Program-made: the position numbers and the translations under genes | Notes under the pieces: generated by a model | What the model was told of the DNA's origin: nothing | The model's input: only the letters and a program-made list of their open reading frames with translations | The model's database searches: none | Part shown: positions 1 through 64,000 of the stretch, piece after piece | Layout: every line of letters begins with the position of its first letter | How positions within the stretch are numbered: position 1 is the first letter of the stretch | Source: an uncultured bacterium | GTDB lineage: Bacteria > Cyanobacteriota > Vampirovibrionia > Gastranaerophilales > Gastranaerophilaceae | DNA: 64,000 nucleotides | Direction: 5' to 3' | Assembly: GCA_950022695.1 (NCBI GenBank) | Contig: CATLLN010000002.1 | Location: 1 to 64,000 of the forward strand

Positions 1-1784
1 CCATAACTATCCGCAACTAGCCTATCCATTGATTTATTCTTTAAGTCGACATCCACATTAGCGTTAACATCTCCGGTTAAAGAAAGAGAGTTAAAGTTGT
101 AAGTATGAGTTAGATTGTTAACGGTACTAAGGTTGGTATTTCCTATGGTAACGTTAGCATCGTAGATGTCGTTGTACAGACCGAATGTACCAGTGTTGTC
201 GCCTGTGATGTTGACAGAATAATTTTTAATATATTTTATTTCGTTACCATCTTCGTCGGTTTCTGTTACTTCTACAGATGCGCCACGGATGTTATCGTAC
301 ATTTCTATGCGACCGTTGTTTTTTACTGTGAAATTAACCGCGGCGCCACTATTTGCATAAATTGCGTTGTCATCGCGCTTGCCGTTTTCTTCTGTGTAGT
401 TCCCGCGGAACACTGATTGATGATTATCTGCTACTATTTGCAGGTCTTTGGCCGTGTAGATAGCCCCGCCTAGGGCTATGCCGCTTTCTGTTTTTGCATA
501 GTTACCTGTGAAGGTACTATTGGTGATTGTGCCGAGTGTGCCAGTGTTATAGATTGCACCGCCAGATGCATTGCTATCGGTGTTTGCTAAGTTGTTATTA
601 ATAAATGTTCCGCTAATATTATGTAAAGTAGCACTTTGGCCATTAGTAATAGCTCTTTTGCTATTAGCTTCAAAATAACCGGTAACACTATCAATTGTAG
701 GACGCCCCCAATCATTTTGTACGGCACCCTTATTTCCAATAAAAATACCATTTATTGAGCCCACTTTTTGACCGGATATATATATTGCAACATCATTATC
801 TTTAAATATACCATTTATTGAACCAATATTATACTTTGCATCACCAATAATTTTTCTTTGGTAGGCAAATATTGCGGCAGATCCTCTATTACCTTCAAAA
901 TATCCTTCTATTGAGTCCACTGTCCCGAATTGCCATATAGCGCTTCCTTCTTTACCGTAATTGTTTATAAAAATACCTTTGATTGAACCCATAGTGTGTC
1001 CATTCGCAATAGCTCCACCTCTAGAATTATTATAGTTATTTATAAAAATACCTTTGATAGAACCAATATGAGCTTGAGCTGTATTTGTTGTTGATATTGC
1101 AGTACCCCAAGCATTATCTCCAGTCATCTTATTACCGATAAATGTACCTTTAATAGAGTCAATATTACCGCTAATTAGGGCTTCTCCTTTAGTATTTGAG
1201 TTCCCTATAAATGTACCTGTTATATTTTTAATTTTAGCATCTGTTCCAAGTGATCTTATAATTCCTTTAGAATTATTGATAGCAGTTATATCAATACTAT
1301 CAATTGTCCCTGAATTATTTAGCAAAATATTTCCGCCACTATTAACAATATCCGTATTGATTTTACCAATCTCATTACCTACCGCATTATATATAGCATT
1401 AGTTTTGCTATCTAAAGGCAAGTCTATAAAATTAATATTAATATCACCACCGTTTTGGTTATCTTTAATTACTCCTGAAATATCTGTTATTGTATCTTTT
1501 TGAGAACTAACATAGTATTTTAAATCATTATCTGTACTGGTTCCCTCAATAAGAACTTTTGCTCCGTCTGAATCTGTATCCCATTTATAATATTTGATTT
1601 CAGAATATTTTTCATTATCACCATATTCAGTTTTGTAAACTTCATCAGGAATATCTACCCCCGGATAAATTTCCTGAGCATTTACATTTTGTCCAAGTCC
1701 CACAATCGCACATCCTGCAAATAGTGCTGCAGATAATACCTTAGCACTTGATTTGTTGTTTCTAATAATTTTACTCTTTCTCAT
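1..1784 (-). CDS. Large autotransporter-like beta-helix surface protein (3' end outside window)
   Basis: About 594 codons are visible, open to the window edge, so the C-terminus is missing. The chosen ATG at 1784 follows a GAGG Shine-Dalgarno. Residues 1-36 form a long signal peptide ending NVNA before QEIYPG. From about residue 195 a degenerate repeat of roughly 25-30 residues recurs, pattern (G/D)SIxGxFxxN (GSIKGIFINN, DSIEGYFEGN, GSINGIFKDN), together with GGAI motifs. FxxN/GGAI repeats resemble those of chlamydial polymorphic membrane proteins and other type V passenger domains that fold as a right-handed beta-helix. No beta-barrel is visible, because that part would lie beyond the edge. 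Likely a secreted or outer-membrane adhesin; the family assignment is by pattern only. Confidence 0.72.
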   Translation of the reverse strand, partial: MRKSKIIRNNKSSAKVLSAALFAGCAIVGLGQNVNAQEIYPGVDIPDEVYKTEYGDNEKYSEIKYYKWDTDSDGAKVLIEGTSTDNDLKYYVSSQKDTITDISGVIKDNQNGGDININFIDLPLDSKTNAIYNAVGNEIGKINTDIVNSGGNILLNNSGTIDSIDITAINNSKGIIRSLGTDAKIKNITGTFIGNSNTKGEALISGNIDSIKGTFIGNKMTGDNAWGTAISTTNTAQAHIGSIKGIFINNYNNSRGGAIANGHTMGSIKGIFINNYGKEGSAIWQFGTVDSIEGYFEGNRGSAAIFAYQRKIIGDAKYNIGSINGIFKDNDVAIYISGQKVGSINGIFIGNKGAVQNDWGRPTIDSVTGYFEANSKRAITNGQSATLHNISGTFINNNLANTDSNASGGAIYNTGTLGTITNSTFTGNYAKTESGIALGGAIYTAKDLQIVADNHQSVFRGNYTEENGKRDDNAIYANSGAAVNFTVKNNGRIEMYDNIRGASVEVTETDEDGNEIKYIKNYSVNITGDNTGTFGLYNDIYDANVTIGNTNLSTVNNLTHTYNFNSLSLTGDVNANVDVDLKNKSMDRLVADSY

Positions 1785-1802
1785 AATTTGACCTCATAAT
1801 TA

Positions 1803-1863
1803 ATACATCATTTTAATCAAAATGATGTATTCCTGATAAATCAGGAATGATATGGCTTTAAGC
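1803..1863 (-). promoter_or_regulatory. Tandem hairpins in leader of the surface-protein gene
   Basis: Two perfect inverted repeats lie side by side. One has a 12-bp stem and 4-nt loop (1803-1830, arm ATACATCATTTT); the other has an 8-bp stem (1829-1848, arm ATTCCTGA, loop TAAA). A small GGCTT/AAGCC element follows at 1853-1863. They sit 20-80 nt upstream of the minus-strand start codon, so they probably fold in its 5' UTR. Neither is followed by a T-run typical of a terminator, in either direction. Confidence 0.5.
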
Positions 1864-2155
1864 CGTGATGAAGTGAAAATTGCAATAAATTATAGAGATT
1901 GATTTGTAGAAAATAACAAATTAAAACGTAACTTTCAAATGCGATGTCACATTTTGATTATTTTGGTGTGTAATTTTAATTCTACCGAGTATTTCATCGG
2001 ATCATCCTTATTGTATCTTTAACTCTTAAAAGTAAAATTTTACAATTTGTTACAGCGTATATCCTAACAGATATATTATAACATTGTTTATTTAAATTTA
2101 CAAGTGTTTAAAATAAAATTTATTAACTTGTATAGTTTCCTTTATTTTAATTATG
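1864..2155. other. AT-rich intergenic region between divergent genes
   Basis: This is the rest of the roughly 410-bp gap between the minus-strand surface protein and the plus-strand secreted protein. It is very AT-rich and must hold at least the promoter of the minus-strand gene. I see no ORF, tRNA or strong inverted repeat in it. Confidence 0.5.
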
Positions 2156-2164
2156 TGCTAAAAT
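2156..2164 (+). promoter_or_regulatory. Extended -10 promoter TGCTAAAAT
   Basis: An extended -10 element (TG-n-TAAAAT) lies 33 nt before the ATG of the downstream secreted protein. No convincing -35 is present, as is usual when the TG extension is there. The same TG-n-TAnAAT form recurs before ispG, the WG-repeat gene and pflA in this window. Confidence 0.5.
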
Positions 2165-2197
2165 CTTATTGTTAATAAGTTTAAATAAGGGGTAAAA

Positions 2198-2695
2198 ATG
2201 AGAAAATTACAAATATTAGTTTTATCAATAGTCATATCCGCAGGAGTTGGAATCGGTGTTAATCAAGTATACTCTGCACCTGCAGCAACAGCTGTCAAAG
2301 TTTCAGCACCATCTACACCGCAAGCACAATATACAGATGTTAAAGCACTTGAAGTAGTTTCTAACCCTTACAAATACAAAAACAGAAACATAAGAATTCA
2401 AGGTAAATTTGACAAATTCTCAACACTCGGCTTAGACTATCCTGCAGCAATGAGACCACACGATAAGTACATCTCATTTATGATTCAAAGACCGGATATT
2501 ACAAATCACAATATACCTCTATCAGAATTGAAAATTTTCCTAAAAAAAGAAATGGCTGAAAAAAATATTGACCTGAATACAGGAGATGAAATTTCTTTTG
2601 AAGGTAAAATATTTTCAACTGCATTAGGCGACCCTTGGATGGACGTTGATAACCTTAAAGTTATTAAAAAAGTCGAAAAAAAAGAAACAAAATAG
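2198..2695 (+). CDS. Small secreted protein of unknown function, possible OB-fold
   Basis: 165 residues with a Sec signal peptide (about 1-26, ending VYSA before PAA). A Pro/Ala-rich linker follows, then a compact domain from about residue 45. The order DVKALEVVSNPYKYKNRNIRIQG ... DEISFEGKIF suggests a beta-barrel of OB-fold type, as in small secreted proteins that are asked to bind ligands outside the membrane; this is a guess from pattern. It has a strong ribosome site (AAGGGG) and its own extended -10 promoter. The next gene begins 21 bp later, so the two may be cotranscribed. Function not recognised. Confidence 0.7.
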   Translation: MRKLQILVLSIVISAGVGIGVNQVYSAPAATAVKVSAPSTPQAQYTDVKALEVVSNPYKYKNRNIRIQGKFDKFSTLGLDYPAAMRPHDKYISFMIQRPDITNHNIPLSELKIFLKKEMAEKNIDLNTGDEISFEGKIFSTALGDPWMDVDNLKVIKKVEKKETK

Positions 2696-2716
2696 TCACT
2701 CCCACTAAATAAAGGT

Positions 2717-5245
2717 ATGAATAAGATTATGTCAGAAAATATTAAAAACGAAAAATTTTTAACAATTCACGGACACTTTTACCAGCCGCCAAGAGAAAAC
2801 CCGTGGCTTGAAGCAATTGAGCTGCAAGACAGCGCACTTCCTTTCCACGACTGGAACGAAAGAATTTGCAAAGAATGCTATAATCCAAACTCTGTTTCAA
2901 GAATCGTAGATAACAGAAATAGGATTCTTGATATCGTTAACAACTACGAATATATGAGTTATAATTTTGGTCCAACTTTGTTATCTTGGATGGAAGAGTT
3001 CGCTCCGTTAACTTATGAAAGAATTATTAAAGCCGATATCGAAAGTATCTCAAAACACAGCGGGCACGGTAATGCTATGGCACAGGTTTATAACCACATC
3101 ATTATGCCGCTTGCAAATTACCGCGATAAAGAAACCCAAGTTAAATGGGGTATTCGCGATTTTGAATACCGCTTTGGCAGAAAACCAGAAGGAATTTGGC
3201 TTGCTGAAACCGCAGTAGACGATGAAACATTAAAAGTTCTTGTTGACAATGGGATTAAATTCACAGTACTTTCCCCTTATCAGGCATTAAAAATGAAAAA
3301 ATCTACAGATAAGGAATGGCAAGACGTAAGCTGGGGAAATATTGATCCTGCACGTTCATACAAATACACAATAAAAAGTGATCCGACAAAATCAATTGAT
3401 TTATTCTTCTATGATGGCGCAATCTCCCGTTCTGTTGCATTTGATGAACTCTTAACAGACGGAAACAAATTCATAAAACGCCTAAAAGAAGGTGTATCAG
3501 AACTTCGCGATTATCCGCAATTAATAAACATTGCAACAGATGGCGAAAGTTACGGACACCACACAAAATTCGGCGATATGGCTTTATCTTACGTTTTAAA
3601 AATTAAAGCAGAAGATGAAGGTTTTAAAATCACAAACTACGCTGAATACTTGGACAAATACAGAAGCAACTACGAAGTTGATATCAAACAAGCTTCATCA
3701 TGGAGCTGCTTCCACGGTGTAGGAAGATGGTCTGATGATTGCGGATGTTCAACAGGCGGACATCCGGGATGGAATCAAAAATGGAGAAAACCACTAAGAG
3801 AAGCTCTTGATTATCTTCGCGACCATTTTGCTGAAATTTTTGAACAAGAAGGAGCAAAATACTTCAACACAGATGTTTGGGAAGTTAGAAACCGTTACAT
3901 TGAAGTAATCCTAGACAGAACCTACTCTAAAATCAAAAAATTCCAAAAAGATAATTTCAAACCTGACCTATCTGAAGAAGAAAAAATCAAAGGTATGGAA
4001 CTTCTTGAAATTCAGCGACAAGCTATGCTTATGTACACTAGCTGCGGCTGGTTCTTCTCTGAAATTTCAGGTATTGAAACCGTTCAGATTATGAAATATG
4101 CAGCCCGTGCTATGCAATTGGCTTCAAAATTCTCTAAAGAAAACTTTGAAGAAAAATTCCTTGATATTTTAGCCCAGGCAAAAAGTAATATTCAAGAATT
4201 TGGTACAGGCAAAGACATATACGAACGCTTCGTAAAACCGTCTGTTGTAACATCAAAACAAATTGCCTGCCTGTGGGCAATATCTTCACTATATCAAGAC
4301 TTTGACGATGAAGAAGATGTTTACTGCTACACCGTTAAGCGAAATGATTATCAAAAAGTTCAAAAAAATAACGCAAATTTTGTAATAGGTAATATTGAAA
4401 TCCGTTCAAAAGTTACATTACAAAAAGCTAACCTTGTATTTGCACTTATGCAATACTCAGGTGGAGATTTCCACTGTGCAATAAAAGAATATTCAACAAA
4501 TGAAGAATATCAGGAACTTAAAACTTCTCTGATAAAAACATTTATGCTAACTCCGCTAACAGAAATCATAAGAGCACTTGATGAAAAATTCGGCAAAGAA
4601 TACTTTACACTTAAAGACATCTTTATCGAAGAAAGAAAGAAAATCTTACAAGTTCTGTTAAAAGACCAGCTTCAAAAATTCGCAAATACCTACAAAGAAA
4701 TGTATAATCAAGGCAAAGGCTCTATTTATCATATGCAAAATCTGGGCTTGGAAATCCCTAACGAATTTAAGATTTCTGCAGCGTATGCTCTTAGCCAGCG
4801 CTACAACGATCTTCTGTCTCATTCTGACGGATTTGTAGAACGAGCTGTTATTCAAGAAATCAGAGATATTAACTTTGAATCAAAAAAAATGAATATCGAT
4901 ATAGATAAAACTCCATCAAATAAAAGCTTTGCTAAAAAAATCATTACTAATTTAAACAGACTTACCAAAAGTTTTGAGATTCAGCAAGCTGACACTATTG
5001 TAGAACTATTCGATATCATAGAAAAACTTGATCTTCAAATAGATATATCTGAAGCTCAAAATATTTATTATAATAAAATTTACCACCGCATCGGCGATAT
5101 TATTGAAAATAACCTTGAATCTCCAAAAGATAAAGATATTAAATTCATTAATATTCTGCTTGAAATAGGACGTAAATTAAATATTAACGTAGACTTTTAC
5201 AAAGTAAAACTCGATAAATTAAATATGTATATTAAAAAGGATTAG
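2717..5245 (+). CDS. Glycoside hydrolase family 57 / DUF3536 protein
   Basis: 842 residues. It opens with HGHFYQPPRENPW, typical of GH57 proteins carrying a DUF3536 C-terminal region and common in cyanobacteria and relatives. GH57 enzymes act on alpha-glucans (amylase, branching or 4-alpha-glucanotransferase activity) through a Glu nucleophile and an Asp acid. The candidates seen are E164 in WLAETAVDDETL and D275 in TDGESYGHH. The C-terminal half is helical and charged. There is no signal peptide, so it is probably cytoplasmic and may work on glycogen-like storage polymer. The start is uncertain: AAAGG is very close to the first ATG, and an ATG 12 nt later is possible. An intrinsic terminator overlaps the stop codon. 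Confidence 0.88.
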   Translation: MNKIMSENIKNEKFLTIHGHFYQPPRENPWLEAIELQDSALPFHDWNERICKECYNPNSVSRIVDNRNRILDIVNNYEYMSYNFGPTLLSWMEEFAPLTYERIIKADIESISKHSGHGNAMAQVYNHIIMPLANYRDKETQVKWGIRDFEYRFGRKPEGIWLAETAVDDETLKVLVDNGIKFTVLSPYQALKMKKSTDKEWQDVSWGNIDPARSYKYTIKSDPTKSIDLFFYDGAISRSVAFDELLTDGNKFIKRLKEGVSELRDYPQLINIATDGESYGHHTKFGDMALSYVLKIKAEDEGFKITNYAEYLDKYRSNYEVDIKQASSWSCFHGVGRWSDDCGCSTGGHPGWNQKWRKPLREALDYLRDHFAEIFEQEGAKYFNTDVWEVRNRYIEVILDRTYSKIKKFQKDNFKPDLSEEEKIKGMELLEIQRQAMLMYTSCGWFFSEISGIETVQIMKYAARAMQLASKFSKENFEEKFLDILAQAKSNIQEFGTGKDIYERFVKPSVVTSKQIACLWAISSLYQDFDDEEDVYCYTVKRNDYQKVQKNNANFVIGNIEIRSKVTLQKANLVFALMQYSGGDFHCAIKEYSTNEEYQELKTSLIKTFMLTPLTEIIRALDEKFGKEYFTLKDIFIEERKKILQVLLKDQLQKFANTYKEMYNQGKGSIYHMQNLGLEIPNEFKISAAYALSQRYNDLLSHSDGFVERAVIQEIRDINFESKKMNIDIDKTPSNKSFAKKIITNLNRLTKSFEIQQADTIVELFDIIEKLDLQIDISEAQNIYYNKIYHRIGDIIENNLESPKDKDIKFINILLEIGRKLNINVDFYKVKLDKLNMYIKKD

Positions 5246-5265
5246 CGTTATCGCTAATCCTTTTA
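5235..5265 (+). terminator. Intrinsic terminator overlapping the GH57 stop codon
   Basis: Stem GGATTAGCG/CGCTAATCC with loop TTAT, flanked by A4 on the left and followed by TTTTATTTTA. The TAG stop codon lies inside the left arm. Confidence 0.85.
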
Positions 5266-5356
5266 TTTTATAATTAACATAAGTTTACAAAAAACGCAAA
5301 ATTTTTCCCATGAAATACTTTAATATAATAGGTAGAATTTAGGGGAAATTACGTTT

Positions 5357-6295
5357 ATGCAAGTTCCGGTACAAAATGTAAAACAACAAAACAATCAATA
5401 TAATAACAGTTTTAACAGTACTGCGCAAACTCAATGCTGTACTGCTCCAAATCAGCAGACACAATGCCAGCAAACTTATCCGCAAGGCTATTTACCACCA
5501 CAGCAAACTGTTTACCCACAATATCAACCTGCACAAAATCAAAATATGCAGATTCCGGCAACAGCTTCAGGTGTAAATATTCAGATATTTAACCCGTCAG
5601 TTGCAACACCTGGTGCTAAAGCTCCGACTTACAACGTAAATGCACCTTGTTATCCATCAGGATACTATACAAGCTCTGTCGGCGCTGATGGAAAACTTCA
5701 CCCGAACAACGGAAGTAACAACCCGCACACCGGTGACAACATCAACAACGGAACAAACAGTGGTACAATAGGTGATAATAATAACAACACCTATACAACA
5801 AATACAAACACAACTAATAACACAACAACTTCTGCAAACTCAATAGAAAAAGAAGAGAATAAAAAGAAAACAGAAAAGCGCAAAATCATACAATTAACAG
5901 ATGAATATATCAAAAATCTTGAAAGCTATTTAAACAGCCAAGATAAAGGTGTAAGACTTAATGCCGCAAAAGAAGTTTACGCAAGACTTGAAGAAGATGA
6001 ATCAAGACATGACGATAAGGCATTAACTGCACTTGTTAACAAAATGCTTCAAGACCCGTCTGAAGAAATTAGAGTAATAGCACTATCTGCGCTTGACAGT
6101 AAAATAGTTACAGGTGATGATTACACAGTAAATGTCTTAAAAAATATGCAGCAAAACAACAACGGATACGGACAAGATGCAGTTGATGCAAGCAATATTC
6201 TGTTAAAAATGTCAGGAAAACAGGTCGAAAAAGAATTTGAAGTGAAAGATACTCCAAAGAAAAAAGAAGAACCAAAAGAAAGTAAAAAGGCATAA
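5357..6295 (+). CDS. Q/N-rich low-complexity protein with HEAT-like C-terminal half
   Basis: 312 residues. The first 165 or so are rich in Gln, Asn, Pro, Tyr and Thr (QQNNQYNN, NNNNTYTTNTNTTNNTTT) and are probably disordered. A charged helix follows, then about 100 residues of helical repeats (GVRLNAAKEVYARLEEDE; PSEEIRVIALSALDSK), which fit HEAT repeats. The C-terminus is Lys/Glu-rich. No signal peptide or membrane segment is present. It is followed after 2 bp by a membrane-protein gene, so the pair is an operon. HEAT repeats usually mediate protein contacts; the actual function is unknown. Confidence 0.72.
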   Translation: MQVPVQNVKQQNNQYNNSFNSTAQTQCCTAPNQQTQCQQTYPQGYLPPQQTVYPQYQPAQNQNMQIPATASGVNIQIFNPSVATPGAKAPTYNVNAPCYPSGYYTSSVGADGKLHPNNGSNNPHTGDNINNGTNSGTIGDNNNNTYTTNTNTTNNTTTSANSIEKEENKKKTEKRKIIQLTDEYIKNLESYLNSQDKGVRLNAAKEVYARLEEDESRHDDKALTALVNKMLQDPSEEIRVIALSALDSKIVTGDDYTVNVLKNMQQNNNGYGQDAVDASNILLKMSGKQVEKEFEVKDTPKKKEEPKESKKA

Positions 6296-6297
6296 TT

Positions 6298-6777
6298 ATG
6301 AAGATACTCGGCAGTATATCAAAAGCACTTAAAGGAAATGCAGGCAAATACATTACAAAAGGTGTAGGTTTTGCAGCACTTGGGCTTGTTGCATCAGATG
6401 CTCATTACATTGGAAAACTTCAAGCTGATCTTTATGCAAGTGAAAAAGATGCAAAAGCTGCCAGTTACTATCTAAATAATTCAATGTATACAACTAATAT
6501 GAGTAAAGTCGAAGACGGAATAAGAAACGCGGCATACGAAATGGAACTTGATCAAGGCTGGAGAAGATTCTTCAATCTTGGAATAGGCTACGTTAAAGGA
6601 TTTACTTCAATGCTTGTTTCACACGTAATCCCGTTTGGACTTGGCTTAGGTGCACTATTAGCAAAAGGTAAAGCCGCAAAAATCTGCGCCGGAGCATTTG
6701 GGGTTTATGCACTTGGCAAAGTCGTTAAAGATTTCTTTGGAATAGGTGTACCAGGTAACGGATTAAATATTAAATAG
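6298..6777 (+). CDS. Small Gly/Ala-rich membrane protein, unknown
   Basis: 159 residues with a hydrophobic stretch near the N-terminus (GVGFAALGLVASDAHYIG) and a glycine-rich pair near the C-terminus (VIPFGLGLGALLAKG and ICAGAFGVYALGKVV). The middle is soluble and helical. Translation is coupled to the preceding HEAT-like gene. Its 3' end overlaps the convergent trmD gene by 8 bp. It is not a family I recognise and is probably lineage specific. Confidence 0.65.
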   Translation: MKILGSISKALKGNAGKYITKGVGFAALGLVASDAHYIGKLQADLYASEKDAKAASYYLNNSMYTTNMSKVEDGIRNAAYEMELDQGWRRFFNLGIGYVKGFTSMLVSHVIPFGLGLGALLAKGKAAKICAGAFGVYALGKVVKDFFGIGVPGNGLNIK

Positions 6778-7462
6778 AATCTTTTAAATATTTTTCGTAC
6801 AAATCCGGACGTCTTTGTTTAGTTCGTTCTATTTGAGCGGCATTTCGGAATTCATTTATTTCTTTGTGGTTGCCGTTTAATAAAACCTCAGGAACTTTAT
6901 ACCCGCGAAAATCACGCGGTCTTGTATACTGCGGATATTCTAAAAGCCCGTTTGAAAAACTATCATCTTCTGCTGATTCAATTTTCCCTAAAGTTCCATC
7001 GATTTTACGGCTTACAGAATCAATCAGGCAAAGTGCCGGTAATTCACCGCCTGTCAGAACAAAATCCCCGATAGAAACCTCTTTCGGCTTAATAATTTCA
7101 CGAATACGCTCGTCAAACCCTTCGTAATGTCCGCAAAGCATGATTATCTGGTCATATTTAGCTAAATCAAGAACCAGATTTTCCGTTAAAGGTTCTCCTT
7201 GAGGGGAAAGCATTACAGTGATATAGTTATCAAGCTTTTCAACACTTTCATACGCATCAACAAACGGCTGCGGCATCAAAACCATTCCCGCACCACCTCC
7301 ATAAGGGGTATCATCAACCTTTTTATGCTTATCTTCTGTAAAATCACGTGGATTAACAGTATTAAGAGTGAAAACTTCCCCTTCTTTTGCGCGTTTCATA
7401 ATACTAAAATTACAATATGATTCTATAAATTCAGGAAAAAGCGTTAAGACATCAAACCTCAT
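6770..7462 (-). CDS. trmD: tRNA (guanine-37-N1)-methyltransferase TrmD
   Basis: 230 residues, standard length. It transfers a methyl group from S-adenosylmethionine to G37 of tRNAs that read CNN codons and so prevents +1 frameshifting. The trefoil-knot SPOUT motifs are visible: YGGGAGMVLMP, LCGHYEGFDERI and GDFVLTGGELPAL. The ATG overlaps the rimM stop codon (ATGA), giving tight translational coupling with rimM as in many bacteria. Confidence 0.97.
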   Translation of the reverse strand: MRFDVLTLFPEFIESYCNFSIMKRAKEGEVFTLNTVNPRDFTEDKHKKVDDTPYGGGAGMVLMPQPFVDAYESVEKLDNYITVMLSPQGEPLTENLVLDLAKYDQIIMLCGHYEGFDERIREIIKPKEVSIGDFVLTGGELPALCLIDSVSRKIDGTLGKIESAEDDSFSNGLLEYPQYTRPRDFRGYKVPEVLLNGNHKEINEFRNAAQIERTKQRRPDLYEKYLKDSI

Positions 7463-7974
7463 TCCAACAACCCTTCCAAATTATTTATCATAATTTTTTT
7501 GTTTTCAATATCAACAACAGGAACAATTGCACTGACAAAAGGAATTAAGCAGATTTTTTTAGAACTGGTTTTAACCGAAATCAAATCACTTGCTCCGTTA
7601 TTTGAAACTCCGATTACAAAACCCAGTTTTTTACCATCATTATTATCAAAAACTTCCAATCCGACAAGTTCATCAATTAAGAATTCATCTTCATCAAGAG
7701 TTTCTCTTATAACCGATTCATCCACAAAAAGCAAATTGCCTTTATATTCTAAAATATCGTTTATAGAATTAATACCTTCAAACTTAACTATCATCAAGTT
7801 TTTATTAGGTCTGACTGATTCTATATATAACGGCACGTATTCGCTATTATTTTTCAAATAAACAGTATCAAGCGAGAGAAAAAAATCTTGCTGACTTTTC
7901 GAACAGCCGACCTTAGCTTCGCCTTTTATTCCGTGAAAATTAACAATTTTACCAACTGAAACATACTTGACCAT
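7459..7974 (-). CDS. rimM: Ribosome maturation factor RimM
   Basis: 171 residues. RimM helps mature the head of the 30S subunit. The N-terminal barrel begins VSVGKIVNFHGIKGEAKV, the family hallmark, and the C-terminal PRC-barrel is seen in DELVGLEVFDNNDGKKLG and the IPFVSAIVPVVDIE segment. It starts 2 bp after the RG-rich protein gene and overlaps trmD by 4 bp, so these three form one operon. Confidence 0.95.
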   Translation of the reverse strand: MVKYVSVGKIVNFHGIKGEAKVGCSKSQQDFFLSLDTVYLKNNSEYVPLYIESVRPNKNLMIVKFEGINSINDILEYKGNLLFVDESVIRETLDEDEFLIDELVGLEVFDNNDGKKLGFVIGVSNNGASDLISVKTSSKKICLIPFVSAIVPVVDIENKKIMINNLEGLLE

Positions 7975-7976
7975 AA

Positions 7977-9047
7977 CTATTCTTCAGCAGGAGTTCCCTC
8001 TGCAACTTTAGGTTTTCTGCCTCTTTTTTTCTTTGGTTCTTCCTCTGCTGCAACTTCAGGCGCTTCTTCTTTTACAGCCTTTTTAGCTTTTGTTTTCTTT
8101 TCTTCGGATTTTTGTTTTTTAAATTCTTCCGGAGCATCTTCACGTTCTTGGTTCCAACGTTCCATACCCATTTGAGCTCGAACAAGACCAATACCTACGT
8201 GAACTCTCCATTCATCCATTTTCAATTGAGCCGCAATAATTTTGTGACATCCGATTGGAGGAAGCGGCAATAACGGTTCATAAAGCATTTTAATTGCATT
8301 TAACTGATCCGGTGTAATTGCAAGCTTACGTTTCGGGAACGGTAATTTCGGAAGCATCATTTTTTGTCTTACAAGGTTGATGCCGAAAAATACTTTTCTT
8401 GGTTCCAGACCAATTTTTTCACCGATAACTTCGTGCGCATCAGGATTAGGTAACGGAAGCATCAATTTATACAACAATTCAATTTGTTCTAATTGTTCTC
8501 TGCTTACTAATAATTGCTTAGGAGCAGCGTTTCTGTTATTAGGTCTTCTATTATTGTTAAATCTGTTATTTTGCGGTCTTCTTTGTTGGAATCCGCCTTG
8601 TCTGTTATCTCTGTTGTAACCGCCTTGACGATTATTGTTATAACCACCGCGATTATATCCGCCCTGACGATTATCACGGTTGTAGCCGCCTTGATTATTG
8701 TATCCGCCGCGGTTATACCCACCTTGGCGATTATCTCTATTATATCCGCCTTGACGGTTGTCACGATTGTATCCGCCCTGGTTATTATATTGACGTTGAG
8801 GTCTGTTATACGGTCTTTGGTTATCATCACCGCCGCTTGAATAGCTGCTGTAGAACTGTCTACCTTCTGATGAATAGCTGTTTCTTGGCTGTTCTTGAGA
8901 TTCTGTTGCAGAAGCAGAAGCTTCAGGTGCTTCAGATGAATTAACCATCATTTTTTTATCCGGGTACAAACAATCCGGGCAAATGACTCTTTTAGGGTTT
9001 TTTGTTTCAAACTCACGACCGCATTTAATGCACTTGTTTACATACAT
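7977..9047 (-). CDS. Zinc-ribbon, RG-repeat, duplicated-helical-domain protein with AT-hook-like tail
   Basis: 356 residues in four parts. Residues 1-30 are a CxxC...CxxC zinc ribbon (CIKCGREF, CPDCLYPD). Residues about 75-170 are a disordered Arg/Gly/Asn/Tyr repeat (GGYNRDNRQ and variants, about nine copies). Residues about 172-290 are two tandem copies of a roughly 50-residue helical domain; compare REQLEQIELLYKLMLPLP with PDQLNAIKMLYEPLLPLP, each ending (G)IxLVRxxM. The Lys/Glu tail ends with KKRGRKPK, an AT-hook-like motif. Everything suggests nucleic-acid binding. It lies directly upstream of rimM-trmD, where a KH-domain RNA-binding protein often sits in other bacteria. Role in RNA or ribosome biology is inferred. 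Confidence 0.8.
   Translation of the reverse strand: MYVNKCIKCGREFETKNPKRVICPDCLYPDKKMMVNSSEAPEASASATESQEQPRNSYSSEGRQFYSSYSSGGDDNQRPYNRPQRQYNNQGGYNRDNRQGGYNRDNRQGGYNRGGYNNQGGYNRDNRQGGYNRGGYNNNRQGGYNRDNRQGGFQQRRPQNNRFNNNRRPNNRNAAPKQLLVSREQLEQIELLYKLMLPLPNPDAHEVIGEKIGLEPRKVFFGINLVRQKMMLPKLPFPKRKLAITPDQLNAIKMLYEPLLPLPPIGCHKIIAAQLKMDEWRVHVGIGLVRAQMGMERWNQEREDAPEEFKKQKSEEKKTKAKKAVKEEAPEVAAEEEPKKKRGRKPKVAEGTPAEE
8575..8800 (-). repeat. Coding tandem repeats for GGYNRDNRQ units
   Basis: Degenerate 15-27 bp units inside the zinc-ribbon protein gene encode GGYNR, GGYNRDNRQ and GGYNNQ. The near-identical DNA copies could recombine or slip, so unit number may vary between strains. Confidence 0.75.
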
Positions 9048-9194
9048 AATAAAAGCCTCTTAATTAATAAAAAATAACTCATAATAAAATAATTTAAGGT
9101 AACATTCCTCACAATATAAATCGATTTCAAATAAAAAATATAACTTATAGTCATATTTTAACATGAAAACAAAATATGCGCAAGTGTTAATAAT

Positions 9195-9632
9195 TTATTT
9201 TTCAATCATAAAGGTAACAGGACCGTCATTAATAAGTTCAACATCCATCATAGCGGCAAATTTTCCTGTTGCGCAAGGTATATTTAAAGCTTTAACCTGC
9301 GATATAAAATATTCATATAATTCATTTGCTATCTCAGGCGGAGCGGACTTATCAAAACTTGGTCGCGTGCCTTTTTTACAGTCTCCGCACAGAGTAAACT
9401 GAGAAACAATAAGCATTTCCCCCTTCACATCAAGCAAAGAACGATTCATTTTGCCATTTTCATCTTCATAAATACGCAAATTAACAAGTTTTTGAACAAG
9501 CTTATCTGCGTTTTCCTTCTCGTCACCTTTTTCAACACCGAGAAACACAAGCATACCTGTGCCGATTTTTGAATACAATTCGCCGTCAATTGTAACAGAT
9601 GCACGTTTTACTCGCTGGATTAAAGCCTTCAA
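9195..9632 (-). CDS. dtd: D-aminoacyl-tRNA deacylase
   Basis: 145 residues, standard length. It hydrolyses D-amino acids (and Gly mischarged on tRNA-Ala) from tRNA and enforces homochirality. It has the family's MKALIQRVKRASVTIDG start, the SQFTLCGDCKKGTRPSF active-site segment and the NDGPVTF Gly-cisPro motif. The start codon is TTG, placed immediately after the thyX TAG stop with GAGGG just upstream, so translation is coupled to thyX. Confidence 0.95.
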   Translation of the reverse strand: MKALIQRVKRASVTIDGELYSKIGTGMLVFLGVEKGDEKENADKLVQKLVNLRIYEDENGKMNRSLLDVKGEMLIVSQFTLCGDCKKGTRPSFDKSAPPEIANELYEYFISQVKALNIPCATGKFAAMMDVELINDGPVTFMIEK

Positions 9633-10343
9633 CTACTTACCCTCAAATAATTGAGCTTTTGTAATTTTACGCCCGCAGCATTTATCTTCATCACAGAATC
9701 CGAGTTTTTCACATTTTGGTACAAGATAATCTTTTAACCAAGGTTCTTCAGCAATAAGCGCATCACACATACCTTTAACCAAACATCTGATTTCATACTG
9801 CGCACGAGTGCAAAGTCTTAAATTTGCAAGATGAATCATTTCACGCAAATTTAAACTTGCAACAAGAGAGCTTGCCGCAGCATTTGGCATAACAAAACGA
9901 GCATCTTCTGCCGGAATTCCTGCTTCTACAAATTCCTGATACTGTTCTGAAATTTTGCCCATAAACTCAATAAATTTTTCTTTCAATTCAGGATTTTTTT
10001 CAATCGTTGGCGGAATTATATAATCAAACTGTCCTTTTTCTTTCACATAACGCTGTGATTTTTGAGAAAAAGACATATGACGGTGTCTTACAAGCTGATG
10101 GGTGCATGCTCTTGAAACATTTGATATAGCAAAACTTACCTGAATATGTTCAATAGTTGAATAATGCCCTGAACCTACAACTCGCTCAATAAGTTTAAGC
10201 ATTTTTGCTTCATCATCAGTGCTTTCATAAATATTTATCGGATAATCCGCACTGTAACAAGTTCTGCATGCTGTATAAATTGTTTTCAACATATTTTCCG
10301 GTTTTGATATCAAATTGACAACCGGTTTATTATTACCTTCCAT
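9633..10343 (-). CDS. thyX: Flavin-dependent thymidylate synthase ThyX
   Basis: 236 residues from the ATG at 10343, chosen because GGAGAGGGG lies at ideal distance; an upstream GTG is in frame but would include that site. ThyX makes dTMP from dUMP using FAD, NADPH and methylene-tetrahydrofolate. The signature RHRHMSFSQKSQRY matches RHRxxSxxxxSxR. It is the alternative to ThyA and is common in anaerobes and cyanobacteria. It forms an operon with dtd. Confidence 0.96.
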   Translation of the reverse strand: MEGNNKPVVNLISKPENMLKTIYTACRTCYSADYPINIYESTDDEAKMLKLIERVVGSGHYSTIEHIQVSFAISNVSRACTHQLVRHRHMSFSQKSQRYVKEKGQFDYIIPPTIEKNPELKEKFIEFMGKISEQYQEFVEAGIPAEDARFVMPNAAASSLVASLNLREMIHLANLRLCTRAQYEIRCLVKGMCDALIAEEPWLKDYLVPKCEKLGFCDEDKCCGRKITKAQLFEGK

Positions 10344-10392
10344 AAAAATCCCCTCTCCCACTTTTTAATCAATCATATATTAAATAATAATT

Positions 10393-10611
10393 TTAGTCAA
10401 AATAAAACAATTTATAAGGTTCAACACCTAAAGCAAGAGCAATCTTATGAAATGTTTTCATAGTAATATTACGTGTTCCGCGTTCAATATCACTTATATA
10501 ATGAGCATCCACATCGAGTTTTTCAGATAAATCTTCCTGCGTAAGCCCATTTAACAATCTGTAATATTTTAATTTTGTTCCAAATTTACTGTTAAATTCA
10601 TCATAATCCAT
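10393..10611 (-). CDS. XRE-family helix-turn-helix regulator
   Basis: 72 residues from the ATG at 10611 (MDYDEFNSKFG). A longer in-frame start would add a hydrophobic stretch out of keeping with the family. The body is a single Cro/CI-type HTH domain: KYYRLLNGLTQEDLSEKLDV, then AHYISDIERGTRNITMKTFHKIALAL. It is divergent from the pseudopilin gene with under 100 bp between them, so it may regulate that gene or itself; no operator was identified. Confidence 0.85.
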   Translation of the reverse strand: MDYDEFNSKFGTKLKYYRLLNGLTQEDLSEKLDVDAHYISDIERGTRNITMKTFHKIALALGVEPYKLFYFD

Positions 10612-10706
10612 TTCTTTATAATAGAGTATTATAATATTCAATAAATGATATTTACATATACAATACTGTATATTATAATACACATGACTTATACAGGAGA
10701 TAACAA

Positions 10707-11405
10707 ATGAATAACTTCAAAAAAGCTGGATTTACACTTGCGGAAACACTGATTACAATAGGCATCATCGGCATAGTTGCAGCCATGACTATCCCGACAC
10801 TTATGACAAAATTAAAAAACGACAGAGAAAGCGCAATATTAAAAGAAGATTACTCCATCCTTCAGCAGATGATGAAGATGGCAAATGAAGAAGGCGCAAT
10901 GGCAAATATTGTAAAAGGAAATAACATGGATGAAATGAAAGAATGGTTTAATACCTATTTTCTTCCATACATAAAAACAACAAGCGTATGTTATGACGAA
11001 TCAGGCTGCTGGAGCAAAAACGTTAAGACTTCCGCCGGTAAGACCTATACAAGCTCTAAAACAGGATGCGGTGCAGCATCAATTTCATTTGTTCTATATA
11101 ACGGAAGTTATGTTTGTATGGACGATTATGCAGATTTTAGATTTGGAGTAAATACCAGAGGAGTAACTATCGGAATTTTGGTAGATGTTAACGGAGATAA
11201 ACAGCCAAATATTATAGGAGAAGATATTTTTGCACTCCAATTTTCAGAAAATGAACTTCTCCCGGGCGGCTATCACATGACAAAAGATGCAGTTGATAAA
11301 AACTGTAGCAAAAAATGTACTGACGGTACCCCTTATTGCGGAACAGCTTGTACTGTCAAAGCTCAAAGACGAGGGTTTAAACTGCCGGTAATACCTAAAA
11401 AATAA
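10707..11405 (+). CDS. Type II/IV pseudopilin-like protein
   Basis: 232 residues. The N-terminus MNNFKKAGFTLAETLITIG is a class III prepilin signal, cleaved by prepilin peptidase between G and F, leaving an N-methylated Phe and a Glu at position 5. The hydrophobic helix runs to about residue 35. The globular part has six or more Cys, mostly in CSKKCTDGTPYCGTACT near the end, probably disulfide-linked outside the cell, plus a DVNGDKQPN motif seen in related pseudopilins. The ribosome site is AGGAGA. No secretion or pilus assembly genes are nearby. Confidence 0.85.
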   Translation: MNNFKKAGFTLAETLITIGIIGIVAAMTIPTLMTKLKNDRESAILKEDYSILQQMMKMANEEGAMANIVKGNNMDEMKEWFNTYFLPYIKTTSVCYDESGCWSKNVKTSAGKTYTSSKTGCGAASISFVLYNGSYVCMDDYADFRFGVNTRGVTIGILVDVNGDKQPNIIGEDIFALQFSENELLPGGYHMTKDAVDKNCSKKCTDGTPYCGTACTVKAQRRGFKLPVIPKK

Positions 11406-11502
11406 TTTCACAAATCTCATTAAGTTTATATAAAGAAATAGATTTTACATCTTTATCATGTATAATAAGGAAGGATATATTAGTTAATGAGATTTAAAAA
11501 TT

Positions 11503-12297
11503 ATGCAAAATGTTTTAGAAAGAAAATCAATCAAAAATATAGATTTTAACTGCGATTTAGCACAAAGTTTCGGGATATATAAAAACAGTTCAGAATCAAG
11601 ACTTCTTGATTATGTAAGTTCTGTTAATATTTCATGCGGATTTCATGCCGGTGATCCTCTGACAATCAAAGAAGCTTTGCTACAAGCTAAAGAAAAAAAT
11701 ATAGTAATCGGTGCACACATTGGTTTTGATGATATTCAAGGGTTCGGTTACCGTCAGATGGAGCTTGATTCTGATGAATTAGAAGCTCTTGTAATGTATC
11801 AGGTCGGAGCTTTAATGACCTTTGCAAAAGCTTACAACATGGAAATCGAACACGTAAGACCACACGGTGCTATGTACCGTCAAACTGCCGAAGATTTAGA
11901 ATTTTCAAGAACAATTGCAAAAGCAATTAAAAAATGTTCTAATTGGCTTGTTTATTATGGTGCAACAGGTGAAAACCTTGCTACAATAGGCGAAGAAGAA
12001 AATATTCAAGTCGCTCACGAGGTTCACTTAGAAAAAATTTATGACGAAAACGGAAATATCGTCTTTTCTGCAAGAGATTTAGAAAACACATCAATTTCTA
12101 TTCAGAGACTAAAAGATTTACTTCAAAATTCTTTTGTATCAAATAACGTTGGCGGAAAAACTGTTGTAAGAGCAGATTCTATCCACTTTTCAAACAAGCT
12201 TACCAACGCAAAAGAATTAATAATCCAGGCACGCGAAATAGTTGAACCGTTACCGTACAACTACAAAAACGCCCAAACCTCCGGTTGGGTAGAATAA
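11503..12297 (+). CDS. pxpA: LamB/YcsF family protein, 5-oxoprolinase subunit A-like
   Basis: 264 residues. The family start IDFNCDLAQSFGIY corresponds to DLNCDxGExFG, and SSVNISCGFHAGDP and HVRPHGAMYRQ carry the expected metal and substrate residues. PxpA works with PxpB and PxpC in ATP-dependent opening of 5-oxoproline to glutamate. Those partners are not adjacent here, so either they lie elsewhere or this copy has another role. The -10 TATAAT is about 40 nt upstream, but the Shine-Dalgarno is weak. Confidence 0.85.
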   Translation: MQNVLERKSIKNIDFNCDLAQSFGIYKNSSESRLLDYVSSVNISCGFHAGDPLTIKEALLQAKEKNIVIGAHIGFDDIQGFGYRQMELDSDELEALVMYQVGALMTFAKAYNMEIEHVRPHGAMYRQTAEDLEFSRTIAKAIKKCSNWLVYYGATGENLATIGEEENIQVAHEVHLEKIYDENGNIVFSARDLENTSISIQRLKDLLQNSFVSNNVGGKTVVRADSIHFSNKLTNAKELIIQAREIVEPLPYNYKNAQTSGWVE

Positions 12298-12352
12298 ACA
12301 ACACTAAACGCACACTCCGGGTTATATTTGTAATTATTTAAAAGGAATATGT

Positions 12353-13672
12353 ATGATTAAGAAAATAAAAATGCCAAAACAAGCAGGGTGGTTAATCCCC
12401 GGGTTACAAGTTAAAAGATGGTTCGCACTTATTTTCGCGGGAGCTGTTTTAATGACTGTCGGAATCCTTATACTTGTTGATTTACAGCCGATATATAATA
12501 CTATGCAGTTTATTAGTAAAATCGCTACAAAAATTTCAACAGAATGGCTTGCTTTTGGGATAGTAATGTTTGGCGCCGCAATATTTTTTAAAGGCTGGCA
12601 AAAAACAAACCTTTCTATACTTGACCTTGATGAAGACAGAAATAATGACGTATTGCTTGAAAACTTATACAGAAGACGCAAACTTAACCGCGGTCCAAGA
12701 ATTGTTGCAGTCGGCGGCGGTACAGGCTTATCAATGCTTTTAAGCGGAGTAAAAAATATTACAAATAACTTAACTGCAATCGTATCTGTCGGCGATGACG
12801 GCGGAAGCTCAGGAAGATTAAGAGAAGAAATGGGAATCCTGCCGCCAGGTGATATCAGACACTGTATTACTGCATTAGCCGATGATGAAGATTTGGTTAA
12901 TAAACTTTTCAAATACAGATTCAATAACGGCGAAGGTCTGGAAGGACACAGTTTCGGAAACCTTTTCCTGACTGCGCTTTGCGAAATCACTGGAAGTATG
13001 GTCACAGCTGTAAAAGAATCATCTAACGTTTTATCAATCAGAGGACGAGTTCTTCCTGCAACTTTAGATGATATGAAACTTGCCGCAGAAATGGAAGACG
13101 GCAGAATTATTTACGGCGAATCTATGATTCCGGAAGCGCACGGAAAAATTAAAAAACTTTTCACACAACCTGCTAACTGCAAAGCTTTACCTGAAGTAAT
13201 TGATGCAATAAAAAATGCCGAACTTATAATCCTTGGACCGGGAAGCCTTTATACAAGTGTTATTCCAAACCTTTTAATAAAAGAAATCGCGAAAGAAATT
13301 GCTAAATCAAAAGCTAAAAAGATTTATGTATGCAATATTATGACCCAACCTGGCGAAACTGATAATTACAAAGTTTCTGATCATTTAAAAGCCCTGATTG
13401 AACATGCCGGTTCAAACAAAATTGTCGATGCAGTGCTTGTAAATGATTATTTACCTGATAAACTTGCCGATAAATACCAGAAATCAGGTTCATATCCTGT
13501 AAAACTGGATATCACAGAAATTAAAAAATTAGGTGTAAGAGTTTTTGCAAAAAAACTTATTGAAGACAGCAAAGAAGGACTTGTCCGCCACAGTTCAAAC
13601 AGGGTTGCAAGAGCTGTATATTACTGGTTCAGAAGACAGCAGAAAAAACCAAATTTCTGGGGACTTAAATAA
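12353..13672 (+). CDS. yvcK: YvcK/CofD-like factor with N-terminal membrane anchor
   Basis: 439 residues. Two membrane helices (about 23-43 and 62-82) precede a CofD-fold domain with VAVGGGTGLSMLLSG, VSVGDDGGSSGRLR and PPGDIRHCITAL. The YvcK family binds UDP-sugars and supports peptidoglycan synthesis and growth on gluconeogenic carbon in Bacillus. An anchored form of this kind is typical of cyanobacterial-type homologues. It lies 17 bp upstream of panB and may share its transcript. The ribosome site is AAAGGAA. Confidence 0.9.
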   Translation: MIKKIKMPKQAGWLIPGLQVKRWFALIFAGAVLMTVGILILVDLQPIYNTMQFISKIATKISTEWLAFGIVMFGAAIFFKGWQKTNLSILDLDEDRNNDVLLENLYRRRKLNRGPRIVAVGGGTGLSMLLSGVKNITNNLTAIVSVGDDGGSSGRLREEMGILPPGDIRHCITALADDEDLVNKLFKYRFNNGEGLEGHSFGNLFLTALCEITGSMVTAVKESSNVLSIRGRVLPATLDDMKLAAEMEDGRIIYGESMIPEAHGKIKKLFTQPANCKALPEVIDAIKNAELIILGPGSLYTSVIPNLLIKEIAKEIAKSKAKKIYVCNIMTQPGETDNYKVSDHLKALIEHAGSNKIVDAVLVNDYLPDKLADKYQKSGSYPVKLDITEIKKLGVRVFAKKLIEDSKEGLVRHSSNRVARAVYYWFRRQQKKPNFWGLK

Positions 13673-13689
13673 GAAAGGGTTTAAACACT

Positions 13690-14487
13690 ATGGCAAAAGT
13701 TACAGTAAGGACAATACAAAAATACAAAGAATCAAATGAAAAATTTTCAGTATTAACAGCTTACGATTACTCTACTGCCAAATACCTTGATGAAGCAGGA
13801 ATTGATATTATTTTAATCGGCGATAGCCTTGCTATGGTAGCTTTAGGATACGAAAATACAAATTCTGTCGGAGTTGACGAAATGTCAATATTTACCCGCG
13901 CCGTGGCAAAAGGTGTGCAAAACGCAATGGTGATTACAGATATGCCGTTTTTAAGCTACCACACAGATATCCAAACAGCTGTGAAAAATTGCGGTAATAT
14001 GATTAAACTCGGTGCTAACGGTGTTAAAATTGAAGGCTACAGTGATTATATTTTAGATGTAATCAAACGTCTTGTAGATTCAGGAATACCTGTTATGGGG
14101 CATTTAGGATTCACTCCGCAATTTTTAAATACCCTTGGCGGATACCGAATTCAAGGAAAAACCCAAGAAGCCGCTGATGAAATTCTTAAACATGCAAAGC
14201 AATTAGAAAAAGCCGGAGTATTTTCAATTGTTCTGGAAATGGTTCCGCAAGACAGCGCAAAATATATTACCGAAAACCTTAAAGTTCCGACAATTTCCTG
14301 CGGTGCCGGTAAATATTGCGATGCTCAGGTTCTTGTAAGCGATGATATTTTTGGCAAATTTTCCGACTTCAAACCTAAATTTGCACGAAAATACGCCGAT
14401 ATGAAAAATTTAATATTAGATTGCGCTAAACAATTTAATGAAGATGTAAAATCAGGGAAATTCCCATCGGATGAGGAAATTTTTTAA
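13690..14487 (+). CDS. panB: 3-methyl-2-oxobutanoate hydroxymethyltransferase PanB
   Basis: 265 residues, standard length. It transfers a hydroxymethyl group from methylene-tetrahydrofolate to ketoisovalerate, the first step of pantothenate synthesis. Motifs: LTAYDYSTAK, ILIGDSLAMV (metal-binding Asp), DMPFLSY, and GIPVMGHLGFTPQ. A good ribosome site (AAGAAAGGG) precedes it. panC follows after 19 bp. Confidence 0.96.
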   Translation: MAKVTVRTIQKYKESNEKFSVLTAYDYSTAKYLDEAGIDIILIGDSLAMVALGYENTNSVGVDEMSIFTRAVAKGVQNAMVITDMPFLSYHTDIQTAVKNCGNMIKLGANGVKIEGYSDYILDVIKRLVDSGIPVMGHLGFTPQFLNTLGGYRIQGKTQEAADEILKHAKQLEKAGVFSIVLEMVPQDSAKYITENLKVPTISCGAGKYCDAQVLVSDDIFGKFSDFKPKFARKYADMKNLILDCAKQFNEDVKSGKFPSDEEIF

Positions 14488-14506
14488 CCCTTAAAGGAGA
14501 GAAAAA

Positions 14507-15361
14507 ATGTTAATTCACACAATAGCCGAAGTAAGAGAACAAGTTAAACAATGGAAAAAAGAAGGACTAAGTATTGGGCTGGTACCTACAATGGGAGCTC
14601 TGCATAACGGGCACCTAAGCCTTATAAAAAAAGCAGTAGAAAAATGCGACAAAGTTGTAGTTTCAGTTTTCGTAAACCCTATTCAATTCTGCCCGGGAGA
14701 AGATTTAGACAAATACCCCAGAACACTTGATGCTGATACAAAACTTTGTGATGATGCCGGTGTTAATATTGTTTTCGCTCCATCTCCATCTGAAATGTAC
14801 GGAGACAATCAAATGAGAACAAATGATTTTCTAACTTATGTAATTCCGCCGTTTTTCTATGTAAATAAATTATGCGGCAAATCCCGTGTTGGACACTTTG
14901 ACGGAGTTTGTACAGTAGTTAATAAATTATTTAACATTGTTCAGCCTGATTTCGCATTTTTTGGCGAAAAAGACGCTCAACAGCTTATTATTATCAAAAA
15001 AATGGTAAATGATTTAAACATACCTGTAGAAATTATTCCTTGTCCGATTGTAAGAGAAGAATCAGGACTTGCAATGAGTTCTCGTAATAAATATTTATCT
15101 GAAGAAGATAAGATTCACGCACTTGCGTTATCAAAAATTCTTAATAACATCAAAAACTGTTATAAAAAAGGCATTACAAACATTGAAGCTTTAAAAGAAA
15201 CAGCCTATCAATTCTTAGACGAGCACCACGATCTTGAATACTTAGAATTTATGAACGAAACAGACTTAGAAGAAACAACAACCGCCAACGATTCGACCCG
15301 AGTATTTATAGCTTGCAAAGTAGGCGGAGTAAGGCTTATTGATAACATATTGCTAAAATAA
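14507..15361 (+). CDS. panC: Pantothenate synthetase PanC
   Basis: 284 residues. It condenses pantoate and beta-alanine with ATP via pantoyl-adenylate. The nucleotidyltransferase signature VPTMGALHNGHLSLI contains the HxGH motif; FFGEKDAQQL and SSRNKYLS are also family motifs. Operon with panB; panD and panE are not in the window. A weak inverted repeat at 15364-15399 may end the transcript. Confidence 0.96.
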   Translation: MLIHTIAEVREQVKQWKKEGLSIGLVPTMGALHNGHLSLIKKAVEKCDKVVVSVFVNPIQFCPGEDLDKYPRTLDADTKLCDDAGVNIVFAPSPSEMYGDNQMRTNDFLTYVIPPFFYVNKLCGKSRVGHFDGVCTVVNKLFNIVQPDFAFFGEKDAQQLIIIKKMVNDLNIPVEIIPCPIVREESGLAMSSRNKYLSEEDKIHALALSKILNNIKNCYKKGITNIEALKETAYQFLDEHHDLEYLEFMNETDLEETTTANDSTRVFIACKVGGVRLIDNILLK

Positions 15362-15427
15362 TCAATTCATATGATAGTACTAAACCATTAATATGAATTA
15401 AAAAATTATCTAATATACATTAGCCCC

Positions 15428-15510
15428 TAAATCAACCATGCGGTCAAAGCATGATTTAGAGCATGATTGAGAGAATTTCTAAACCTATAGATGGATGCCA
15501 ATCCTCAATC
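15428..15510 (+). promoter_or_regulatory. Possible structured leader of the response-regulator gene
   Basis: Two stem-loops can be drawn. In 15428-15458, TAAATC pairs with GATTTA, with an inner ATGC/GCAT. In 15465-15510, GATTGAG pairs with CTCAATC across a long loop. They lie 100-180 nt before the start codon. No known riboswitch was recognised, and whether they are transcribed is unknown. Confidence 0.3.
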
Positions 15511-15607
15511 TTCTTATAAACAATAATCAATCACTACATGGATTTAAAAACCCTCTAAAAAGATTAGTATGTTAAGTGTAGAGAGCAACTAAAAAACGAG
15601 GGAATAA

Positions 15608-16312
15608 ATGATGAGAGATTTTAACAAAAAATTGAGAGTGCTACTTATTGATGATAACGCTAATCACTTAAGAGGAATCAAAGAGCTTATTAATCTTGAA
15701 AGCAGCTATGATATTGTAGGAACTACAACAAGCGCGAACCTTGGCATCAATTTAGTTAAAAAATATCATCCGGATATCGTTTTAATGGATATCAATATGC
15801 CTGAAAAAGATGGTTTACAAACTATCCAAGCTATTACAAAATTAAATCTTTCAACAAAAATCATTGCATTAAGCGGCTATTATGATTCAGATTTAATTTA
15901 TAGAGCTATGAAATTAGGTGCAAGAGGATATGTTTTAAAAACTATGGCATCTGTTAAATTAATCAACGCAATAGAAGAAGTTGCATCAGGTAAAATTTAT
16001 CTTCCTGCGGTTTTATCTACAAGATTTTTCGAATACTTCCAAACAACAGCCAAAGAAGAAGCCAATGCTTCAGATGGAGAAAACCTATTAAACAGCTTAA
16101 CATCACGCGAAAATGAAGTTCTTGAACTTTTAACCGAAGGTATTAACTACAAGAGTATTGCAGGAAAGCTGATTATATCAGAAACTACTGTTAAGACTCA
16201 CGTAAACAATATTTTCCAAAAATTACAGGTAAATGACAGAACTAACGCGGTTTTATACGCTTTAAGCCACGGTTTTAAAACAAGTAAAACTTCAGCTATG
16301 ACAACAGTATAA
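15608..16312 (+). CDS. NarL/FixJ-type response regulator
   Basis: 234 residues. The receiver domain (about 9-125) has LLIDDN acidic residues, the phosphoacceptor D61 in IVLMDINMPEKDG, the switch Ser in IIALSGYYD and the conserved Lys in GYVLKTMA. The LuxR-type HTH output domain (about 160-225) has LTSRENEVLELLTEGINYKSIAGKL and TVKTHVNNIFQKL. Ribosome site GAGGG. A strong terminator separates it from the histidine-kinase gene 84 bp downstream, which is its likely partner. Confidence 0.93.
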   Translation: MMRDFNKKLRVLLIDDNANHLRGIKELINLESSYDIVGTTTSANLGINLVKKYHPDIVLMDINMPEKDGLQTIQAITKLNLSTKIIALSGYYDSDLIYRAMKLGARGYVLKTMASVKLINAIEEVASGKIYLPAVLSTRFFEYFQTTAKEEANASDGENLLNSLTSRENEVLELLTEGINYKSIAGKLIISETTVKTHVNNIFQKLQVNDRTNAVLYALSHGFKTSKTSAMTTV

Positions 16313-16329
16313 AATTCAGAAAATAATAA

Positions 16330-16368
16330 AATAAAGGGTTCTGCAAAACCGCTGAACCCTTTATTTTT
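16330..16368 (+). terminator. Intrinsic terminator after the response regulator
   Basis: 12-bp stem AATAAAGGGTTC/GAACCCTTTATT with a 12-nt loop, followed by TTTTTTGG. It lies between the regulator and the kinase gene, so kinase expression needs readthrough or its own start. Confidence 0.85.
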
Positions 16369-16395
16369 TGGATATTTAAGGGATGAAAGGAGCAA

Positions 16396-17076
16396 ATGTC
16401 ACCAATGACAATAAGTATTCCCCAAGATGAATTGCAAAACCAAATAAGATGTGTATCACACGAAATCCGAAATCACTTATCAATTTGCGATATGTACTCT
16501 CAAATTATAAAAAAGAATCTTGAAAAATCCGGTATCGAAAATTCATCTATAAATAATGCGCTTGAATGTATTCAAAAATCAGTTCAAATAATTGGTTCTA
16601 ATTTATTAGAATTAAAATCTCTAAATAGCACACCTGAACAAATTGTTGATTTCAATAATATAATTTCCAGAGGTCTTGAAATGTCAAAAGCCTATGTCAT
16701 AGATAAGGAAATTGAATTTAATATATTTATAAAAAATTCAGCAAATATACTTGTTGACGAAAACAGATTTCTAGCAGTTTTGGTAAACATAATAAAAAAC
16801 GGCATTGAAGCCATTGAAATTAGAGGAAAAATAGAGATTTTAGCTGAAATCAAAAATAAAAAAGGCATTATAAAAATATCAAACGACGGTAAACCTATTC
16901 CAAAAGAAAAACAAAATGATATATTTACTCAAGGCTACACAACAAAACGTAACGGATGTGGTATTGGACTTGCACTATGTAAAAAATACTTACAAGAACA
17001 AAACGCTGAACTGGAATTAACAAAATCTACAAAAAATCAAACGACTTTTGAAATCAGAATTCCTGTGATGAAATAG
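16396..17076 (+). CDS. Soluble, sensorless histidine kinase
   Basis: 226 residues with nothing before the phosphorylation domain. The H-box is SHEIRNHLS (His22), the N-box NIIKNGIEAI, and the G-boxes DGKPIP and GCGIGLALCKKY. No sensor, membrane helix or HAMP domain is present, so the input probably comes from a partner protein. Strong ribosome site (AAAGGAG). Its position after the NarL-type regulator suggests a pair, although a terminator separates them. Confidence 0.9.
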   Translation: MSPMTISIPQDELQNQIRCVSHEIRNHLSICDMYSQIIKKNLEKSGIENSSINNALECIQKSVQIIGSNLLELKSLNSTPEQIVDFNNIISRGLEMSKAYVIDKEIEFNIFIKNSANILVDENRFLAVLVNIIKNGIEAIEIRGKIEILAEIKNKKGIIKISNDGKPIPKEKQNDIFTQGYTTKRNGCGIGLALCKKYLQEQNAELELTKSTKNQTTFEIRIPVMK

Positions 17077-17194
17077 TATCGCTTATTTTAGGTTACAATT
17101 GGCAGCATAATACAGTACGAAGTACCCTGCGGAGCTGAATAATATCACTTACTTTAGGTTATAATTGGTAGCATAATACAGTACGAAGTACCCT
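17077..17194. repeat. Tandem duplication of a 66-bp unit
   Basis: Two copies begin at 17077 and 17143, with TATC(G/A)CTTA(T/C)TTTAGGTTA, then AATTGG(C/T)AGCATAATACAG and TACGAAGTACCCT. Each holds a GTAC-GAA-GTAC mini-hairpin. It lies between the kinase and the pseudopilin, outside any convincing gene. Confidence 0.75.
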
Positions 17195-17332
17195 TGTCTT
17201 GGATTATCGGCGGTCGACCAGCTGAACGCAGCTCTACCCCGGACAAGTTTCGCTCTGCTTCACTCTTGCCGAAATCCGCTGCGGAGCTGAACTGTTGAGA
17301 TGACTTGGAAATAGTTCCAATATATTTACCCC
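17195..17332. other. GC-rich repeat-like islet
   Basis: About 55% GC by eye, against an AT-rich background. It contains short inverted repeats (AGCTG-AACG-CAGCT; TCCGC-T-GCGGA) and a second copy of CTGCGGAGCTGAA, which also occurs at 17128 within the tandem repeat. The open frame on the minus strand here (about 61 codons) overlaps the pseudopilin end and has no ribosome site, so I do not call it a gene. It may be a dispersed repeat element. Confidence 0.45.
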
Positions 17333-18019
17333 CTACCATGGGTAGTCAGAAGGAATTTTCCAACTATTCATTTGAATAAGCTTTGTACAATACCCACAGT
17401 TTTTACAATTCGGTTTACAAGCCCAGGTATTTCCATCTTTAAGACCATTTCTTGTACCATCCCAACCAAAAATATAAGGCTCAATATAAGATATACTATT
17501 GGTTACATTATCCGGACCTCCGCTAACTTTTGCAAATTGAAACTGAAATTTATACCTTGGCTTTTTAAGCTTCCCATCTATAGATAAATCCCGATATTTT
17601 GGTGAAACCCAATAAACAATATCTCCGCCATTACTGTCAATAGAAAACCGCAACACTCCGCCATCCATTAAATTTGTACAAACTTCAATCTGACCTGATG
17701 CTATAGTACAATCTCTGTATCCTAAATGTTTCATATAAGGATATAAGTAAGTATTTAGAAACTCTACTGTTTCATCGTATGTATAATTTTTCTTTGCATT
17801 AACCCAACCATCAGGGTCACCATTATCAGCTACAGACATCCTTAAGGTTTGGTTCATCATCGAATAGAATTTCACTAACTGAGTTTCTGTTTTATGTTTT
17901 GCATAATTTGTCATAAGCGTAGGAATTGTCATCGCGGCAACTACACCGATAATACCAAGAGTGATTAAGACCTCTGCCAGCGTAAACCCGAATAGTTTTT
18001 TCATACATCTTCTTAACAT
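17333..18019 (-). CDS. Type II/IV pseudopilin-like protein
   Basis: 228 residues from the first ATG (18019), which has AAGGAG 12 nt upstream; a start at 18004 (MKKLFGFTLAEV) is equally plausible. The class III prepilin signal is GFTLAEVLITLG with Glu at +5, followed by the conserved VAAMTIPTLM helix. The globular domain has a Cys-rich end (CKPNCKNCGYC). It shares layout and length with the pseudopilin at 10707 but their globular parts differ. It is a single gene without assembly machinery nearby. Confidence 0.85.
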   Translation of the reverse strand: MLRRCMKKLFGFTLAEVLITLGIIGVVAAMTIPTLMTNYAKHKTETQLVKFYSMMNQTLRMSVADNGDPDGWVNAKKNYTYDETVEFLNTYLYPYMKHLGYRDCTIASGQIEVCTNLMDGGVLRFSIDSNGGDIVYWVSPKYRDLSIDGKLKKPRYKFQFQFAKVSGGPDNVTNSISYIEPYIFGWDGTRNGLKDGNTWACKPNCKNCGYCTKLIQMNSWKIPSDYPW

Positions 18020-18124
18020 ACCGATATTTTTCTCCTTATTTATACATATTTGTCCACATTATTACACACTACTTACCTAAAATCAAGATAAATGTGTATA
18101 TTTAATACATACAAAGGAGATTTC

Positions 18125-18331
18125 ATGAGCGTAAAAGAAGATGTTAAACTATTACTTGCAAAAGAAGCAATGACAATGAAACGCTTAGCTGAACTTATGA
18201 AAGAAAAAACCGGATACCCCTATAATTTAAAAGTTATTTCTGATAAACTTGCACGAAGAACTTTGAAATACGAAGAATTCAGAGTCATCCTTGATATTCT
18301 TAATTATGATATTGAATATAAGAAAAAATAG
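18125..18331 (+). CDS. Small HTH-like protein, unknown
   Basis: 68 residues from the ATG at 18125 with AAGGAG at ideal spacing. The sequence SVKEDVKLLLAKEAMTMKRL ... NLKVISDKLARRTLKYEEFR looks like a compact helix-turn-helix with a recognition helix around VISDKLARRTL. This fits a small bacterial regulator family, but I cannot name it. It is divergent from the pseudopilin gene. Confidence 0.7.
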   Translation: MSVKEDVKLLLAKEAMTMKRLAELMKEKTGYPYNLKVISDKLARRTLKYEEFRVILDILNYDIEYKKK

Positions 18332-18391
18332 TTTCATATAGCAAAAAATATTTTTACCGCATTTTAGTATAAACATAAAAAGGAATATTTA

Positions 18392-18703
18392 ATGAAAATC
18401 TCACCAATTTCAAGCAGATATTATTTTCAGACAAATAAGCAAGTTAATTTCACTCAAAATAAAGAAAAGAAAAAAAGTTCACTTGATTCAGATAAATTAT
18501 TAAAATTATGGGCAGCAAGTGCATTAACAAGTCTTGCAATTGCTTACGCAGGCGGTAAGATAATTCTAAAAGACTACAAAGAAAACATTAATGAAATTTT
18601 AGACAAATATGAACAAGAACTTAAGGTAATTGAACATAAAACAGACAGCTTTAATAATGTGTTTGAAATAGAAAATTATGATAACGTTCCGATAGAACCT
18701 TAA
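18392..18703 (+). CDS. Small single-pass membrane protein, unknown
   Basis: 103 residues. A short N-terminal motif MKISPISSRYYFQTNKQVNF is followed by a Lys-rich stretch, one membrane helix (LWAASALTSLAIAYAGGKII, about 50-69) and a charged helical C-terminus. Ribosome site AAAAGGA. It overlaps the convergent rlmN gene by 4 bp. Probably lineage specific. Confidence 0.65.
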   Translation: MKISPISSRYYFQTNKQVNFTQNKEKKKSSLDSDKLLKLWAASALTSLAIAYAGGKIILKDYKENINEILDKYEQELKVIEHKTDSFNNVFEIENYDNVPIEP

Positions 18704-19719
18704 TCGACCTTACCTCTTAACTGACCGCAAGCCGCATCAATATCAGCTCCGCGTTCAAGCCTGACAGTAACTTTTTTACCGGCATGTTCCATAAGATATT
18801 TAAATTTCATAATAGAATTATTTGACGGACGTTTGTAATCATTTTTTTCTGTCGGATTGTAAGGAATAAGGTTTATATTGCATTTAATATCTTTTAAATA
18901 TGCGGCAAGTTGTTTTGCTGATTCCACCGTATCGTTTAAATCTTTTATCAAAAGATATTCAATTGTAATACGTCTGCCTGTTTTTTCAACATAATACTTA
19001 AGCGCTTTGTGAAGCTCATCCATATTATATTTATTTTCAATCGGCATAAGCTTTTTACGAATTTCATGATTTGGAGCGTGTAAAGAAAGCGCTAATGTCG
19101 ATTGCATATCAAGATCCGCAAGCCTTTTAATTTGCGGCACTATACCTGATGTTGAAACAGTCAGGCGGCGCGCACCTATTTGGAAATTCTCGTTAAATAT
19201 TTCCATAGCTTTTAATACGTTATTAATATTTAAAAGCGGTTCACCCTGTCCCATAAATACAACATTTGTAACCTTTAGACCTGTATCTCGTTGAATTGTC
19301 AAAACCTGTTCAATAATTTCTTTATATGAAAGATTTCTTATAAAACCTCGTTTACCGGTTGCACAAAAACTGCAATTAACCGCACAACCAACCTGAGAAC
19401 TTACACAGGCTGTCAAATTTGCACGATTATCAAAACGCATCAAAACAGTTTCAACACACTCTCCATCAGGGAATTCAAGCAAATATTTAATCGTACCATC
19501 AGAACTTACCTGTTTCACTTTTATTTTTATATCGCTGATCTGTGCAATTTTTTTCAGTTCATCTCTAAATTTTACAGACAAATCTGTCATTTCATCAATT
19601 TCTTTGACCGACTTAAGATATATCCAGTTATGAATCTGACGCGCTCTGAATTTTGTAGCACCAAGTGAATCTGTAATTTCTTCTATTTCTTTTAAGTTAA
19701 GTCCTGACAGGATTTTCAT
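18700..19719 (-). CDS. rlmN: Dual-specificity RNA methyltransferase RlmN
   Basis: 339 residues. This radical-SAM enzyme methylates C2 of A2503 in 23S rRNA and A37 in some tRNAs. The cluster motif CAVNCSFCATGKRGF (CxxxCxxC) and the second catalytic Cys in AACGQLRG near the C-terminus are both present, along with GQGEPLLN. It overlaps the upstream YkgJ-like gene by 4 bp. Confidence 0.96.
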   Translation of the reverse strand: MKILSGLNLKEIEEITDSLGATKFRARQIHNWIYLKSVKEIDEMTDLSVKFRDELKKIAQISDIKIKVKQVSSDGTIKYLLEFPDGECVETVLMRFDNRANLTACVSSQVGCAVNCSFCATGKRGFIRNLSYKEIIEQVLTIQRDTGLKVTNVVFMGQGEPLLNINNVLKAMEIFNENFQIGARRLTVSTSGIVPQIKRLADLDMQSTLALSLHAPNHEIRKKLMPIENKYNMDELHKALKYYVEKTGRRITIEYLLIKDLNDTVESAKQLAAYLKDIKCNINLIPYNPTEKNDYKRPSNNSIMKFKYLMEHAGKKVTVRLERGADIDAACGQLRGKVD

Positions 19720-20315
19720 AATTTATTTAATTCCTTCAAATAAAAATTTATAATTTCTCTTTCTGCATTTAGTTTAAGTAAAACAAATTCAGATTGCAAT
19801 TTCCAGGGGGTAAATCCGCATGTTTTTGGTAAAAATCCAATAGGATTATCCGGAAAATCCCTGCAAATTGGCGGCCGCTTTTCATAATCCGGACATCTGT
19901 TATCAACCGTTACTTTTGGACAATGATAAATATAGCAATCTTTTTCCCCTTGTTCTTCCAGCATCTCTACATATTCAGGAAAAACTTTTTTTGCTTGTTC
20001 TATTGATTCATAAGGAATAAAAGTCTGAATAAATTGATACGCAAAATTATCACCATTATCAGCCTTTTGTTTTAACTCTTCCGGAGAAAATTCACTAACA
20101 GCAAAACGACAACAAACACCGCATCCTGAACAATGATTTATTGCGCGGTCATTTGCGACTTTTGATAACTCAGCCTGCCATTTTTGTTTATAAGATTTTT
20201 CAAGCTGTTCAACTGATAACCCTTGCTCTAATTTAGCTTCTATTTCTTGAGCCGATTCTTGAAAAAGCTTACGATATTTTAGTTTTAATGAATAATATTC
20301 ATCGCTTAACTTCAC
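19716..20315 (-). CDS. YkgJ-like Fe/Zn cluster-binding protein
   Basis: 199 residues from a GTG start (20315) with AGGGGTGGG upstream. The CSGCGVCCRF motif, then CP, RCPDYEKRPPICRDFP and KTCGF, match the YkgJ/UPF0153 family of Cys-rich proteins thought to bind metal or an iron-sulfur cluster. N-terminal helices (about 1-55) precede the Cys core. Translational coupling to rlmN suggests a link with RNA modification or cluster supply, which is inferred only. Confidence 0.88.
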   Translation of the reverse strand: MKLSDEYYSLKLKYRKLFQESAQEIEAKLEQGLSVEQLEKSYKQKWQAELSKVANDRAINHCSGCGVCCRFAVSEFSPEELKQKADNGDNFAYQFIQTFIPYESIEQAKKVFPEYVEMLEEQGEKDCYIYHCPKVTVDNRCPDYEKRPPICRDFPDNPIGFLPKTCGFTPWKLQSEFVLLKLNAEREIINFYLKELNKL

Positions 20316-20324
20316 TACCCACCC

Positions 20325-21059
20325 CTAAATATGTCGTTCAACAGGGGTTAAAAGTAAATCTGCTAATCTATCAGCACCAACAAAACCTCTTTGTGACATC
20401 ATTTGAGCAGCTAAAACATTATCGTAATCTACAAATCTGTGACGAACTTCAAACGACCCTTGAGAAAAATCAACAATCGCATAACAAGCTTTTGGCTGCT
20501 GAGTCATAGGTCTGCCTACACTTCCGACATTAACAACTGTTTGATTAGTATTTGTCTGATATCCGCAAGGAACATGGGTATGGCCGCAAAGAATCAATTT
20601 TTCGGTAGTCCCTTCGATAATTTCTTCAACAATTTCTAATGGCATTTCAGGTAAAATATCTTCATTATTTGCTCTTGGAGAACCGTGAACCAAAAGCACC
20701 GTACAACCTTCAACATCAAAGCTCAACATAGGCGGCAAATCTGCCAAATAAGCTCTGTGAGAATCATCAAGTTGTAAAACATCATCAGCCAATGCATTTG
20801 CCATAATAGGATATTGAGCATCTAAAAATTCTATAACTTCCGGTCCGTATTGTGCAATCATTTTATCTGTATTGCCTTGAATAACAGTCCAAGTATTTTG
20901 AGCCATTACATACTCGATAACTTCTTTTGGCTGAGGACCGGCAAGCGCAATATCACCTAAACAAAAAACATGCTCACATCCTTGATTCACTACATCATTC
21001 ATAACAGCTTCTAAAGCCTGTGCGTTTGCGTGTAAGTCAGATAATACTGCAATTCTCAT
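20325..21059 (-). CDS. Calcineurin-like metallophosphoesterase
   Basis: 244 residues. All five dinuclear metal motifs of the YfcE/MJ0936 group are visible: LSDLHAN, CLGDIAL, QGNTD, VHGSPR and CGHTHVP, followed by NVGSVGRP. Members hydrolyse phosphodiesters or phosphomonoesters; the substrate cannot be read from sequence. Ribosome site GAGAGGG. It is divergent from ispG, 40 bp away, and upstream of the YkgJ-like gene and rlmN. Confidence 0.9.
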   Translation of the reverse strand: MRIAVLSDLHANAQALEAVMNDVVNQGCEHVFCLGDIALAGPQPKEVIEYVMAQNTWTVIQGNTDKMIAQYGPEVIEFLDAQYPIMANALADDVLQLDDSHRAYLADLPPMLSFDVEGCTVLLVHGSPRANNEDILPEMPLEIVEEIIEGTTEKLILCGHTHVPCGYQTNTNQTVVNVGSVGRPMTQQPKACYAIVDFSQGSFEVRHRFVDYDNVLAAQMMSQRGFVGADRLADLLLTPVERHI

Positions 21060-21084
21060 AAATTAACCCTCTCTTTTTATTATG

Positions 21085-21102
21085 TGCTACAATTATTTTA
21101 TG
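21085..21102 (+). promoter_or_regulatory. Extended -10 six bases before the ispG ATG (leaderless geometry)
   Basis: TGCTACAAT ends at 21093 and the ATG begins at 21100, so transcription should start at or next to the A of ATG. There is no Shine-Dalgarno before this ATG. Confidence 0.6.
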
Positions 21103-22155
21103 ATAAAAAGAAGAAAATCAAAAGAAATTACAATAGGAAATGTAAAAATCGGTAATAATAACCCTATTAGTGTTCAATCAATGTGCAATACTGATACTCG
21201 CGATATCACTCAAACAACCCGTCAAATTCAAGAACTTGCGGATGCTGGCTGTGAACTTGTAAGGCTTGCAGTTTTAAACAAAGATGCAGCAGAAGCAATT
21301 AAGGATTTAGTTAAAATTTCACCGGTACCGTTGATTGCAGATATTCATTTTGATTACCGTCTTGCGATTCAATGTATCAATAACGGAATTTCAGCGCTAC
21401 GCTTAAACCCTGGAAACATCGGCAAACGCGAAAATGTTGAAAAAGTTGTATCTCTTGCAAAACAGCAGCAAATTCCGATTAGAATCGGAGTTAACGCAGG
21501 TTCTTTAGAAAAAGAATTGAAAGAAAAAGATATTCCGCTTCATGAAAAAATGTATGAAAGTGCAATGAAACATATTCAAATATTAGAAGATTTAGATTTC
21601 GGTTTAATAAAAGTTTCATTAAAATCTTCAGATGTATTAACAACAATTGAAGCATATCGTCTTATGGCTGAAAAAACAGATTATCCGCTTCATTTAGGTG
21701 TAACTGAAGCAGGAACACTTAAAAACGGATTGATAAAATCATCTGTAGGCTTAGGAACTCTTTTAGCCCAAGGAATCGGTGACACAATTCGTGTTTCGCT
21801 GACTGAAAACCCTGTTGAAGAAGTTTATGCAGGTTATGAAATTCTTAAATGTCTGGGACTAAGACAAAAAGGTGTAAATTTTGTATCTTGTCCAACCTGC
21901 GGCAGAACTCAAATTGATTTAATAAATTTAGCTAAAAAAGTTGAAGACAGATTCAAAAATCTTGATGCTAACATTACAATAGCAACAATGGGCTGCGCCG
22001 TAAACGGCCCGGGAGAAGCTTCACACGCGGATTTTGGCATTGCAGGCGGAATCGGAGAAGGTTACGTATTTAAAAAAGGCGAAATTATTGCTAAAGTTCC
22101 TGAAGAACAGCTTCTTGATAAGCTTGAAGAAATAATATTAAAATCATACAAATAA
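21100..22155 (+). CDS. ispG: 4-hydroxy-3-methylbut-2-enyl diphosphate synthase IspG
   Basis: 351 residues from MIKRRKSKEITIGNVKIG, the family's usual start; an upstream ATG in frame lies inside the promoter. IspG is the iron-sulfur enzyme that converts methylerythritol cyclodiphosphate to HMBPP in the MEP isoprenoid pathway. The cluster Cys residues lie in SCPTCGR and ATMGCAVNGPGEA. The mRNA is predicted to be leaderless. Stands alone on its strand. Confidence 0.95.
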   Translation: MIKRRKSKEITIGNVKIGNNNPISVQSMCNTDTRDITQTTRQIQELADAGCELVRLAVLNKDAAEAIKDLVKISPVPLIADIHFDYRLAIQCINNGISALRLNPGNIGKRENVEKVVSLAKQQQIPIRIGVNAGSLEKELKEKDIPLHEKMYESAMKHIQILEDLDFGLIKVSLKSSDVLTTIEAYRLMAEKTDYPLHLGVTEAGTLKNGLIKSSVGLGTLLAQGIGDTIRVSLTENPVEEVYAGYEILKCLGLRQKGVNFVSCPTCGRTQIDLINLAKKVEDRFKNLDANITIATMGCAVNGPGEASHADFGIAGGIGEGYVFKKGEIIAKVPEEQLLDKLEEIILKSYK

Positions 22156-22239
22156 TCCATGACATCTTTTTGTTAACAAATTATAATATTATTGCAATAC
22201 TTGCAAAAAAAAATTATAATGTATAAAAAAGAGGTGACT

Positions 22240-22557
22240 ATGAAAAGATTATTATTAATTGCTATAGCAGCTATGGTTCCTACAATGTCTCAAGCTGCAA
22301 TATCTGTTGATCAAACAACAAATCCTGCAGTTTTAAGAAACAGCGGCTATTCTGCACAAGCAGCAGATACTGTAAACGTAAGTAAAGCAAGAGCTACTAA
22401 TCAAGAATATTATACAGCTGATGAAGCTGCTTATAGAAAACAAAACAAATTTGTAAGATTCTGGAGAAAATTGTATGTTTATACAGATCCGGCAGCAGAA
22501 GATTACTCATTCTATCATCATGACAATGACACAACACCGTCTTATACAGACTTATAA
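22240..22557 (+). CDS. Small secreted protein, unknown
   Basis: 105 residues from the ATG at 22240, which has GAGGTG at good spacing. Signal peptide about 1-19 (MKRLLLIAIAAMVPTMSQAA). The mature part is polar, with an aromatic-basic patch KFVRFWRKLYVY near the C-terminus. The 3' end overlaps the TPR gene by about 38 bp in another frame, so the two are coupled. Not recognised. Confidence 0.7.
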   Translation: MKRLLLIAIAAMVPTMSQAAISVDQTTNPAVLRNSGYSAQAADTVNVSKARATNQEYYTADEAAYRKQNKFVRFWRKLYVYTDPAAEDYSFYHHDNDTTPSYTDL

Positions 22558-23212
22558 GAAATATTTGATATTACCGGGTGCTTTCATATTACTTGGAAGC
22601 ACCTGCTGTAATTCAGTAAATGCTGTAGAGTTCGGTTCGATAAAATATCACAACACTTTTATTGATTATTCAAACATCAACAAGGCGTCAACTGAAAAGT
22701 TGGCAGATTTTTATTTTAATAAAGCTCTAAATACTAAAGATAAAAATGAAAAAAGTGAATTACTGCAAAAAGCAAGTGGTGAATATTTTGTATTAACCAA
22801 ACTGGAACCGGAAAACTTACATCCGCTGGTTCAACTGGCAAGAGTGTATGATTACGAAAATAAGAATAGTTATTCAAAAGCTTATTTTTTCAGAGCTCTG
22901 AAAATTGACAAAAAAAATGCAGCTACAAATTATTACTTCGGGGATTATTACTTTGCAAGGGATGAATATAAAAAAGCGTTATATTTTTATAATACAGCTT
23001 TTGAAAACGGATACAAAGAAAATTACGATGTACTTTTAAAAATGGCTGTCATGTATGAAAAACTTGGTGACCTATTAAGAGCTAATCAATACTATAAAAA
23101 AGCATATTTGGTAAAACCTGAAAATCTGGAATTACCTGATAAAATCAGAGAAATTGAATCTTTAAGATACAAAAATACGGGATATTATAACTTTAGAAGG
23201 AACAAGAAATAA
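22520..23212 (+). CDS. Secreted or lipoprotein-like TPR protein
   Basis: About 230 residues. The start is uncertain; 22520 or 22526 is favoured because they leave an N-terminal hydrophobic signal (YLILPGAFILLGSTC, then SVNAVEF). From about residue 45 at least four TPR units are visible (FVLTKLEPENLHPLVQLARV; KAYFFRALKIDKKNAATNYY; ALYFYNTAFENGYKENYDVL; ANQYYKKAYLVKPENLELPD). TPRs bind partner proteins, here probably in the periplasm. Two bp separate it from the GHL10-like gene. Confidence 0.75.
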   Translation: MTMTQHRLIQTYKKYLILPGAFILLGSTCCNSVNAVEFGSIKYHNTFIDYSNINKASTEKLADFYFNKALNTKDKNEKSELLQKASGEYFVLTKLEPENLHPLVQLARVYDYENKNSYSKAYFFRALKIDKKNAATNYYFGDYYFARDEYKKALYFYNTAFENGYKENYDVLLKMAVMYEKLGDLLRANQYYKKAYLVKPENLELPDKIREIESLRYKNTGYYNFRRNKK

Positions 23213-23214
23213 TA

Positions 23215-25092
23215 ATGAAACTCAGATATTTAACAATTTTACTCTTAGCATTATTTCTGACTCCTTTGTGCGTATACGCAAATGATATTGATTCAATGAT
23301 TTTTTATCCTCAGGAAGTACCGGTGCAAGATTCACCCAAAGTATTTGCTCCATTAAGCGCTAATAATGAAGAAATAATTTTCAAACAAAATACCCGTAAA
23401 TTTGACAGCATAGATCCAAGTTTTAGTGCAAGTATCTATCCGGGCGGGCGCGGGGCTGATAAACTTGTTATATATACCCCAAATTTTGGACTTCACACAG
23501 GCACAAATGAATTCGGTACAGAAGCAATAGTTGAAGAAAATACTGTAACAACTTTAAGCGGGGCAGATTCAACAATACCCAAAAATGGTATTGTAATAAG
23601 CGGTCACGGAACTGCAAAAAAATGGATTACTCAAAATATAACCGTCGGTTCTAAGGTTTATATCGACATAATGAACAAAACAATTACGGTTTATACAACA
23701 TCAGAAAGCTACACCTATGAAGCTAAAGCAAAAATAGAAGAAGCTCTTTCTATAATGAATTACTATAAAAATAATCTGCCGAATTACAATTATAATCTTC
23801 CAAACAGTCATATTCAAACTGCGCAGAATTATTTAAAAATCGCAGACAATGAAAAACAAAACAGTATAATTTTACGTCAATACACACAGGAAGCTATTGA
23901 TGCAGCTAATATGGCAATAAAAACATCACTTCCATATGTAAAAAATGAGCTTAAAGGAACCTGGATTCGTCCAACAGAACTAACAAAAGAACAAATTATT
24001 GCAACTTTAGACAAAATTGAAGATGCGGGATTTAACAATATCTTTTTAGAAACTTACTTTCACGGAAAAACTATTTTCCCGAGTAAAACAATGAATAAAT
24101 ACGGTTTTACTGTTCAATATGAAAAATTTAATGAATTCGATCCGCTTGAAGTTTGGATAAAAGAAGCGCATAAAAGAGATATTAAAGTGCACATTTGGTT
24201 TCAATCATTTTATGTCGGCAACCAGCCTCCGGAATACAATCCTTCAAGTATTCTTTCAGTCCGTCCAGAGTGGGGAAATAAAACAAAAAAATTCGCCGAT
24301 AAACCTGGTGCAACTAAAGCTGCAGCAGAACATAACGGCTATTTTATAGACCCTGCAAACCCTGAGGTACAAGACTTTTTACTGGAATTATTGGATGAAA
24401 TTATCACTACATACAAGCCTGATGGCATCAATCTTGATTACATCAGATATCCTAACGCAAATGTTGCCGGAGATATAAATTCCTGGGGATATACAGAATA
24501 TGCAAGAAATGATTTCAAACTTCTTCATGGAACAGATCCAATTGAACTTACAACATCAGATGTATTATGGCTTGATTGGAATCAATACAGACGAAATAAC
24601 ATCACAAATTTTGTAAAAAAAGCAGGAAAACTTTGCCGCAGTAAAAATATTTATATCAGTACAGTAATTTTTCCTGATATAGCATCTGCCCTGGCTTCAA
24701 AACAACAAGACTGGAGAAATTGGTCAGCTAACGATTATGTTGATGGGTTTACTCCGTTATTTTTAACAAACGATTCAAATATGTTGGTTTCTATGATGAA
24801 TGACGTTATGAGAATAAAATCACCTCAAACAGAGCTTTTTGCAGGATTATTTATAACCTTTATGGGCGGTGCACCTGAAGACTTAATCCGTCAAATTTAT
24901 CAAACAAGAATGATGAATTCAAACGGGGTTATCATATTTGATTACGCTCATACCACTCCTGTTTACACCACAACTCTTATGGCAAGCGCGTTTAACGAAG
25001 AGAAACAAAAAAATCAATGCATAGCCGAAAAACAAAAAAAAAAGTGGTGGCAAAAAAGGAAGAAAAAAAAGAAATCCGTTCAGGAAAAATAG
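23215..25092 (+). CDS. Secreted GHL10/DUF187 glycoside-hydrolase-like protein
   Basis: 625 residues with a signal peptide (about 1-22, ending CVYA before NDID). From about 240, GTWIRPTELTKEQIIATLDK and later HIWFQSFYVGN, DGINLDYIRYPN and SANDYVDGFTPL fit the TIM-barrel of DUF187/GHL10 proteins, which act on or bind cell-surface glycans. Asp and Glu residues in the LDYIRYP segment are likely catalytic or ligand-binding. The end is odd: an A10 tract at 25034-25043 is followed by a Lys-rich stop-terminated tail, while a one-base slip opens a longer tail ending at 25139. Confidence 0.85.
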   Translation: MKLRYLTILLLALFLTPLCVYANDIDSMIFYPQEVPVQDSPKVFAPLSANNEEIIFKQNTRKFDSIDPSFSASIYPGGRGADKLVIYTPNFGLHTGTNEFGTEAIVEENTVTTLSGADSTIPKNGIVISGHGTAKKWITQNITVGSKVYIDIMNKTITVYTTSESYTYEAKAKIEEALSIMNYYKNNLPNYNYNLPNSHIQTAQNYLKIADNEKQNSIILRQYTQEAIDAANMAIKTSLPYVKNELKGTWIRPTELTKEQIIATLDKIEDAGFNNIFLETYFHGKTIFPSKTMNKYGFTVQYEKFNEFDPLEVWIKEAHKRDIKVHIWFQSFYVGNQPPEYNPSSILSVRPEWGNKTKKFADKPGATKAAAEHNGYFIDPANPEVQDFLLELLDEIITTYKPDGINLDYIRYPNANVAGDINSWGYTEYARNDFKLLHGTDPIELTTSDVLWLDWNQYRRNNITNFVKKAGKLCRSKNIYISTVIFPDIASALASKQQDWRNWSANDYVDGFTPLFLTNDSNMLVSMMNDVMRIKSPQTELFAGLFITFMGGAPEDLIRQIYQTRMMNSNGVIIFDYAHTTPVYTTTLMASAFNEEKQKNQCIAEKQKKKWWQKRKKKKKSVQEK

Positions 25093-25139
25093 TTGTATCA
25101 ACTAACACAAAAGGCCGCTGGGTATTTTCAAGACAGTAA
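25034..25139 (+). other. A10 tract and alternative 3' reading frame
   Basis: Ten A residues (25034-25043) near the end of the GHL10-like gene. With eleven A the frame runs on for about 32 codons to TAA at 25137-25139 and ends SGKIVVSTNTKGRWVFSRQ, which looks more protein-like than the Lys-rich tail of the present frame. It may be polymerase slippage, phase variation or an assembly indel. Confidence 0.5.
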
Positions 25140-25238
25140 AGAATACATTTTACATAATATGACCTTAATGGTTTACATTAAGCTATGCTTTTACTATAAT
25201 CTTAATAGATTATAAGAAAACATAAGGATTAAAAATAG

Positions 25239-27227
25239 ATGAGTATTTATTTATTAGAAGTAGGAACAGAAGAATTACCATATAAGTTTATCCCGCAGGC
25301 AATTGAACAGTTAAACAACGGATTTACAAATTTTTTAAACGATAATAAAGTTAAATTTTCTGATATAAAAGTTTATGCAACACCGCGCAGACTTGCTGTA
25401 ATCATTGACGGACTTGATACAAAAACAGCTGATGAAGTTAAAATTGTAAAAGGCCCAATTAAAAACGTTGCATTTGACGAAAATGGAAATCTTACAAAAG
25501 CCGGTGAAGGTTTTGCAAGAAAAAATAATCTGTCAAAAGAAGATTTATACGTTGAAGATAATTATCTTCACGCAAAAATTGTTGTAAAAGGTAAATCAAT
25601 AGCAGAACTTTTACAGGAAAATGTACCGTCAATATTTATGAAACTTCAAGGTGCACACTTTATGAGATGGGGCTATAACGAAGCTAAATTTTCCCGTCCG
25701 ATTAAATGGATTGTATCTATTTTGGATAATGAAGAAGTTAAAATTAAAATCATTGACAAAGAATCTTCAATCTATTCAAGAGGTCACAGATTTGCCCAGC
25801 AGCAGGTTTTAATTAATAATCCTAAGGATTATGTGGAAACTATGAGAAACGCTTGTGTAATCGTTGACCAAAACGAAAGAAAACAAATTATTGTTGACAG
25901 AGCAAAAGAAGAAGCTGCAAAAATCGGGGCAGAACCTTATTACACAGACGATTTACTTGAAGAAGTTACATTCATTACTGAATATCCGGTTCCTGCGCTT
26001 TGTGAATTTGACCCGAGATATCTTGATATTCCGGAAGAAGTAACAGTTACAGTTATGGCAGTTCATCAAAGATATTTTGCTCTTTATAAAGACGGCAAAT
26101 TAACAAATAAATTCATCACTATGACAAACTACTTAGGTACTGAATTTGAAAATATCAAAGCCGGAAACGTAAGAGTAATTAAGGCAAGACTAGATGATGC
26201 TGTATTTTTCTTCAACGAAGATACCAAAAAACCATTAATTGATTTCGTTGAATCTTTAAAAGGTATAACCTTCCAAAAAGGAATGGGAACAATGTTTGAT
26301 AAAACTCAAAGACTTATTAAATTATCAAACCAGATTGCAAAAGACTTAAACATTGAATCTAAAGATATTGAAAGAACCGCAACTCTTTGTAAAGCCGATT
26401 TAACAACAAACCTTGTGTTTGAATTTACTGAACTTCAAGGATTTATCGGTGCAGATTATGCAAGAGTTTCAGGTGAAAACAGCAAAGTTGTTGAAGGTAT
26501 TAAAGAACACTACTTCCCGCTAAACGCTGAAGAAGATACGGCAAAAGGAATTGAAGGACAAATTGTCGGTATTGCAGATAAAATTGATACCATTTGTGCA
26601 GTTTTTGCAGCAGGTAAAAAACCGACAGGTTCATCTGACCCGCTTGGTGTTCGACGTGCAGCGTTAGGTGTTATCAGAACAATTCTTGACTCAGGTCTTA
26701 AAATCAATGTGGATAAATATATTAAAGAAGCATTACAACTTCTTCCTGTACAAAGAGATTGTGCTGATGAGGTTAACGAGTTCTTTATCCAGAGAATGAT
26801 TATTTTCTTGAGCGAAAAATATAATAAAAATATTCTTGAAGCATGCTCTATGAAAAACCCACTGGTTGATATTGCTGATTATGTTGAAAGAGTAAAAGTT
26901 GTTAAAGATCTTAACTCACCACAACTTTTAGAAAACGCTAATCGTGTAATAAGAATTCTAAAAGACACAAGCGTAGACTCTATCAGTGAAATCTTTTTCA
27001 AAGAATCTGCAGAAAAAGATTTATATGACGCTGTTAAAAAATTGAACGATAATGTTGATTATAAAACATATCTTACAGAGCTTGAAAATCTTAATCCGTA
27101 TGTAACAAAATTCTTTGATGATGTACTTGTCATGGATAAAGACGAAAATGTTAAGAAAAACAGACTTGCTTTGTTAACATTACTAAGAAAAAAATACGAT
27201 TACTTAACTGACTTTAGCAAGGTATAA
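25239..27227 (+). CDS. glyS: Glycyl-tRNA synthetase beta subunit
   Basis: 662 residues, close to family length. The start LLEVGTEELPYKFIPQA is diagnostic, as are TPRRLAV, RWGYNEAKFSRPIKWIV and QRYFAL. The C-terminal HD-type region (VGIADKIDTICAVFAAGKKPTGSSDPLGVRRA) and DALR-like helices are present. It forms the alpha2-beta2 enzyme with GlyQ, whose gene is not in the window. TATAAT lies about 35 nt upstream and AAGG precedes the ATG. Confidence 0.96.
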   Translation: MSIYLLEVGTEELPYKFIPQAIEQLNNGFTNFLNDNKVKFSDIKVYATPRRLAVIIDGLDTKTADEVKIVKGPIKNVAFDENGNLTKAGEGFARKNNLSKEDLYVEDNYLHAKIVVKGKSIAELLQENVPSIFMKLQGAHFMRWGYNEAKFSRPIKWIVSILDNEEVKIKIIDKESSIYSRGHRFAQQQVLINNPKDYVETMRNACVIVDQNERKQIIVDRAKEEAAKIGAEPYYTDDLLEEVTFITEYPVPALCEFDPRYLDIPEEVTVTVMAVHQRYFALYKDGKLTNKFITMTNYLGTEFENIKAGNVRVIKARLDDAVFFFNEDTKKPLIDFVESLKGITFQKGMGTMFDKTQRLIKLSNQIAKDLNIESKDIERTATLCKADLTTNLVFEFTELQGFIGADYARVSGENSKVVEGIKEHYFPLNAEEDTAKGIEGQIVGIADKIDTICAVFAAGKKPTGSSDPLGVRRAALGVIRTILDSGLKINVDKYIKEALQLLPVQRDCADEVNEFFIQRMIIFLSEKYNKNILEACSMKNPLVDIADYVERVKVVKDLNSPQLLENANRVIRILKDTSVDSISEIFFKESAEKDLYDAVKKLNDNVDYKTYLTELENLNPYVTKFFDDVLVMDKDENVKKNRLALLTLLRKKYDYLTDFSKV

Positions 27228-27339
27228 CAAGCATTTTAAGCACAATGTTAAATTTTGTAACGTTCAATTGTTAAAAAGTCAATTATTTTTTTCAGGATAC
27301 TTTAAAATTATACAAGAAGGCAAAACGTAGAGGTAGAAA

Positions 27340-27657
27340 ATGTTCGACCGAATGAAAAATTTAAAATTAGTTCAAAAACTAAGGGAAACCGTAAGCCCTA
27401 GACTTAGATGGCTTTCATTTTCCAATAAAAATAAATTAGATAAAAGCACCACAGATTATTTGGAAGCAATTACAGGTGTTGATAATCTAAAATCACTTTC
27501 TGACGACCAAGAGCTGGAAGCAATGGTCAGAGCCCAACTCAAAGAAGAATTTCCAAGCATTGAAAGCATGAAATCTTATGAGTTGTTAGTCGATGCAGTT
27601 ATGCATAATATTAGAAAAAAACAGCTTCAAGCCGACGATAATCTCGATATTGAATAA
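27340..27657 (+). CDS. Small hypothetical protein
   Basis: 105 residues, soluble and helical, with a basic N-terminal half (KLVQKLRETVSPRLRWLS) and an acidic second half. No signal or membrane segment and no known motif. Ribosome site GAGGTAG. A strong terminator follows, so it is a single-gene transcript. Confidence 0.65.
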   Translation: MFDRMKNLKLVQKLRETVSPRLRWLSFSNKNKLDKSTTDYLEAITGVDNLKSLSDDQELEAMVRAQLKEEFPSIESMKSYELLVDAVMHNIRKKQLQADDNLDIE

Positions 27658-27683
27658 GATTATCACAAAATTTAAACAAAAAG

Positions 27684-27715
27684 ATAATACCTGTTGAGGG
27701 TATTATTTTTTTTGC
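27684..27715 (+). terminator. Intrinsic terminator
   Basis: Stem ATAATACC/GGTATTAT with a 7-nt loop, followed by T9. Confidence 0.85.
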
Positions 27716-27810
27716 TGGGGATAAATATTATAGGGTAAAGGGGTAGAAGTAAATATTGCTACCGGCTATTTCCAAGTCATCCCAATGATTCAAAAAAGAG
27801 GAGAATTAAT

Positions 27811-28041
27811 ATGACCGCAATAATAGGAATAAAAGTCGAAAACAGACGAGAAGAAGCCTCAAAATTACAAGACATTTTAACAGAATACGGCTGTGTAATA
27901 AAAACCCGTATCGGGCTTCACGATATGGGAGAATATAAATGTTTAAATTATGGAATTGTCTTAATTGAAGTAATTGATAAAATAAATGAAATATATGACA
28001 GACTAGCTCAAGAATGGCAAGTTCAAATAATGAGATTCTGA
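27811..28041 (+). CDS. TM1266-like / iron-hydrogenase-regulator-like ACT-fold protein
   Basis: 76 residues. AIIGIKVENRREEASKLQDILTEYG, then IKTRIGLHDMG and IVLIEV, resemble the small 'iron-only hydrogenase system regulator' (TM1266) family, which has an ACT-like fold and is often found near hydrogenase maturation genes. No hydrogenase gene is nearby, so the target is unclear. Ribosome site GAGGAG. Confidence 0.6.
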   Translation: MTAIIGIKVENRREEASKLQDILTEYGCVIKTRIGLHDMGEYKCLNYGIVLIEVIDKINEIYDRLAQEWQVQIMRF

Positions 28042-28174
28042 AGTTATTTGATACCTTGAACAAATAATATATATTTAACCACTTACCCCAAGTTTTAAAA
28101 ATTGTAAAAAAAGTATATAAACATGCGCAAAAAAAATCTTGATGTGTTTTCATGCTAAAGGGACTCACAACGAG

Positions 28175-29662
28175 ATGATAAAACCAATCAATCAGTCTAA
28201 TAACGTAAGTACCAGCATTTTTTATATCAATGATTATCATGGCAAGTCCATCAACATGGAACGTACAATAAGCGCTTCAAACGCATTTGATGCCAGAAAT
28301 AAAGATAAAAAAAATGTAGATACGTTTAAACTATCTTCAGGCGATATTATGATTGGAGAGGACTTTAAGACTAATCAGCTTGCGATAATGTTTCAAAAGA
28401 TGATTGGAATTTGTGCATCAGCCGTCGGCAACCACGAATACGATATGCAGGAAAAAGTTAATACCCTTCTTCCTTTAATCGGTTATAAACTTCTGGCAAG
28501 TAACGTTAAAATAAACCCTAGCAATCCTTGGAGCAGTGTAATTAAAGGTTCTATAGTAGAAGAAAGAAATGGTAATAAATACGGAATTATCGGTACATCG
28601 CCAATTGATCTTACCAAACGTACAAAAGAGGGGGTTATTCACCGCGACATCCATGTAAGTAAAGTAAAAGAAACAGTTCAAGATGTTCAATACGAAGTAA
28701 ATAAACTTCAACGCCAAGGAATAAATAAAATAATCTTGCTTTCTCACCTTGGCTTTACTATGGATAAAATCATCGCAAACCAAACTCAAGGTATTGACGT
28801 AATCTTAGGCGGACATTCACACGATTTATTATTTGATGTTAAAGAAGGCAAAAACCTGTTCTACTCAAAAACAGGTGAACCTGTTGTAATTACACAAGGC
28901 GGCAGAGACGGCAAAAACTTCGGGGTACTGAACCTTGAATTTGATAAAAACGGCATTATTAAAAAAGTCCAAAATAACGTTGGATATACCAAAAACTTTA
29001 AACGTAATATACCTGCCAAATACGTATTTGATAAGATTTTTGGAGCTCGTGAAACCTACGGATATGTAAAATCTGCACCGCCTCCATTATCTTTTGACTT
29101 GATAGAACCGAATCCTCATGCTTACTTTATTACAGACTGCATAAGAAAAGATTTAGATTGTGATATTGCAATCTTACCATCATCAAATATTCGCGGCTAC
29201 TTTGAACCTGGAAAAATTGATACAAGAATCTTAACTGATATTCTTCCATTCCAAAATAAACTTTATAGAATAAGTTACAGCGAAAAAGATATTGTTGAAG
29301 GATTTAAGCAAGCTGCAAAATCATTCACAAATGTCGCAAACAAACCGGGTATTTTCTACGCATCAGGTTTAAAATACACTGTGACAAACGCCGGCAGAAT
29401 CCACTCTATGGCATTCATTGACAAAACCGGTAAAGAAACCCCTATTGATATAAATAACCCTAGAACTGATAAGTATTACGTGACAGTTTTAAATGATTAC
29501 TGTGCACAGGGTAATGACGGGTTTAAACACCTTAAACAGCCAGACAGAATACTTGAAAAATATTCTTTTGACGCGACAAAATGCATTAAAGCTATATTAA
29601 AACAAACTAAAGAACCGGTTGACATATATGACGATGGAAGAATCCAGATTATTCCGGATTAG
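28175..29662 (+). CDS. 5'-nucleotidase / UshA-like metallophosphoesterase without signal peptide
   Basis: 495 residues from MIKPINQSNN. The catalytic half has NDYHGK, LSSGDIMIG, VGNHEYD, LLSHLG and LGGHSHD. The C-terminal 5'-nucleotidase substrate domain has LPSSNIRG, LPFQNKLYR and YCAQGNDGF. Most relatives are exported, but no signal peptide is seen here, which suggests a cytoplasmic or unconventionally exported enzyme. The first in-frame ATG lies upstream and has no ribosome site; AAGGGA precedes the chosen start at a longish distance. It ends 14 bp inside a convergent gene. Confidence 0.85.
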   Translation: MIKPINQSNNVSTSIFYINDYHGKSINMERTISASNAFDARNKDKKNVDTFKLSSGDIMIGEDFKTNQLAIMFQKMIGICASAVGNHEYDMQEKVNTLLPLIGYKLLASNVKINPSNPWSSVIKGSIVEERNGNKYGIIGTSPIDLTKRTKEGVIHRDIHVSKVKETVQDVQYEVNKLQRQGINKIILLSHLGFTMDKIIANQTQGIDVILGGHSHDLLFDVKEGKNLFYSKTGEPVVITQGGRDGKNFGVLNLEFDKNGIIKKVQNNVGYTKNFKRNIPAKYVFDKIFGARETYGYVKSAPPPLSFDLIEPNPHAYFITDCIRKDLDCDIAILPSSNIRGYFEPGKIDTRILTDILPFQNKLYRISYSEKDIVEGFKQAAKSFTNVANKPGIFYASGLKYTVTNAGRIHSMAFIDKTGKETPIDINNPRTDKYYVTVLNDYCAQGNDGFKHLKQPDRILEKYSFDATKCIKAILKQTKEPVDIYDDGRIQIIPD

Positions 29663-30416
29663 TCTTAACAAGCTCTGCTAATCCTCTGCTTAAAACGTAT
29701 TTTAAAATAATAGCAAAATATACACCTATACATAAAGCAGCAAGCTGTAATCCTAATTTTAAAGTCTCAACTTGTACGAATTTTGCACTAAAAAGTACCC
29801 CCGAAATAATACCCGCAGGAATTAGCGAAATTACAAAAAGTTCTACAAATAAATAAATTACCCCGCCCAAATATTTTTCTAAAAATGAAAAAATCAATTT
29901 TGGTGAAAAATATTTTCTTTCATATTTAAAATCTTTCGAAAAATCAATCAATATAAGATATAAAAACGGAGTTAAACATATTACAACAGATGCGAAAAGA
30001 TAATATAATCCAACATGCTCAACTGACATTAAAACAGCAGTTCCTACAGCCGTAAATATTGCCATATAAACATGCCAGAGAACAATCATAGGGAAAACCT
30101 TCAAAATAACAACAAATGGTTCTAAGTTAAATTCGACAAGCGAACCGTCTCCGCCATTTAAAACAGAATTTATATAACGATACCTATATCCGAACAAATA
30201 AATTAAAATTAAAAATCCGAAAAACATATCCAGCCATAATTCTAAAGAAGATGACGGCGGAACAGAAAAGAAATTTACCAATAACTTATTCCACAAACCC
30301 GACAATACATTATTTAAAAGAATCACCATTATACCTATTAACGAAAATAGTGATATATGATTTTGCAAAACATTTCTGCTTGAATATAATTGTTTTAGAT
30401 AATCAAAAGTTTTCAT
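29649..30416 (-). CDS. Polytopic membrane protein, DUF4013-like
   Basis: 255 residues with about six membrane helices. The first cytosolic stretch and the YRYRYINSVLNGG segment after the second helix are reminiscent of DUF4013/glycerophosphoryl-type membrane proteins of unknown role; the match is weak. Ribosome site AGAGAG. Divergent from prfB and convergent with the 5'-nucleotidase-like gene. Confidence 0.6.
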   Translation of the reverse strand: MKTFDYLKQLYSSRNVLQNHISLFSLIGIMVILLNNVLSGLWNKLLVNFFSVPPSSSLELWLDMFFGFLILIYLFGYRYRYINSVLNGGDGSLVEFNLEPFVVILKVFPMIVLWHVYMAIFTAVGTAVLMSVEHVGLYYLFASVVICLTPFLYLILIDFSKDFKYERKYFSPKLIFSFLEKYLGGVIYLFVELFVISLIPAGIISGVLFSAKFVQVETLKLGLQLAALCIGVYFAIILKYVLSRGLAELVKTNPE

Positions 30417-30460
30417 TTATTTACTCTCTCTTTAAATAATTATATCAACACCAATATCAA

Positions 30461-30497
30461 TTGCAAGCAGGCATTTTTATTATACAATAGGGTTATG
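30461..30497 (+). promoter_or_regulatory. prfB promoter with leaderless geometry
   Basis: TTGCAA (30461-30466), 16-bp spacer, TACAAT (30483-30488), then exactly 6 nt before the ATG at 30495. No Shine-Dalgarno precedes that ATG. Confidence 0.6.
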
Positions 30498-31581
30498 GAA
30501 ACAGAATTAAAGCAGGAACTGAATAGTATAACAGAGCGAATCTCTAAACTTAAGGAGTGTCTTTGACCTTGATAAGTTAAAAGAAGAACTTGTTTTATTA
30601 GAAACAGAAATGCAAAAACCTGAAATTTGGTCAGACACATCAAAAGCAACAAAAATAGGACAGCAAGTTAAAGATATAAAAGATATTTTAAATAAATTCA
30701 GCTTTTGGAATTCAGTTATTGACGACGGTTCTGCTGCTATTGAGCTTTCAGATGAAGATTTAATAAAGGATTCTTTATCGCAACTTAAAACTATCAACAT
30801 TGAACTTGAAAAATTTGAACTGGAACAAATGCTATCAGGCGAATATGACTCTGCGGATGCTATTTTTACAATAAATTCAGGAGCAGGCGGAACTGATGCT
30901 CAAGACTGGGCAAATATGCTTTTAAGAATGTATCTAAGATGGGTTGAAAAAAGAGGCTGGAAATCAGAACTTCTGGATAAGCTTGACGGTGAAGAAGCCG
31001 GAATCAAGTCTGCTACAATAAAAATTAGCGGTAAATATGCTTTTGGCTATTCAAAAGCCGAAAAAGGCGTACACAGGCTTGTAAGAATTTCTCCATTTAA
31101 TGCAAACGGCAAACGCCAAACAAGTTTTGCCTCAGTTGAGGTTTCTCCGATAATTGAAGATTTTGAAAAAACAATTACAATCCCGCCTGATGATTTAGAA
31201 ATTACCACAATGCGTTCAGGAGGCGCTGGCGGACAAAATGTTAATAAAGTAGAAACCGCCGTAAGAATACTCCATAAGCCTTCCGGAATTGTCGTAAAAT
31301 GTCAGCAAGAACGTTCTCAATTACAAAATAAAGAATACGCAATGCAAATTCTTGTATCTAAGCTTCTGGCAATTAAAGAAGCTGAATATGAAGCGAAAAT
31401 GTCAGAATTAAAAGGCGAAAACGCTGATATTAATTTCGGTTCTCAAATACGTTCATACGTATTTCATCCCTACAAAATGGTAAAAGACCACAGAACATCA
31501 TACGAAACAGGTAATGTTGATTCTGTTATGGATGGTGAACTCGATGAATTTGTAGAAAGCTTCCTTAGACAAAATAAATAA
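30495..31581 (+). CDS. prfB: Peptide chain release factor 2 with programmed +1 frameshift
   Basis: The true gene joins 30495-30563 to 30565-31581 (361 residues). The first 23 codons end CTT TGA C. A Shine-Dalgarno-like AAGGAG sits 3 nt before CTT, the standard autoregulatory frameshift site of RF2, where low RF2 lets the ribosome slip +1 at UGA. Downstream are [13 protein letters not shown] (the SPF stop-recognition motif) and [16 protein letters not shown] (the GGQ motif). RF2 terminates at UGA and UAA. Its presence means UGA is a stop in this organism. Confidence 0.97.
30552..30567 (+). promoter_or_regulatory. RF2 +1 frameshift signal
   Basis: AAGGAG at 30552-30557, TGT spacer, CTT at 30561-30563, in-frame TGA at 30564-30566, then C. 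This is the classic layout for autoregulated RF2 synthesis. Confidence 0.95.
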
Positions 31582-31583
31582 AA

Positions 31584-32144
31584 CTATTTAGCTATCATAA
31601 GAATTACATCTTCAACAGAATTTGGAGAAGCTTTTATACCGTTGGAATACATCCACAAAATTCCTCTTTCCTTCGGCTGAAGTGTATTTTTATCGCTGAA
31701 ATACTTATTTGTTCCATAATTAAACCCGTTAACATCAACTACAACTTTACCGCAAGCTGTAGAAGCATTAATTTTTGAAGGCACAGAAGGCACCGGCGTA
31801 CAATTATCTTTTAACTTATGAAACTTAACCTCATAATTATAAGGGATGCGTAATTTCCCGTTGATATTTTCATAATTTCCGGGAATCAAAAATCCGCCAT
31901 CAATCTTTTTTGCATTAGATGGAATCACGTTCTTATTTAAAACATCAATAAATCTTGTATATCTATTGTTATTAAGTTTAGCAGCATTTTCTGATGTATT
32001 ACTTAAAATTTCATACATCTGCTTAAAAGTCTGCATATTTTTATTCATATCAGAATTATATGTACTCGCCTTGTAATGTTCATTTGCAGAAACTGAAAAC
32101 CCTATACCGCTAAATAATATAATTCCTATTAAAAACTTTTTCAT
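31584..32144 (-). CDS. Secreted protein with pseudopilin-like C-terminal features
   Basis: 186 residues from MKKFLIGIILF; GAGAGG is suitably placed upstream. Signal peptide about 1-20, ending VSANE. The N-terminal half is helical and Asn-rich. The C-terminal half has a possible disulfide pair (CTPVPS ... TACGKVVVDVNG) and DVNGFNYGTNKYF, like the DVNGxxxPN motif in this window's pseudopilins, but with a Sec signal in place of a prepilin signal. Function unknown. Confidence 0.68.
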   Translation of the reverse strand: MKKFLIGIILFSGIGFSVSANEHYKASTYNSDMNKNMQTFKQMYEILSNTSENAAKLNNNRYTRFIDVLNKNVIPSNAKKIDGGFLIPGNYENINGKLRIPYNYEVKFHKLKDNCTPVPSVPSKINASTACGKVVVDVNGFNYGTNKYFSDKNTLQPKERGILWMYSNGIKASPNSVEDVILMIAK

Positions 32145-32245
32145 AATACTAAAACCTCTCATAACAACAACGATAATATATCATAATTTGTTCAAAATCT
32201 CAAATTATGATATACTTATTAAGTATTTTGGATGAGGAAATTTAA

Positions 32246-33352
32246 ATGGAAGAAAATAACATGCAAAAACCTACAAACCTTGATGCCTTAAGACATTATT
32301 TAGCATCAGTCATCATATACGGCATCATTTTATTATTTTTAATTTTCTGCCCTGCATATTATGAAACTATTTCAAACGAAAACTTTGACTATACAGGCGC
32401 ACTCCTTATTTATTATGTAGGTTACATATTTATTGCACCAATCATATTTTTTGGATTCAAACCGCAGTCCCTGCTTAAATCCAGAAGTATTACCATATTT
32501 AATTATATAGCAAGACAATTTCAAAAAGATATGCCGCTTGAAGTTCGTTTAAAAGACATTGAACCGAAAGAAGATGAAAAACAGGCATTAATGACACTGT
32601 TTGTTCAAACATTTTTTGGTGTTTACTGTGTAAATATGTTATGTAATAACTATCTGCCAAATTTTGGTTACAATATAGATTTTCTAAAGGTAATGTTTGA
32701 ACAAGCTGTTCAATATACTGCGACAAACGGCTTTTTAATGGGAGCTGTTCAATATTTAATTGATACTGGGGATATGTGGCTAAAACTTATCATGACAATA
32801 TCAACAATTGTACTTACAATTAGTTATTTATCTGAAACACGTATTTTCAAAAACAAGATAAAATCAACAGATACAACTCCGTTAGGCGTATTATCTTGTA
32901 TTATTTGTTATTATCCGATAACACTTCTTACCAATAAATTCATTCAAGTAACAGATGAATCTCTTTTACCTGTGCAAAATGATTACTTACTTGCAGTATT
33001 AAATCTTCTTGTAATTCTGGTTAATCTGGGAAGTTTAATTGCAATACTAAGCCTTGGAACAAAAGCAGGTAACCTCACAAACCGCGGAATTGTTACGAAA
33101 TTTCCTTACAACATAATCAGACATCCGGATTACTCTATGCAAATTCTGTATATTATAGTAACCACCGCACCTTTATATCTAATGAGTGATATGGGTATTG
33201 CTGAAAAATTACTAGTAACTTTCTCAACATTTGCCTGGGTCTATATATATTATCTGAGAGCAATAACAGAAGAAAGACATCTTATAAAAGATCCTGAATA
33301 TCAAGAATATACAAAAAAAGTTAAACATAGATTTATACCAAAAATATTTTAG
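32246..33352 (+). CDS. Multi-pass membrane protein with ICMT/PEMT-like methyltransferase end
   Basis: 368 residues with about nine hydrophobic segments. The C-terminal part, VTKFPYNIIRHPDYSMQILY ... YYLRAITEERHLIKDPEYQEYTKKVKHRFIP, matches the isoprenylcysteine or phospholipid methyltransferase pattern (RHPxY, EExxL, Y..Y...R) that binds S-adenosylmethionine at the membrane. Substrate unknown. A good terminator follows. Confidence 0.82.
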   Translation: MEENNMQKPTNLDALRHYLASVIIYGIILLFLIFCPAYYETISNENFDYTGALLIYYVGYIFIAPIIFFGFKPQSLLKSRSITIFNYIARQFQKDMPLEVRLKDIEPKEDEKQALMTLFVQTFFGVYCVNMLCNNYLPNFGYNIDFLKVMFEQAVQYTATNGFLMGAVQYLIDTGDMWLKLIMTISTIVLTISYLSETRIFKNKIKSTDTTPLGVLSCIICYYPITLLTNKFIQVTDESLLPVQNDYLLAVLNLLVILVNLGSLIAILSLGTKAGNLTNRGIVTKFPYNIIRHPDYSMQILYIIVTTAPLYLMSDMGIAEKLLVTFSTFAWVYIYYLRAITEERHLIKDPEYQEYTKKVKHRFIPKIF

Positions 33353-33357
33353 ATTTA

Positions 33358-33393
33358 AATGCCGAATTTCAATTTTTGAAATTTGGCATTTTT
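33358..33393 (+). terminator. Intrinsic terminator after the ICMT-like gene
   Basis: Long stem with arms AAATGCCGAATTTCAA and TTGAAATTTGGCATTT (one G-U pair), ending in T5. Confidence 0.85.
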
Positions 33394-33442
33394 AATTAGC
33401 AAAAATATAAATTTTCCGACTTAATAACAAAAAGGAGTAGAT

Positions 33443-33730
33443 ATGTTAAAAATCGGTCCAAGAATAGAAGGAAAACTTAACCGCTATTTATATAAAAATA
33501 CCGTTCGTGCAAAATACAACCGCAACATGGATTTAGGATTATTGACAGGAGTTGCGGCAGGTGTGGAATTATTTAGGTTACCACACTGGCAGCCGGCAGA
33601 TTTTGGCATTACATCAATGTTTTATGCAGTCAGCTTAAGAAGTATTGGAAAAGGTTTCAAGCACCTTTTAGAACTGCAACCAATAAGAAAAAGAGCAATA
33701 AGAATTAAAAAAGCAGCAAAAAACAAGTAA
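33443..33730 (+). CDS. Small basic protein, unknown
   Basis: 95 residues, strongly basic at both ends, with a hydrophobic centre (LGLLTGVAAGVELFRLP). Ribosome site AAAGGAG. No family recognised. It is followed by the bidirectional terminator shared with the tRNA-Ser gene on the other strand. Confidence 0.65.
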   Translation: MLKIGPRIEGKLNRYLYKNTVRAKYNRNMDLGLLTGVAAGVELFRLPHWQPADFGITSMFYAVSLRSIGKGFKHLLELQPIRKRAIRIKKAAKNK

Positions 33731-33737
33731 AAATTAA

Positions 33738-33761
33738 AAAAGAGCCTTTGCAGGCTCTTTT
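33738..33761. terminator. Bidirectional terminator between the small protein and tRNA-Ser
   Basis: Perfect 10-bp stem AAAAGAGCCT/AGGCTCTTTT with loop TTGC. On the minus strand it is followed by T-rich sequence, so it suits the tRNA too. Confidence 0.8.
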
Positions 33762-33767
33762 AAAATT

Positions 33768-33854
33768 AGGAGGAGGTGGGATTCGAACCCACGGTACGCT
33801 CGCACGTACGACGGTTTTCAAGACCGCTCCGATCAACCGCTCTGGCACTCCTCC
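33768..33854 (-). tRNA. tRNA-Ser (anticodon UGA)
   Basis: Acceptor arm GGAGGAG/CTCCTCC. Anticodon loop CTTGAAA with TGA, and stem CGGT/ACCG. A long class II variable arm is present (GTACG/CGTAC), and the T arm is GTGGG-TTCGAAT-CCCAC. No CCA is encoded. The base after the acceptor stem (position 73) is T rather than the G usual in serine tRNAs. Confidence 0.95.
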
Positions 33855-33956
33855 AAGCAATTGCTTCGAATGTATTTATATAGTACCATTTCAAAACTAA
33901 TTGTCAAGAACTTATTTTTAAATTAATTGTAGGATTTTTAAAATCCCTTATAAAAA

Positions 33957-33971
33957 TATAATAATTACATG
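33957..33971 (+). promoter_or_regulatory. TATAAT six bases before an ATG (leaderless geometry)
   Basis: TATAAT at 33957-33962, 6 nt, ATG at 33969. No Shine-Dalgarno. Confidence 0.5.
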
Positions 33972-34427
33972 CAAAATAAAAATCATTCAATAATCAGAAA
34001 AACTTCTACAATTAAACTTCTGGCACTTTGTATAATAAGCCTCGGATTTTATTGGTATATATGGCTGTGGAAACTAATTACAGATGTTAATAAACTTTAC
34101 CCCAAAAAACATATCAGAAGAAGATTCTGGTTTGCAGGACTGATAATACTAAATATTTTGTCTATTTACATGCACTTTAAAAGCATTCAAACAAAATATA
34201 TTATAAACCTTGCTGAAATATGCTGGTTATTTATTCAACTTATGCTTGCCTTACAAATTCTAAAAAATATCGAATCCTATGTAAAAAATGAATTTGATAT
34301 TAAAATTAAACATAACGTATTAGGTTGGCTATTTTTCGGCTGTTTTTATATAAATTACAAAATCAACCGGCTTCCTGATAACATAAAAAAAGAAGTTGAA
34401 AGAAAAATTAAAAAGTTAAAAGGATGA
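33969..34427 (+). CDS. DUF4234-like small membrane protein
   Basis: 152 residues. The IISLGFYWYIWLWKLITDVN segment matches the DUF4234 pattern (GxYxxYWxYK), with three to four membrane helices and a basic C-terminal tail. Role unknown. Predicted leaderless mRNA. Ends at a perfect bidirectional terminator. Confidence 0.72.
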   Translation: MQNKNHSIIRKTSTIKLLALCIISLGFYWYIWLWKLITDVNKLYPKKHIRRRFWFAGLIILNILSIYMHFKSIQTKYIINLAEICWLFIQLMLALQILKNIESYVKNEFDIKIKHNVLGWLFFGCFYINYKINRLPDNIKKEVERKIKKLKG

Positions 34428-34464
34428 AAAAAGTTCGGCGGGATGAAATCCCGCCGAACTTTTT
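34427..34464. terminator. Perfect bidirectional terminator
   Basis: 18-bp perfect stem centred on GTTCGGCGGGAT/ATCCCGCCGAAC with loop GAA and A5/T5 flanks. Serves both converging genes. Confidence 0.92.
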
Positions 34465-34469
34465 AAAGA

Positions 34470-35156
34470 TTATTTAACAGCCATTGATTTCAACATTTCA
34501 ATTGATTCTTTTACTGTCAAACCTGTTTGTACTTTGGTAATTTCATCCAAATAAGCAGTTGGAGAAGTAACTTCTACATTCAAAGTTTTAATAACACCGG
34601 CATTTTTAGCATCAACAGCAAGTTTTGTTATGCCATCCGGAGTTTCTGCATAATTAATTGATTTTGCTAATTTTACTAAATCAGCTTTATCTGAATTTGT
34701 TCTTGAGATATAAGCATCCATATTTGCTGCGGTACCGGCTTCACCTGCAGCTTTTACTGAAACTTTGCCGCCTGAGCTATTACCTAACAATTTAACAACA
34801 GCTTCATCTATTACACCTTTAGCATCCTTTTGAACAGATTTCAATTCAAGTTTACCGCTTTTTGGTCCAAATTTAGAAACAATTACATCTATAAAAGTTT
34901 CTACACCCTGTGCCATTGAACGAGGGAAATGTTTATATGCTAATCCCACGATATGTCCCATTTGAAAAGCTGTAGCCGGAGTTCCTTCTTCAACAGCTAT
35001 TTTAATAAGCATATCTTTTGCGGCTTCTACATCTAATTTCAAATGAGCTGAATATGTACCATTTTTTCCGGATGCTAATCCTTTTACAAGTCCTTTTAAT
35101 TGAGAATAATTTTCTAAACCAATCATTCTACCTACTGTTAAAAATGGTTGTGACAT
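34470..35156 (-). CDS. Hypothetical soluble protein, Ala/Lys-rich
   Basis: 228 residues, no signal peptide or membrane helix. Helical, with MSQPFLTVGRMIGLENYSQL at the start and a flexible Gly/Ala segment in the middle. The ribosome site AAAGGA is strong and the codons look well adapted, so it may be abundant. Not a family I recognise. Confidence 0.65.
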   Translation of the reverse strand: MSQPFLTVGRMIGLENYSQLKGLVKGLASGKNGTYSAHLKLDVEAAKDMLIKIAVEEGTPATAFQMGHIVGLAYKHFPRSMAQGVETFIDVIVSKFGPKSGKLELKSVQKDAKGVIDEAVVKLLGNSSGGKVSVKAAGEAGTAANMDAYISRTNSDKADLVKLAKSINYAETPDGITKLAVDAKNAGVIKTLNVEVTSPTAYLDEITKVQTGLTVKESIEMLKSMAVK

Positions 35157-35329
35157 AATATTTTTCCTTTCTAAAGTTCACACTAACTTTCTACATCCAT
35201 TATAAACCAAGTGATATTTAGAATTTGCACAAAAAACACCCCCATACCATACCATACCCAAAAAGGCATTATAACAAGGTTTCAGAGATTGTAAAATTTT
35301 ATTAACATTACGTTACAAACTTTTTTATA

Positions 35330-35740
35330 CTATTTTTTTACCCTGAATGCAAAATATTTAAACAGAACATATGTTACAACTGATACTAAAAATATTGATA
35401 TAAATTGTGATACATAAACATTTTTTATGGCAAATCTTACAAGAAGTTCCAGGATAATTACATTTAATAAATAACTTACAGCCCAGGTAGAACAGCATTT
35501 TAAGTATTCCTTCATATAATTTCCTCTGGTACAGAAAACAAAAAACTTCTGATTAAAATATGAAAAGACAGAAGACAATGTCCACTGTAAAATTACACAT
35601 GCTTGATAATGCACTTCACCCAAAAGCCACAAAGCAAGAGCAAAAATCACATAAGAAATTGCAGCATTTACCCCTCCGATAAAAAGGAATCTTATTTTAT
35701 CAGGGATTTCACACCACTTTATATAAGCTTTACGCAACAA
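35330..35740 (-). CDS. GtrA-family membrane protein
   Basis: 136 residues with four membrane helices. The FLFIGGVNAAISYVIFALAL start and SYFNQKFFVF followed by YVLFKYFAF are characteristic of GtrA/DPMS-like proteins, which move lipid-linked sugars across the membrane. It begins 8 bp after the tolC-like stop, so it is probably the last gene of the efflux operon, although its role there is not obvious. Confidence 0.88.
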   Translation of the reverse strand: MLRKAYIKWCEIPDKIRFLFIGGVNAAISYVIFALALWLLGEVHYQACVILQWTLSSVFSYFNQKFFVFCTRGNYMKEYLKCCSTWAVSYLLNVIILELLVRFAIKNVYVSQFISIFLVSVVTYVLFKYFAFRVKK

Positions 35741-35748
35741 TCCGCCCC

Positions 35749-37278
35749 CTATAACTCTTTGTCTGATTCCTTAATTGGAGCGCCGATTACACGTTCAACT
35801 TCTGCGGCATTAATATTGTATTGCAAAAGAGTTTGATAATAATCAAGCTGAGCATTAAGATAAGTGTTTTCAGAATCTTTGAACTCTACAGCATCACCCA
35901 AACCTACCTGATAACGTCTGAATGCTTGATATTGTTGTTCTTTTGCCTGCTGCAGTGCAAGTTTTGAAACCGGAAGGCTGTCATATGAATTCATCAGGTT
36001 AATATAGGCGCTTTTCACATCAAGATAAACATTTTGGCGTTCCTGTTCATAATCTGCAACGTATTTTTTGTAAGTCGCATTTGCTTCGTCAACTTGTTTT
36101 TTTATAAGCATCATATTCAAATTTGAATACTGCATACGAAGACCTAAAGCATAACCGTAATCAGCATTTATCTGTCTTCCACCATACTGATAAGAACCAT
36201 AGGCTCCAATATCCGGAGTAAAAGCGCGTTTTGCACTTCTCACATTAAGTTCTGCCGCATCCATTCTTTTCTTAGCCGCTAAAAGTGACGGACGAGAAGT
36301 TTCTGCAATTTGAATTAAGTCTGCAAAATTAACATCATATTCTTTTGTATTCAAACTATCTTTTAACACAACTTCTGCAAGCTCGGGAATACCAACAGCA
36401 TTTGCGAGTTGAACCGAAGCAAGTTCTAGAGTATTTTTAGCTTTAATCAGATTTAATTTTGCTTTTCCAAGGTTATATTCGGCATAAGTCACATCAATTT
36501 TAGCTTTTTTACCTATTTCATAATATGCTCTTGCCTGTTTTAACTGCAATTCATAATCCTGAACAGTTGTTTCATAAACCTCTTTTTGAATCTTTGCAAA
36601 AACCATATTGTAATATGCTACTTTTACATTATAAATAACGGTTTCAATACTTGTTTCTGCATCAAATCTTGAAGATTCGTACGTTCTTTTTGCGGAATCT
36701 GCTGCGGCTTTTGTTTTACCAAAATCAAATAACAACATATTTGCTGATAATGTCGGAACATAAAACATATTGTACTTTTGCGGAATCATTCTTGTAAAAC
36801 TACCTGCCATAGTCATAAACATATCGTTCCGTGAATAATCCACACCGGCACTTAGGGTCGGAAAATAATTTGACCATGCTTGTCCGATACGAGTTTTATA
36901 AATTTCTGCATTACTAATAGATGACATAATCGCAGGATGATGAGTTATTGCAAGCTTAATACAATCAGTTAACGTAACTTCTCCATTCATGTCATTGTAT
37001 GAAATTTGACTATCAATTGTAGGAAACTTAGTTTCATACATACCTTCAGCTTCTTTTGATGAAGTAGCTTTTGTACGCTGATTTGATTTAAGCTTTTTTA
37101 TTTCCTTTTTTTGATTAACCTTTACTTCTTTTTCAGGAGCAATAATTTGTATTTCTTTATCTTTTTTCTCAAGATTAGTTTCAGCAGCGGATTTTATTTT
37201 TTTTGCAAAAGCAAAATTCGTACCTGCGACCAATACTGATGCTATCAAAATTGTATTAAGAATCTTTTTCATCTTCAT
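35749..37278 (-). CDS. TolC-family outer-membrane efflux protein
   Basis: 509 residues. Signal peptide about 1-25 (ending TNFAFAKK), a Lys/Glu-rich linker to about 90, then duplicated TolC helices (TLTDCIKLAITHHPAIMSS; YELQLKQARAYYEIGKKAKID; AFRRYQVGLGDAVEFKDSENT). It forms the outer-membrane channel of a tripartite pump with the RND protein and adaptor encoded upstream, 5 bp away. Confidence 0.93.
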   Translation of the reverse strand: MKMKKILNTILIASVLVAGTNFAFAKKIKSAAETNLEKKDKEIQIIAPEKEVKVNQKKEIKKLKSNQRTKATSSKEAEGMYETKFPTIDSQISYNDMNGEVTLTDCIKLAITHHPAIMSSISNAEIYKTRIGQAWSNYFPTLSAGVDYSRNDMFMTMAGSFTRMIPQKYNMFYVPTLSANMLLFDFGKTKAAADSAKRTYESSRFDAETSIETVIYNVKVAYYNMVFAKIQKEVYETTVQDYELQLKQARAYYEIGKKAKIDVTYAEYNLGKAKLNLIKAKNTLELASVQLANAVGIPELAEVVLKDSLNTKEYDVNFADLIQIAETSRPSLLAAKKRMDAAELNVRSAKRAFTPDIGAYGSYQYGGRQINADYGYALGLRMQYSNLNMMLIKKQVDEANATYKKYVADYEQERQNVYLDVKSAYINLMNSYDSLPVSKLALQQAKEQQYQAFRRYQVGLGDAVEFKDSENTYLNAQLDYYQTLLQYNINAAEVERVIGAPIKESDKEL

Positions 37279-37283
37279 TTTTA

Positions 37284-40200
37284 TTACATCTCCAAATCTT
37301 TTTCGGTAATTTCTCTTTTAGGGAATTTATCAACGAATTCCTGAACAAGTACGTAGAATGCCGGAGTAAGTACAGCCCCCAAAGTACATGCTGCTACCAT
37401 ACCGCCAAATACAGTTGAACCGACTGAAATTCTTGAATTTGCACCGGCACCTGATGCAAATATCATCGGTAAAACCCCAATAATAAATGCAAGTTCGGTC
37501 ATCATAATTGCACGGAATCTTAATTTTGCTGCTTTTACCGCAGCTTCTCTAACTGACAGGCCGTGTTTTTCGTGTTCTTCTTTCGCAAACTCTACAATCA
37601 AGATAGATTGTTTTGCAGCCAACCCGATAAGTGTAATCATACCAACCTGAGAATAAATATCAAACGATTGATTAATCATCATCTGGAATAATAACGCACC
37701 CAAAGCTGCAATCGGAGAGATTAAAAGTACTGCAACCGGAATTGTATAGCTTTCATAAAGTGCAACTAAGAACAAATACACGAATACAAGTGCAAAAGCA
37801 ACAATCATAGCAGTTTGTCCTGAAGCTTCACGTTCTTGTGCGGATGTACCTGACCAGTCAAATGTCATATCAGATGGCAAAACTTCTCTTGCAATATTTT
37901 CCATAGCTGTCATTGCATCCCCTGAACTTTTTCCCGGAGCTTCCTGACCTGTAATTTGTACGGATTCATACTGATTGTATCTTGTAATTGATGCTGTACC
38001 TACAGTTTGACGAAGTTTTACAATTGATAAAACCGGTACTTGAACACCATTCTTATTTTTCACATATATACCGTCCAAATCTGTAGCCTTGTCGCGGAAT
38101 CTGCTTTCAGCTTGAATTTGAACCTTAAATACACGTCCGTATTTGTTAAAGTCGTTTACATAATATGTCCCGAGCATTGAAGATAATGTTGCATAAAGTT
38201 CTTGCAAATCAACATCTTGAGCAAGCGCTTTAGCATAATCAATATCAACTATATATTGCGGAACATTTGCCTGGAATGTAGTATTAACGTTAGATACATT
38301 CGGGTCTTTTGAGGCTTCGGCAATAAGTTTTCTTGCCCAGGTTTCCATTTCCTGAGAAGTATAATCCCCTTGAGATAACATCTGGAATTCAAAACCGCCC
38401 ATCATACTCATACCATTTATGGCAGGAGGAGAAAAGACAATAATTGAAGCTTCTTTTATGCCACCCGCAATTTGTCTGATTTTAGATAAAATTGCAACGT
38501 GTGTTAAATCAGTTTCTTTCCCTTGAATTTTACGTTTAACCCATTCAATAGGGTTACTTTTTCTATCTGCATATTCATCAAGCAAGATGATTGAAAATGC
38601 TGAGTTTACAGAACCCATACCGCTGAATATTGTTAATCTGCTTGCATCAACACCATCAATATGTTTTACCTGTTCAGCAAATTTTCTTGAAACTTCTTCT
38701 GTTCTTGTTAATGAAGCGCCATCAGGCAAGGTTATACTAGCAATCAATACACCCTGATCCTCATCAGGAATAAAACCGGTAGAAATGAACTTAAAAGCAC
38801 CAAGAGTTAACACAACAATAAGCAAATAGGTTACTACCACAAGTTTTTTATCATATACGAATTTTTCAACAAACTCCATATAGAAATTTTCAAGCTTATC
38901 AAAACCTTCATTAAATTTTTCAACAATTCTAGCTGTTTTTTTATTCATTCTTTCCAAGATGTGTTTGAATCTGTTTAAGAAAGGATGATTAATATCTTCC
39001 GGTTTTTGAATGGTTTCTCTGCCTAAGAAATGAGAACACATCGCTGGAGATAACGAAAGCGCACAAATTGCAGAAATAGCAATTGATACAGCAATACAAA
39101 CAGCAAACTGTTTATACATAACACCGGTCATTCCACCCATAAAGATAATCGGAACAAATACCGCCATTAATACCATCGCCATAGCTACAAGTGATGCACC
39201 AACTTCTTCCATTGTAAGCTGGGTTGCAACAATCGCTGATTTTCCTTCATCTATATGTCGTTTTACGTTTTCGATTACAACAATCGCATCATCAACTACA
39301 ACCCCAACCGCCAATACAAGGGCAAATAATGATAACAAGTTAATAGACATATTCAAGGCTTTTAATGCCGCAAAGGTACCAATTAATGAAACCGGAATAG
39401 TCGCGCAAGGAACTAAAGTTGCCATCCCATCACCAAGGAATAAAAAGATAATCAATACAACGATAATACCTGTTAAAAGAATTGTAAACTCAACTTCTTT
39501 CATTGATTCGTGAATATAATCCGCATCATCTTTGATTGTAATAATTTTAATCCCGTTTGTCATTCTTGCATTAAGTTCATCAACTTTAGCGTGAACGGCT
39601 TTTGAAAGGTTAATAATATTAGCATCAGGCTGTTGTGAAATAACAACAACCGCAGACGGCTTACCATCAACTAAACCTAAATTTGAATAAGATTGCGCAC
39701 CAAGTTCTACACGTGCAACATCTTTCATTTTAACATTAGATCCGTCCATATTTGAACGAATTATAATATTTTCAAATTCTTTTACATCACTTAATCTGCC
39801 TTTTGTTTTTAAAGTCAATTGAAGTGCGTTTTTATCATCAGAAGGTAAAGCACCTAAAGCACCTGCCGTTACCTGTGTGTTTTGTGTGGCAATTGCTGCT
39901 TTAACTTCACTTGTTGAAACATTCAACCCTGCCATTTTCTGCGGATCAAGCCATATCCTCATTGAATAATCGCCTGCACCGTATACGTTAACATCGGCAA
40001 CACCGTCAACACGTTTCAACTCGTCTTTAATATAAATTGAACCGTAGTTTGTCAAATCCAACTGATTCCAGCTTCCATATTCAGGATAAAGTGTTAAAAT
40101 TAAAGCACCTGAACCTGATGTTTTACTAACAGCAGTAACCCCTGTTCTTTGTACATCCTCCGGCAATTGTGACTGAACCTGTTGAATTCTGTTATTAACA

Positions 40201-40538
40201 TTCATAAGGTTGATATTTTTATCTGAACCAACCTTAAAATACATTGTCAAAGTATAACTGCCATCATATGAAGTTGATGACATATATGTTAAATTTTCAA
40301 CACCGTTCAACTTATTTTCCAAAATAGTCGCAACTGATGACTCAATAACTTCAGCTGATGCGCCCATATAATTTGCAGTTACCTGAATCTGAGGCGGTGT
40401 TACATCAGGATAACTTTCCTGCTTCAAACTCGCAAGAGATATTAACCCAACAATCACTATACAAATAGATATAACTAGCGCAAATCTCGGTTTTCTTATG
40501 AAGAAAAACAATTTATCAAAATCAAATATCTTTTTCAT
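37284..40538 (-). CDS. RND efflux pump inner-membrane transporter (AcrB-like)
   Basis: 1084 residues, typical HAE1 length, with 12 membrane helices and two large periplasmic loops. The proton-relay pair is present in [13 protein letters not shown] (helix 4), and the matching Lys in [15 protein letters not shown] (helix 10). It exports drugs, bile salts or other hydrophobic compounds using proton motive force. Lies 2 bp after the adaptor gene. Confidence 0.96.
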
Positions 40539-40540
40539 TA

Positions 40541-41773
40541 CTATTTACCTGCTTTTTGTTGTTTCTTAGCGTATTCTTCTGCCGAAATAACCGATACAGT
40601 CTGCCCTTCAACATTAACTTTTTGAACACCTGCAACAACGATATCATCTGAGGCATTAAGTCCACTTTCGACAATCCAGTTATTATCAATATCATCAGAA
40701 ATTTTGATATCTTTTCTAACAACTTTTAAAGTTTTAGATTCCGGAGTTTTAATAAATTTAGACATAAAATCAGATTTTTTCTCTTTATCATCCGGAACTA
40801 CAGCCCATACATAATAACCGCTCATAGCATCTCCTTTTGTACAAGCCTGCGGTACTGTCATATATGAAATTTGCTTTGGTGATACAAGAGAAACCTTCAT
40901 ATAATCACCCGGTACAAGCCATCCTTCAGAATTATCAAAAGTTGCTCTCATTTGTACAGAACCGGAATTTTTATCAATTTGATTATCTACAAAGTTAATT
41001 TTACCAACCTTTTCATACCATTGCCCGCTTTCAAATTGAACTTTAACTTCAACATCTTTAAACTTGTCACTGGATTTTAATAATTTAATAAAGTCACTTG
41101 TTTTCAAGCTAAAAGTTACATACACAGGGTTTGTACTTGAAATATTAACCAAAGGTCCTGAAGTTGCTGTTACATAGTTTCCTTCTGTGATTTTAACTTT
41201 ACCTATTCTACCTTCGATTGGAGATTTTATAGATGTATATCCAAGATTAACTCTTGCAAGTTCATAACGCTGTCTTGCTGAATCTAAAAGCGCTTTATTC
41301 TGGTTACGTGTAGCAAGACTTTGATCTACATATGAATGACTGACCAAATCTTCCTGAATCAAAGCATTTGCTCTGTTTAATTCCTGTTGGGCATTTTTTA
41401 ACAGTGCGCTGTACTGATTAACCGTAGCTAATGAATTGTTAACTTCCAGCTGATATTCCCTCGGATCAATCTGGAATAAAAGCTGATTTTTATGAACTAC
41501 ATCCCCTTCTTTAAAATATTTTTTAAGTAAAAATCCTGAAACCCTTGCTATAACATCAACAGAATACTTAGCTTCAACACGCCCTGTTGCTTCTGCTGTC
41601 ACAAAAGCATCCTCATTATGCGGTTTATCAACAACCACTTCTTTTGGTATTGACATCATATGATTCATAATCATACCTGAAATAAATCCGGAAATTTTAT
41701 TATAAACAATCGGTACTATAATTATTAATAATGTGGCTACAGCCATCTGTTTTCTTGTCATTTTAATTTTCAT
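40541..41773 (-). CDS. RND periplasmic adaptor (membrane fusion protein)
   Basis: 410 residues from [10 protein letters not shown], chosen because GGAG lies 6-9 nt upstream; an earlier ATG at 41785 is in frame. N-terminal anchor helix, then lipoyl/barrel-sandwich halves ([42 protein letters not shown]), an alpha-helical hairpin between them, and beta-barrel and membrane-proximal domains. First gene of the adaptor-RND-TolC-GtrA operon. Confidence 0.94.
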
Positions 41774-41792
41774 ACTTTTCTCCATAGATTAA

Positions 41793-41841
41793 GGGTAGAA
41801 TTTTCTACCGTAATGATACGTAATACATAAAACTTTGTCAA
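41793..41841 (-). promoter_or_regulatory. Efflux operon promoter with MarR-type operator
   Basis: Reading the minus strand: TTGACA (41841-41836), 17-bp spacer, TATCAT (41818-41813). Then at the expected start site is the near-perfect inverted repeat GGTAGAAA-ATTCTACC (41808-41793). A repressor bound there would block initiation. Confidence 0.75.
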
Positions 41842-41848
41842 TAAATAC

Positions 41849-41897
41849 TTGCAAGAATACTCCAAAAATAGTACAATCAAAACATACAGGTAGAAAA
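41849..41897 (+). promoter_or_regulatory. marR promoter and operator half-site
   Basis: TTGCAA (41849-41854), 17-bp spacer, TACAAT (41872-41877), with GGTAGAAAA (41889-41897) just past the start site. The half-site matches one arm of the efflux-operon operator, which suggests autoregulation. Confidence 0.65.
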
Positions 41898-41907
41898 GGA
41901 TACGGGT

Positions 41908-42384
41908 ATGATAAAAAAAGAAGATATTATTCCATTAGATGAATATTTGCCATATCAAATTGACTTCACCGCAAATTTTAATAAATCATTTAGAAGAGAA
42001 TTTCAGTCGCAATATGTAAGCACAGAAATCACTCCGGATGAAATGACAATATTTTACTGTATATATTTTAACCCACATATGTCACAATCAGAAATGGCTA
42101 AATTTTTATTCAAAGGAAAAGCTCACGTCGGCAAAATCCTTAACGATATGGAAGAACGAGGTTTGATTAAGCGAATAGCTGATACCAGAGATAATATAAT
42201 TATTAAAAGAAACGAAATAACAGAAAAGGGTTTAGTATTTTTAGAAAAAGGTCATAAAGAAACTGATAGAATAAAAAAAGCAATGAAAGAAGAATTTTCA
42301 TTGGATGATATCCATAAACTTATTTCATATCTCAAAAGATATCGAAAGGTTTTAAATTCATTAGTTGATGTAAAACTTAAATAA
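41908..42384 (+). CDS. MarR-family transcriptional regulator
   Basis: 158 residues. Winged-helix core: TPDEMTIFYCIYFNPHMSQSEMAKFLFKGKAHVGKILNDMEERGLIKR, then the wing ADTRDNIIIKRNEITEKG. It is divergent from the efflux operon, with shared operator sequence between them. It is therefore probably the local repressor of the pump, released by a small-molecule ligand. Confidence 0.93.
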   Translation: MIKKEDIIPLDEYLPYQIDFTANFNKSFRREFQSQYVSTEITPDEMTIFYCIYFNPHMSQSEMAKFLFKGKAHVGKILNDMEERGLIKRIADTRDNIIIKRNEITEKGLVFLEKGHKETDRIKKAMKEEFSLDDIHKLISYLKRYRKVLNSLVDVKLK

Positions 42385-42418
42385 AAGAAAGACACATAAT
42401 GTGTCTTTCTTTTTTATT
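42383..42418. terminator. Bidirectional terminator
   Basis: 14-bp stem AAAAGAAAGACACA/TGTGTCTTTCTTTT, loop TAA, T-run after it. Sits between the convergent marR and TPR genes. Confidence 0.9.
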
Positions 42419-45400
42419 ATTGACGATTCATTTGTTTTATAACCTTTTTACCTGAAGGCAGTATTTCAATAGGTTCTGTCACTTTAGATACACGTTTAAC
42501 ATTAACCTTTGTTTCTGCTTCTGATTTTGGTTCTTTTACAGATTTTTTTTGTTTATCTTTTTTTGGTTTTTCAGATGCAGGAACTTCCTCCGATTCAACT
42601 TCAGCTTTATCTAGCCTGATATAAGGGATATCATCAAGCTTAGCTTCATTTTCTATTTCTTCCGGAGTAACTTCTTCTGTAACAGTTGAAGCAGTATCTA
42701 CAACAGATTTTTTCTTACGTTTAAGAAAACCAAACCATGATTTTTTAGGTTTTTCAACTTCTGGAACAGAGTCCTCAATATTTTCCTGCTTTACTTCTAA
42801 AACTTCTTTAACAGGTGTTTCTTCTATTTCAGAAATTTCAGCTTTTTTCTTTTGCCAGAACCAAACGTGCTTTTCTTTTTCTGGTTTTATTTCTTGAACA
42901 AATGCAGGAAGTTCTGTTTCAGGTTCTGTAACAACTGGGACTTCGGCTTTTTCTATTTTTTTACGTGATTTTTTAACTTTTTTAGGCTTATCTTCTTGTG
43001 ACACTGCAGAAATTTCAGGAGCTGACTCGTTTAAAAAGTCTTTTAAATCCTGTTCTTTTTTCTCTTGAACATTTTTTTCTTTTGGCTGTGCAACTTCAGA
43101 CGGAGCTAAGAAATCTTTTAGTTCCATTTCTTTTTTAGCTTTGCGTTTTTTCTTAATTTGAGTTGTTTCTTGATCAATATCTTGTTCTTTAATATTTTCA
43201 ATAACTTCAGTTTGCGCAGATTCAATTATAGTATTATCTTCAACTTCAACTGCCGGCTCTGTTACTGGTTCTTCAACAGGCTCAGAGTCTGCAATTTCGA
43301 CGTTAACAATTTCCGGTTCTTTTTCGGTTTTTACAGTCATTTCATCTTTTGTAACATTAACATCAACAGTTTTTTCTGCCGGAGCTTCTGCAATAATATC
43401 TTCTGCCTTTTGTTCTTCTTGTTCCTCTTTTGGTTCAGGATTTGTAGTCTTTTCAGTCAAAGCTTCCTGTTCTAGCGCAACAACTTCGTCACCTTCTTTA
43501 ACTTCAAGAGTTTTTTCCGGAATAATATTAAATTCTTCAAGGTTAACATCTGCATGCTTTTCAACAACTTTTGCCGGCTCTGTTTCAATAACTTCTGTAA
43601 CTTCAGAGTTGATTTCCGAAGAAACTTCTTGAACTGTATTTTCTTTCAAGCCTGAAACTGCAGGTTTATTATTTTCATAAGTAATCTTGAAATCCGGAAT
43701 TTCTTTTACTTCTTCTGCAACAAACTTCATTGATTCAGCTTCATTTTCTGCAATTGTCTCATTATTAGTAACTTCTTGTTCTACAATGGCTTTTTCTACT
43801 TCTTGTTCTACAGCAGTAGCTTGCTGTTCAGTATCAGTATTTGCATTTGTTTCAGTTTCAGCTACAGGTTCTGCTTCTGATTCTGATTGAGGTTGAGTTT
43901 GAGGCTCAATCTCAGGTTGAGGTTGGGCTTGTGCTATATCTTCAACCTTTGTTATCTCATCTTCTTGTTCTTGCGGTTCTACTGCAATCTTGTTTTCCTT
44001 TGGAGCTTCATTCTGCTCTATTTTTACAGTTTTTTCATTTTGAAGAACAAAGAAAGATTGAGATGCCAAAACTTGCGCAATAGATGTTTGATTTTCTGAT
44101 GTTAAAGTATCTAAAGGACTTGTAGAAGCTTTTAATCCAGGAGTTTCAGACACCTTTACGGTTTTATCTTCTGAAGATTTTATAACAGCAAACTTATAAT
44201 CAGGATTTAAGTATGTAAAACTTACTCCTAAATCATCAAATGTTGTTCTAATATAATCATATTGATGTTCAATTTCATCTGCTGACAATTTTAAAGAAGA
44301 ATTTTCTAAATTACCACCCTTAGATAACTCTGCAATAATAGGATTTTCATAAGCTTTTGCTAAATCTGCTTTTACTCCGTTGCCTTGCTCTTTTAAGATT
44401 TTAGCTTTTAAATAATATAAATAATTCGGAAGAGTTTTTTCTTTAGTTGAAAGCGTTCTGATATCTGCATTATAGATATCATTCATATTATTATGGATTT
44501 TTTCAATATCATCAATCGCATTTTCTACATTACCTAATTTATATGAAGCTAAAGCTCTCAGATATAATACTGAGTTATAATTTGACACATGCCTGTATAA
44601 TAATCCGGTAGTTCCTGTAATTACAGAATGATAATCACCTTTGATATGCTGTGCCACAAGCTTATAATAAATACTGTTATAATCATTTGGTTTAAATTTA
44701 ATCGCAGAATTAAAACGTGCAATTGCAGAATCGTAACTACCGGTAATCATGTTATTCAATCCAATATAATAATGATATAAATAACAATTTGGGTTATATA
44801 CAAGCGCTTTTTCAAAATAATCAACAGACTTTTCTACATCTTCTTTAGAAAAAGTTTTTTCTGCCCTGTTATAATAAATTTGTCCCAAACTTGCTAAAGA
44901 TTCAAAATCATACGGATTATATTTTAACGATGATTCAAAAGCAGTAATCGCATCTTCTTCTTGCTCCATACCTGCAAAAGCAACACCTGATAAGTAATAT
45001 CCAAGATAATATTTTGGATAATTTGAAATTAGATATTGCGCCTTAAATACAGCTTCACGAAAATCACCTTTTTCAATATCTTCTATTGCTCCGTAAATAT
45101 ATGTATCATCACCTTGAGGATTTAAAATTTTACCATACTTTTGCGGGAAATTTATTTTTGCAATATCTTCTTTTTTAGGCTGAGGAAGATAAATATGAGA
45201 GTTATATTCCACAGCTTTTTGGTATGAAACTTCATAAGACGGATTATTCACGGCTTTTTGAGCATACATTAAACTACCATAAAGATTTCCTAATTCCGGA
45301 TTCTGGTATTGACTTTGTTTATCCGCACCTAATACAACTGCCCCCAATACTTTAGTCCCAGTTAAAAACTTATCATCCGAAGCTTTTAACTCAATTGCAG

Positions 45401-45713
45401 TTTGAAAATCCATTGATGCCAATTTATATTGACGCAAAGCATAAAACGCTTCTCCACGTAGTTTATATGCCTCATACTTTTTAGATTTTGATGAAATATA
45501 TGCAGTCAGATAAACAATAGCTGATTGATAATCCTTTTTATTGATAGCCTCTTGAGCTTTTTCAAAAGTTTCTTTATTAGCTTTAATCAATTCATTCTCT
45601 TCTGCCTGAACTGTAGCTTCACTAACCATACTTGGCTCTTCTTCTGCAATAGCGCTAACGCCAAGCATCATAATCATTGCCAACAAACATATCTTAATTT
45701 TTTTATCAATCAT
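42417..45713 (-). CDS. Large secreted TPR protein with long acidic low-complexity region
   Basis: 1098 residues from the ATG at 45713, with GGGGTG upstream (a GTG two codons earlier overlaps that site). Signal peptide about 1-24 (ending AIAEEEP). TPR units cover about 40-120 and 205-430 (YLTAYISSKSKKYEAYKLRG; AITAFESSLKYNPYDFESLA; ARFNSAIKFKPNDYNSIYYK). From about 560 to 1000 the chain is Glu/Val/Thr-rich and repetitive, with three KPKKSWFG- or KHVWFWQKKK-like basic-aromatic islands. The C-terminus is basic. Probably an envelope scaffold; function unknown. Confidence 0.82.
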   Translation of the reverse strand: MIDKKIKICLLAMIMMLGVSAIAEEEPSMVSEATVQAEENELIKANKETFEKAQEAINKKDYQSAIVYLTAYISSKSKKYEAYKLRGEAFYALRQYKLASMDFQTAIELKASDDKFLTGTKVLGAVVLGADKQSQYQNPELGNLYGSLMYAQKAVNNPSYEVSYQKAVEYNSHIYLPQPKKEDIAKINFPQKYGKILNPQGDDTYIYGAIEDIEKGDFREAVFKAQYLISNYPKYYLGYYLSGVAFAGMEQEEDAITAFESSLKYNPYDFESLASLGQIYYNRAEKTFSKEDVEKSVDYFEKALVYNPNCYLYHYYIGLNNMITGSYDSAIARFNSAIKFKPNDYNSIYYKLVAQHIKGDYHSVITGTTGLLYRHVSNYNSVLYLRALASYKLGNVENAIDDIEKIHNNMNDIYNADIRTLSTKEKTLPNYLYYLKAKILKEQGNGVKADLAKAYENPIIAELSKGGNLENSSLKLSADEIEHQYDYIRTTFDDLGVSFTYLNPDYKFAVIKSSEDKTVKVSETPGLKASTSPLDTLTSENQTSIAQVLASQSFFVLQNEKTVKIEQNEAPKENKIAVEPQEQEDEITKVEDIAQAQPQPEIEPQTQPQSESEAEPVAETETNANTDTEQQATAVEQEVEKAIVEQEVTNNETIAENEAESMKFVAEEVKEIPDFKITYENNKPAVSGLKENTVQEVSSEINSEVTEVIETEPAKVVEKHADVNLEEFNIIPEKTLEVKEGDEVVALEQEALTEKTTNPEPKEEQEEQKAEDIIAEAPAEKTVDVNVTKDEMTVKTEKEPEIVNVEIADSEPVEEPVTEPAVEVEDNTIIESAQTEVIENIKEQDIDQETTQIKKKRKAKKEMELKDFLAPSEVAQPKEKNVQEKKEQDLKDFLNESAPEISAVSQEDKPKKVKKSRKKIEKAEVPVVTEPETELPAFVQEIKPEKEKHVWFWQKKKAEISEIEETPVKEVLEVKQENIEDSVPEVEKPKKSWFGFLKRKKKSVVDTASTVTEEVTPEEIENEAKLDDIPYIRLDKAEVESEEVPASEKPKKDKQKKSVKEPKSEAETKVNVKRVSKVTEPIEILPSGKKVIKQMNRQ

Positions 45714-45896
45714 ATTCACCCCATATAACTTGTATTTATAACAGAATTATACAGTAAAAAAGCTAAATTTGTTAAGTAATTATTAAATTTTACTCAAATA
45801 ATGTAAATTTTTACACTTAATTAGCAAAAAATTTTTTCTTTTGATTTAAAATAAAAAATGGGATTGATAACCTAAATAATACACAGCAGGAATCAC

Positions 45897-46433
45897 ATGT
45901 CATTAAAGAACTCATTAATATACATTGGAAAAAACATAAAACCATATTGGCCAACAGTTGCAGTTGCATCGGCAGAGCTTATATTTCGTCCTTTATTTAC
46001 TATGCTGGATAAAAAAAGCCCGTCTGAAACTAAAAAATATACCGCTTTAAGAGAAGGTATAACAGAACTTATTGCTGCACCGACTTATTTAATTGTACCG
46101 GTTTTAGCAGCCAAAGGAAGTAATTTGCTTAAAAATGCAGACCCAAAAACTGTAAAAATGGCTAAGCATAATCTGCAAATATTAGGAACTTGGACAGCAG
46201 CTTTAGTTGTAATCCCGGGGTTATGTTCTGCAATTGTAAAACCTTTTACCGATAAGATTTACAATAAAAAAGATAAATCCGAACCGGCAAAATTAGATGT
46301 AACTTCTAAAACTCCGGAAATTGAAATACAAAAGACTCCAATTTCTCAAACCGGAAATTTCGCAAAAATAACTCCTAACTATCAAGTTAATATTGCAAAT
46401 TTCACTCATTCAGGAATGAAGGTAGGAGGTTAA
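45897..46433 (+). CDS. Lineage-specific membrane protein, paralogue of the next gene
   Basis: 178 residues. The motif RPLFTMLDKKSPSETKKYTA is matched by ARPGFILLDKNIDPHTKKFS in the next protein, and both continue with a helix, a hydrophobic segment and a second hydrophobic segment after a charged loop. The C-terminus is polar and ends in NYQVNIANFTHSGMKVGG. Ribosome site CAGGAA. One bp separates the two genes. Confidence 0.7.
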   Translation: MSLKNSLIYIGKNIKPYWPTVAVASAELIFRPLFTMLDKKSPSETKKYTALREGITELIAAPTYLIVPVLAAKGSNLLKNADPKTVKMAKHNLQILGTWTAALVVIPGLCSAIVKPFTDKIYNKKDKSEPAKLDVTSKTPEIEIQKTPISQTGNFAKITPNYQVNIANFTHSGMKVGG

Positions 46434-46434
46434 G

Positions 46435-47019
46435 ATGATAAACGGAATTCAAAATATTATATCAAACCCTACATTCTTCAACATGACCCAAGGCACAGCT
46501 ACACAAATGGGTATTAAAACAAGTTTAAACGCAGTTGCACGTCCGGGATTTATTCTTTTAGATAAAAATATTGACCCGCATACTAAAAAATTCTCAGCAT
46601 CTAAAGAATTTTTATACCAAGCTCTAAGTATTGCAATGTACCTTGGTGTAATTATTCCGGTATTCAAACACGGAACATACGCACTTGCAAAAAATAAATT
46701 ATTCAAAGATGAAGCTGTCTTTAAAGCTTTCAAGACTCCTGATGAATTCAAAAAATTCTTCAAACTTGAAACAGAAGCCGAAAAGCTTTCTAAGTTAAGT
46801 GAAATTAGTAAACAAACAGGCGACTCTTTTACAAAAGAAAACATCATTGACAATGGCGGAGCTGACCTTGCAAACGGAGTTATTGAGACAAGTTCTTTAA
46901 TCGGAACAATTATTGGGCTTGCTGTAATTGCACCATTAACAGCAACTAAATTAATCCACCCGATTTTAAAAGCTGTAGGTTTAACAAAAGATGAAAAACA
47001 AACAGCTGATAAAAATTAA
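46435..47019 (+). CDS. Lineage-specific membrane protein, paralogue of the previous gene
   Basis: 194 residues. Shares the RPxFxxLDKxxxxxTKKxxA block and the following hydrophobic segment (YQALSIAMYLGVIIPVFK) with the preceding protein, then has its own charged insert (about 100-135) before a second hydrophobic stretch (SSLIGTIIGLAVIAPLTATKL). GGAGG precedes the ATG within the end of the upstream gene. The pair may form a heteromer. Confidence 0.7.
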   Translation: MINGIQNIISNPTFFNMTQGTATQMGIKTSLNAVARPGFILLDKNIDPHTKKFSASKEFLYQALSIAMYLGVIIPVFKHGTYALAKNKLFKDEAVFKAFKTPDEFKKFFKLETEAEKLSKLSEISKQTGDSFTKENIIDNGGADLANGVIETSSLIGTIIGLAVIAPLTATKLIHPILKAVGLTKDEKQTADKN

Positions 47020-47044
47020 AATAAAATAAATTCATATATTAATA

Positions 47045-47078
47045 AAAAAAGGCAAACTATATCAAGTTTGCCTTTTTT
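47045..47078. terminator. Bidirectional terminator
   Basis: Stem AAAAAAGGCAAACT/AGTTTGCCTTTTTT with a 6-nt loop; serves the convergent genes on both sides. Confidence 0.9.
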
Positions 47079-47082
47079 ATTC

Positions 47083-48756
47083 TTAACTTAATGCAATGGT
47101 TTCTTCTTTTACAACATTGCGTTTAACTTTTCGAGTTGCAGTTCTTGGAAGAGGTTCTTTACGAACTACAATATTAACAGGACGTTTATATGGTGCTAAT
47201 TTTATAGCCAAATTTTTAACTTCCTGGTTTATAAAAGCTTCTAACTCTGTTCGATCTGGATATTTTGTAAAAACTTCCTGAGTCGGAACAATTACTGTCA
47301 TGATTTCTTCGGTACCATCTTTTGCCCCGGAAGTTCTTGTAGCGCCAAATACACAAATTTCAGCAAAATTCGGGTTTGTTTCCAAGACAGCTTCTACTTC
47401 TTCAGGAAAAACTTTTTTACCGCCGGACAAAACAATCATATTTTTAATACGACCTGTAATATATAGTCTTCCATCTTCATCAAACTCGGCAATATCACCG
47501 GTATGAAGCCATCCGTCAGGTTCTAAAACTTCATCTGTTTTTTCCTGATTATTATAATAACCTTTCATTACAGAAGGTCCTTTTACTAACAGTTCACCTG
47601 TTTCCGAATCAATTTTGGCTTCGTAAGAATCTAAAACCGGTCCTACAGATAATAGTTTTCTATCATCACCTCTATCAAGGGAAATGATAGGACTTGTTTC
47701 AGATAAACCATAACCTTGGAAAATTTTTATACCAATTCTTTCAAAGAATTCGCCAACAGATGGGTCAAGCGGAGCGCCGCCTGTAATAAAGCCATAAAAA
47801 TTTCCGCCAAACTTTGCAAGAATACTTCTGAACAATTGGCGTTTGATATTATAATCAGTAATATACTCTGCTGCTGAATAAGATTTTTCAAACAATAGTT
47901 TTTCTTCATCAGACCAAGATCTTATATCACTTTCAATTGTTGACTTTAGAAGTTTTAAAAACGCTGGAACTACAATCATAAAATCAATTTTCTTTTCACG
48001 CATATCAGCTAATACATCGTTAGGTTTTAAACTTTGCGGATAAAAAATTGAAGAACCACGATTCAAGAATGAAGAAAACCCTACTGTTAACTCAAATAAA
48101 TGATTCATTGGAAGTATTGATAATAGATTAACAGTTTCATGCGGCAAAATTTCAGGAAGAACTTTATTCATTTCTAAAACTTGAGTTGTCATGTTTCCAA
48201 AAGTTGTCTGAACACCTTTAGGTGCACCTGTTGTACCTGAAGTATAAATAATTAATGCTGTATCACGAAGTGAACGATGACGCCATTTACATTCTCTGCC
48301 TGAAGGAAGTGAATAAATACTTGGAATTTTTGAATCATATTTTGGTTCATCCATCAATACAAGATGCTTAATAGATGGGATTCTTTTCTGTAATTCGAAA
48401 GCTTTTTCAATATTTGCCTGAGATACAGCCATCACCGAAGGCTGACAGCTTGTTAAAATTGACTCAAGCTCATAAATTGTCAACTTATTATCAAGCGGAA
48501 CCGTAACCATACCTGATATTACAGAAGCAAACAAACAAGCACCCATTTCAGGCATAGATTCAGATAAAATTGCCATTTTTTCGCCTTTTTGCATCTGCAA
48601 ATCAGTAATCAAATAACTTGCAAATTGTTTTGCCAACAATCCTAAGCCTTTATAAGTAAGCTCTTTCCATCCATATTTATTTTTTTTACCAAGAGCAATT
48701 CTTTCACCATATAATTTTGTATTTTGGTCTAAAAGCGACAGAACATTTTCTCTCAT
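47083..48756 (-). CDS. AMP-forming acyl-CoA (or acyl-ACP) synthetase
   Basis: 557 residues. ANL-superfamily motifs are complete: IIYTSGTTGAPKGV (P-loop), GYGLSETSPIIS, GWLHTGDIAEFDEDGRLYITGRIKNMIVLSGGKKVFPEEVE, and the C-terminal Lys region PLPRTATRKVKR. It activates fatty acids with ATP. The neighbouring acyl-ACP thioesterase suggests the two handle released fatty acids. A separate TATAAT at 48797-48802 suggests its own promoter. Confidence 0.92.
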   Translation of the reverse strand: MRENVLSLLDQNTKLYGERIALGKKNKYGWKELTYKGLGLLAKQFASYLITDLQMQKGEKMAILSESMPEMGACLFASVISGMVTVPLDNKLTIYELESILTSCQPSVMAVSQANIEKAFELQKRIPSIKHLVLMDEPKYDSKIPSIYSLPSGRECKWRHRSLRDTALIIYTSGTTGAPKGVQTTFGNMTTQVLEMNKVLPEILPHETVNLLSILPMNHLFELTVGFSSFLNRGSSIFYPQSLKPNDVLADMREKKIDFMIVVPAFLKLLKSTIESDIRSWSDEEKLLFEKSYSAAEYITDYNIKRQLFRSILAKFGGNFYGFITGGAPLDPSVGEFFERIGIKIFQGYGLSETSPIISLDRGDDRKLLSVGPVLDSYEAKIDSETGELLVKGPSVMKGYYNNQEKTDEVLEPDGWLHTGDIAEFDEDGRLYITGRIKNMIVLSGGKKVFPEEVEAVLETNPNFAEICVFGATRTSGAKDGTEEIMTVIVPTQEVFTKYPDRTELEAFINQEVKNLAIKLAPYKRPVNIVVRKEPLPRTATRKVKRNVVKEETIALS

Positions 48757-48822
48757 TTATTTCTCCCTTTGCCTAAATATTTTATATCTGAACAGTATTA
48801 TACCATAAAATTACCTATTTGG

Positions 48823-49590
48823 CTATATTTTAGAATATTGAACTTTTATGAAACATAATTCCTGATCTGTCGAAACATTCTTAATAACATGTTCTGTTAT
48901 TAGATTTTCTTTATCATACTTAACTTGTGAAACTATATCTTCTCCATATTGGACATCGTGTTTGAAATAAATATCTATAGTTTTCATAATATGAGAAGCT
49001 CTAAATTCATAATCAAGAACCTCCATTGCCCAGGTAATATAAACTGTATTATTTACATGATTATTAATATCTAAATCATCATATCTTACGTGAAATAACT
49101 TTTCACAATCAACCCTATCTATTTGACGTAATTTACAAAGCTCTAAATCATCTTCCCGTTTTTCAAAACAAGGAAAATCAGGATACGCACTTTGTATATT
49201 TTGGACTGCCTTATTTTCTAAATCTACAATCATCCAAGATGAAACAGCACGGAGCAATCTTTTGCCTGTTAATTTATTAAAAGCTTCAAAATCTCGATAA
49301 GCATTTAACCTTTGGCAGCCACGGCTTTCAGTATGTATAAGAATATCTGATATACGATTCGGATAAGCATCAAACTCAACACGATAACGAATTAAAAACC
49401 ATCCAAATCCTTTCTTATAAAGCTCATCCCAAGAATACTTTTCATCATAATAAGTAATGCTTTTAGCTGCTAAATCCTGCATATAATTAAATAAAACTGC
49501 AGGCTTTAGATTATATTGTCTGTCAATTTCAGAAATAGAAACAGGATAAACACCCGCCAAAGTGGTCTTATCTTTTCCGACATCAATCAT
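48823..49590 (-). CDS. Acyl-ACP thioesterase
   Basis: 255 residues, a double hot-dog protein of the FatA/FatB family. It has FGWFLIRYRVEFDAYP, ESRGCQRLNAYRDFEAF and the second-half active-site segment RYDDLDINNHVNNTVYITWAMEVL with Asn-x-His, followed by a Cys-containing tail. It releases fatty acids from acyl carrier protein. Overlaps the upstream Na/Pi transporter gene by 8 bp. Confidence 0.92.
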   Translation of the reverse strand: MIDVGKDKTTLAGVYPVSISEIDRQYNLKPAVLFNYMQDLAAKSITYYDEKYSWDELYKKGFGWFLIRYRVEFDAYPNRISDILIHTESRGCQRLNAYRDFEAFNKLTGKRLLRAVSSWMIVDLENKAVQNIQSAYPDFPCFEKREDDLELCKLRQIDRVDCEKLFHVRYDDLDINNHVNNTVYITWAMEVLDYEFRASHIMKTIDIYFKHDVQYGEDIVSQVKYDKENLITEHVIKNVSTDQELCFIKVQYSKI

Positions 49591-51352
49591 AAATACTCCT
49601 AGCTATAGGTTCAACAGCATATTTTTGTCTAAATTCATCAACTTTCGCCTGAAACTCTCCGGTTCCTGCTTCTTTTAATTGATTTTTCAAAATATGTTTA
49701 GGAATAAATGAATACATAGACTGAATAATATTTGTTGCAATATTAGAACAGTGGTCTGATATTCTTTCTAAGTCATTTAAAATTTCAGCATATACAAAAC
49801 CGCGTTTAATATGTGATTTGTCTTTCTTCACACGTTTAATATGATTTTTCTTTGCAAAATATGCAATATCATCAACAACCTGCTCCAATGGTTCAACATG
49901 ATATGCTGAATCCAAATCATGTTCAACAAACGCATAAACAGTTACATCAAAAACTTCTTTAACGGCATTTACCACATGTTTTAATTCTTCAATAGTTTCA
50001 GGCGATAATTTCCACTCTTTCCTATGCATTTTTGTTGCAATATTGAGAATATGTATTGCATGGTCTGCAATTTTTTCAAAATCTGAAATTGAAAGTATTA
50101 ATTGCGAAATTTTATTACTGTCTTCATCAGAGAGTTCTCTTGCTGAAAGTTTTTGTAAAAATGATTCCAAAGTATCTTGATATTTATCAATTAAAACCTC
50201 GTTTTTATTAATAACTTCAGCGACTTTAGGATTATATTGTTTTAACATTCTAAAAGACAAAACTAAAGTTTCTCTTGTTATTTTAGCCATAGTTGCAGTT
50301 GTTTTATAACTTTGAGCAACTGCTATAGACGGCGTAAGCAACAAACGTTCATCAAGAATAACTTCTTTATCTTCATTTTTATCTTTAATTACTTTATCAA
50401 CAAACTTTAATAACAAACGGCTTAAAGGGAAGCAAACAAGTACAGTAACAACGTTATATACTGTATGCACTAATGCAATCCCAAAAGGATTTGACATCAT
50501 TTCGAGCTTGTTTACAAAATGAATACAAACTTCGTATAACATAATGAATGCAATAGCACCGGTTATATTAAACACAATATGCATTGCAGCAACTTTTTTG
50601 GCATTAGTATTTACACCAATACTTGATAACATTGCAGTAATACAAGTTCCGATATTTTGTCCTGCAATAATCGGAGCAGCCACAGAATAAGGAATACTTC
50701 CCGTCATAGAAAGAGCCTGAAGCATACCCACAGATGCAGCCGAACTTTGAATAATTGCAGTAACAATTAAACCAACCATAAGTCCCAAGAACGGATTTTT
50801 AAACAAAGTTAAAATATTGGCAAAATTCGGATCATGAGCCAAAGGAGCCATTGATGATGACATCAGCCCCATACCAAACATCAATACTGCAAAACCTATT
50901 AAAAATGAACCGACAGGTTTTCTTCTTGAATAATTATTCTTGGTTGTCATCAAAAGAATTACACCAATTAAGGCTAAAATCGGAGAAAAAGATTCAGGTT
51001 TCAAAAGTCTTAAAAAGAAATTTGTACTTTGAATACCTGACAAACTCAAAATCCACGATGTTGCAGTTGTTCCGATATTTGAACCCAAAGTAATCGCAAT
51101 AGTTTGAGCGAGTTTCATAATTCCGGAGTTTACAAACCCGACAAGCATAACTGAAACAGCAGAAGAACTTTGTACAGCTATAGTCATACCTACACCGAGT
51201 AAAAACCCCTTAAAAGGATTCGAAGTCAATTGAGCCAAAAGCTTTTCTAATTTGCCACCGGAAATTTTTTCTAATCCAGCTGACATAACAATCATTCCAT
51301 ATAAAAAGAACGCCAATCCGCCGCATAAGGTGAATATTGAAAAGACATCCAT
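49583..51352 (-). CDS. Na+/phosphate symporter family (NptA-like) with PhoU-like tail
   Basis: 589 residues. Two inverted QSSSA repeats (IAVQSSSAVSVMLVG and AIIQSSAASVGMLQ) define the Na/Pi-cotransporter fold, with about eight membrane helices. The C-terminal third (about 340-560) is a PhoU-like helical domain. It probably imports phosphate with sodium, and it is first in a run with the thioesterase. ATGGAG precedes the start. Confidence 0.92.
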   Translation of the reverse strand: MDVFSIFTLCGGLAFFLYGMIVMSAGLEKISGGKLEKLLAQLTSNPFKGFLLGVGMTIAVQSSSAVSVMLVGFVNSGIMKLAQTIAITLGSNIGTTATSWILSLSGIQSTNFFLRLLKPESFSPILALIGVILLMTTKNNYSRRKPVGSFLIGFAVLMFGMGLMSSSMAPLAHDPNFANILTLFKNPFLGLMVGLIVTAIIQSSAASVGMLQALSMTGSIPYSVAAPIIAGQNIGTCITAMLSSIGVNTNAKKVAAMHIVFNITGAIAFIMLYEVCIHFVNKLEMMSNPFGIALVHTVYNVVTVLVCFPLSRLLLKFVDKVIKDKNEDKEVILDERLLLTPSIAVAQSYKTTATMAKITRETLVLSFRMLKQYNPKVAEVINKNEVLIDKYQDTLESFLQKLSARELSDEDSNKISQLILSISDFEKIADHAIHILNIATKMHRKEWKLSPETIEELKHVVNAVKEVFDVTVYAFVEHDLDSAYHVEPLEQVVDDIAYFAKKNHIKRVKKDKSHIKRGFVYAEILNDLERISDHCSNIATNIIQSMYSFIPKHILKNQLKEAGTGEFQAKVDEFRQKYAVEPIARSIYD

Positions 51353-51474
51353 TATTTTTTCTCCATTATAAAATTGTAATTTTCGTGTTTCATTTTAACT
51401 TCCAAAAGCTACACAGAAAAATTATCATATAAAGTAGAAAAATTTTCAACAATATAAACCGTAGGACTAGATTC

Positions 51475-52635
51475 TTGTTAAACTTTTTTTACAAGATAAC
51501 AAAATTTATGTTTAGAAGTTTTCATTCTATTATGAAAGCTATAAAAATATTTACCTCAAACGGCAACAGACTTATATCAAAAAAATCCTGTATTCAAAAT
51601 AACAAAAGAAATGGCAAAACCACTATTGTAACTACTAAAGTTGAAACCAATTTTGGCAAAGGTTTAACTACAATCATATCATATCTGGACGAAAACAAAA
51701 GACTCTTAAAAAAAATTATTAGAAAAAAATCCGGCAAAAATATTGAAGAAACTCTTTTTTCTTACACCGGTTCACTCAATACTAAACGTTCTTCACTAAT
51801 AAAAAAACTTGTTAATGGGCATATCAAACAAACAATTATAACCTCAGAAGTCCTTAACAAAAAAGAAAAGCCATTCCTTACCAGAATCAGACTTATAATT
51901 ACTCCCGGCAAAAACGGAGCTCGTCAAGAAACCCAAATTATAGAAGAGTTATCAACAAATAAACACAGAAGATACATCAAAACAACAGCTCAAAGAGATA
52001 AATCCGGAATACTTTATAATAAAACATTAGAAGGAAATATTAACCAATTAAGAAACTTGCGTAAATTTAAATATTTATATTTTTTAAATTATTCTATAAG
52101 AAAATTTTTTAAGTCAATATTTCCCTATGCGAAAGAATTACAACAAGTAAAAAACAAAAAAATTATCTATAAATTTACGGAATTAGATAAAAATGTTGCA
52201 GGCTCAAGTACAAGTTTAGATAAAACCGGAATCTTAAAATTTGATTTAAATAAAATATATACAAAACTTGATATTATTACTCATCTAAACCATGAACTTC
52301 GACATCAATATCAGGAGTCAATAATTGAAAAGTTTGAACAAAAAGGTATAAAAGGATTTTTGATAAGATTTTTCCATCCATTTAAGCATTCCTATGCAAA
52401 AAAATGTAAAAAAGGATTTGAAAACTATATTCAACCAAGCGTTGATATGGAAAAATATAGAAATAATTATATTGAATTTGATGCCAGAATGGCTAGTTAT
52501 AATGCAAACTATGAATACCATACTGAAACATCTATGTTAAATGACTTATTTCCAAATAGCAAGAATCTGTTTTCCCGCGACACAGATTCGTGGAAACTTT
52601 TATCATATATTTTAAATAAAAAATCATCTACTTAA
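51475..52635 (+). CDS. Putative zincin metalloprotease, otherwise unknown
   Basis: 386 residues from a TTG with TAGGA upstream; an ATG 33 nt later (MFRSFHSIMKAIK) is an alternative. The N-terminal 200 residues are basic and beta-rich. The C-terminal third has LNHELRHQYQE, an HExxH zinc motif (residues 273-277), followed about 57 residues later by IEFDARMASYNANYEYH, whose E334 could be the third ligand. This order is typical of zincin-like peptidases. No clear signal peptide. Codon use is very AT-rich. Substrate unknown. Confidence 0.6.
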   Translation: MLNFFYKITKFMFRSFHSIMKAIKIFTSNGNRLISKKSCIQNNKRNGKTTIVTTKVETNFGKGLTTIISYLDENKRLLKKIIRKKSGKNIEETLFSYTGSLNTKRSSLIKKLVNGHIKQTIITSEVLNKKEKPFLTRIRLIITPGKNGARQETQIIEELSTNKHRRYIKTTAQRDKSGILYNKTLEGNINQLRNLRKFKYLYFLNYSIRKFFKSIFPYAKELQQVKNKKIIYKFTELDKNVAGSSTSLDKTGILKFDLNKIYTKLDIITHLNHELRHQYQESIIEKFEQKGIKGFLIRFFHPFKHSYAKKCKKGFENYIQPSVDMEKYRNNYIEFDARMASYNANYEYHTETSMLNDLFPNSKNLFSRDTDSWKLLSYILNKKSST

Positions 52636-55444
52636 TCTTTTTCAATGAAGAAATAAAATTGTTATGTTCTACATCACCATCTACTTTGGTTAGAAAAATT
52701 TGACAATCTTTTTCATCTGCATCTATTTCCGGTAATTGAGAAATCTCAGCTTCGTAATAATCACTGTCATTTCTGCTGCTTAGCGGAATTCTATTAGCCA
52801 GCGAATTAAGTGAAAGATTTCTGAACACTCCATATAAACCTTTTCTTCGATTAGAAAATTTTGTATAAATTCTCAATGCTGCATCCTGATTTTCAAGGTT
52901 ATAAGTTCCGACAATAAAAGAACTTAATTGAGGTGCAAATGATTTTATTTTCATCGGCATCACAATATTATCCTTCAGAATTAAATCGCCATCAATCTGA
53001 TCAAACTTACCTTCCGGAACAGATACCAAATCCGAAACGGTTGAAGGACTAATCATTGTAAGAGGATTCCTAAACAATGCCGCAACTTTCATAACATATT
53101 CAATCAACCCGACTTTTCCGATTACACCTTTGTATACTCTAAATTGAATACGTCCGTTAAGCTTCAATGAATCATCCGTGTTAAGCTCAATAAGTCCGCT
53201 TGCTTTACCTTGAATTTCTTTTGAAAGATTCAACAATGAAGTTGCCATAATATCAGAATTTACTTCTTTTATTCCGAGCCAAATATTATATTTATGATTT
53301 TTTAAATCACAATTGATTTTTGCAGACGATGTGCCTTCTGCTATATCAAACTTATTAGATGTAATTTTCAGCAAACTGTTTTTATCTAATGTCATATTTG
53401 CAACAACATCAGAAAAATGTATATCTTTATAAAAACCTTTTTGAACTTTTAAAATACATTCTTCAATGATTAAATTAGCAAGATCAAAAGTTTGAACATC
53501 ATCATCGTCATCATCAACATCTCCGCCTTGAGCTACAGATTTTGAAATAGCAGCATTAACATCTTGTGCAGCTTCTGTTGGCTGTTGAGCATTAAAGACT
53601 TTTAAATATCTTTCAACATCAATATTATCGACATCAAGAGTAATATTTTTTACGATTACAGGAAACTTGATTTCATTAACAATTGTTCCTGATACATCAT
53701 AAGCTGAACGTCTGTATCTGCCATCAGATTTAATATGCATATTATCTCTGTCGGTTTTAAATTCACCATTTTTTATGAATAGTCTTTGACTTGGAATGCG
53801 AAGATTTTCTACCTTCATATCAGCCTTAATTTTTGGCGGATAACCTTTTTTATTAAGAAAATCAATTTTCCCTGTAAATGTTCCGTTTTTAAATAGCTTT
53901 TGTTTAATCATCATATTTATAAAACCGCTTGGCATAGGTTTAGGAAGTTCCATACCAATACGTTTTACAAAAGTTTCGCCATTTGCAAAATCAATATCTC
54001 CGTGAACACTTACTATCGGAATTTTAACCTGTGTCATATCATCTTCAGGATTACCGGCATAATAATTCAAAGATTTCAAATTAAGCATTGTATCTTCAAA
54101 ATGCATTACAGCAGACATAACTCTGCTAGCTTCATCATTCATAAAGGATTCTTCGCCATCAACAATAAAACCGTTACCTTTTTTGAACCAGAAAAGCCAT
54201 TTTAAATCAATTTTATTATATATAGATTTCAATTTTACTTTTGTTTCAGCCTGACCTTCAATACCAATCGGATAACCAAGCATTTTTGACAGGCAATTCC
54301 TTGCAAAATCATTTGTAACAAGAGCATTACCGACTAAATCCGTATCAACGGATTTCATATAATCATCAACAGTACCTTCAAAATCCATAGTATTAGCAGG
54401 TTTGTTATTATAATATCCTTTGAACTCTTTTAAATAAATCTTTTTGTCATTAAATGAAACTTTACCGTGATTTAACAGCACAGGTAAATCTGCAAACGGA
54501 ATAAGCTTAAATGATAGTTTATTTAAGTCAACAGTACCGTTCATAGCTTTATTATCTGCTTTTATATTAAAATCAAAATCACCTGAGATATCTTTGAAAT
54601 AAATAAGCTGATCGGTTAAATTATTTTCAACAATCTGAGAATCCAAAAGTTCCAAAACTGCAGGAATTTCAAAATTTTTGCCGGATAAAGTAATATCATA
54701 GTTAGCTTTATCATCTACAACTGCACTTAACAACACATTCGAATCGTTTACCTCCACAACAGAATTTTTAACAGAAACTTTTTCCTGATTTTCAATAAAA
54801 ACATTTCCGCCATCAGAAGTTTGAATACGAAGTTTATTCTTATTTTTATTAATATCAACCCCTATATCATAAGTAACTTTTTTCTTATCCGGGTTATCAT
54901 CAATAGTTATATTTTTTGCATCAATTTTTACATGTGTATTTTTATCAACATCATACAAAATATCTGACTGCTTAAGAGTTAAAACAGAATGAAAAATATC
55001 AACATTCCAATCAGTCTTAACCTCTTGTTTAGGTTGCGATTTAAATGCAGGAAGAGCTAAAATTTTTGAAGTATCTGCAAAAATATAATCAATATCAGCA
55101 TTTTTCAAAACAACTTTTTTATTAACAACTTCCGAAAAAGAAAGATTTGCAGCAAAATTTTCAACATCAAGTATTCTTTGTTTGTTGCTTTTAACCGTTA
55201 ATTTATCAACACCAAATCCTACAACAGGTGATAATTCAGTCTTCAAATACGGATTTTCAATATCAATATCTACATAATAAGCCTTTGACGCAATTTCTTT
55301 TACATATGTGATAAGCTTAGGGTTTGAAATCGCCCACGGCAAAACTTTTAAATATGTGAATAATACCAGTCCTGCAAGCACGCCGGCAAATACAGCACTC
55401 ACTGAGCAAAATGTTAAAAATGTTTTCAATCTTCCTTTAATCAT
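52628..55444 (-). CDS. AsmA-like large envelope protein
   Basis: 938 residues from MIKGRLKTFLTFC. One N-terminal membrane anchor (about 8-30), then a long, beta-rich periplasmic body. It contains repeated short beta-hairpin units (NADIDYIFADTSK; GNVFIENQEKVSVKN) and a typical AsmA C-terminal segment (LKLNGRIQFRVYKGVIGKVGLIEYV ... FDQIDGDLILKDNIV). AsmA/TamB-type proteins are thought to carry lipids between the inner and outer membranes. Its 3' end overlaps the putative zincin by 8 bp (convergent). Confidence 0.8.
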   Translation of the reverse strand: MIKGRLKTFLTFCSVSAVFAGVLAGLVLFTYLKVLPWAISNPKLITYVKEIASKAYYVDIDIENPYLKTELSPVVGFGVDKLTVKSNKQRILDVENFAANLSFSEVVNKKVVLKNADIDYIFADTSKILALPAFKSQPKQEVKTDWNVDIFHSVLTLKQSDILYDVDKNTHVKIDAKNITIDDNPDKKKVTYDIGVDINKNKNKLRIQTSDGGNVFIENQEKVSVKNSVVEVNDSNVLLSAVVDDKANYDITLSGKNFEIPAVLELLDSQIVENNLTDQLIYFKDISGDFDFNIKADNKAMNGTVDLNKLSFKLIPFADLPVLLNHGKVSFNDKKIYLKEFKGYYNNKPANTMDFEGTVDDYMKSVDTDLVGNALVTNDFARNCLSKMLGYPIGIEGQAETKVKLKSIYNKIDLKWLFWFKKGNGFIVDGEESFMNDEASRVMSAVMHFEDTMLNLKSLNYYAGNPEDDMTQVKIPIVSVHGDIDFANGETFVKRIGMELPKPMPSGFINMMIKQKLFKNGTFTGKIDFLNKKGYPPKIKADMKVENLRIPSQRLFIKNGEFKTDRDNMHIKSDGRYRRSAYDVSGTIVNEIKFPVIVKNITLDVDNIDVERYLKVFNAQQPTEAAQDVNAAISKSVAQGGDVDDDDDDVQTFDLANLIIEECILKVQKGFYKDIHFSDVVANMTLDKNSLLKITSNKFDIAEGTSSAKINCDLKNHKYNIWLGIKEVNSDIMATSLLNLSKEIQGKASGLIELNTDDSLKLNGRIQFRVYKGVIGKVGLIEYVMKVAALFRNPLTMISPSTVSDLVSVPEGKFDQIDGDLILKDNIVMPMKIKSFAPQLSSFIVGTYNLENQDAALRIYTKFSNRRKGLYGVFRNLSLNSLANRIPLSSRNDSDYYEAEISQLPEIDADEKDCQIFLTKVDGDVEHNNFISSLKKIK

Positions 55445-55484
55445 AACGTAAATTCCCAACATTATTATACCACAATTAAATTCG

Positions 55485-55502
55485 TGATATAATAACAGTA
55501 TG
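55485..55502 (+). promoter_or_regulatory. Extended -10 six bases before the WG-repeat ATG (leaderless geometry)
   Basis: TGATATAAT (55485-55493), 6 nt, then ATG at 55500. No Shine-Dalgarno. Confidence 0.6.
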
Positions 55503-56402
55503 AAAAAGTTATTAATTATAGCAGGAATTTTACTATTAACAGGTTCATCATCGCTTGCAATTGATGATGCTGTTAAGCTTTCAGGAAAAGATTTAATTAC
55601 TTTCAGCCAAAATGAAAAATGGGGTATTAAAGATAAAAACGGAAATATTATAATTGATCCTATATATCTTAAAATGATACGCCTTGGGGATTCGTCCTGG
55701 ATAGTTCAGAATAAAAAACGTAAATTTGGTCTTATAGATAATAAAGGAAATATCCTTGTTCCAATAAAATACAATCATGCAGACCGCGTGGTAAGCAAGT
55801 TCGCAAAATTCGGCAATAATAACGATTACGGTATATATGATGAAAACGGAAAAATAATCGTCAAACCGGAATATTCAAAAATAGATATTTTATACGGACA
55901 AATGTTTTTAACATACAAAAATTATAAATATGGAATTGTTGGTTATGATGGTAAAATCATTCTGGAAAACGATTTTGACGATATTTATATGCCAAAACCT
56001 AACGTAATGAGAATAGAATACGAAGGTAAATGGTATGAATTGGAACAAGTTAATGCGCAAACTTTAACACTCCCTGCCGATGCCAAAACAAATTTAGCAA
56101 CTAAAGAAGATTTAGACCTTAGAAATATTGTTGTAAATACAGGTGTAATGTCAGGTTATTCGGTTTTAACATTTTCTGACTACTTAATAAAAATATTTTC
56201 ATCAATTTCTCCTGCACACGAAGATACAATTGATGAACTGATGCTTTCTCAAGGTGCTGATACAGTAAATATTTTAGTAAAACTTACCTGGATACCAAAA
56301 TATCCTGTCGTTTATGTAAAAAAATATTATGAAAACGTTAGAAACCCAAATAACGGTCCTTTGTCCGGTGTCAGAAAAGAGTTAAAACAGAAAGCGAAAT
56401 AA
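55500..56402 (+). CDS. Secreted WG-repeat protein
   Basis: 300 residues. Signal peptide about 1-20 (ending SSLAIDD). WG repeats cover about 30-180: KWGIKDKNGNIIIDPIYLKM, KFGLIDNKGNILVPIKY, DYGIYDENGKIIVKPEYSK, KYGIVGYDGKIILENDFDD. The C-terminus carries a distinct alpha/beta piece of unknown fold. WG repeats form a propeller-like surface and often mediate binding. Divergent from the AsmA-like gene. The ATG sits at the predicted transcription start. Confidence 0.85.
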   Translation: MKKLLIIAGILLLTGSSSLAIDDAVKLSGKDLITFSQNEKWGIKDKNGNIIIDPIYLKMIRLGDSSWIVQNKKRKFGLIDNKGNILVPIKYNHADRVVSKFAKFGNNNDYGIYDENGKIIVKPEYSKIDILYGQMFLTYKNYKYGIVGYDGKIILENDFDDIYMPKPNVMRIEYEGKWYELEQVNAQTLTLPADAKTNLATKEDLDLRNIVVNTGVMSGYSVLTFSDYLIKIFSSISPAHEDTIDELMLSQGADTVNILVKLTWIPKYPVVYVKKYYENVRNPNNGPLSGVRKELKQKAK

Positions 56403-56408
56403 ACTTTC

Positions 56409-57140
56409 TTAATCTTTAGGTATATTTCGGAAATTTATCCTTGAGCACCAATCAAAACAACCTTTTTCATATATAAATTTAGTCATAAATTCAGCAAATT
56501 GCGGATAATCTTTTCTTTCTTTTGCCATTTCTTCAATGACAAAACGCTCCGAATCATTTCTATATAGACTCATAGGTCTAAAACCTAATTTTTCATAAAA
56601 AGGCTGAGATTCTTTATAAGCGACTAAAAAAACATCTGTAAACCGTTTTTTCGAAGTATTCATAAGCCGGTTTAAAAGTTCATAACCGATATTTGAACCT
56701 CTATATTCAGGTGCAACCGCAATTGAATCAACATATAATGTTCCCGAATCCTTAATTTTTGAAGTTTCCCTCAATGGGCGTGCAAATATTGCAGCCACAA
56801 TCTTTTTAGACTTATTTTTTGCAAGCATAATCGTTGTATAAGGATTATTTATTGATGATTTATAGTTTTTAGCCATTCCTTTGATGTAATCATTATAAAC
56901 AGCCTCATCAAGTGTTGGTTTGCGGCATTTAGTCCAGAAAGGATGCCCCGAAGTATTGGCAAAATTTTCTAAGAAAAATTCAGCAAGTTTTTTATAAAAG
57001 CTATTCTTTGGTATATGTTTATAATTTACCTCTGAGAAATGCAAAACTTCGCCAGAAGTTTTTACATCAAAAGATTTTACCGGTATTCTAAGAGAAGTAA
57101 AAGTATTATTATATCTTGATTGATTGTTATTAATTATCAT
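56409..57140 (-). CDS. GNAT-family N-acetyltransferase
   Basis: 243 residues. An N-terminal extension of about 55 residues (MIINNNQSRYNNTFTSLRIP) precedes the GNAT core. The acetyl-CoA motif A is VDSIAVAPEYRGSNIGYELL (R/Q-x-x-G-x-G/A form RGSNIG), followed by FLVAYKESQPFYEKLGF. Substrate unknown. The ribosome site and start codon are the right arm of a perfect 13-bp hairpin, so translation may be strongly repressed when that stem is closed. Confidence 0.88.
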   Translation of the reverse strand: MIINNNQSRYNNTFTSLRIPVKSFDVKTSGEVLHFSEVNYKHIPKNSFYKKLAEFFLENFANTSGHPFWTKCRKPTLDEAVYNDYIKGMAKNYKSSINNPYTTIMLAKNKSKKIVAAIFARPLRETSKIKDSGTLYVDSIAVAPEYRGSNIGYELLNRLMNTSKKRFTDVFLVAYKESQPFYEKLGFRPMSLYRNDSERFVIEEMAKERKDYPQFAEFMTKFIYEKGCFDWCSRINFRNIPKD

Positions 57141-57168
57141 ACGTTATACCTTAAAAAGGTATAACGTA
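57140..57168 (-). promoter_or_regulatory. Hairpin sequestering the GNAT ribosome site
   Basis: In the mRNA, TACGTTATACCTT pairs with AAGGTATAACGTA, loop TTT. The AAGG Shine-Dalgarno and the A of AUG lie in the second arm. No T-run follows, so it is not a terminator. Confidence 0.65.
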
Positions 57169-57186
57169 TAAAAAGAATAATTTTTG

Positions 57187-57828
57187 CTATACCGTTTTAA
57201 AATCTAATAAAATTAAAGATGAAGATTTAATCAAATCAACTGCCCATTTTGCAATAATCAAACCGCCTAAGATTCCTATACACGGGTCTAAGAATACAAG
57301 CCCGAAATACTTGCCCAAAAGCAAAGCCGCAATTGCAAGAATTGATGTAAATGCATCAGCTAATATATGTAAATATGCAGCTTTAAAATTTAGATTTTCA
57401 TTTTCTTTTTCATGGCTGTGATGACAATCGTGATGGTGATGATGACCACCCATTACCATAACACAAATCAAATTCACAACAAGTCCGATTACGGCAACCA
57501 AAATTGCGTCGGTAAACGAAATTTCTAATGGTTTAAAAAATCTTTCAACAGATTCATAAATAATAGCTAAAGATGTAAATCCGAGTAAAATTGCACTTGT
57601 ATAACCGCCTAACGCATTCAATTTTTCGGTTTTATCTTTGTATTTAATTGCGAAAATGCAAACAATAAAAGTTATAGCAAGCGCCAGAGCATGAGTTCCC
57701 ATATGAAAACCGTCAGCCGTAAGCGCCATTGAATGAGAAATAATACCAAAATATATTTCGGCAGCCATAGTTATTAATGTAATAATAATTACTGCCATAG
57801 TACGTTTTTTCAATAATACATTATCCAT
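57187..57828 (-). CDS. Cation diffusion facilitator lacking a C-terminal domain (DmeF-like)
   Basis: 213 residues, six membrane helices. Metal site residues are in ALTADGFHMGTHA (D...H, helix 2) and YLHILADAFTSI (H...D, helix 5). A His-rich loop GGHHHHHDCHHSHE lies between helices 4 and 5. The cytoplasmic C-terminal dimer domain of most CDF proteins is absent. Helix 2 HxxxD-type order and the His loop point to divalent-metal export (Co, Ni or Zn). Cotranscribed with the CsoR/RcnR-like regulator. Confidence 0.9.
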   Translation of the reverse strand: MDNVLLKKRTMAVIIITLITMAAEIYFGIISHSMALTADGFHMGTHALALAITFIVCIFAIKYKDKTEKLNALGGYTSAILLGFTSLAIIYESVERFFKPLEISFTDAILVAVIGLVVNLICVMVMGGHHHHHDCHHSHEKENENLNFKAAYLHILADAFTSILAIAALLLGKYFGLVFLDPCIGILGGLIIAKWAVDLIKSSSLILLDFKTV

Positions 57829-57837
57829 ATTTCACCT

Positions 57838-58113
57838 CTAACGTAGTTTTTCGATATGTTCAACAAGTTCATCAATAATTGAATCACTGCCTTTATTTTG
57901 AGCGAGAGATTCAGTAACACAATGCTGCAAATGCCCGCGAACTACCTGTTTCCATACCCCTCTTAACGCAGCCTGAGTTGATACTATCTGATTCAAAACC
58001 TCAATACATTCTCTATCATCATTAATCATCTTTGATAGTCCGTTAATTTGTCCTGAAATACGATTTAACCTTACAATAAGTCTTTTCTTTTCATCCGATG
58101 GAAAATGTGTCAT
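57838..58113 (-). CDS. CsoR/RcnR-family metal-sensing repressor
   Basis: 91 residues of the all-helical DUF156 family. RLNRISGQINGLSKMINDDRECIEVLNQI contains the sensing Cys, and VRGHLQHCV carries the His and Cys ligands. Such repressors lift off G-tract operators when Cu, Ni or Co binds. The exporter downstream with a His-rich loop favours Ni/Co/Zn over Cu(I). The candidate operator lies just upstream. Confidence 0.92.
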   Translation of the reverse strand: MTHFPSDEKKRLIVRLNRISGQINGLSKMINDDRECIEVLNQIVSTQAALRGVWKQVVRGHLQHCVTESLAQNKGSDSIIDELVEHIEKLR

Positions 58114-58131
58114 TATATATCTCCTTATACT

Positions 58132-58145
58132 ATATAGCCCTATAT
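58132..58145. promoter_or_regulatory. Candidate CsoR/RcnR operator
   Basis: ATATAG-CC-CTATAT is a perfect inverted repeat with a short G/C centre, 19-32 bp upstream of the regulator start. The G-tract and flanking A/T match the operator style of this repressor family. Confidence 0.5.
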
Positions 58146-58262
58146 CCTATATTAAAACATGTTTTTATATTTTTCAACCCCTATATTAAATTTCATTAAA
58201 CTTTTTGATTAGACTTACAACCAATTATTTTTTTTATTACCTGAATTATATTAATTAGTGCT

Positions 58263-59576
58263 ATGAATCTTACAAACAAATTATTAACGGCCCTAAATGA
58301 AATAACAATCCTGACTCCTGACAGTTGGAGTCTGGAACACAAATTCGAATCCGGCAGAAAAAGATGGCTTGCAAATATTTTACCATCAGAACTTTTATCA
58401 AGAAGTATTAAACAAACAGTAGAATCTCTTGTAACCCTTTGTGAATGTGAACAATTTTACCAAACATTTCCTGATGTTATTGAAACTCCTGATTACGGTG
58501 ACAAATGGGGTGTTAGAGCAAACTATATTGAAATCAATAATCGAGCTATTGCTGAAATGTACAATGACCAAACAAAAAACGGCTTATTTAGCGCGATAAA
58601 AATATTACCCGCAATCCCGCCATCTGCCAAAAGCTGGGCAAATTGTATTATTCTTTCCCAAATTTTTCCTAATATTTACGGAGACGGATACAATAAAGCC
58701 CCAAATGAAGAAAATTCAATATATGGTATAAAACTTGACATCGGCTACAGTAAAAATATTATAAATTTCGATATCAATGATAAAATTACACCTAATGAGC
58801 AATTTCAAATATTTAATGATATTGCCCATTTCCACGGTTTAAAAACAGGGTTCAGAACAGTAATTTCAGCTGACCAAATTAAAGTCGCTGCAGATTATAA
58901 AGATGATGTAACCTTTGATTGGAATAATCCTGAACATTTAGAACTTTTCATAAAAGAACACGTTAAACTTATAAATCTTGGTTTTGAAGCAATATTTATA
59001 GATTCAGCTAAACATATCGGCGGTTATGATATGGAAAACTATACAGGAGTCGGTGCATTACCAAGTTACGAACAAATGCAATATATTCTGCACGAAATAA
59101 GAAGCCGTTCCGGTAAAACAACTATAAGCTTTGTAGGGGAAAAAAGTACCGGGGACTTTAAACGATACGAAAACCTCGGATTAACTTCAGGTACTGCATT
59201 TATTGAACCTGACAACTATGATGAAGTTAAACATTGGTCAGAAAAATTAAAATATGAACAAAATTATACACCCGGCATTGAAGTTTCAAACGACAACGAC
59301 GAAGGCGGCAGAAGTTATGAAGCACGATTAAACAGAATTAATAATTCACTATTTGGTTATGAATATCCTAGTGATAAACTACCAAGCTTTATGCAGATGG
59401 AAGATCTTTTTCCGCTTCGCTACGACACAAACACTCATCACCTTATGATGTGTAACCCGTCATATTCAACAGACGGCACACCTCTTAGTCATTGGGAAAA
59501 CCTTTTCACAAAAGATGACGGCAGAGAATATAACCGCAAAGTCGCAGACTTATTTATTTATGCTCTGAATCTTTAA
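58263..59576 (+). CDS. Glycoside-hydrolase-like TIM-barrel protein, unknown
   Basis: 437 residues without signal peptide. GYSKNIINFDIN, then HFHGLKTGFRTVISADQI, GFEAIFIDSAKHIGGYD, TTISFVGEKSTG, and FMQMEDLFPLRYDTNTHHL follow the beta-strand order of an alpha-amylase-like barrel. The Asp in FIDSAKH and Glu in VGEKS are candidate catalytic residues. I cannot name the family. A near-leaderless promoter (TATATT, then 10 nt to ATG) precedes it. It ends 23 bp inside the convergent pflA gene. Confidence 0.6.
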   Translation: MNLTNKLLTALNEITILTPDSWSLEHKFESGRKRWLANILPSELLSRSIKQTVESLVTLCECEQFYQTFPDVIETPDYGDKWGVRANYIEINNRAIAEMYNDQTKNGLFSAIKILPAIPPSAKSWANCIILSQIFPNIYGDGYNKAPNEENSIYGIKLDIGYSKNIINFDINDKITPNEQFQIFNDIAHFHGLKTGFRTVISADQIKVAADYKDDVTFDWNNPEHLELFIKEHVKLINLGFEAIFIDSAKHIGGYDMENYTGVGALPSYEQMQYILHEIRSRSGKTTISFVGEKSTGDFKRYENLGLTSGTAFIEPDNYDEVKHWSEKLKYEQNYTPGIEVSNDNDEGGRSYEARLNRINNSLFGYEYPSDKLPSFMQMEDLFPLRYDTNTHHLMMCNPSYSTDGTPLSHWENLFTKDDGREYNRKVADLFIYALNL

Positions 59577-60309
59577 CAGACTTATAACCTTGCAAGATAT
59601 AACTTCTTGCTTCAAGCGCTTGCTCTTTTGTTAATGGCAGAACACCTTTAAGCGGGTAATCTATACCTAAATTCTCATATTTCGGGATTGCCATATCATG
59701 GTACGGCAGTACATCAAGTGCTTTTATATTGTTTAACCCTGCCAAAAATTGTCCTAATTGTTTTAAATATTCAGAATTAAAAGTAATTCCCGGCACTACA
59801 ACATGTCTAACCCAGATAGGTTTTCCGGTTTCTGAAAGATACTTTGCAAAATCAAGAATATTTTCATTTGGCAAACCAGTAAGTTTCTTATGTTCTTCAT
59901 TATCAATATGTTTGATATCCAAAAGCACCAAATCCGTGTATTTTAAAAGTTCATCAATTTTAACAGTATTTGCACGGTTAAAAAGAACACCTGAAGTATC
60001 AAGCGCTGTATGAATTCCACAAGCTTTTGCTTCTTTAAACAAAGCTGTCACAAAATCCATCTGCAACAACGGTTCACCGCCGGTTACAGTAATTCCGCCC
60101 TTACAAAATTCCTTCACACCATCATATTTTTCTAAAATTTCATTAACCGAAAATTTCTTATTTGTCCCAACCTCCCAAGAATCAGGATTGTGGCAGTATT
60201 TACATCTTAAAGGACATCCCTGAGTAAATACAACAAAACGAACCCCGGGACCATCAACAGTTCCGCAACTTTCGAGTGAATGTATATTTCCTAAAATTTC
60301 TTTTGTCAT
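59554..60309 (-). CDS. pflA: Pyruvate formate-lyase activating enzyme
   Basis: 251 residues. This radical-SAM enzyme uses S-adenosylmethionine to abstract hydrogen from the PFL glycine. The cluster motif CPLRCKYCHNPDSW (CxxxCxxC) and the GGEPLLQ SAM-binding motif are present, and the start MTKEILGNIHSLESCGTVDGPG is typical. Downstream of the PFL pieces on the same strand but separated by a terminator, it has its own TAAAAT six bases before the ATG, so its mRNA is probably leaderless. Confidence 0.96.
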   Translation of the reverse strand: MTKEILGNIHSLESCGTVDGPGVRFVVFTQGCPLRCKYCHNPDSWEVGTNKKFSVNEILEKYDGVKEFCKGGITVTGGEPLLQMDFVTALFKEAKACGIHTALDTSGVLFNRANTVKIDELLKYTDLVLLDIKHIDNEEHKKLTGLPNENILDFAKYLSETGKPIWVRHVVVPGITFNSEYLKQLGQFLAGLNNIKALDVLPYHDMAIPKYENLGIDYPLKGVLPLTKEQALEARSYILQGYKSVKDSEHK

Positions 60310-60324
60310 GATTAAATTTTACCA
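60307..60324 (-). promoter_or_regulatory. Extended -10 six bases before the pflA ATG (leaderless geometry)
   Basis: On the minus strand: TG-G-TAAAAT (60324-60316), 6 nt, then ATG. No Shine-Dalgarno. Confidence 0.55.
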
Positions 60325-60330
60325 TAAATA

Positions 60331-60358
60331 AAAGATGCGGTTATAAAACCGCATCTTT
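60331..60358 (-). terminator. Intrinsic terminator after the glycyl-radical gene
   Basis: 12-bp stem AAAGATGCGGTT/AACCGCATCTTT with a 4-nt loop, followed on the minus strand by TTTTATTTAT. It separates the split-PFL pair from pflA. Confidence 0.85.
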
Positions 60359-60385
60359 TTCAATTTGTTTTCATTATTTCAATAA

Positions 60386-60637
60386 CTAGCAATTACCTGA
60401 AATTGAAGAGTGGAATGTTCTTGAAATAACGTCATCTTGTTGTTCTTTTGTTAACTTGATGAAGTTTACAGCATAACCTGAAACTCTCACTGTTAATTGA
60501 GGATATTTTTCAGGATGAGCTTGAGCATCCAATAATGTATCTCTGTTGAATACGTTTACATTAAGGTGGTGACCACCTTTTTCAACATATCCGTCAAGTA
60601 AGCTTATTAAATTTTCTTCTTGCATTGTTGTTGTCAT
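60386..60637 (-). CDS. Stand-alone glycyl-radical domain of pyruvate formate-lyase (GrcA-like)
   Basis: 83 residues from the ATG at 60637 with GAAAGGA at good spacing. The whole protein corresponds to the last domain of [38 protein letters not shown] and [16 protein letters not shown]. The radical-bearing Gly54 lies in VSGY. It lacks the extra N-terminal part of E. coli YfiD/GrcA. Encoded just downstream of a PFL that has no such domain, it probably supplies the radical glycine in trans to every PFL molecule, not only as a spare part. Confidence 0.92.
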
Positions 60638-60755
60638 TTTATTTTTCCTTTCAAATATTCTATGTTCTTTTCTCCGCAAAGCGCGAGAATTAATCAAGTC
60701 CCTAGACAGTTAGCAGCATTATGCCCTGTCCGGTCGTGGACTAGTTTAAACTAGC
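60638..60755 (-). promoter_or_regulatory. Structured junction between the two PFL pieces
   Basis: The mRNA here can form three elements. CTAGTTTAAACTAG is a 14-nt palindrome over the PFL stop codon. A two-tier hairpin pairs AGTCC/GGACT outside and GACAG/CTGTC inside. TTCTCGC-GCTTT-GCGgAGAA is a small hairpin ending about 35 nt before the second AUG. It is GC-richer than other spacers in the window. It may set the ratio or stability of the two cistrons. Confidence 0.45.
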
Positions 60756-62828
60756 TTCACAGCATCCAGGATCGAAACTTACAGTTAAGTCGCCCATGAA
60801 TACTTCGTCTTTACCTAATGCGTTAGGAATAATAGAGAAAGTATTTGAAATACCATCTTGAGCATCATGGAACGGAAGTTTTGCAACTGATGAAAGTGAA
60901 GCAGCAGCTCCGTTCATATCACGTCCGTGCATTGGGTTAGCTCCTGGAGCTAGAGGTACACCCATTTTTCTACCATCAGGAGTGTTACCTGTTTTCTTAC
61001 CGTAAACAACGTTTGAAGTAATTGTCAAAATAGACATTGTTGGAATTGAATTTCTGTAAGTATGGTGTTTTCTGATTTTGTTCATGAAGTTTTTAACCAA
61101 ATCTACAGCTAATGAGTCAACTCTATCATCGTTGTTACCGTATTTAGGGAATTCGCCTTCAACTTCGTAATCCACTACAATTCCGTTTTCATCACGAATA
61201 GTTTTAACTTTAGCATATTTGATTGCAGATAATGAATCAGCAACAACAGATAGTCCTGCAATACCGGTTGCAAAGTATCTTTTTACATCTCTGTCGTGAA
61301 GAGCCATTTGTGCTCTTTCATAACAGTATTTATCATGCATAAAGTGAATTACGTTTAGAGTGTTTACGTATAAACCAGCTAACCATTCCATCATAGAATC
61401 AAATCTTTCCATAACTTCATCATAGTTAAGGTATTCAGATGTAATAGGTCTGTATTGAGGTCCGATTTGTTCTTTTAATCTTTCATCAACACCGCCGTTG
61501 ATAGCATACAATAAACATTTAGCCAAGTTTGCACGAGCTCCGAAGAACTGCATTTCTTTACCTACAACCATTGATGATACACAGCAAGCAATAGCATAAT
61601 CATCACCGTGAGTAACTCTCATCATATCATCATTTTCGTATTGAATAGATGAAGTTGTGATTGAAATATGAGCTGCATATTTTTTGAAATTGTGAGGTAA
61701 TTTTTTAGACCAAAGTACAGTTAAGTTAGGTTCTGGAGCTGTACCAAGGTTTTCTAAAGTATGTAAGTATCTGAATGAGTTTTTAGTAACTAACGGACGA
61801 CCGTCAATACCAACACCACCGATTGATTCAGTAACCCAAGTAGGATCGCCTGAGAACAATGCGTTATATTCAGGAGTTCTTGCAAATTTAACAAGTCTTA
61901 ATTTCATAATGAAATGGTCAACCATTTCTTGAGCTTCAGATTCAGTAATAATACCTTCTTTTAAATCTCTTTCAATAAAGATATCTAAGAAAGTAGAAGT
62001 TCTACCGATACTCATTGCTGCGCCGTTTTGTTCTTTTACAGCTGATAAGTAACCGAAGTACAACCATTGAATAGCTTCTTTAGCATTTCTTGCCGGTTTT
62101 CTAATATCGAAGCCATAGATATCGCCTAATTGAGCCATTTCTTGAAGAGCTCTGATTTGTTCAGCGATTTCTTCTTTCAATTGAATTTTTTCAGCATTCA
62201 TTTCGCCATCAAGTGAAGCGTGTTGTTCTTTTTTATCTTCAATAAGTCTATCGATACCATAAAGAGCAATTCTTCTGTAATCACCTATGATACGTCCGCG
62301 ACCGTATGCATCAGGAAGTCCTGTTAAAATAGCAGCGTGACGAGCTTTTCTCATATCAGGAGTGTAAGCATCAAATACACCTTGGTTGTGAGTTTTTCTA
62401 TATTTTGTAAAGATTTCGGAAACTTCTGCATCTACTTCATAACCGTATGATTTGCAAGCGCCTTCAGCCATTCTGATACCGCCAAATGGTTGCATTGAAC
62501 GTTTCAATGGAGCATCTGTTTGTAAACCAACAATAGTTTCCAAGTTTTTATCAATATATCCGGCACCGTGAGATACGATTGATGATACAATTTTTGTATC
62601 CATATCAACAACACCGCCGTTTTCACGTTCTTTTTTGAATAAATCACAGCATTCTTGCCATAATTTAGTTGTTGCTTCTGTCGGTCCTGCTAAAAAGCTT
62701 GAATCACCTTCATATAAAGTATAGTTACGTTGAATAAAATCCCTAACATTAATTTCTTGATTCCATTTTCCGGAAACAAATTCTGAGGTAGGGTAAATCT
62801 TAGTTTCTTCTAATACTGCTTCTGTCAT
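60741..62828 (-). CDS. pflB: Pyruvate formate-lyase catalytic part without glycyl-radical domain
   Basis: 695 residues from [13 protein letters not shown], which has GGGAG upstream. PFL converts pyruvate and CoA to acetyl-CoA and formate, the main anaerobic step from glycolysis. The catalytic Cys pair (415/416) is in [25 protein letters not shown] and [21 protein letters not shown] are conserved. Family proteins run to about 750-760 residues and end in the RVSGYAV domain. Here the chain stops after [15 protein letters not shown] plus a 21-residue tail ([21 protein letters not shown] region), exactly where that domain should begin. Confidence 0.96.
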
Positions 62829-62876
62829 ATTTTTCTCCCATTTTGTAGTTATTAATTGTACTTTTAACACGTATTA

Positions 62877-62959
62877 TTTCACATTCATGAAACATTATAC
62901 ATAATAAAAAACAAAAAACTACATATGTAACGAGAATTTATACTTTTGTTACGAAAATT
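62877..62959 (-). promoter_or_regulatory. pflB promoter region with paired direct repeats and palindrome
   Basis: The -10 TATAAT is at 62899-62894. TTTCA-cattca-TGAAA (62877-62892) sits over the likely start site. Upstream, TGTAACGAGAATT (62926-62938) and TGTTACGAAAATT (62947-62959) are direct repeats 21 bp apart, two helical turns, as for an activator dimer. The factor is unknown; an FNR-type half-site is not an exact match. Confidence 0.5.
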
Positions 62960-62961
62960 AT

Positions 62962-62990
62962 TATAAAAAAGGCGGTATTAAATACCGCCT
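62962..62990 (-). terminator. Intrinsic terminator of the LEA-like gene
   Basis: AGGCGGTA/TACCGCCT stem with a short loop, followed on the minus strand by TTTTTTATAAT. Lies just after the stop codon of the LEA-like gene. Confidence 0.85.
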
Positions 62991-62994
62991 GAAA

Positions 62995-63273
62995 TTATGC
63001 TGTTTTCTTATTTTCTTGTTCTTTTTTCATTTTAGCCTTATCAGCAACTTTTTCTTTCATTTCGTGAGCTTTTTCTTTGACATTATCTTTTACTTCTTCC
63101 GCCTTAATCTTCGCAGTTTGAGCCTTTTCTTTCAGATTTTCTTTCATTTCTTCGGCCTTTTCTTTTGCCGCGTGTGCGCCTTTTTTGATGTCTTCTTTCA
63201 CATTTTCGGCTTTTTCCTTAACCATGCCTGCTGTTTCATGAAGCTTTTCTTTCATTGTTTCTTTATCTTTCAT
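62995..63273 (-). CDS. Lys/Glu-rich LEA-like coiled-coil protein
   Basis: 92 residues made of repeats near 11 residues long: KEKAENVKEDIKKGAHAAKE, KEKAEEMKENLKEKAQTA, KEKAHEMKEKVADKA. This is the pattern of late-embryogenesis-abundant (group 3) and similar bacterial stress proteins, which are disordered and fold as amphipathic helices at membranes or when dried. Strong ribosome site AAGGAG. No signal peptide. Single-gene transcript. Confidence 0.8.
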   Translation of the reverse strand: MKDKETMKEKLHETAGMVKEKAENVKEDIKKGAHAAKEKAEEMKENLKEKAQTAKIKAEEVKDNVKEKAHEMKEKVADKAKMKKEQENKKTA

Positions 63274-63485
63274 AAGATACTCCTTTCCTTGTGTACTTTG
63301 ATATTATAAAGTATTAGTTAATTGGTTAAATTAGAAAAAAGCATTATATATCAAGCTTCAAAACCGAATTAAAAAAAGTATCCGTATTACAAAATCATAC
63401 AAAAATTTACCTTTTTAGGGGATTAAAAAGCAAAAAAAATACTCTAAAATTTATAAAAAAATTACCAATTAAGAAAGGAATTATT

Positions 63486-63827
63486 ATGTTAAATTTATTA
63501 ATTAGATGGGTTTTATTTGCACTTGCAATAATTTTTGTAGGTTGGCTTGTGCCGGGTATTACAGTTGAAAACTTTATGAGTGCAATGCTTGTATGTGTAA
63601 TTCTTGCTTTAATTAATACTTTTATTAAACCATTATTACAATTTATTTCTCTGCCTATTAACATTCTTACACTTGGACTTTTTACATTTGTAATTAACGC
63701 ATTATTGTTATGGTTAGCAGGTGTAGTAACTCCGGGATTTGAAGTTGACGGTTTCCTAAGTGCTTTGCTCGGTTCAATTATTTTAGCAGTACTTTCAATC
63801 GGTATAAACAAAATAGGACAAGAATAA
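63486..63827 (+). CDS. YvlD-like / phage-holin-IV-family membrane protein
   Basis: 113 residues with four membrane helices. FVGWLVPGITVENFMSAMLVC and INTFIKPLLQFISLPINILTLGLFTFVINALLLW match the YvlD family (DUF/phage holin superfamily IV), found widely in chromosomes and not evidence of prophage here. Ribosome site AAAGGAA. Divergent from the LEA-like gene. Confidence 0.9.
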   Translation: MLNLLIRWVLFALAIIFVGWLVPGITVENFMSAMLVCVILALINTFIKPLLQFISLPINILTLGLFTFVINALLLWLAGVVTPGFEVDGFLSALLGSIILAVLSIGINKIGQE

Positions 63828-63836
63828 ACAATATTT

Positions 63837-63872
63837 AAATGGCGAACCGGAAATTCCGGTTCGCCATTTTTT
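63837..63872. terminator. Bidirectional terminator
   Basis: 14-bp stem AAATGGCGAACCGG/CCGGTTCGCCATTT, loop AAATT, followed by T-run; lies between the YvlD-like gene and the gene entering from the right edge. Confidence 0.9.
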
Positions 63873-63887
63873 AAACACTATTATATA

Positions 63888-64000
63888 TTAGAAACCATTT
63901 TTTAAAATATTATTTAATTTTTGTTCAACCTTTTCGGCCTGACGATTTTGCATATCAACCCACTGTTTGCCTTGCTCAGGAGTCAAATATCCGCCTTGTT
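63888..64000 (-). CDS. C-terminal end of a gene running off the window
   Basis: Minus-strand frame open from the right edge to TAA at 63888-63890. The visible end is about 36 residues: GGYLTPEQGKQWVDMQNRQA, then a charged helix ending NNILKNGF. It is not enough to assign a family. Confidence 0.55.
   Translation of the reverse strand, partial: QGGYLTPEQGKQWVDMQNRQAEKVEQKLNNILKNGF

Follow-up and report, generated by a model that had tools for sequence, protein, structure and literature searches.

What is the role of a protein that combines a zinc ribbon, a low-complexity linker, two copies of a helical domain and a basic tail, and whose gene, in the 64,000-nucleotide stretch of DNA analysed here (the window), lies directly upstream of rimM and trmD? 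The original prediction argued from this position for a ribosomal or RNA-related function in place of the usual KH protein, and likened the RG region to eukaryotic RGG proteins that form condensates. The reading frame is a real gene and no chance product, being present and conserved in hundreds of genomes, and a search of its own genome found it in single copy. The product, here called the RG protein, is organized as follows.

7977–9047, minus strand: whole gene, 356 amino acids, ATG start; zinc ribbon, apparently disordered linker, two homeodomain-like domains and basic tail.
8955–9047, minus strand: N-terminal C4 zinc ribbon, residues 1–31 (Cys6, 9, 23 and 26), from the sequence and the orthologue consensus.
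8529–8816, minus strand: low-complexity linker, residues 78–173, from composition and eight GGYN units.
8349–8522, minus strand: homeodomain-like domain 1, residues 176–233, three helices, from Pfam PF00046, AlphaFold2, structure matches and hhalign.
8157–8327, minus strand: homeodomain-like domain 2, residues 241–297, a duplicate of domain 1, from repeat comparison, AlphaFold2, structure matches and hhalign.
8007–8033, minus strand: AT-hook-like basic tail KKKRGRKPK, residues 339–347, from the sequence and orthologues.

The zinc ribbon, the paired helical domains and the basic tail had all been recognized correctly. The ribbon, a candidate metal site, has CxxC-x13-CxxC spacing with both CxxC pairs present; its orthologue consensus reads MY.NKC.KCG.EFETKNPKRVICP.CLYPD and its similarity to known Pfam and NCBIfam zinc ribbons is weak. 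The two 50-residue repeats are identical at 19 of 53 positions (36%, E 1e-12; 98.7% in profile–profile comparison) and represent a true duplication. In the 96 residues of the linker there are 26 N, 20 R, 18 G, 12 Q and 10 Y. The earlier count of about nine GGYNR repeats was slightly generous, as the linker holds six exact GGYNR, eight GGYN and nine GG[YF] motifs, together with 15 NR; the eight GGYN units compare with a mean of 0.01 and a maximum of 1 in the shuffled protein. Likeness to eukaryotic RGG/RG proteins, of which FUS and the hnRNPs are examples, holds for the R/G/Y-rich low-complexity composition, with G, R, Y and Q/N abundant and R far above K. It is less close for the motif itself: the units are mostly QGGYNRDN, RGG occurs only twice, and no RRM was found.

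Profile searches did find relatives for the repeats. Homeodomain PF00046 was the sole Pfam match of the window's tandem domain, although its score (20.7 bits, E 3.6e-4) lies below the cut-off of 22.9, and it was the only consistent match across diverse orthologues (60 of 64). The best of these, L195, reached 24.8 bits, above the same cut-off, while nine others scored singly gave 14–22 bits. The match ends at profile position 45, short of the helix 3 core. PF00046 exceeded its cut-off in none of 14 control genomes, in a coarse search that misses the RG gene too; the six-frame search of the protein's own genome, whose first look is too coarse here, listed a chance match only and not the RG gene. 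When PDB sequences were compared with the single RG sequence there was no match, and a PDB profile search gave one weak match only, the plant homeobox protein HD-ZIP PDF2 (9lpe, E 0.25). In profile–profile comparison by hhalign against small sets entered by hand, the repeats reached 90% and 77% with homeodomains, compared with at most 19% for the LuxR, sigma-r4 and resolvase sets. When both repeats were merged in a single profile, however, the homeodomain match fell to 27%, which counts against deep confidence.

It should be emphasized that the domains are here called homeodomain-like, and not homeodomains, because the helix-3 signature is altered and structure alone does not separate homeodomains from other helix-turn-helix (HTH) proteins. 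In place of WFxNxR (W48, F49, N51, R53) the repeats contain GINLVR and GIGLVR, such that W48 is replaced by G, F49 by I and N51 by L, with R53 kept. What is shared with PF00046, and with its closest solved representative, the DUX4 double homeodomain (5zfy), is the three-helix HTH with a three-residue turn, the hydrophobic pattern of helices 1 and 2 and the start of helix 3, and the tandem arrangement. In contrast with that family, the RG protein is bacterial, carries a zinc ribbon and an R/G/Y linker, and has a conserved helix 1–2 loop, LPLPxPxxH.

Structure prediction, which had been proposed as a check, modelled a three-helix HTH for each repeat (pLDDT 85 for the pair, 88 for repeat 1). The predicted helices of repeat 1 span residues 183–195, 204–212 and 216–229 and recur in repeat 2, so that the HTH fold of both can be predicted with good confidence. 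In a Foldseek search of the PDB with the pair the best five matches were DUX4 double homeodomains, at a non-significant E of about 0.04, followed at rank six by a SelB–SECIS RNA complex, the RNA-binding winged helices of SelB matching too. VIA-align returned homeodomains mixed with other HTH proteins (Z 5–6, all below 6). These E and Z values mean that the likeness in fold goes no further than what HTH proteins in general would show. In structure comparison a similar three-helix fold is seen in bacterial HTH proteins, those of LuxR/GerE type among them, but the RG repeats have no Pfam GerE match and an hhalign probability of only about 2% against a small LuxR/GerE set entered by hand. A search of BFVD viral structures gave non-significant matches only, mostly HTH-type or unnamed. 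The HTH fold class of the repeats is already known, and the similarity of homeodomains to Hin recombinase has long been recognized (PMC4901127).

Conservation is uneven along the protein. Averaged over 165 loci, identity to the window protein is 97.7% in the zinc ribbon and 93% in the tandem domains, but it falls to 59% in the linker and 51% in the tail; the figures are comparative and not absolute, as many loci are near relatives or duplicates. In the same genomes RimM, TrmD and Dtd average 71%, 79% and 75%, and the partner of the more conserved tandem domains must therefore be strongly constrained. Linker sequence varies freely in orthologues while its make-up is kept (G 17%, N 17%, R 13%, Q 12%, Y 8%; R:K 7:1), as would be seen if selection on a disordered linker acted on its composition, while the folded parts on either side had a fixed partner. 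It could be argued that the tandem domains serve to dock the protein on RNA polymerase or the ribosome, with only the linker and tail touching nucleic acid. The contrast in identity between the folded parts and the linker and tail would fit such docking, as would the loss of the canonical base-contacting N51 and a residue count by which domain 2 is without net positive charge. This docking role is nevertheless improbable, and four helix-3 residues speak against it: R53 and K55 of domain 1 and R44 and R53 of domain 2 never vary, which is what contact with nucleic acid would predict. Homeodomain contact positions of helix 3 are indeed found among the invariant residues of both repeats (46, 50, 51, 53 and 55 in repeat 1; 44, 46, 47 and 53 in repeat 2).

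The tail resembles AT-hook proteins in its basic core of GRP/GRK type. A [KR]RGR[KP] motif is present in 93 of 121 unique orthologues and canonical RGRP in 18 of the 121, and some have the canonical KKRGRPKK; the window form differs in being RGRKP, and some outer members lack the motif. In one orthologue (L198, gene around 4716–5102, minus strand) an extended tail contains two AT-hook-like motifs.

Domain content and predicted structure thus suggest that the RG protein is probably nucleic-acid-binding, with DNA or RNA as target. Our best explanation, which we hold tentatively, is a single-copy, lineage-specific nucleic-acid-binding protein that would act on DNA. The tandem homeodomain-like domains would set helix 3 against DNA, with a further contact in the minor groove from the AT-hook-like tail, while the R/G/Y/N-rich linker and zinc ribbon would allow the protein to cluster with itself or with RNA. 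The protein would in this way bridge or concentrate nucleic acid, most likely in the nucleoid or at genes being transcribed and translated. Clustering is plausible by analogy, the sticker content of R/Y-rich linkers being the reason for such behaviour. The PF00046 matches among orthologues, the hhalign and DUX4 results, the invariant helix-3 residues and the frequency of the tail are consistent with DNA. The sub-cut-off score of the window protein, the loss of W48 and N51, the generic fold, the weak basicity of the HTH pair by residue count, the SelB matches and neighbouring translation genes count against it. As the best match is a DNA-binding homeodomain, the domains alone do not imply RNA, which weakens the original prediction. 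The HTH pair and the AT-hook-like tail put DNA slightly ahead, with RNA nearly as likely.

A serious possibility is that the RG protein binds RNA in translation or ribosome maturation, as an RNA chaperone that has replaced KhpA/KhpB in function; its linker, R-rich, K-poor and Tyr-rich, would bind RNA like RG-rich regions, and the HTH pair would dock on structured RNA as do the winged helices of SelB in the SECIS complex. The best profile match, a DNA-binding domain, argues against this. The operon partners are listed here.

7459–7974, minus strand: rimM, downstream in the operon (Pfam RimM; conserved order).
6770–7462, minus strand: trmD, downstream in the operon (Pfam tRNA_m1G_MT; conserved order).

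The RG gene ends 2 bp before the rimM ATG, and rimM and trmD overlap by 4 bp. The order dtd–RG–rimM–trmD, which favours an RNA chaperone, is kept throughout those family f1 loci that have enough flank, apart from a few such as L194 and L195. The rimM–trmD position emphasized originally therefore holds for this family, to which it is almost limited, but is not common to the outer families. There several neighbours are again translation genes (rpsF–ssb, rlmN, yebC, gatB, mnmG, queA), but others, a serine dehydratase and a serine peptidase, are unrelated to translation. Beyond trmD two genes on the opposite strand (5357–6295 and 6298–6777) are often kept in relatives; one product is of low complexity with a C-terminus that is weakly HEAT-like, and the other has no Pfam match.

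Upstream of the start codon two further elements were located.

9155–9183, minus strand: likely own promoter, TTGCGC, 17-bp spacer and TG-extended TAAAAT, from upstream alignment; kept in the genus.
9107–9126, minus strand: leader element AATYGATTTATAYTGWGAGG, highly conserved, between promoter and start codon.

The promoter was not listed by a consensus scan. The 5′ leader is about 107 nt and A/U-rich, and AATYGATTTATAYTGWGAGG has a single exact copy in the genome. The conserved leader with its gene-specific element suggests possible autoregulation and is counted in favour of the RNA reading. The leader is, against that, without conserved RNA structure: a structured RNA leader was rejected, there being no consensus fold and no Rfam match, and the AAATCGATTT palindrome of the element is not kept in all species. 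A regulon operator was likewise discarded, as there is one exact copy only and near-matches are at control level. In the leaders of four outer-family loci (L189, L190, L191 and L193) GCAAGG...CCTTGC inverted repeats were seen by eye; none was seen in f1.

The proposal that the RG protein stands in place of the usual KH protein has a fitting distribution on its side. Among 146 genomes of the class, KhpA/KhpB exceeded the cut-off in 0 of 82 with the RG protein, compared with 40 of 64 without it; nor did it exceed the cut-off in the genome from which the window comes. The two appear mutually exclusive across the sampled class, possibly through a single clade-level replacement. All 40 KhpA/KhpB genomes belong to families f8 and f13, however, and families f10–f12 lack both KhpA/KhpB and the RG protein. 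The pattern tracks entire families and may go back to just one event in evolution. Fisher's test gives an extreme value, which is not usable as a probability because related genomes are counted as independent. The distribution fits replacement of the KH protein, although clade membership confounds it. Replacement in the same operon slot was rejected, since KhpA in the class adjoins ffh and not rimM–trmD, and the RG protein and the KH gene therefore do not share a slot. In the protein's own genome rpsP lies elsewhere, without a KH neighbour over 90 aa. The fold of these KH-domain RNA chaperones (PF13083) is unrelated to that of the RG protein, which had no PF13083 match among Pfam hits at E up to 1.

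The RG protein is specific to the Melainabacteria, in which it occurs in the Gastranaerophilales and some sister families; its hosts are gut-dwelling non-photosynthetic cyanobacteria. It is present in about 82 of the 146 sampled genomes of the class (83 matched, G122 being set aside as a low-complexity match only) and in 53 of 60 near relatives, or 38 of 39 among good genomes. The closest named relative is a 97% identical protein labelled uncultured Gastranaerophilales (Melainabacteria). Sampled genomes of families f8 and f10–f13 lack the protein, and no convincing diverged copies were found in the families without it. Among the matches listed from a profile search that covered 386 genomes of the phylum, no RG protein lay outside the class, and none was found in photosynthetic cyanobacteria; a search with the single sequence, covering 291 genomes, also gave none outside the class. 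Relatives sought in phages, plasmids and viral contigs were absent.

Homeobox proteins have been described as occurring across the eukaryotes, and the presence of several copies of one DNA-binding domain in a single chain as a trait of eukaryotes that prokaryotic transcription factors lack (PMC2937223). Among the papers searched, none dealt with homeodomains in Melainabacteria or with such a protein. That the tandem domains are true bacterial homologues of eukaryotic homeodomains, through old common descent or transfer, in a condensate-capable protein that organizes DNA or RNA and replaced a widespread KH chaperone in one clade, is unlikely. With its two homeodomain-like domains and its sticker-rich, apparently disordered linker, the conserved RG protein of this bacterial gut lineage would offer a testable exception to what has been described for homeobox proteins and for repeated domains, and it might show how the lineage manages without KhpA/KhpB.
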